Virus record (IMG/VR): IMGVR_UViG_3300035698_012075
Span: 1 to 20,942 of that record
Source of the DNA: a virus
DNA length: 20,942 nucleotides
Strand: one strand, 5' to 3'
Shown: positions 1-20,942 of the stretch, piece by piece
Position numbering within the stretch: the stretch's first letter is position 1
Layout: each line of letters starts with the position of its first letter
Translations under genes and position numbers: made by a program
Notes under the pieces: model-generated
What the model saw: the letters and a program-made list of their open reading frames with translations, nothing else
Told to the model about the DNA's origin: nothing
The model's database searches: none

Positions 1-14
1 GAAAGGAGCCGGCA

Positions 15-221
15 ATGATGAATAGCAAGCAAGCCATTACCGACCTAGCTGTATACTGCAGGCACGCGCCGCCCGTCGCAGTCATGGCCGTCGTTCGAGA
101 CTCGCTATGTGCGCAAAATACGCTGGACGAAGTCGATGACCTTTTGCGTATATACATTGATGCCGTTTTTGAAGTGGCAACAACCGTTGCCGAAGTTGCA
201 ACCGTCGTTGAGAGTAGGTAG
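15..221 (+). CDS. Small hypothetical protein (68 aa)
   Basis: I do not recognise a family. The reason to believe it is a gene is a strong ribosome binding site, AAAGGAG, six bases before two consecutive ATG codons at the very start of the window. Either ATG could be used, the second giving 67 residues. The protein is mildly acidic in its second half, with a likely helix rich in Val, Ala and Glu near the C-terminus, and has no signal peptide, membrane segment or cysteine motif. It lies in the GC-rich left region upstream of the ParB-like gene and probably belongs to an operon entering from outside the window. A reverse-strand ORF overlaps it but lacks any start signal. Confidence 0.55.
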   Translation: MMNSKQAITDLAVYCRHAPPVAVMAVVRDSLCAQNTLDEVDDLLRIYIDAVFEVATTVAEVATVVESR

Positions 222-242
222 ATAGCAAATGCTCGCGCGCGC

Positions 243-287
243 CCGCACCATCCGCACGACCCGCACCATCCGCACCATCCGCACGAC
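243..287. repeat. Five tandem 9-bp units (CCGCACCAT / CCGCACGAC)
   Basis: Five contiguous 9-bp units lie in the gap between the small ORF and the ParB-like gene. The order is CCGCACCAT, CCGCACGAC, CCGCACCAT, CCGCACCAT, CCGCACGAC, followed by a degenerate unit. Alternating GC runs flank the array on both sides. Iteron-like arrays beside partition or replication genes often bind the neighbouring protein, but that role is only an inference here. Confidence 0.7.
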
Positions 288-339
288 CCCCGCACCGCGC
301 GCGCGAACATATGCCATCTATCGACCGCGCCCGCCGCCT

Positions 340-371
340 GTTCACAAATTGTGAACTTTTGCCGATATGAT
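340..371 (+). promoter_or_regulatory. Candidate promoter with 17-bp operator palindrome
   Basis: A perfect inverted repeat GTTCACA-AAT-TGTGAAC spans 340-356. A -10-like TATGAT lies at 366-371 and a -35-like TTCACA at 341-346, inside the palindrome; the 19-bp spacer is long. The arrangement would let a dimeric repressor block transcription of the ParB-like gene that starts at 410. The palindrome is seen directly; the promoter assignment is moderate. Confidence 0.45.
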
Positions 372-409
372 TTGAAAAACAGAATACACACACATTGAGG
401 AAATGAAAA

Positions 410-1675
410 ATGAGCAAGAAAACCAAAGCGGCCGTCGAAGTCGAAGTCGAGCCGACGGCGTCAGTCGAAGTCGAGCCAGTCGAGCCGAAGGCCAAAGAGG
501 CCGAAGAGGCCGAAGTGGCGCCAGTCGAAGTCAAGCCGACGGCGCCTGTCAAAATGACCGCAAAAGACAAGATGTTGGCCGCGGCCGCGCTTGAGCTTGT
601 CGAGGAACACTTCTCTGGCACGGACAGTAGCGGCTACGTTTTCCAGCTAGTGGAAGACTACCCGCTATCGAACTTGCTCGAAGTCGAAAACGTGCGCGAT
701 GCCGACAGACAGGACATCGTTAATCTGGCGGCCGATATTGATGCCGTCGGACAGCGCGAGCATATCAGCGCGAATGTCCTAGACGATGCCCCGAACGTCG
801 CGCGAACGTTACAGGGACATCGGCGCGCCGCCGCCCTGCGCTATTTGAATGCAACGACGGCGCGTGTCAAAGTTTACCACAACTTGACGCCTGCGCAGGA
901 AATGGATCTGAAAATTGATAGCGGTAACACTATCGCGTTGCGCACGCCAACCGAGTTGTATCGCGCAGTCCGCATGTTGCGCGCCGCTGGCATAAGCGCA
1001 GAACCGGCGCTAGTCGCGCGTCTTGGCGGACTCATCGACAGCATCCATCCGAACGCCAAGTTGAGCGCGGAAGTTGCCGAACTTCGCGAAAAAGGCGAGA
1101 ACAAACGCGCAGATGCGCGGTCATTCGTCGGGCGCCGTGGCGTCATACAAAAGTATACTCGACTGATGAGCTTGCCGCCGATAGTGTCGGAAGCGTGGGC
1201 GAACTCGCTCAAACTTGTCCTCGACAAAACGCATGCGTTTGGCGAGTTGCCGGAAGTCAAGACAACCGACCTTGTTGACCTTGCGAAGGCACTTCGCGCG
1301 GATAAAGATGCCGATGCGAAATTGGACAACCCCGCTGGTGTTGACCGCTACAAAGTCGGCGCAAACTACAAGCTGGCTTGGCAAAAGGTCAAGGAAAACA
1401 GTGTCGTTGCCGCGGCGGCCGCGGCCAATGGCGAAAAAGCGGCAAAGGCGATGTCCGCAAAGGCCATGCTCGGCGAATTGAAGTCGGGAACGTATCTATC
1501 TGAAGTCGTTCAACTTACGCTGAAAATGGCCGCCGGCGCAAATATCGACAAAGCGCGTCTTGTTGCGCTCGATGCCGACGCCCGCCTGTTCGCGGATGCC
1601 GTCGAGCTTGCAAAGTCAGAGCGTGTCGCTTTGGCTAGTAAAGTCGAAAAAGCGCGCGCGGATGCCCAGAAATGA
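410..1675 (+). CDS. ParB/Srx-like DNA-binding protein
   Basis: A 421-residue protein with a ParB-type N-terminal nucleotide-binding domain. After an acidic low-complexity leader (about 8-46, repeats of Val-Glu and Pro), residues about 101-160 follow the ParB pattern: DIVNLAADIDAVGQ, then a strand, then QGHRRAAALRYL, where GHRR at 136-139 corresponds to the conserved G-x-RR box. The canonical downstream ENxxR box is not obvious; EMDLKIDSGN occupies its place. No clear helix-turn-helix is visible, and the C-terminal third is helical, Ala/Lys-rich. The start at 410 is preferred over ATG 403 because GAGG at 397-400 is correctly spaced only for 410. Possible roles are partition of an extrachromosomal prophage, transcription control or a phage ParB-like nuclease. 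It is GC-rich, unlike the late genes. The family call is fairly sure, the role is not. Confidence 0.7.
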   Translation: MSKKTKAAVEVEVEPTASVEVEPVEPKAKEAEEAEVAPVEVKPTAPVKMTAKDKMLAAAALELVEEHFSGTDSSGYVFQLVEDYPLSNLLEVENVRDADRQDIVNLAADIDAVGQREHISANVLDDAPNVARTLQGHRRAAALRYLNATTARVKVYHNLTPAQEMDLKIDSGNTIALRTPTELYRAVRMLRAAGISAEPALVARLGGLIDSIHPNAKLSAEVAELREKGENKRADARSFVGRRGVIQKYTRLMSLPPIVSEAWANSLKLVLDKTHAFGELPEVKTTDLVDLAKALRADKDADAKLDNPAGVDRYKVGANYKLAWQKVKENSVVAAAAAANGEKAAKAMSAKAMLGELKSGTYLSEVVQLTLKMAAGANIDKARLVALDADARLFADAVELAKSERVALASKVEKARADAQK

Positions 1676-1703
1676 CATGTCTTTAATCGAGGAGACTTTG
1701 CCG

Positions 1704-1781
1704 ATGGATAATGTCATTCTAGGCGCGTGTTTGTCCGCACTTGGCTACGTTCTAGGGGTCTTAATGCCTATGAAAAAATGA
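1704..1781 (+). CDS. 25-aa hydrophobic peptide
   Basis: A short ORF after the ParB-like gene encodes a peptide with one hydrophobic segment (VILGACLSALGYVLGVLM) between a short acidic start and a Lys-Lys end. That is the pattern of a single-pass membrane micropeptide. GAGGAG at 1689-1694 sits nine bases before ATG 1704, which favours this start; an in-frame ATG at 1677 would give 34 residues. It ends about 20 bases before a strong terminator, so it would be the last gene of the left transcription unit. Its function is unknown; small phage membrane peptides can be holin-like or regulatory, but nothing here decides it. Confidence 0.5.
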   Translation: MDNVILGACLSALGYVLGVLMPMKK

Positions 1782-1799
1782 GCCGCCGCTTTGATGCCT

Positions 1800-1831
1800 A
1801 CCCTGCGCCCTGCGCAGGGTGGGTGTTTTTT
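1800..1831 (+). terminator. Intrinsic terminator of the left transcription unit
   Basis: A perfect 9-bp stem, ACCCTGCGC / GCGCAGGGT, with a three-base loop (CCT) at 1800-1820 is followed by GGGTG and six T residues (1826-1831). It lies 19 bases after the last left-region ORF. It separates the GC-rich left genes from the late operon. Confidence 0.8.
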
Positions 1832-1908
1832 CGCGAAGAAGACGGTAAAGGACTTAAGATTGATTGATGTCCTGGTTACGGTATCTGAACTCAGGAATAT
1901 TTGAAATA

Positions 1909-2017
1909 GGGCAAGAGGCAAGAGGCAAGGGCAAGGGCAAGGGCAAGAGGCAAGAGGCAAGAGGCAAGAGGCAAGAGGCAAGAGGCAAGAGGCAAGAGGC
2001 AAGAGGCAAGAGGCAAG
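1909..2017. repeat. Heptanucleotide minisatellite (AGGCAAG)n
   Basis: The tract reads GGGCAAG, two AGGCAAG, three hexameric GGCAAG (1930-1947), then ten perfect tandem copies of AGGCAAG (1948-2017). ORFs across it on both strands are translations of the repeat and are not believable genes. Similar tandem heptamers are well known as intergenic elements in filamentous cyanobacteria. The hexamer interruption suggests slippage. Confidence 0.9.
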
Positions 2018-2071
2018 ATACAAAGACTACAAGTAGCCAAGAGGCAAGATACAAAGACTACAAGTAGCCAA
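2010..2071. repeat. Perfect 31-bp tandem duplication
   Basis: Bases 2010-2040 and 2041-2071 are identical 31-bp units. Each begins with a heptamer-type GAGGCAAG and ends with ACTACAAGTAGCCAA, and GATACC follows, the start of a decayed third unit. The unit includes a short inverted repeat, CTAC-AA-GTAG. The duplication adjoins the heptamer tract and probably arose from it by slippage or unequal recombination. Confidence 0.9.
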
Positions 2072-2296
2072 GATACCGGGTAGGTAAATATCTGGTATGA
2101 TTCTAAAAATCAAAATTCCAAAAATCAAAATTTCTGATTTCAAAATCTCGACAAAATTCTGAAATGCAAAAATAAATCTATTTTTTAACATTACGGAAAT
2201 AAGTTAGACGATTATAGCTTATTCGGATAGTATAGTATAGAGATCATATTCTGATTTTAAAATCTGTCGTGATTTTGAGATCATGAAAGGAATACA
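2072..2296 (+). promoter_or_regulatory. AT-rich late-operon leader with repeated palindromes
   Basis: This non-coding stretch is very AT-rich and holds three related 12-bp palindromic sites: GATTTCAAAATC (2136-2147), perfect GATTTTAAAATC (2253-2264) and GATTTTGAGATC (2271-2282). The first two sit in a 17-bp direct repeat, TTCTGATTTYAAAATCT (2132-2148 and 2249-2265), 117 bp apart. The third ends just before the ribosome binding site of the first late gene. I infer an operator region for a late promoter. No convincing sigma70 -35/-10 pair was found; TATAGT at 2231-2236 is only a weak -10 candidate. Confidence 0.45.
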
Positions 2297-2836
2297 ATGG
2301 CTGAAGGCATGGAAAGAATAACTGAAGAAGACGACCCAAATCGATGTCAAGCAGTTATCGGTACTCATGGACAATGTTTGAATGTCTCTGTTTCGGGTAC
2401 GAAATACTGTAAGTGTCATGGTGGTACTCATATAGCTAATGACATAACTAAAAAGCAATTACAAAATTATCGTATCGAAAAATATAAAGCTCGACTCGAT
2501 GATTTTTATAATTCCGATGGTATCAAGACTCTACGAGATGAAATCGCCATCTTACGGATGCTTCTTGAAGAGCAAATAAATAGATGTAAGGATTCTACTG
2601 ACCTATTGCTGAAATCACAGACTATTTCTGAACTCGTTGTTAAAATCGAAAAGCTGGTGTCAAGCTGCCATAAGCTAGAAGGTTCAATGGATACCCTCCT
2701 CGATAAACAGACTTTGATACAATTCGCAGTGCAAGTAATAGAAGTCATTGGGGCACATATCCACGATGAAACAATGATTTCTAAAATAGCAGATGGGATT
2801 ATGGAAATCATGGCTCAAGGTAAGGATAGTGAATGA
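2297..2836 (+). CDS. Probable terminase small subunit with N-terminal zinc-knuckle
   Basis: A 179-residue protein immediately upstream of the large terminase, overlapping it by four bases (ATGA), which suggests translational coupling. Residues about 15-47 carry a Cys/His cluster: RCQAVIGTHGQCLN, then YCKCHGGTH. That resembles the C-x-C-x-C-HGG zinc-binding motif seen at the N-terminus of some phage and integrase-related DNA-binding proteins. The rest is predicted helical, with Leu/Ile-rich and charged segments suited to oligomerisation. The role as terminase small subunit, recognising phage DNA and loading the motor, is inferred mainly from position and size; it could instead be another DNA-binding regulator. 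AAAGGA lies a few bases before ATG 2297. It is the first gene of the late operon. Confidence 0.6.
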   Translation: MAEGMERITEEDDPNRCQAVIGTHGQCLNVSVSGTKYCKCHGGTHIANDITKKQLQNYRIEKYKARLDDFYNSDGIKTLRDEIAILRMLLEEQINRCKDSTDLLLKSQTISELVVKIEKLVSSCHKLEGSMDTLLDKQTLIQFAVQVIEVIGAHIHDETMISKIADGIMEIMAQGKDSE

Positions 2837-4476
2837 ACGATAAACTCATAACAGTATTTAGAGAAAGACTTGTCTCTGGACTCCGCAGAAAGTCTATTAC
2901 TACAGCATCCAAGTGGGCAGAAGCCTACCGCGTTATGGGTATGCCACTTCCTGGTCCTTGGGCATTTAAGCGCCATCCTTGGCTTCGAGAAATGCATGAT
3001 TGTGAAGACGACTGGGTAGGGCAAAAAGCGGCTCAGATGGGATTCACTGAGACATGTTTAAATGTAACTTTATTTACTATCGACGTAAAGGCCGAGTCTA
3101 TCCTCTATGTACTACCAGCATCGACACCAGATGCATCAGAATTTTCCGCATCAAGATTCGACCCTGCTCTTGAAATGTCTGACCACTTGAAAAACCTCTT
3201 CTCTAAAGTCAAGAATATTGGTCACAAAAGGGCAGGGTCGGCCAACTTGTACATCAGAGGATCGCGTTCCCGTAGCCAGATGAAATCCGTACCAGTCAGT
3301 AAGATTGTATTCGATGAGCTTGATGAAATGGTGCAAAAAAATGTAACACTAGCTCTTGAACGAACGTCCGGGCAAGTCAGCAGTCAGATAATAAAAATTT
3401 CTACGCCCACGATTGGCAACTTTGGAATATCGAGCGAGTACAATAATTCTACTGCTGAACACTATTTCTTCAGATGCCCAAATTGTGGGCACATGACTGA
3501 ATTAGTTTTTCCAGATTGTCTGGTCATGACCAGTGATGTAATTTCCGATCCTAAGATTTTAGAATCATATATCATATGCAAAGAATGTCTCGGTAAGCTG
3601 CCTCATGAAGATAAAGTTACATTTCTACAAGACGGCGAATGGGTGCCATCATTTGAGAATCGTATGGTCAGAGGCTTTCATGTTAATCAACTCTATTCCA
3701 CAACAGAGGCACCGAGTAAAATTGCCATATCCTACTTGCGAGGACTAACAAACCCAGAGGATGAAACAGAATTCTATAACTCGAAGCTTGGTATCCCACA
3801 TGAAGTCGAAGGCGCACGAATCACAGACGGATTTTTAGATCAATGTGTCGGTGAATATATCTCGGGCCCCAAGAAGCATGGTATAGTAACAATGGGTATT
3901 GATGTTGGAAAATTTCTACATTACGAAATAGCCTCGTGGTCACTTAGTGAATCTGAAAAAAGCAACAGCCTGATAGATGCTGTGCCTCAAGTTATTGCTG
4001 CAGGTAAAGTAGAAAATTTTGAAGACCTAGATGCCATATTGAAAGAGTATAGGGTCTTGTTTGCTGTCATCGATGCAAATCCAGAACGACGTAAAGCTCT
4101 AGAATTTGCACAACGCTTCTATGGGTTAGTTAAGCTTTGCTTTTATGGTATGGGTGTCAGTGGTAAAGAGCTTCATATGCATGCTGAAGAAGATTGTACA
4201 ATAACTGTGGATAGAACATCTTGGATGGATGCAGCACTTAGTAGATTTAAAAATCAACTTATCTCTCTACCAAAGGATATTTCCATTGAATACCGTTCTC
4301 ATTTAAAGATACCAACTCGTACTTACGAGAAAGATAAACGTGGTAATCCTGTAGGTAGATTCCTGACACCAGCAAATGCTGCTGATCACTTTGCTCATGC
4401 TAGAACGTATAGTGAGATAGCTCTTGCTATTGTTGTTTCGCAAGATGTTGCTAAAGATATTAATAATGTATACTAG
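2833..4476 (+). CDS. Terminase large subunit, lambda gpA-like (GpA family)
   Basis: ATP-driven DNA packaging motor and headful or cos nuclease that docks on the portal. The 547-residue length fits the gpA family. The N-terminal ATPase shows PGPWAFKRHPWLREM before a Walker A-like QKAAQMGFTE (64-73) and Walker B with catalytic Glu in IVFDELD (158-164). A zinc-ribbon-like pair CPNC (215-218) and CKEC (249-252) sits between the domains, as in this family. The nuclease half begins with GIDVG (355-359), supplying an acidic metal ligand, continues with VIDANPE (412-418), and has a late DHFAHA (518-523). Its start overlaps the upstream stop, and the portal gene follows after 9 bases. The family call is confident; the cos or pac mechanism cannot be told from sequence. 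Confidence 0.92.
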   Translation: MNDKLITVFRERLVSGLRRKSITTASKWAEAYRVMGMPLPGPWAFKRHPWLREMHDCEDDWVGQKAAQMGFTETCLNVTLFTIDVKAESILYVLPASTPDASEFSASRFDPALEMSDHLKNLFSKVKNIGHKRAGSANLYIRGSRSRSQMKSVPVSKIVFDELDEMVQKNVTLALERTSGQVSSQIIKISTPTIGNFGISSEYNNSTAEHYFFRCPNCGHMTELVFPDCLVMTSDVISDPKILESYIICKECLGKLPHEDKVTFLQDGEWVPSFENRMVRGFHVNQLYSTTEAPSKIAISYLRGLTNPEDETEFYNSKLGIPHEVEGARITDGFLDQCVGEYISGPKKHGIVTMGIDVGKFLHYEIASWSLSESEKSNSLIDAVPQVIAAGKVENFEDLDAILKEYRVLFAVIDANPERRKALEFAQRFYGLVKLCFYGMGVSGKELHMHAEEDCTITVDRTSWMDAALSRFKNQLISLPKDISIEYRSHLKIPTRTYEKDKRGNPVGRFLTPANAADHFAHARTYSEIALAIVVSQDVAKDINNVY

Positions 4477-4485
4477 GAGTTAAAT

Positions 4486-6144
4486 ATGAAACCAAGTCAT
4501 CATCCTGATTATGTTGCTAATATAACTGATTGGGCAAAATATCGGGCGACTTTAGCTAGTGGTAAAGCATTTGTTGATTCATACTTGAAACAGTATTCAA
4601 CTAAAGAGTCAACAGTTGATTATGCTCTACGTAAGGACATATCTTATTGTCCAGCGCATGCTAAATCTGCTCTTCTAGAGGTTAAAGACTCTATTTATCA
4701 GAAAATGGCAGACATCATCCGAAAAACAGGATGCAAAGAGTATAATGCGGCAGTTACTGGTCAAGGCAAAGGTATTGACCTTTGTGGAAATACCATGAAT
4801 AACTTCATTGGGTCCAAGATTCTTGAAGAATTGCTAGCGCTAGGTAAGGTTGGTGTCTTCATAGATCGCCAGAAAATCCAAGACAATGCTACATTAGTAG
4901 AATCAAAGGGTTCCTTGCCCTATCTTTATATGTATCATGCCGAAGAAATTTTGTCTTGGTCATATGATGAAAATGGCCAACTAAAACGTATTCTACTTGA
5001 AGATACTATCCTTATAAATGATGAAGAAACAGGTCTTCCAACTAGTGAGGAAGTCCAATATCGTTTGTTAGTGAAAACAGAAACAGGTATTGATGTTTTA
5101 TTCTATGATGGAGATGGCAAAGAGGTACCAAATAGTAGAATGCTTCTTAAATTGAAACAAATACCATTTGTGATTTTTGAAATCTCAAACTCATTACTAA
5201 CAGACATTGCCGATTATCAGATTGCTCATCTCAATCTTGCTTCATCGGATATGAACTATGCTTTCAGAAGTAATTTCCCGTTTTATACTGAGCAATACTC
5301 AGCTCTAACGGATAATGCTGCTAAGCAAGCTGCTGGTGACGACGATGTTAAAACAAATCTCGAAGTTGGTGTATCTCAAGGTCGTCGCTACCCTAAAGGT
5401 CTAGAGAGACCTGGATTTATTCATCCTTCCGCAGAGCCACTTAGAGCTTCGATGGAGAAACAAGATAATCTTAAGCTAGAGATACGAACCCTGATACATT
5501 TAGCAGTAACTAATGTTACTCCTGGTAGAGCATCTGCGGAGTCAAAAACTGCAGATCAAAGGGGTCTTGAAGCAGGACTAGGTAATATTGGTCTTGAACT
5601 AGAATATGGCGAACGACAAATTGCAATGATATATTGTGATTATCTTGGCGTCAAGTCCGACAATACTGTTATTACGTATCCCCGGCGTTATGACCTTAGG
5701 ACTGATGAAGACTACAGTAATGAGGCCGACCGACTGTCTAATATGATGATTAAGTCACCATCGAAAACTTATCAGAAGGTCATTGCTAAGAAAATCGCTA
5801 GATTAACTGTTGGTAGGGAAATCACTATCGAACAAATGACAAAGATTGAAAAAGAAATCGATGAAGCTGCCACCGTTATTGTCGATCCTGAAATCTTACT
5901 AAAGGATATTGAAGCTAGTTTGGTTTCCGAAGAAACAGCAAGCAAGTTGCGAGGCTATCCAAAGGGTGAAGTCGAGAAAGCTCGTAAAGATCATGCCGAA
6001 AGAGCCGTGCGTGTGGCTGCAGCGCAAAGTAAAGCTGGCATCACTGCTGCAAATCCTGGTGCTCGCGGTACTAAAGACTTGGATCCAACAGGAACCGGAC
6101 CTAAAGACGAAAAGAATTTAGCCGAGTTGGAGAATACTAAATGA
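4486..6144 (+). CDS. Portal protein (DUF4055-like)
   Basis: A 552-residue protein directly after the large terminase, the usual place and size for a phage portal, the dodecameric ring through which DNA enters and to which the tail joins. The N-terminus (HPDYVANITDWAKYRATLASG, about 6-26) resembles the start of DUF4055 portal proteins, where a His-Pro-x-Tyr, a Trp and an Arg/Gly pattern precede a YL motif (here SYLKQYS). The middle alternates strands and long helices. The last about 70 residues are Ala/Lys/Glu-rich, probably disordered. AGGAG lies before ATG. The stop overlaps the next start by ATGA. Portal assignment rests on context plus the weak N-terminal match. Confidence 0.8.
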   Translation: MKPSHHPDYVANITDWAKYRATLASGKAFVDSYLKQYSTKESTVDYALRKDISYCPAHAKSALLEVKDSIYQKMADIIRKTGCKEYNAAVTGQGKGIDLCGNTMNNFIGSKILEELLALGKVGVFIDRQKIQDNATLVESKGSLPYLYMYHAEEILSWSYDENGQLKRILLEDTILINDEETGLPTSEEVQYRLLVKTETGIDVLFYDGDGKEVPNSRMLLKLKQIPFVIFEISNSLLTDIADYQIAHLNLASSDMNYAFRSNFPFYTEQYSALTDNAAKQAAGDDDVKTNLEVGVSQGRRYPKGLERPGFIHPSAEPLRASMEKQDNLKLEIRTLIHLAVTNVTPGRASAESKTADQRGLEAGLGNIGLELEYGERQIAMIYCDYLGVKSDNTVITYPRRYDLRTDEDYSNEADRLSNMMIKSPSKTYQKVIAKKIARLTVGREITIEQMTKIEKEIDEAATVIVDPEILLKDIEASLVSEETASKLRGYPKGEVEKARKDHAERAVRVAAAQSKAGITAANPGARGTKDLDPTGTGPKDEKNLAELENTK

Positions 6145-6452
6145 TTGCTAAAATCGGAGCGTCTTTAATTTGTGTCTCGACTATTTTAATGTGGGCAAGT
6201 CACTTTATGCCATCACATAAGAGGAAAACGATGTGGATAGGTGTTATATTACTAACACTAGTGGGTATTTTAGATTTAATTCTTTTAGCGCAGGGACAAC
6301 AGACTATCACCAGGTATATAAGGTCCATATTAACTGGGTGGGTTGGAATTTGTGCTATGTGCTTTTTAGTATTTCATACTTGGTTGATATTTGGAATTCG
6401 TGGACTCCTACCTGCTCTTAATGCAGTAATATGGGGTCATTTATTTTGGTAA
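6141..6452 (+). CDS. Small multi-pass membrane protein (103 aa)
   Basis: Starts within the portal stop codon (ATGA overlap), so it is likely translated by coupling; no strong ribosome binding site is seen. The protein has about three hydrophobic segments: residues 4-22, about 31-50 (MWIGVILLTLVGILDLILLA) and about 64-100, with basic stretches HKRK and RYIR between them. It matches no family I recognise. A membrane protein between portal and connector is unusual. It could be a superinfection-exclusion or holin-like protein. Retention in a compact late operon supports a real gene. Confidence 0.6.
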   Translation: MIAKIGASLICVSTILMWASHFMPSHKRKTMWIGVILLTLVGILDLILLAQGQQTITRYIRSILTGWVGICAMCFLVFHTWLIFGIRGLLPALNAVIWGHLFW

Positions 6453-6462
6453 GGAGAGTAGT

Positions 6463-6903
6463 GTGAGTTATTGTACTTTAAAAGAAGCTGATGACTATTT
6501 TTATTATAGTGCTTTTTCACAATCTTGGGATGACTCAACAAATCTTGAAAAAAGAAAAGCATTAGAAACATCTACAAGACTTATCGACGCGCTACCTTTG
6601 AATATTCTTACTGAAGCAGACCTTGAAGATGCTGCGTATGCTGAATATATTGCCCAAAAAGAAAATAATTTTGAAATCGCGTGTGCAGAAATTGCACTCG
6701 CAATTGTTGATGGTGTGAACCCTGAAAAAGAGTTCGACATGTTGAACGTGGCGTCTCAGAAATATGCAAATTCTACAGTCTCGTATAATCGAGAAGAATT
6801 TCCTGAGCATATCATTTATCACATACCTTCGTCACTTGCGTGGCAATATTTAAAACCTTATGTATATCAGGCTGGCGATGTAGACTTGTATAGGACGTCC
6901 TAA
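6463..6903 (+). CDS. Head-tail connector / DnaT-like adaptor protein
   Basis: A 146-residue helical protein. Its start (SYCTLKEADDYFYYSAFSQ followed by W, then a helix beginning with KRKALETSTRLIDAL) follows the pattern of the DnaT-like/gp6-like connector family, in which an acidic EADxYF opener is followed by a Trp and an ALxxATRxID helix. Such proteins form a ring under the portal that prolongs the DNA channel. The start codon is GTG at 6463; AAGGAG at 6451-6456 is well placed and overlaps the previous stop. The typical C-terminal Trp/Tyr region (SSLAWQYLKPYVY) is present. Placement after the portal and before the scaffold agrees. Confidence 0.65.
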   Translation: MSYCTLKEADDYFYYSAFSQSWDDSTNLEKRKALETSTRLIDALPLNILTEADLEDAAYAEYIAQKENNFEIACAEIALAIVDGVNPEKEFDMLNVASQKYANSTVSYNREEFPEHIIYHIPSSLAWQYLKPYVYQAGDVDLYRTS

Positions 6904-6919
6904 TTTAAGGAGCATTTGT

Positions 6920-7723
6920 ATGAAAAATTATCGAAACAATCCACGTAGCCCTATTTGGCATGCTATTTTTGAAGATGGGGATGCTGAAGCCGCCGCTAAA
7001 GCCGCCGCTGATAAAGCAGTCGCAGATAAAGCAGCCGCTGAAGCTGCAGAAACTATGACTAAGGCTGACTCTGAAAAATTGCTTGTTGCCGAACGTCAAA
7101 AAAATCAAGGCAATCTTAAAAAAGCACTTGATGAATTGGAATTGCTAAAAGCAAAAGCTACAATGACCGATGAAGAACGTACTGGACTTGAAGGACGTAT
7201 TGAAGTACTATCGAAAACTATCCAGACCAAAGAAGAGATTGCAAAAACTGAATTTGAAAAATTTCAGAAAAAGATGAAAGAAGAATCTGAAAAAACCATC
7301 GCTGAACGTGATGATTGGAAAAATCGATTTACGCAATCAACTATCGAAACCGCTATCACAGCTGCCGCAGTTAAGCATAAGGCATATTACCCCCCGCAAA
7401 TTATGGCTATAATGCGGGCAACTACTACGCTGACCGATAAACTTGATGATGACGGAAAGCCTACCGGTCAACAGGTCCCCATGACAGCTTTAGATACTAC
7501 TGATAAAGATGGAAAACCAGTAGTTCTTAATTTGTCTGTGGACGAAGCTATCGAAAAAATGAAAGAAATGCCGGAGTATCAGAATCTGTTCAATGCAGAT
7601 GGTTCCGGTGGAGCCGGTGCCTTTAATAGAAGCAAAGGTAAACCAGTAAATCTCAAAGAACTTGCCAGAAATCCTGAAGCCTATCGCAAGGCTAAAGCTG
7701 ACGGCAAGGTAATTTTTAAGTAG
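6920..7723 (+). CDS. Capsid scaffolding protein
   Basis: A 267-residue, highly charged protein directly before the coat gene, the standard place for a scaffold that guides procapsid assembly and then leaves or is cleaved. Residues about 20-45 are an Ala/Lys/Asp repeat (AAAKAAADKAVADKAAAEAA). Residues about 48-145 form a long Lys/Glu-rich coiled coil. The second half has a globular segment containing DGKPVVLNLSVDEAIEKM and a Gly-rich linker SGGAGAF before a basic C-terminus, which in scaffolds commonly binds coat protein. AAGGAG precedes the ATG. No protease motif is visible and no separate protease gene precedes it. Confidence 0.78.
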   Translation: MKNYRNNPRSPIWHAIFEDGDAEAAAKAAADKAVADKAAAEAAETMTKADSEKLLVAERQKNQGNLKKALDELELLKAKATMTDEERTGLEGRIEVLSKTIQTKEEIAKTEFEKFQKKMKEESEKTIAERDDWKNRFTQSTIETAITAAAVKHKAYYPPQIMAIMRATTTLTDKLDDDGKPTGQQVPMTALDTTDKDGKPVVLNLSVDEAIEKMKEMPEYQNLFNADGSGGAGAFNRSKGKPVNLKELARNPEAYRKAKADGKVIFK

Positions 7724-7737
7724 AGGAGAATTTCAGT

Positions 7738-9099
7738 ATGATTACAAGATCGAAGAGTTTTAAGGTTGTGTTCGAGAATGACAACTCCGCGTTCATTCCC
7801 GAAGTCTGGGCGCAAGAATCATTGATGATTCTTGAAGCTCAAATGATTGCGGCAAATCTTGTTCATCGTGATTTCGAGGACAATATTGCTAGTTTTGGTG
7901 ATGTCGTTAATACTCGCATGCCCGGTACTTTCGTTGCGAAACGTAAGACGGACACGGATGCTGTTACGATTCAGGATGCGTCGGCTACTAACGTGCCGGT
8001 TCCACTTGACCAGCATCTCCATACGGCTTTCATTATCAAAGATGGTGAAGAGACGAAGGGTTTCAAGAAACTTAGAGATGAGTATCTTGTTCCTGGTATG
8101 CTGTCAATTGCGCAGGCTATTGACGAAGTGCTGCTCAACCAGGCTTATGATTTCCTGACGTATAATGTTGGTCAGCTTGGTGCTGGTGCGACGAAGACGA
8201 CTGTTCTTGAGTTGCGTGAACTCATGAATACCAACAAGGTTCCAACTGAAGGTCGTAACCTACTTGTTTCTCCGAAGGTTGAAGCTGACTTGCTTGGCAT
8301 TGCTGACTTCACGAATGCTGAGAAAATCGGTGATGATGGCACGGCGATGCGTGAAGGTTCTCTTGGTCGCCGGTTTGGTTACAATGTCTGGATGGGCCAG
8401 AATGTTCCTAGTATCGTAAGTGGTGATAGTGATGCAGCTGCTTTGGATGGTGATCATGCTGTAGGCGCGACGACTATTGCGATTACGGGCACATCCGAGG
8501 TATTTGTTGCTGGTACATGGCTGACGGTTGCTGGAGACATGACTCCACAGCGTATTGTTACGAATACTGGTGACCCAAGTACGTCGCTCGCCATTACTCC
8601 AGGCCTAAAGAGTGCTTGTGACTCGGCTGCAGTTGTTACGGTGTATTCGGGTGTTCAGGTTGATAATGCCCCGGATGGTTATGCTGTCAAGTATAATAAG
8701 GAACTGACGATTGACACTGTTACGCCTGTTCCTGCTACTGGCCGCTTGCTTAGTGCTGGTGCTGTTAATTATGGTCTGATGTCGGCTCCAACCGCCACTA
8801 CGGTTCTGCTTAACCGCTCACTTGAAGCGGCCGCCGCAGATGAGGCTCTTCTTGGCCTCGGGCCTATTGGTGATTACTGTTTCGGTTTCCATCGCAACGC
8901 TCTTGCGCTTGTGATGAGGCCATTGGCAGCGCCGCAGCCTGGAACTGGAGCATTGTCGTATGTTGCTAATTTCAATGGTCTCGCGGTTCGCGTTACTATT
9001 ACGTATGAAGGGCGTAATCAAGGTCACTTGGTTACTATAGATACCCTCTGTGGTATTAAGACCCTTGATCGTCGTCTTGGCGCTGTGATGCTCGCCTAA
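7738..9099 (+). CDS. Major capsid protein (P22 gp5-like, HK97 fold)
   Basis: Structural subunit of the icosahedral shell, 453 residues, close to the P22 coat family length. The signature near 212-224 (RFGYNVWMGQNVP) and the N-terminal FIPEVWAQESLMILE match P22-like coats. Residues about 238-306 form a strand-rich insertion (GATTIAITG, VFVAGTWLTVAG, QRIVTN), like the extra I-domain-type insertions of this family. GAGGAG precedes the ATG. The gene is less AT-rich than its neighbours and uses GGT, GCT, CGT and GTT heavily, the codon bias expected for the most highly expressed phage gene. A strong hairpin lies just after the stop. No N-terminal delta domain with cleavage site is evident. Confidence 0.88.
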   Translation: MITRSKSFKVVFENDNSAFIPEVWAQESLMILEAQMIAANLVHRDFEDNIASFGDVVNTRMPGTFVAKRKTDTDAVTIQDASATNVPVPLDQHLHTAFIIKDGEETKGFKKLRDEYLVPGMLSIAQAIDEVLLNQAYDFLTYNVGQLGAGATKTTVLELRELMNTNKVPTEGRNLLVSPKVEADLLGIADFTNAEKIGDDGTAMREGSLGRRFGYNVWMGQNVPSIVSGDSDAAALDGDHAVGATTIAITGTSEVFVAGTWLTVAGDMTPQRIVTNTGDPSTSLAITPGLKSACDSAAVVTVYSGVQVDNAPDGYAVKYNKELTIDTVTPVPATGRLLSAGAVNYGLMSAPTATTVLLNRSLEAAAADEALLGLGPIGDYCFGFHRNALALVMRPLAAPQPGTGALSYVANFNGLAVRVTITYEGRNQGHLVTIDTLCGIKTLDRRLGAVMLA

Positions 9100-9115
9100 A
9101 GGTAACTTGTCTGAC

Positions 9116-9141
9116 GGGTGGGGATTCTAAAATCCCCACCC
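9116..9141 (+). terminator. Strong hairpin after the coat gene
   Basis: A perfect 11-bp stem, GGGTGGGGATT / AATCCCCACCC, with loop CTAA, sits 17 bases after the coat stop. No T-run follows, so it is either a partial terminator that tapers transcription after the coat gene or a 3' stabiliser of the coat mRNA. The structure is certain, the role inferred. Confidence 0.6.
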
Positions 9142-9166
9142 TAAGACGCAATTTAGGAGTGAGCAT

Positions 9167-9427
9167 ATGCCAGCTTGGTTAGAAGTATTTTATATGATCT
9201 TCTCTGTTCTCGTATTAGGGTGGGCCGTATGGATATCAAAGATTGTTCTTTCAACTCAGAGAGAAATGGCGACAATAGCTGCTACATTGGCTGGGGTAAT
9301 AAAAACTCAAGCCTCCTATGACAAACACTTTGATGGTTTTAATAAAACTGTCTCTGAACAATTTAGACAGATTCTTTACCTTATTGGTAAATTAGAAGGG
9401 TCAATTGCAGGTCTTACTAGGTCATAA
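9167..9427 (+). CDS. Single-pass membrane protein (86 aa)
   Basis: Begins with a good ribosome binding site (AGGAG) after the coat-gene hairpin. Residues about 5-28 form one transmembrane helix (VFYMIFSVLVLGWAVWI). The rest is an amphipathic helix, probably a coiled coil, with spaced hydrophobics (FNKTVSEQFRQILYLIGKL). There is no recognised family. Its position between coat and head-closure genes is odd for a membrane protein. Small holin-like or head-decoration roles are possible but unsupported. Confidence 0.6.
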   Translation: MPAWLEVFYMIFSVLVLGWAVWISKIVLSTQREMATIAATLAGVIKTQASYDKHFDGFNKTVSEQFRQILYLIGKLEGSIAGLTRS

Positions 9428-9432
9428 AAATA

Positions 9433-9792
9433 ATGAATACTATATTATATGGGTTAAAAAAACTTCGAGGTAGGAAAGTAATTTTGCGCAGGATTGCACG
9501 AGATTATAATTTATCTACCGGAGACCCTGTATCGATTGTTACAGATTTCAAAATCAAAAAAGCAGTCGTTAGTCCTACTCGCGTATGGCGAGATGTAATT
9601 GGTACTGGTTTGAAAATTGGTGGGTACTATGATCCGCAAACTTTGACAGTTTCCATCGCTTTTAAGGATGTAGATACGGTTCCCGTTAATTCCGATATTA
9701 TCCTAATCGATACTAAGTCCTATAACATTATCGATGTTATTTCTGATTTAGAAGGTTGGTTAGTAACTTGTAGAGGAATATTAAATGGATAA
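9433..9792 (+). CDS. Probable head closure/stopper protein
   Basis: A 119-residue basic, strand-rich protein containing KLRGRKVILRRIA, a run ending SIVTDFKIKKAVV, and late IILIDTKSYNIIDV. That resembles the small barrel of SPP1 gp16-like stoppers, which plug the channel and bind the tail. The assignment is from size, predicted fold and place between coat and tail-terminator genes. Its ATG lacks a clear ribosome binding site and starts five bases after the previous stop, suggesting reinitiation. It overlaps the next gene by eight bases. Confidence 0.55.
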   Translation: MNTILYGLKKLRGRKVILRRIARDYNLSTGDPVSIVTDFKIKKAVVSPTRVWRDVIGTGLKIGGYYDPQTLTVSIAFKDVDTVPVNSDIILIDTKSYNIIDVISDLEGWLVTCRGILNG

Positions 9793-10240
9793 TAAATGGG
9801 TTACTTGGCTATTTGCCTCTATTACAAATCATTTTGCCTCCTATGCAAGTACAGAAAATGTTCCTATTTTTATTGAGGGACAGTTTCAAAATACTGATCA
9901 ACTTCCACTTTTTATTGAGCAAAGTGTTTTAAGAATGGTAATCACAAATGATGGCCCTCAAGCCCTTGATACTGAGATTACTATATCCATAATCATTCAT
10001 TGTATTATGAAAGAGAATGAAAATATGTACAAAGTTCCAGACTTGATAGGGGTATTTTTAAAAGCATTTGCTAATATACCTATCTATAAGTATGGTAAAC
10101 CTGGACAGCCACAACTTGGTTGTATGACTCAAGAGGCCGAGATAATTGTTACCAATCTGGGCCAGATCAATCCTAAAGATGAATACCAAGCAACGCTCAT
10201 AACGAGTGATTACTTAGTTCATCTTACAGAAGGAGACTAA
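9785..10240 (+). CDS. Probable tail terminator / tail completion protein
   Basis: A 151-residue protein starting inside the previous gene and followed two bases later by the tail-tube gene. The length, the mix of two helices (opening WLFASITNHFASYA) and strands (LDTEITISIIIHCIM; EAEIIVTNLGQINP), and the position directly before the tube gene fit gpU/gp17-type tail terminators, which cap the tube and join it to the neck. No specific motif is diagnostic, so this is a context call. Alternatives are a second neck protein. Confidence 0.55.
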   Translation: MDNKWVTWLFASITNHFASYASTENVPIFIEGQFQNTDQLPLFIEQSVLRMVITNDGPQALDTEITISIIIHCIMKENENMYKVPDLIGVFLKAFANIPIYKYGKPGQPQLGCMTQEAEIIVTNLGQINPKDEYQATLITSDYLVHLTEGD

Positions 10241-10242
10241 GA

Positions 10243-10743
10243 ATGATTATAGATATTAAAAATTGTGATCTCTCTATTCAAGATGGCGATGGGCATTCGC
10301 TTACAATGCGTATTGGAGCGGGTAACTTGACATGGACAGCTGGAACACCACGTGAATATATCCTCGATAGGGGCACGATATGGGGTGTTCGTAATGCTGA
10401 TGAAGTTCCTATGGATGTTAAGTTTGACTTCGTATGGGAATATTTAAAAATATCTCCTGGAAGTGGTGATGTTGGTATTTTAGATGCCTTTAGTGGTGAA
10501 GGTTCGGCAGCGACTGCAGGTTGGATTTCTACGGATGATGATGCTTGTAACCCGTATGCTGTCGATATTGTCGTTGTCCATGCTCCATTGCCGATTAATT
10601 GTGGGGACAAGGAAACATATACGTTCCCTGATTTCCGTGTTGAGTCTAAAGATGGTGATCTTAAGGCAGGTACTATCAGTGCTACTGGTAAGTGCAATGC
10701 TAAGGAACCAATTATTCTTCGTGAAGAACAATCTAATGTTTAG
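10243..10743 (+). CDS. Major tail tube protein
   Basis: A 166-residue, strand-rich, acidic protein placed directly before the chaperone and tape-measure genes, where siphoviruses encode the tube subunit that stacks as hexamer rings. Typical features are the opening DIKNCDLSIQDGDG, alternating strands with many Gly/Asp turns, and a C-terminal pair with GTISATGKCNAKEPI, similar in style to tube proteins. AAGGAG precedes ATG. A paired contractile sheath gene is absent, arguing for a non-contractile tail. Confidence 0.75.
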   Translation: MIIDIKNCDLSIQDGDGHSLTMRIGAGNLTWTAGTPREYILDRGTIWGVRNADEVPMDVKFDFVWEYLKISPGSGDVGILDAFSGEGSAATAGWISTDDDACNPYAVDIVVVHAPLPINCGDKETYTFPDFRVESKDGDLKAGTISATGKCNAKEPIILREEQSNV

Positions 10744-10753
10744 GAGTTAAGAA

Positions 10754-11218
10754 ATGTTATTCAATGGAAAAAAGTATGATGGCCCGCGTGAAGCAATATG
10801 CGTTATTCCAAGAGACGGTGAAGATCTTGTCTTCAAAGCCCAAACTGTTGCATCGTTTGATGATTTCGATAAAGTGTGCCCGCAGCCCACTCCGCCTATT
10901 GTTGTACGACCTGGTGGACTTAAAAGTCAGGATGTTACTGACCCCGTATACACAAAAGCATTAACGAAGTGGGCAGAATACAAGACATGTTGGATTATAC
11001 TCAAGTCCCTTGAAGCTACTAAAGAGCTTACTTGGGAAAAAGTAGATATGTCTAATCCTGAAACATGGCCTGAGTATGCTACAGAGTTGAAAGAGTCCGG
11101 TTTTTCGGATCTTGAAGTATCTAGATTGATACAAATTGCTATTGAAGCAAATGGTCTAGATCAAGAAAAGATCGATCAAGCAACTCAACGTTTTTTAGCT
11201 ACTCGGCAGGAGCAGTAA
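10754..11218 (+). CDS. Tail assembly chaperone, G-like product (154 aa)
   Basis: Cytoplasmic chaperone that binds the tape measure during tail assembly, by analogy with lambda gpG. It lies between tube and tape-measure genes, is mixed helical and acidic, and has a conserved-looking middle (KALTKWAEYKTCWIILKSL) and a helical C-terminus (SGFSDLEVSRLIQIAIEANG). The key feature is a slippery heptamer T TTT TTA at 11191-11197, whose zero-frame codons are TTT (residue 147) and TTA (148), six codons before the normal stop. A -1 slip there leads into the open downstream frame, so this gene likely yields both a short form (154 aa) and a 220-aa fusion. AGGAG precedes ATG. Confidence 0.82.
   Translation: MLFNGKKYDGPREAICVIPRDGEDLVFKAQTVASFDDFDKVCPQPTPPIVVRPGGLKSQDVTDPVYTKALTKWAEYKTCWIILKSLEATKELTWEKVDMSNPETWPEYATELKESGFSDLEVSRLIQIAIEANGLDQEKIDQATQRFLATRQEQ
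11191..11197 (+). other. -1 programmed frameshift site T TTT TTA
   Basis: The heptamer X XXY YYZ with X and Y both T and Z = A is in the correct frame of the chaperone gene (CGT TTT TTA GCT). It is one of the classic -1 slippery sequences. The -1 frame from 11197 is open to the TAG at 11413-11415, and a hairpin lies downstream. Confidence 0.85.
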
Positions 11219-11415
11219 GACAACGAAACCTGCCTAAAGGCAGGACTGAATTATATGCTATTTGGAGGGTTTGTGAGAGGATGGACATAAAACCTGATAA
11301 TGTTAATCCTGTCTGGTCTCAAAATGATATTTGGACACAAGCCCTTCTTATAGCATATAGTCAGGTACGTGAATATGAAGAATCAGAATCACGCGGTTCT
11401 TGCCCAATGATTTAG
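11197..11415 (+). CDS. T-like extension of the tail assembly chaperone (-1 frame)
   Basis: This is a 72-residue open -1 frame read after the slip at T TTT TTA, giving a 220-residue G-T fusion with residues 1-148 of the upstream gene. It has no stop before 11413. The extension looks like a folded domain: NLPKGRTELYAIWRV, then NPVWSQNDIWTQALLIAYSQ and REYEESE, with three Trp and a final amphipathic helix as in T-domains of siphovirus chaperones. An in-frame ATG at 11281 could give a separate 44-aa peptide, but its GGAGGG is 11 bases upstream, and the frame stays open well before that ATG, favouring frameshift. The fusion is expected to link tape measure and tube subunits. Confidence 0.8.
   Translation, partial: SYSAGAVRQRNLPKGRTELYAIWRVCERMDIKPDNVNPVWSQNDIWTQALLIAYSQVREYEESESRGSCPMI
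11229..11244 (+). other. Candidate frameshift-stimulating hairpin
   Basis: A perfect 6-bp GC-rich stem, CCTGCC / GGCAGG, with loop TAAA, begins 31 bases after the slippery heptamer and past the zero-frame stop. Stimulators are usually 5-9 bases downstream, so it may act only as part of a larger structure, or be incidental. Confidence 0.4.
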
Positions 11416-11424
11416 GAAATCAGC

Positions 11425-12024
11425 ATGCCAAGACAATTAAGTATGAAACGCCGCCCGCCCACTTATAAAGGGGGAGACAAACTCACTAAATATATTTTTG
11501 ACCATCTTGAAGAATGTTGGGCGTCGTCTGCTATAGCATGTATTAATGCTATGTCTTTAAGAATAAAAATAGATACAGGTATGTCCATGGGTTCTTTAGT
11601 ACCTTTGGCTAAAATTTTAAAACAACATACCACACGTAAGATTTATAGTAGAGTTTTTAGAGGGGGTAAGGCGCATGGTCTTGGAGCAAAAAGCCATTTA
11701 GCTCGATTTGCAAATCAAATAGGGCAACCGAAATCACATGCATTTGGTATACAACTTGGTGAAAATGCTTACAAACTTGGTTTTGCAAAATCAAAAAAAG
11801 GAACTTTTAGATTTCTATTTATACTTGCTGTATATCAGTATTATGTTCACGAAGCATCTGAAAATTGGCAATTATATCCTGGTGAATCTGGAAATTGGCG
11901 GTCAATGTTTTTTGGTAAGCAAGCTTTTGTTAAATCTTGGAAAGGGAATGTTTCAAGATACTTGAATGCAAAAAAAATTGCTGAGATACTAACCAAGCAA
12001 TTAAAATCTGGGTTAGGAAATTAA
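11425..12024 (+). CDS. Neck/tail completion-like protein, HK97 gp10-type pattern
   Basis: A 199-residue basic protein. The segment IKIDTGMSMGSLVPLA resembles the TGxLxxSI region of HK97-gp10-like tail completion proteins, and the basic, helical layout with an aromatic-rich middle (FRFLFILAVYQYYVHEA) is compatible. No similarity is certain. Its place between the chaperone and tape-measure genes is unusual for that family, which normally lies before the tail terminator. It might instead be a minor tail or a second chaperone-like component. AGGAAA precedes the ATG. The tape-measure gene starts three bases after its stop. Confidence 0.45.
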   Translation: MPRQLSMKRRPPTYKGGDKLTKYIFDHLEECWASSAIACINAMSLRIKIDTGMSMGSLVPLAKILKQHTTRKIYSRVFRGGKAHGLGAKSHLARFANQIGQPKSHAFGIQLGENAYKLGFAKSKKGTFRFLFILAVYQYYVHEASENWQLYPGESGNWRSMFFGKQAFVKSWKGNVSRYLNAKKIAEILTKQLKSGLGN

Positions 12025-12027
12025 ACT

Positions 12028-15000
12028 ATGAGCGATGCTAAAATACATGTAACGATGCCAGCAAAAGATGTTGTAGAATCAGCTGTAAAATTTCAAAACG
12101 AGCTGGCAAAAATTACTAAATCGGCAATTGGACCTGTTAATGCTTTTCTACAACTTGGCGCTACAGCTGATGAGACTTCAGCGCATATGGTATATATGTC
12201 TAAAAAAGGCATAGAAATTACTAAAACATTCAAGTATATTGATGGGGCAGTCAAAGAAACTGAAAGTTCTTTTAAAACATTTGGAGTAAAGTCACAGAAA
12301 GCAATCAATACTCTTACGAATGGTGTTAAGAAATTTTTAGCGCAACAGACACAATTTAAAACGGATGGGGCTACCCTAAAGCAAAATTATGTAGATGCTT
12401 TTGGTCAGATTCAAAGTGCCATAGCCAAGACGGCCCTTGATGAAAAGATTTCTTTAAATAAGGTCAAGCAAATTACCGAAGATTTCAATCTAGGTAAAGT
12501 TAGAGCATATACAGCGGCTGAAGCAAAGATACGTGCTCTATTAGTTCAACGAAAAAATCTTGAACAGCAAATAGTTGGGGAGACAAATACCCGCGTCCAG
12601 GAAGCAATGACCAGAGCAGAAGCAGGCACTACCAAAACAATGCTTGGTGGTGTTGGGCCCAAAACATTTGGTGCTTCAGCGACTCAACAGCAAGTTAGCG
12701 CTTTAACAATGGCGAAACAAGCTGTTATTGATTTTCAAATCCAAAACAAGGTGTCTGCTGCTGATATTGCGATGGTTTGGAAGAATATTGTAGACGGAAA
12801 GATTGTTGAATACCCTTCACGGCTGATAGCCGTTGACGCTCAATTACGAAAAGTAAAATCTTCTGTAGATTCATTATCAATGTCCGAAGAAAAAAGACTT
12901 CTAATACAGAAGCAAATGACACAAGCAATTACTGCTCAAAGCGCAATAACAAAATTAACTAAAATAAGTACTACAGAAGGCGCTTCTCAAGAAGCAATAA
13001 ATTCTGTTATTCAGCATCGTCAGCAATTAGTATCTCTTCAAAATCAATACAAATTCACTAGAAGTACTATACTTAAAGTATGGCGTGACTCCAAAGACGG
13101 TGTTAATAAAGAATATACTCCAGAATTGATGAAACTACGCCAGCAAATTGATGCAACACGCGCTGCCCATATTAAATTACGCGCAGAAACAATGAAGAAA
13201 ATAAGTATAAAAAGTGCTATACCAATGGCTGATATGTCTAAGGCCACGCCGGCAGCTGCCTTAGCATATACCGAAGCCTATAAAAAAGTAGAAGTAATTG
13301 CTAATAAACACAAATTAACATTAGCACAAATTCGAACATTATGGACAGATATTAGTAGAAATAAAATACGAGCATATACGGGTGGAATGGGTGAAGCTCA
13401 AAAAGCGGCAGTAGCTTTAAAGACTTCACAAGGCAAATTAATTACTCAACAAAGTACCTTAAATAAAAAAGTTAAAGAATATACATTATCTTGGCGGTCA
13501 ATGGTAAGGCTTGTTGCCGTTCAATTGTCTCACCAAGCAATATCTAAATTAGTTCGTACTCTTAAAGATGGTGTTCTAGTTGCTATAGAACTTCAAAAGA
13601 AAATCTATGAGATTAGAACCATCCAAGGTTCTGGTATCGATGCAAAAAGTACCGAAGAATGGATTGTTCAACTTCGCAAATTATCAGATGCCTTTGGTAT
13701 AGATATTTTAAAACAAGCTGAAGCTCTTTATCAAACAATGTCAAATCAAATTGCTAAAGGTGCTGAAGCTCTTCAATTTTTGACCATTGCAAATAATTTG
13801 GCTCTAGTGTCTTTGACAACAACTGAAATTGCCGTAGAGTCATTAACGGGCGTATTGAATGCTTATAAAATGACAGTTAGTGAATCTAGTGAGGTTTCTG
13901 CTAAGCTGTTTAAAATAGTAGAATTAGGGCGTATACGTCTTGAACAATTAGCTGATATTGGTAATGTTGCTATTCTTGCAGCCCAACTTGGTGTATCCTT
14001 CGAAGAAGTTGGCGCAATGCTTGCAACAGTTACTGTTCAAGGTATGGCTACTAGGGAAGCTATGACACAGATTCGCGGAATCATGATAGAATTATTAAAA
14101 CCCACAGCGCATATGAAAAAATTATATAAAGAATTAGGTGTAGCATCTGGCGAAGCGGCCATCGAAGCCTATGGATTTAGTGGGCTTATGGATATCATAA
14201 GCGAAAAGACACAAGGTTCTTCAACCCAGTTAGCTAAATATATTAACCGTATTCGTGGTATATCTGGTGCAATGGCTATAGCTGGAAAGAATGCAGATCT
14301 ATACAAATCAAACCTTGAAAAAATAATGCGAGCAAATTTAGATTTCGCAGATAAAACTGAAATTGCTATGGAGAATAGTGGCAAGAAACTTGAAATAACT
14401 TTAACAAGGCTGTCTAATTATTTCAAGGTTGAGCTTGGTAATTCTTTCCTTAACTTTGTCGAAAAAATTACAGATGGATTTAAAGGTTTGTACGTAGGTA
14501 TAATGACTGTTCTGGCTGGCGTGAAGATGCTAATAATGACTCTAGGAGGCGTTGGCATAGCAGTAACTATCAGATATTTTATACGGACAATTAAAGCTGT
14601 ATGGGCACTTACTGAGGCTAAAAAAGCATTGATAGTGGCAAATCTGATGGTGGTAAAAACCGAGAAGCAAATAGCCGCCGCTGCCGCAGCAACAGCAACG
14701 GCAAAAGCAGCAATATCTGCTGGACAACTGGGTATTATTGCTCTAATAGCTGCCGCGGCTATTGGAGCATATATGGTAATTTCTTATTTTAGGGCTAAAG
14801 CAGCCGAGGAAGAGCGTCTGAGGCAGCTTGGTCTCAAAGCTCTTATGGAACAAACAAATAGGTATATCCTAGAATCCTTTCAAGCAACTTTAATAGCGAC
14901 CCAAGAACTTTTGAAACGAGCACAGTCAGATTATGCCTACATCTTGTCCCAAACTTCTAAAGTCTTTTTTAGAGTTCAAGATGAAATAAAGAAGATGTTT

Positions 15001-17346
15001 GAGCTTACTGAGACAGTCTTCAAGAATTTTAAGGCAGTTATTGATGCTGGATATTCTTCTCTTTCCGAAAATATAGTAGCAAAATTAAAAACTGTTGATT
15101 CCGTAATCAAACTTCTTGAATCCCGTATAGAACGTTATCAAAGTAAGATAACAGCTGCAGCTATAGCTACTCAAAGAGCTAGTTTCAGAATGAAGATAGA
15201 TGCGGCATCTGCAAAAGAATTAAAAAATGTTGAAGATAGAATTGATGCCGCAAAAATTGCTTTTGACGAGGCTAAAGAAACTTTTGGAGCCGATAGTCCT
15301 CAAGCTGAGGTATCTAAAACTAATATTAAAGATCTTGAAGCCGAGAGAAAAGGTATATTAAAAAAGCAACATGCTGAACGGATGGCTAAATATACTACAG
15401 AATATGATGAGCAAAAAGAAAATTATAATAAGCAATTGGACTTACTTGATAAGACTGATAGGGAAATCCAAAAAGCTACCGAAGCTGGAGATGCTATTAC
15501 TATACAATCTCTTCAAAAACGACGTGAAGCTGAAGAAAAAGAATTAACTGCAATATCCAAATATATAATGACCCTTCTAGAGAAACAACATACTCTGGCA
15601 GAAGGTTCTGAAAAAGCTGCTATAGAAAAGATTACAGATATGAAGAAAGCTGCTGAAGAGCAATTTAATGCATGGTCTTTAGCTAGAGCAGAACGTACTC
15701 GTAAAACTCTTGTCGATATACAAAAAAATATGCTTGCCGAACAAGCTAAAAATGCTCTTGCTTTTCAACAACTCAATCTGGTTCTTGAAAAACGTACGGA
15801 AGTAGAGCGGCTACGCAAAGAAGCTTTCGAGTCTAAAGAAGCTGATCCTAAAAAACGTTTTGCATTAATAGAAAAAGCTCGGCAAGCTTCTGTAGAATTG
15901 TACGATAAACTTGAAAAAGTAACAGGCGGTTTTAGTAAAGAATTTAGAGAAAAACTTGATATTGAAAATATTTTTGACCTTAAGAGACAACGAAAGGATA
16001 TAGAAGCTAGTTTTGATGCCTTAGTAGATAAGTTGAAAGTGGATCTTAAGGCTAAATTTGGTGCAGAGGTTTCTGGAGAACTTGAAGGCAGGTTAAAAAA
16101 ATTACAAGATGAAGTCAAAGCGGTTTCTGATTCTGCAGAAAGTATTAAAGAGGCAGCTTTTGGTGAAGATTTAAGTATTGAGCAACCGAGTATTTGGGAG
16201 CATCTAGTTTTAAACTCTAAAGAACTTAAAGGCCTCATAACTGATATAAAAAGCCAAATACTAACTTCTATGGATCTTGATTTAGGTGGGACTATAGGTA
16301 CTGTTGGCGATTATCAAAAATTAGCTAAAGAAGACGCCAAAAAATATCAATCAACTGTCAAGCTAATACAAAAAACTACTTCACAACTTTCAAAACATCA
16401 AACAGCATTGGCTGAATTAAAGGCTAAAGAAGTTAAAGAAGGATTATCTCAACCTGAAAGAGATCGTCAAGGAAAATTAAAAACAGCTATAGGCCATGAA
16501 ATAAATATACGAAATATTCTTGTAAAGCGACTAAGTGAGGAAGCTAAAACAAAGGCAACTAATTTAGATAAATTTGTAGACGCGATTTTAAAATCTGGTG
16601 ACTTGAATAAATTTAAGTCTAATGAATTTAAGTCATATTTTGCTGGAACTCCTCTTCAAGACTATGGAACACGTCTTGCAGAAAATGTTCAAACTATTTT
16701 GGAACTACGAGAAAAACTTTTAGGTGCTACATCTTCAGCCGAACGCGCTGAAATTGTAGCTGAAGCAACAAAGAAAATTATCGAACTACAAACACAAATA
16801 AAAAGCCTGGGTGAAGAGCCAAGAGAAAAAACTGCTGAGGAAAAAGCTAGTGAAAGATTAAGCGCAATGTCACCAAAAGAACTTGTTGATGCAATACGTG
16901 ACAATCGATTGGACTTAGCTACCTTTGGAGATTCGTTTAAAATCACAGAAAGACTTCTTGCTGATGGCAATATTGAACGTACAAAGATAGTTGAAGCCTT
17001 AGATCTTCTTGTAACAAACTGGAAGAATCCTGCTGCTGCTGCTGCTGGTGAAGAAAGTATAATGGGTGGCATGGTTCTAGCAGCAAATGGTCAGTATATG
17101 CATGGTAGGGATGATATCCCTGCTCTCTTGTCAAGAGGCGAATTCGTTATGAATGCTCCTGCGACCAGACAATTTTTTGGAAGTATTCAAGCAATGAATA
17201 GTGCCGGTAGAAATTCCTCGGTGGCTAGTAACATTACGAATGTTGGTGATGTCAATGTATCATTGATGTCGTCAGGTGGTGAAACTATTGATGCTGTAAG
17301 GATTGGTAAGGCCATTAGTAAAGAAATACGTAGAGGAAGACTATGA
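12028..17346 (+). CDS. Tail tape measure protein (1772 aa)
   Basis: It sets tail length and is probably ejected ahead of the DNA. The order is an N-terminal region with four diverged repeats (about 120-470), the tape-measure core domain (about 500-790: VAIELQKKIYEIRTIQG, then EALYQTMSNQIAKGAEALQF and NVAILAAQLGVSFEEVGAM), two hydrophobic segments (821-850 and 901-921), a very long Lys/Glu/Ala coiled-coil region (about 925-1670), and a C-terminal motif RDDIPALLSRGEFVMNA. The tail motif is typical of the family's end. With roughly 1.5 angstrom per residue in known siphoviruses, this predicts a tail near 265 nm, very long. ATG 12028 follows GAGG-poor AGGAAA. The stop overlaps the next start. Confidence 0.93.
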   Translation: MSDAKIHVTMPAKDVVESAVKFQNELAKITKSAIGPVNAFLQLGATADETSAHMVYMSKKGIEITKTFKYIDGAVKETESSFKTFGVKSQKAINTLTNGVKKFLAQQTQFKTDGATLKQNYVDAFGQIQSAIAKTALDEKISLNKVKQITEDFNLGKVRAYTAAEAKIRALLVQRKNLEQQIVGETNTRVQEAMTRAEAGTTKTMLGGVGPKTFGASATQQQVSALTMAKQAVIDFQIQNKVSAADIAMVWKNIVDGKIVEYPSRLIAVDAQLRKVKSSVDSLSMSEEKRLLIQKQMTQAITAQSAITKLTKISTTEGASQEAINSVIQHRQQLVSLQNQYKFTRSTILKVWRDSKDGVNKEYTPELMKLRQQIDATRAAHIKLRAETMKKISIKSAIPMADMSKATPAAALAYTEAYKKVEVIANKHKLTLAQIRTLWTDISRNKIRAYTGGMGEAQKAAVALKTSQGKLITQQSTLNKKVKEYTLSWRSMVRLVAVQLSHQAISKLVRTLKDGVLVAIELQKKIYEIRTIQGSGIDAKSTEEWIVQLRKLSDAFGIDILKQAEALYQTMSNQIAKGAEALQFLTIANNLALVSLTTTEIAVESLTGVLNAYKMTVSESSEVSAKLFKIVELGRIRLEQLADIGNVAILAAQLGVSFEEVGAMLATVTVQGMATREAMTQIRGIMIELLKPTAHMKKLYKELGVASGEAAIEAYGFSGLMDIISEKTQGSSTQLAKYINRIRGISGAMAIAGKNADLYKSNLEKIMRANLDFADKTEIAMENSGKKLEITLTRLSNYFKVELGNSFLNFVEKITDGFKGLYVGIMTVLAGVKMLIMTLGGVGIAVTIRYFIRTIKAVWALTEAKKALIVANLMVVKTEKQIAAAAAATATAKAAISAGQLGIIALIAAAAIGAYMVISYFRAKAAEEERLRQLGLKALMEQTNRYILESFQATLIATQELLKRAQSDYAYILSQTSKVFFRVQDEIKKMFELTETVFKNFKAVIDAGYSSLSENIVAKLKTVDSVIKLLESRIERYQSKITAAAIATQRASFRMKIDAASAKELKNVEDRIDAAKIAFDEAKETFGADSPQAEVSKTNIKDLEAERKGILKKQHAERMAKYTTEYDEQKENYNKQLDLLDKTDREIQKATEAGDAITIQSLQKRREAEEKELTAISKYIMTLLEKQHTLAEGSEKAAIEKITDMKKAAEEQFNAWSLARAERTRKTLVDIQKNMLAEQAKNALAFQQLNLVLEKRTEVERLRKEAFESKEADPKKRFALIEKARQASVELYDKLEKVTGGFSKEFREKLDIENIFDLKRQRKDIEASFDALVDKLKVDLKAKFGAEVSGELEGRLKKLQDEVKAVSDSAESIKEAAFGEDLSIEQPSIWEHLVLNSKELKGLITDIKSQILTSMDLDLGGTIGTVGDYQKLAKEDAKKYQSTVKLIQKTTSQLSKHQTALAELKAKEVKEGLSQPERDRQGKLKTAIGHEINIRNILVKRLSEEAKTKATNLDKFVDAILKSGDLNKFKSNEFKSYFAGTPLQDYGTRLAENVQTILELREKLLGATSSAERAEIVAEATKKIIELQTQIKSLGEEPREKTAEEKASERLSAMSPKELVDAIRDNRLDLATFGDSFKITERLLADGNIERTKIVEALDLLVTNWKNPAAAAAGEESIMGGMVLAANGQYMHGRDDIPALLSRGEFVMNAPATRQFFGSIQAMNSAGRNSSVASNITNVGDVNVSLMSSGGETIDAVRIGKAISKEIRRGRL
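12388..13434 (+). repeat. Four diverged internal repeats in the tape measure
   Basis: Four copies of one pattern occur at residues about 121-175, 224-278, 324-378 and 413-468. The shared pattern is a Lys followed by a hydrophobic and Ser or Thr, then Ile/Val, then Trp (Thr in copy 1), about five residues with GK or similar, and Tyr. Anchor Lys residues are K140, K241, K342, K429; anchor Tyr are Y161, Y262, Y363, Y450. The spacing is 101, 101 and 87 residues. No obvious DNA-level repeat remains, so the duplication is old. Confidence 0.7.
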
Positions 17347-17825
17347 GCCTAATATTAAAATACCTTGGTGATAGCGTCCTTCTACCAAGTCCAGAGTTTG
17401 GAGATGAAGAAGAACAAAGAACCCATGCGATTTATAGAATCACAGAAGGCGGTAATAGATTTGCATATCGTGATCAAGATTGGTTCAAGTTGAAGACATT
17501 TACATGGGACATCCGCGGTATGAATCGAGAGACTAGAGAGTCTCTTCGAACATTCTTAATAAATACTGCAGGTCTTAAGATAACAACTATAGATCATCTT
17601 TACGTCGTGCGGGAAGGATATATTACTATAAATCCTGCTGAATTGGTTACGATGCAGGACGCTACCAGTGAGGTAGAGGGATGCGAGGATAAGGATGGCG
17701 CTTACGATATTAACTTGCAATTTATGCAAGACCCCGATAACGATGATTATTACTTAGTTGTTAGCGAGTTTGGTACTCAGATGATTTTAGAATCCGAAAT
17801 AGATTTAATAATATCTGGAGATTGA
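17343..17825 (+). CDS. Probable distal-tail (Dit-like) protein (160 aa)
   Basis: This gene follows the tape measure with an ATGA overlap, where siphoviruses encode the distal tail protein that forms the base of the tail tip. The protein is strand-rich, begins with YLGDSVLLPSPEFGDEEE, and has a central helix RETRESLRTFLINTAGL followed by strands. About 105 residues from the Leu-Pro at 14 align well with the C-terminal domain of the downstream 661-residue protein, so the two are probably paralogues. The function is inferred from position and fold pattern; no catalytic motif is seen. Confidence 0.6.
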   Translation: MSLILKYLGDSVLLPSPEFGDEEEQRTHAIYRITEGGNRFAYRDQDWFKLKTFTWDIRGMNRETRESLRTFLINTAGLKITTIDHLYVVREGYITINPAELVTMQDATSEVEGCEDKDGAYDINLQFMQDPDNDDYYLVVSEFGTQMILESEIDLIISGD

Positions 17826-17864
17826 TGTGACGCCTGAACAGGCAAACTTTTAAGGAGTAGAATA

Positions 17865-18161
17865 ATGGCGATTAGTTTCTCGAAGGCAGAGGCATATCTA
17901 GCCGAAATTATGGCTAAGAATACGCAGGCAGAAGATGCGCTGCGTAATATAAAAACGGCTGTTACGAACACGAAGGCGATACTGGCGGCGATGGCTATGC
18001 TATATGCACCGGTTATCGCAGACATTGATTCCGGGCTTGTGGCAAACCCGGACGATAAAGCCTGGCAGGTCACAAAGGCAAAAGCCAACTTGCTGGTCGC
18101 TGACTTCGTAGAGTTGAAAGCACAGGCAATTGCAATGGAAATGGCATTAGTCACGTTCTGA
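17865..18161 (+). CDS. Hypothetical helical protein (98 aa), GC-rich islet
   Basis: An Ala-rich, largely helical protein of unknown family. Its clear ribosome binding site TAAGGAG lies before ATG 17865. The gene is markedly GC-richer than the tape measure and the distal-tail gene before it, and matches the first half of the next gene. It may have arrived with that gene. It could be a small tail component or a chaperone for the adhesin next to it; nothing in the sequence decides. Confidence 0.6.
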   Translation: MAISFSKAEAYLAEIMAKNTQAEDALRNIKTAVTNTKAILAAMAMLYAPVIADIDSGLVANPDDKAWQVTKAKANLLVADFVELKAQAIAMEMALVTF

Positions 18162-18168
18162 GGATAAA

Positions 18169-20154
18169 ATGGCAAATCTGACAGGATATGCTTGGTCGCA
18201 GAAAGTAAGCGTGACGGGTAACAAGCCCGCGAGTTCGCTTGCGTATTTCCCCGGATACGTTAGGTTTGCCACGTCAACCGAACTCAACGACTACACACTC
18301 AACAGCGGACTAGACATTGCGTTCACACTCGACGGAGATTCAACGCCGCTCCCTTATCAGCGGGAATACTGGACGGACAACGGAGCAAATGTTGATGCAG
18401 GTTTTTGGGTTCGTGTTCCCTCTGTTGGTTCTGCTAGTGATACGGATTTGCGAATCTACATCGGCAAGACGGGTGGCACAGCATATACGCCAGTCAGCGA
18501 TGTGTGGAACGAAAATGGAGCAGGAAACTTCAAAGGCGTGTGGCACTTTAACGAATTGGCAGGATGGGTTGCTGGTGGTGCTGACTACATCAAAGATTCT
18601 GCCGGGACAAATCATGGGCGAGCATACAATGATGTGGACGCAGGCGAAGGCATGGTTGATGGCGGTGCTGCATTTGGCATTACCTTTGATGAAGTGGATG
18701 CTCCTGATAGTAGTAGTCTTCGACTCACGGGCAACATAACTTTATCGGCATGGGTAAAGCCAACGGGTAATGGTGGAAGTTATCCACAAATCGCAGGACG
18801 CGATTATGTTAAAGAGTATTCTTTACGACTATGGAGCAATACTCGGGTACCTTTCATTTCCGTGAAGAACACCCATGTTAAGGCAACGGGGTCGATTGCG
18901 GCCAATGCATGGTCACATGTCCTAGTATCTTACGATGGCTCAAACGCCAGCTTTTTCATAAACGGCGTGGCGGCGGGAACGCCTGCGCTGACCGCAATTC
19001 CGGACGGCGGATATGAAATCTTTAGAATTGGGTCAAGGGCAACGTCATTCCCTTTTAACGGTAACTTAGACGAAGTCCGTGTAGCCGCAACCACACGCAC
19101 AGTGGCATGGGTATTATTCGAGGTTAATAACATTGCGGACTACGCGGGCACGATAACACACGGCGCTTGGGAACTGCCTCTACCAACAGGCTTGACCGCA
19201 TCGGATGGAACGTATGCCGATAAAATTGCATTAACATGGGATGCGTACCCAACAGCAGATACATTCGAGGTTTGGCGTTCAGAGACTGACGAAATTGGAA
19301 CAGCCACAAAATTTGCAGACGGGATTTTAACATCAGCCTACAATGATACGGTTGATGATATAACAACATTCGCTGATGTTACTTATTATTATTGGGTATT
19401 GGCCGTAGTCTCTGGTACACCTTCTGGATACAGCGCCAGCGACAGCGGGTATGCTTTTATTCCAACATTGCCGACTGGATTAACTGCATCAGATGGTACT
19501 TATGATACAAAAATAGCATTGGCTTGGGACGCTTATCCCACAGCAGATACCTTTGAAGTTTGGCGAGCTTTAACAAATAATATAAATAATGCAAACTTAC
19601 TTGTTGAAGACTTAGTAACAAATTCTTATGATGATATGGTCAATGGGTCTACTACATTGTTGCATATAATTTATTATTATTGGGTAGTAGCCGTTGTCGA
19701 TAGTATAAAGTCAGACTATAGTTCAAATGATTCGGGATATGCTGGAGAAATTATACCTTCAGAATGTGATGAAGAGGAAGTAACAACAAATACTTCTGTA
19801 ACTTTTGAAATTGTTGATACTGTATTTGAAATAGAATTACCTGCCCCAATATTGGGTGATTCTGAAATCATAGACTTAAAAACATATTTTAATATGGCTA
19901 TGTCTGGACTGGTATATAGCCATATTAAAACTGAACCTGTATCAAAGATGCATATGACATTTTCTTCATTGTCATGGACCAAGAAAAATTCTTTATTAGA
20001 CTTTATCAATGAAGCTATGGGTGAATTAACAGATATGGTATATTATGACGGTATAACCCTTAGAGGGTATTTCGTAAATGACCCAACAGTTATAAAAAAT
20101 AGAAGCAGTTCGCTGTATGAAGTAACAATAGACTTTGAAGGAGATAGATTATGA
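18169..20154 (+). CDS. Tail tip/adhesin protein: DUF2341-LamG-FN3-FN3-Dit-like
   Basis: A 661-residue composite host-contact protein. Residues about 5-115 fit DUF2341 (YAWSQKVSV opener; WVRVPSVGSASDTDLRIYIG). Residues 120-320 form a LamG/jelly-roll domain (GVWHFNE, LRLTGNITLSAWVKP, NAWSHVLVSYDGS, GNLDEVRV). Two FN3-like repeats follow, about 338-433 and 434-530, each with LPTGLTASDGTY and WDAYPTADTFEVWR. Residues 557-661 are a C-terminal domain paralogous to the upstream distal-tail protein. LamG and FN3 domains bind glycans or other surfaces, so this probably decorates the tail tip and helps choose the host. The 5' part is GC-rich and the 3' part AT-rich, with a break near 19450. GAGGATAAA precedes the ATG. 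Confidence 0.8.
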   Translation: MANLTGYAWSQKVSVTGNKPASSLAYFPGYVRFATSTELNDYTLNSGLDIAFTLDGDSTPLPYQREYWTDNGANVDAGFWVRVPSVGSASDTDLRIYIGKTGGTAYTPVSDVWNENGAGNFKGVWHFNELAGWVAGGADYIKDSAGTNHGRAYNDVDAGEGMVDGGAAFGITFDEVDAPDSSSLRLTGNITLSAWVKPTGNGGSYPQIAGRDYVKEYSLRLWSNTRVPFISVKNTHVKATGSIAANAWSHVLVSYDGSNASFFINGVAAGTPALTAIPDGGYEIFRIGSRATSFPFNGNLDEVRVAATTRTVAWVLFEVNNIADYAGTITHGAWELPLPTGLTASDGTYADKIALTWDAYPTADTFEVWRSETDEIGTATKFADGILTSAYNDTVDDITTFADVTYYYWVLAVVSGTPSGYSASDSGYAFIPTLPTGLTASDGTYDTKIALAWDAYPTADTFEVWRALTNNINNANLLVEDLVTNSYDDMVNGSTTLLHIIYYYWVVAVVDSIKSDYSSNDSGYAGEIIPSECDEEEVTTNTSVTFEIVDTVFEIELPAPILGDSEIIDLKTYFNMAMSGLVYSHIKTEPVSKMHMTFSSLSWTKKNSLLDFINEAMGELTDMVYYDGITLRGYFVNDPTVIKNRSSSLYEVTIDFEGDRL

Positions 20155-20444
20155 GTCAGAAAATTACTGACTTAGCTGAGGTTGCTGTTGAGGAACTTTT
20201 AGATACAGATATTATGTATCTTGTAATTCCTGGTGATGGGACACCGGATAGAAAAATATCTTTAGAGGCTCTAAAAGAGTATATCCAAGTAGCTATATCG
20301 GGATTACCGGATAGACCTATTGAAGAAGTTACTGATGAAGATATTCTACAACTAGTAGTTGATGATACTGATCCTAATAGGAAAATAACAGTAGGTACTA
20401 TTGTAGCATATGTGATTCAGACAATCGAAGAGATGAGTTCTTAA
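20151..20444 (+). CDS. Small tail-tip/fibre-related protein, two repeats (97 aa)
   Basis: A 97-residue acidic protein that overlaps the previous stop by ATGA with an upstream GGAG. It is two copies of one pattern: KITDLAEVAVEELLDTDIM followed by D-R-K-I-S, then L-x-x-Y-I-Q; and PIEEVTDEDILQLVVDD followed by N-R-K-I-T, ending AYVIQ. The I-x-D/E-L-x-x-a-x-x-x-D-D/E-I/L theme is common at the N-termini of phage tail-fibre proteins, where it aids attachment. Its function is therefore likely structural at the tail tip, linking the adhesin to a fibre. No cysteine or catalytic motif is present. Confidence 0.55.
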   Translation: MSQKITDLAEVAVEELLDTDIMYLVIPGDGTPDRKISLEALKEYIQVAISGLPDRPIEEVTDEDILQLVVDDTDPNRKITVGTIVAYVIQTIEEMSS

Positions 20445-20456
20445 GGAGAAATTTAA

Positions 20457-20942
20457 ATGTTTGCAAAATTTGAAACAACTATTATTTTAGATGATGATGC
20501 GGTTCTTATTTTCGCAGGGGGAGGTATTGACGCAGAGTTTACTATCTTCAATACTGGGGATACTGCAGAATTTTCTATAGATAACCATCTTTGGAGAATT
20601 TTGCCATCGAACTCAGCAAGAATATTTACCACTAGAATCTATGAGCCAGGCATTTTAGTTCGTCGGTTAGGTGCTGGAACACCGGTAATTAGTGGAGATC
20701 TTTCTACTGAAAATATTACGGACAGTGTTGCTCTTGGTGGGTACAGTGAAGGTGGTGCCGAATTAGTAAAACTTAAAAATGTGGCTGGAACTATTATAAA
20801 TCCGGCAAAGGAAGATGGGAACTTGGCGGGTATCAAAGGTAAGACTGACAATATTCCCGCATTAGGTCAAGCTTTGGAAGCTGCTTCAACTCCAGTGGTG
20901 CTTACAGCTGCGCAAGAAACTACGCTCACGCCTCCCGCTGCA
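20457..20942 (+). CDS. Partial tail/baseplate protein, runs off window
   Basis: An open frame of 162 codons with no stop before the end of the window, so only its N-terminal part is seen. AAGGAG is correctly spaced before ATG 20457. The protein is strand-rich, with FETTIILDDDAVLIFAGGG at the start. Its last visible segment, GIKGKTDNIPALGQALEAA followed by TPVVLTAAQETTLTPP, resembles linker segments common in siphovirus tail-tip and fibre proteins, which carry the same TPVVL-x-AAQ theme. It is likely a structural tail protein that continues past the window. Confidence 0.7.
   Translation, partial: MFAKFETTIILDDDAVLIFAGGGIDAEFTIFNTGDTAEFSIDNHLWRILPSNSARIFTTRIYEPGILVRRLGAGTPVISGDLSTENITDSVALGGYSEGGAELVKLKNVAGTIINPAKEDGNLAGIKGKTDNIPALGQALEAASTPVVLTAAQETTLTPPAA

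Follow-up and report, generated by a model that had tools for sequence, protein, structure and literature searches.

A gene of the window (the whole stretch of DNA analysed here, a virus record of 20,942 bases) very probably undergoes programmed −1 ribosomal frameshifting within a phage tail assembly chaperone locus, by which the chaperone-like protein G would be extended with a second domain, T, read in the −1 frame. The slipping, its rate and the chaperone function are what we infer; the sequence and its comparison with relatives give the site, the overlapping frame, their conservation, coding selection on T and the fixed place of the shift. A −1 programmed frameshift giving a G-T-like fusion had been proposed in a first-pass annotation, and among the readings considered it alone fits all the data: the T frame lay at −1 to G in all 106 distinct loci collected, T was conserved as protein, most relatives lacked a separate start for it, the shift codon was fixed and the neighbours were tail genes.

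Gene G, its slip site and the −1 frame

Gene G starts with ATG at 10754 and ends with TAA at 11216–11218 (154 codons). Its codons 147 and 148 are TTT (11192–11194) and TTA (11195–11197), preceded by the T at 11191 from a CGT codon, so that the window contains an X_XXY_YYZ heptamer permitting re-pairing by both tRNAs. Six sense codons (GCT ACT CGG CAG GAG CAG) follow before the TAA of G, and the earlier placing of T_TTT_TTA in G's own frame, six codons ahead of its stop, was thus confirmed at 11191–11197. Read from AGC at 11197, the −1 frame stays open through 72 codons and ends at 11412, ahead of a stop at 11413–11415; upstream, the open −1 frame reaches its limit at 11146. The predicted G-T fusion comprises 148 + 72 = 220 aa with the junction ...RFL/SYSAG, and both the 72-codon frame running to 11413 and the 220-aa product claimed for it agreed with the sequence. 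As had also been pointed out, a plain ORF call yields a separate 44-aa peptide here: ORF 11281–11415 was the only one listed in the T region. The features of the locus are collected in Table 1.

Table 1. Features of the G/T locus and adjoining tail genes, in window coordinates.
Feature	Position	Strand	Basis
Probable tail tube protein	10243..10743	+	Position; conserved in relatives
Gene G, tail assembly chaperone-like, zero-frame product 154 aa	10754..11218	+	ORF; homologues, flanked by tail tube and tape measure genes, in 106 distinct loci
Slip site T_TTT_TTA (Phe147-Leu148 of G)	11191..11197	+	Sequence; same codon in relatives
T domain, −1 frame, 72 codons plus stop	11197..11415	+	Homologous protein in all relatives; pN/pS
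Candidate stimulatory RNA	11205..11244	+	Single-sequence folding; suggestive
199-aa gene between T and tape measure gene	11425..12024	+	Homologues in relatives
Tail length tape measure protein, 1772 aa	12028..17346	+	PHROG tape measure families, PhageMin_Tail

Chance occurrence was gauged by scanning the 18 clear genes of the window, which contain 6192 in-frame codon pairs. The loose XXXYYYZ form was present at 39 of these pairs and T_TTT_TTA once, in G. Among the slip-like heptamers of the window, the 72-codon open run in the −1 frame after the G heptamer was twice as long as the next longest (36 codons). As a check of the method, the same scan recovered the known G_GGA_AAG site of lambda and also picked out a G_GGA_AAC site in Dinoroseobacter phage R5C.

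Conservation of the shift site and of the T domain

A search with the single G sequence of the window turned up no relatives, whether in IMG/VR, in GTDB contigs or among named phages. Relatives were reached via the capsid protein and the tail tube protein, and then with profiles of the G and T families. Searching with the major capsid protein gave 20 IMG/VR loci (one of them protein-identical to the window across its 8 kb), and the tail tube protein added one more. Both G and T homologues were carried by 17 related loci (10 nonredundant sequences including the window), in which T was always in the −1 frame and an in-frame slip heptamer was always present (T6A, once T6C). The G and T profile searches yielded 160 further IMG/VR loci, some of which coincide with those already collected, and a single locus in a Chloroflexota (Anaerolinea) MAG. 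After removal of duplicates, 106 distinct G/T loci were left, window included. They share ancestry and are not 106 independent trials, but the end branches of the G+T tree are long, at a median of 0.35 changes per column. The loci retrieved with T as sole query brought no selection bias for the slip site. The family member on the Anaerolinea MAG contig (L183, DYKV01000002.1) hints that some of the family infect Chloroflexota, a binning error being possible. At another locus (L003), tandem tail tube homologues (4136–4552 and 4843–5211), 39% and 35% identical to that of the window, suggest a duplicated tube gene.

The T domain was in the −1 frame relative to G, and the shift site at the same G codon, in 106/106 loci. 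The same layout could arise, we reason, by a single-base difference if one continuous gene had been split by decay or by a sequencing or assembly error; its recurrence across many metagenomes, in 106 distinct loci, together with selection on T, makes such an origin practically negligible as an explanation. At the Phe147 codon the heptamers were T_TTT_TTA (75 loci), T_TTT_CTA (14), T_TTT_ATA (6), T_TTC_TTA (3), T_TTT_TTT (2), T_TTT_TTG (2) and, once each, T_TTT_TTC, T_TTT_GTA, T_TTT_ATG and T_TTC_TTG. The tetramer T_TTY was therefore present in all 106, and the full heptamer in 80. Homologues lacking both a slippery site and an open −1 frame, which the first-pass annotation had named as contrary evidence, were looked for and none was found; the 26 loci without the full heptamer keep T_TTY.

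Codon choice at this place departed strongly from that elsewhere. The codon before Phe147 specified nine different amino acids, yet it ended in T in every locus, where ~36 would be expected from the codon usage of the rest of these genes. TTT filled the Phe147 codon in 102/106 loci, against a share of 49% among Phe codons outside the site, and TTA was the next codon in 78/106, against 14% among Leu codons outside it. When the overlaps of the G and −1 frames were intersected over all loci, the shift was confined to an interval from −1 to +27 nt of the TTT. Since neither protein frame explains the bias at the site, a constraint on the RNA is indicated.

RNA polymerase slipping on the T run, to give a mixture of mRNAs, would be another way of joining the two frames, and the site in the window is indeed a run of six T. 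At the same place, however, some relatives have only three to five (gcTTTCTTA, cgTTTTATA, gTTTTTCTA), and polymerase slippage is not expected on runs that short. Transcriptional slippage is thus exceedingly unlikely, and slippage by the ribosome is the reading followed below.

The T region past the G stop gave a pN/pS of 0.22, with 30/30 pairs below 1 (pairs at 72–98% nucleotide identity), and 16 disjoint pairs gave 0.23. Changes at positions 1, 2 and 3 of the T-frame codons numbered 198, 123 and 442, the third position dominating. Judged by these substitution patterns, the T domain is under purifying selection. Eleven residues of T (F, R18, Y22, R26, C28, E29, R30, I33, P35, W42 and R60) were invariant in ten divergent sequences.

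T might instead be made as a separate small protein, from its own start or by translational coupling after G and without any frameshift, and a T-frame ATG is available at 11281 in the window. Starting there would lose the invariant Arg18, the conserved Tyr22 and the Trp/Arg block of T. In 88/106 loci the T frame had no ATG, GTG or TTG ahead of the invariant Arg, so that the domain can be made there only as a fusion; nor would a separate start account for T_TTY being invariant at a single G codon. We regard separate synthesis as very unlikely.

Proposed mechanism and RNA signals

In the mechanism proposed, most ribosomes would read G to its stop and produce the 154-aa chaperone. A minority would slip one base back at T_TTT_TTA, where tRNA-Phe, and usually tRNA-Leu too, would re-pair one base upstream; these ribosomes would then read on through the T domain and yield the 220-aa G-T fusion. 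Extrapolating from lambda, coating of the tape measure protein would fall to the G part and recruitment of tail tube subunits to the T part, with tail assembly controlled by a low ratio of G-T to G.

Frameshifting in E. coli has been documented for U_UUY tetramers and for sites of the U_UUU_UUA type (PMC4066793, PMC5009743); counting against the proposal, U_UUU_UUA is only a moderate slip site there (PMC5009743). At the U_UUU_UUA site of HIV, the shifted residue is Leu in 70–80% and Phe in 20–30% of the product (PMC5009743), and from this mixture both FLSYSAGAVR and FFSYSAGAVR are to be expected from the window. The junction peptide LSYSAG that had been suggested for detection by mass spectrometry therefore holds as one expected product but is incomplete, FFSYSAG being expected as well.

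In the G+T tree, the forms other than TTA arose by several separate changes (CTA at least three, ATA three), and T_TTY was kept in every row. CTA was among the rarest codons in the 26 loci without the full heptamer, and ATA likewise in those with an ATA site. Sites lacking the full heptamer (T_TTT_CTA, T_TTT_ATA, T_TTC_TTA) occur, for example, in L132, L134 and L142. We would give about even chances to the simplest reading of these sites, in which the required step is slippage of tRNA-Phe on the single-tRNA tetramer U_UUY, re-pairing by the next tRNA being helpful and not essential, and in which the codon after U_UUY drifts over evolution among UUA, CUA, AUA and others. If this is true, these phage sites would form a naturally occurring set in which slippage has shifted between the tandem and the single-tRNA mode while the protein product stayed the same.

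Downstream of the slip site in the window, GGCAGG (11205–11210), CCTGCC (11229–11234) and a second GGCAGG (11239–11244) can form two mutually exclusive 6-bp stems of −9.6 and −10.7 kcal/mol, the first beginning 7 nt past the slip site. A folding z of −4.3 was obtained for the 40 nt from 11201, and of only about −2 for longer spans. Consensus folding on the codon alignment of the family found no shared RNA structure 3′ of the slip site. The 26 loci without a full heptamer were more structured downstream than the other 80 (mean z −1.33 versus −0.31 over 50 nt; p 0.003, with no correction for shared ancestry or for the use of several spans). Where the second tRNA cannot re-pair, a stronger RNA structure downstream may make up for it. 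Upstream, a Shine-Dalgarno-like stretch was stronger in the family than in the control (−4.3 versus −2.3 kcal/mol); unlike this tendency in the relatives, such a stimulator was absent in the window. Its absence and the lack of conservation of the downstream hairpins speak against the proposed frameshift.

Neighbouring genes, novelty and comparison with known systems

The gene order in the window is tail tube, G, T, an extra gene and tape measure. The tape measure protein matched PHROG families (E to 1.6e-27) and PhageMin_Tail (E 1.7e-17); neither the probable tail tube protein nor the 199-aa product of the extra gene matched any family in the family libraries. ORFs of ~150–200 aa were present close 3′ of T in most loci. 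Elsewhere in the window, a tail-region protein (18169–20154) carries a lectin-like Laminin_G_3 domain and DUF2341 and is possibly host-binding, and 16 tandem copies of the 7-base GGCAAGA, 98% matching, lie at 1910–2018 in the stretch separating the first large ORF from the terminase genes.

An AlphaFold model of G had a pLDDT of 86. Its fold search against viral proteins gave weak matches, several of them annotated as tail assembly chaperones and none below E 0.001, and against PDB no match. The best of these matches was a protein of Bacillus phage Staley. In Bacillus phage Slash, presumably related to Staley, the genes before the tape measure gene had no −1 heptamer in their overlap. T alone was predicted as two helices with a pLDDT of 69 and found no fold match. 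Gene position and the weak fold matches together suggest a probable chaperone role for G and G-T.

Neither G nor T had a significant match in Pfam, PHROGs, NCBIfam or PDB sequences; among 50,697 named phage records, nothing convincingly matched the G/T family. The profile search of the T extension against phage families that had been put forward as a check likewise returned nothing significant in Pfam, PHROGs and NCBIfam, or against lambda T. Judged by these searches, the G/T family is new to the checked reference libraries; frameshifted tail chaperones as a kind are already known. The family is widespread, being carried by more than 100 distinct uncultured viral loci whose genes ORF callers split in two, and a G/T profile could allow proper annotation of such genomes. 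With natural heptamer and tetramer sites aligned at one codon, the minimal needs of a bacterial −1 shift become testable.

Tail chaperone frameshifts of dsDNA tailed phages have long been known (Xu et al. 2004, as cited in PMC5009743) and frameshifted tail chaperones were already on record in the PRFect survey (PMC10885494). The window shares with them the layout and the presumed purpose, as well as a slip site no more than tens of bases away from the G stop. In lambda, abundant G coats the tape measure and T, in the rarer fusion, recruits the tube protein, at a ratio of ~30:1 (PMC5009743). The order of tail tube, G, T and tape measure and a −1 shift near the end of G are common to lambda and the window. 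The two differ in slip site (G_GGA_AAG in lambda, T_TTT_TTA in the window), in the length of the T domain (144 aa versus 72 aa) and in the extra gene between T and the tape measure gene, which the window and most relatives have and lambda lacks. Profile comparison revealed no similarity between the G and T of the window and those of lambda.

Dinoroseobacter phage vB_DshS-R5C (NC_041921), whose coat and tape measure proteins are distant relatives of those of the window, has two annotated tail chaperones, gp061 and gp062, between tail tube and tape measure. From a G_GGA_AAC at the end of gp061, the −1 frame continues into gp062 (NC_041921 33731–34111; about 8232–8612 of L185); the record lists the two as separate genes, and the frameshift there appears to be unannotated. 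The slip sequence of R5C differs from that of the window, and no extra gene precedes its tape measure gene. By tblastn, the window G had no match in the named-phage collection that includes R5C. Neither G nor the 199-aa gene was similar to the Cr-LKS3 genes at the same place.

Insertion sequences offer a second comparison. Their frameshift sites are of the U_UUY tetramer and X_XXZ_ZZN heptamer kinds. In E. coli, U_UU.U and U_UU.C belong to the tetramers most prone to shifting, and they are the prevailing forms at the tetramer sites of insertion sequences (PMC4066793). These two tetramers match the T_TTY of the 106 loci; the shift in insertion sequences makes a transposase, whereas that of the window family would make a putative tail chaperone. 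Unlike the insertion-sequence sites, those of the window family alternate between tetramer and heptamer forms at one fixed codon.
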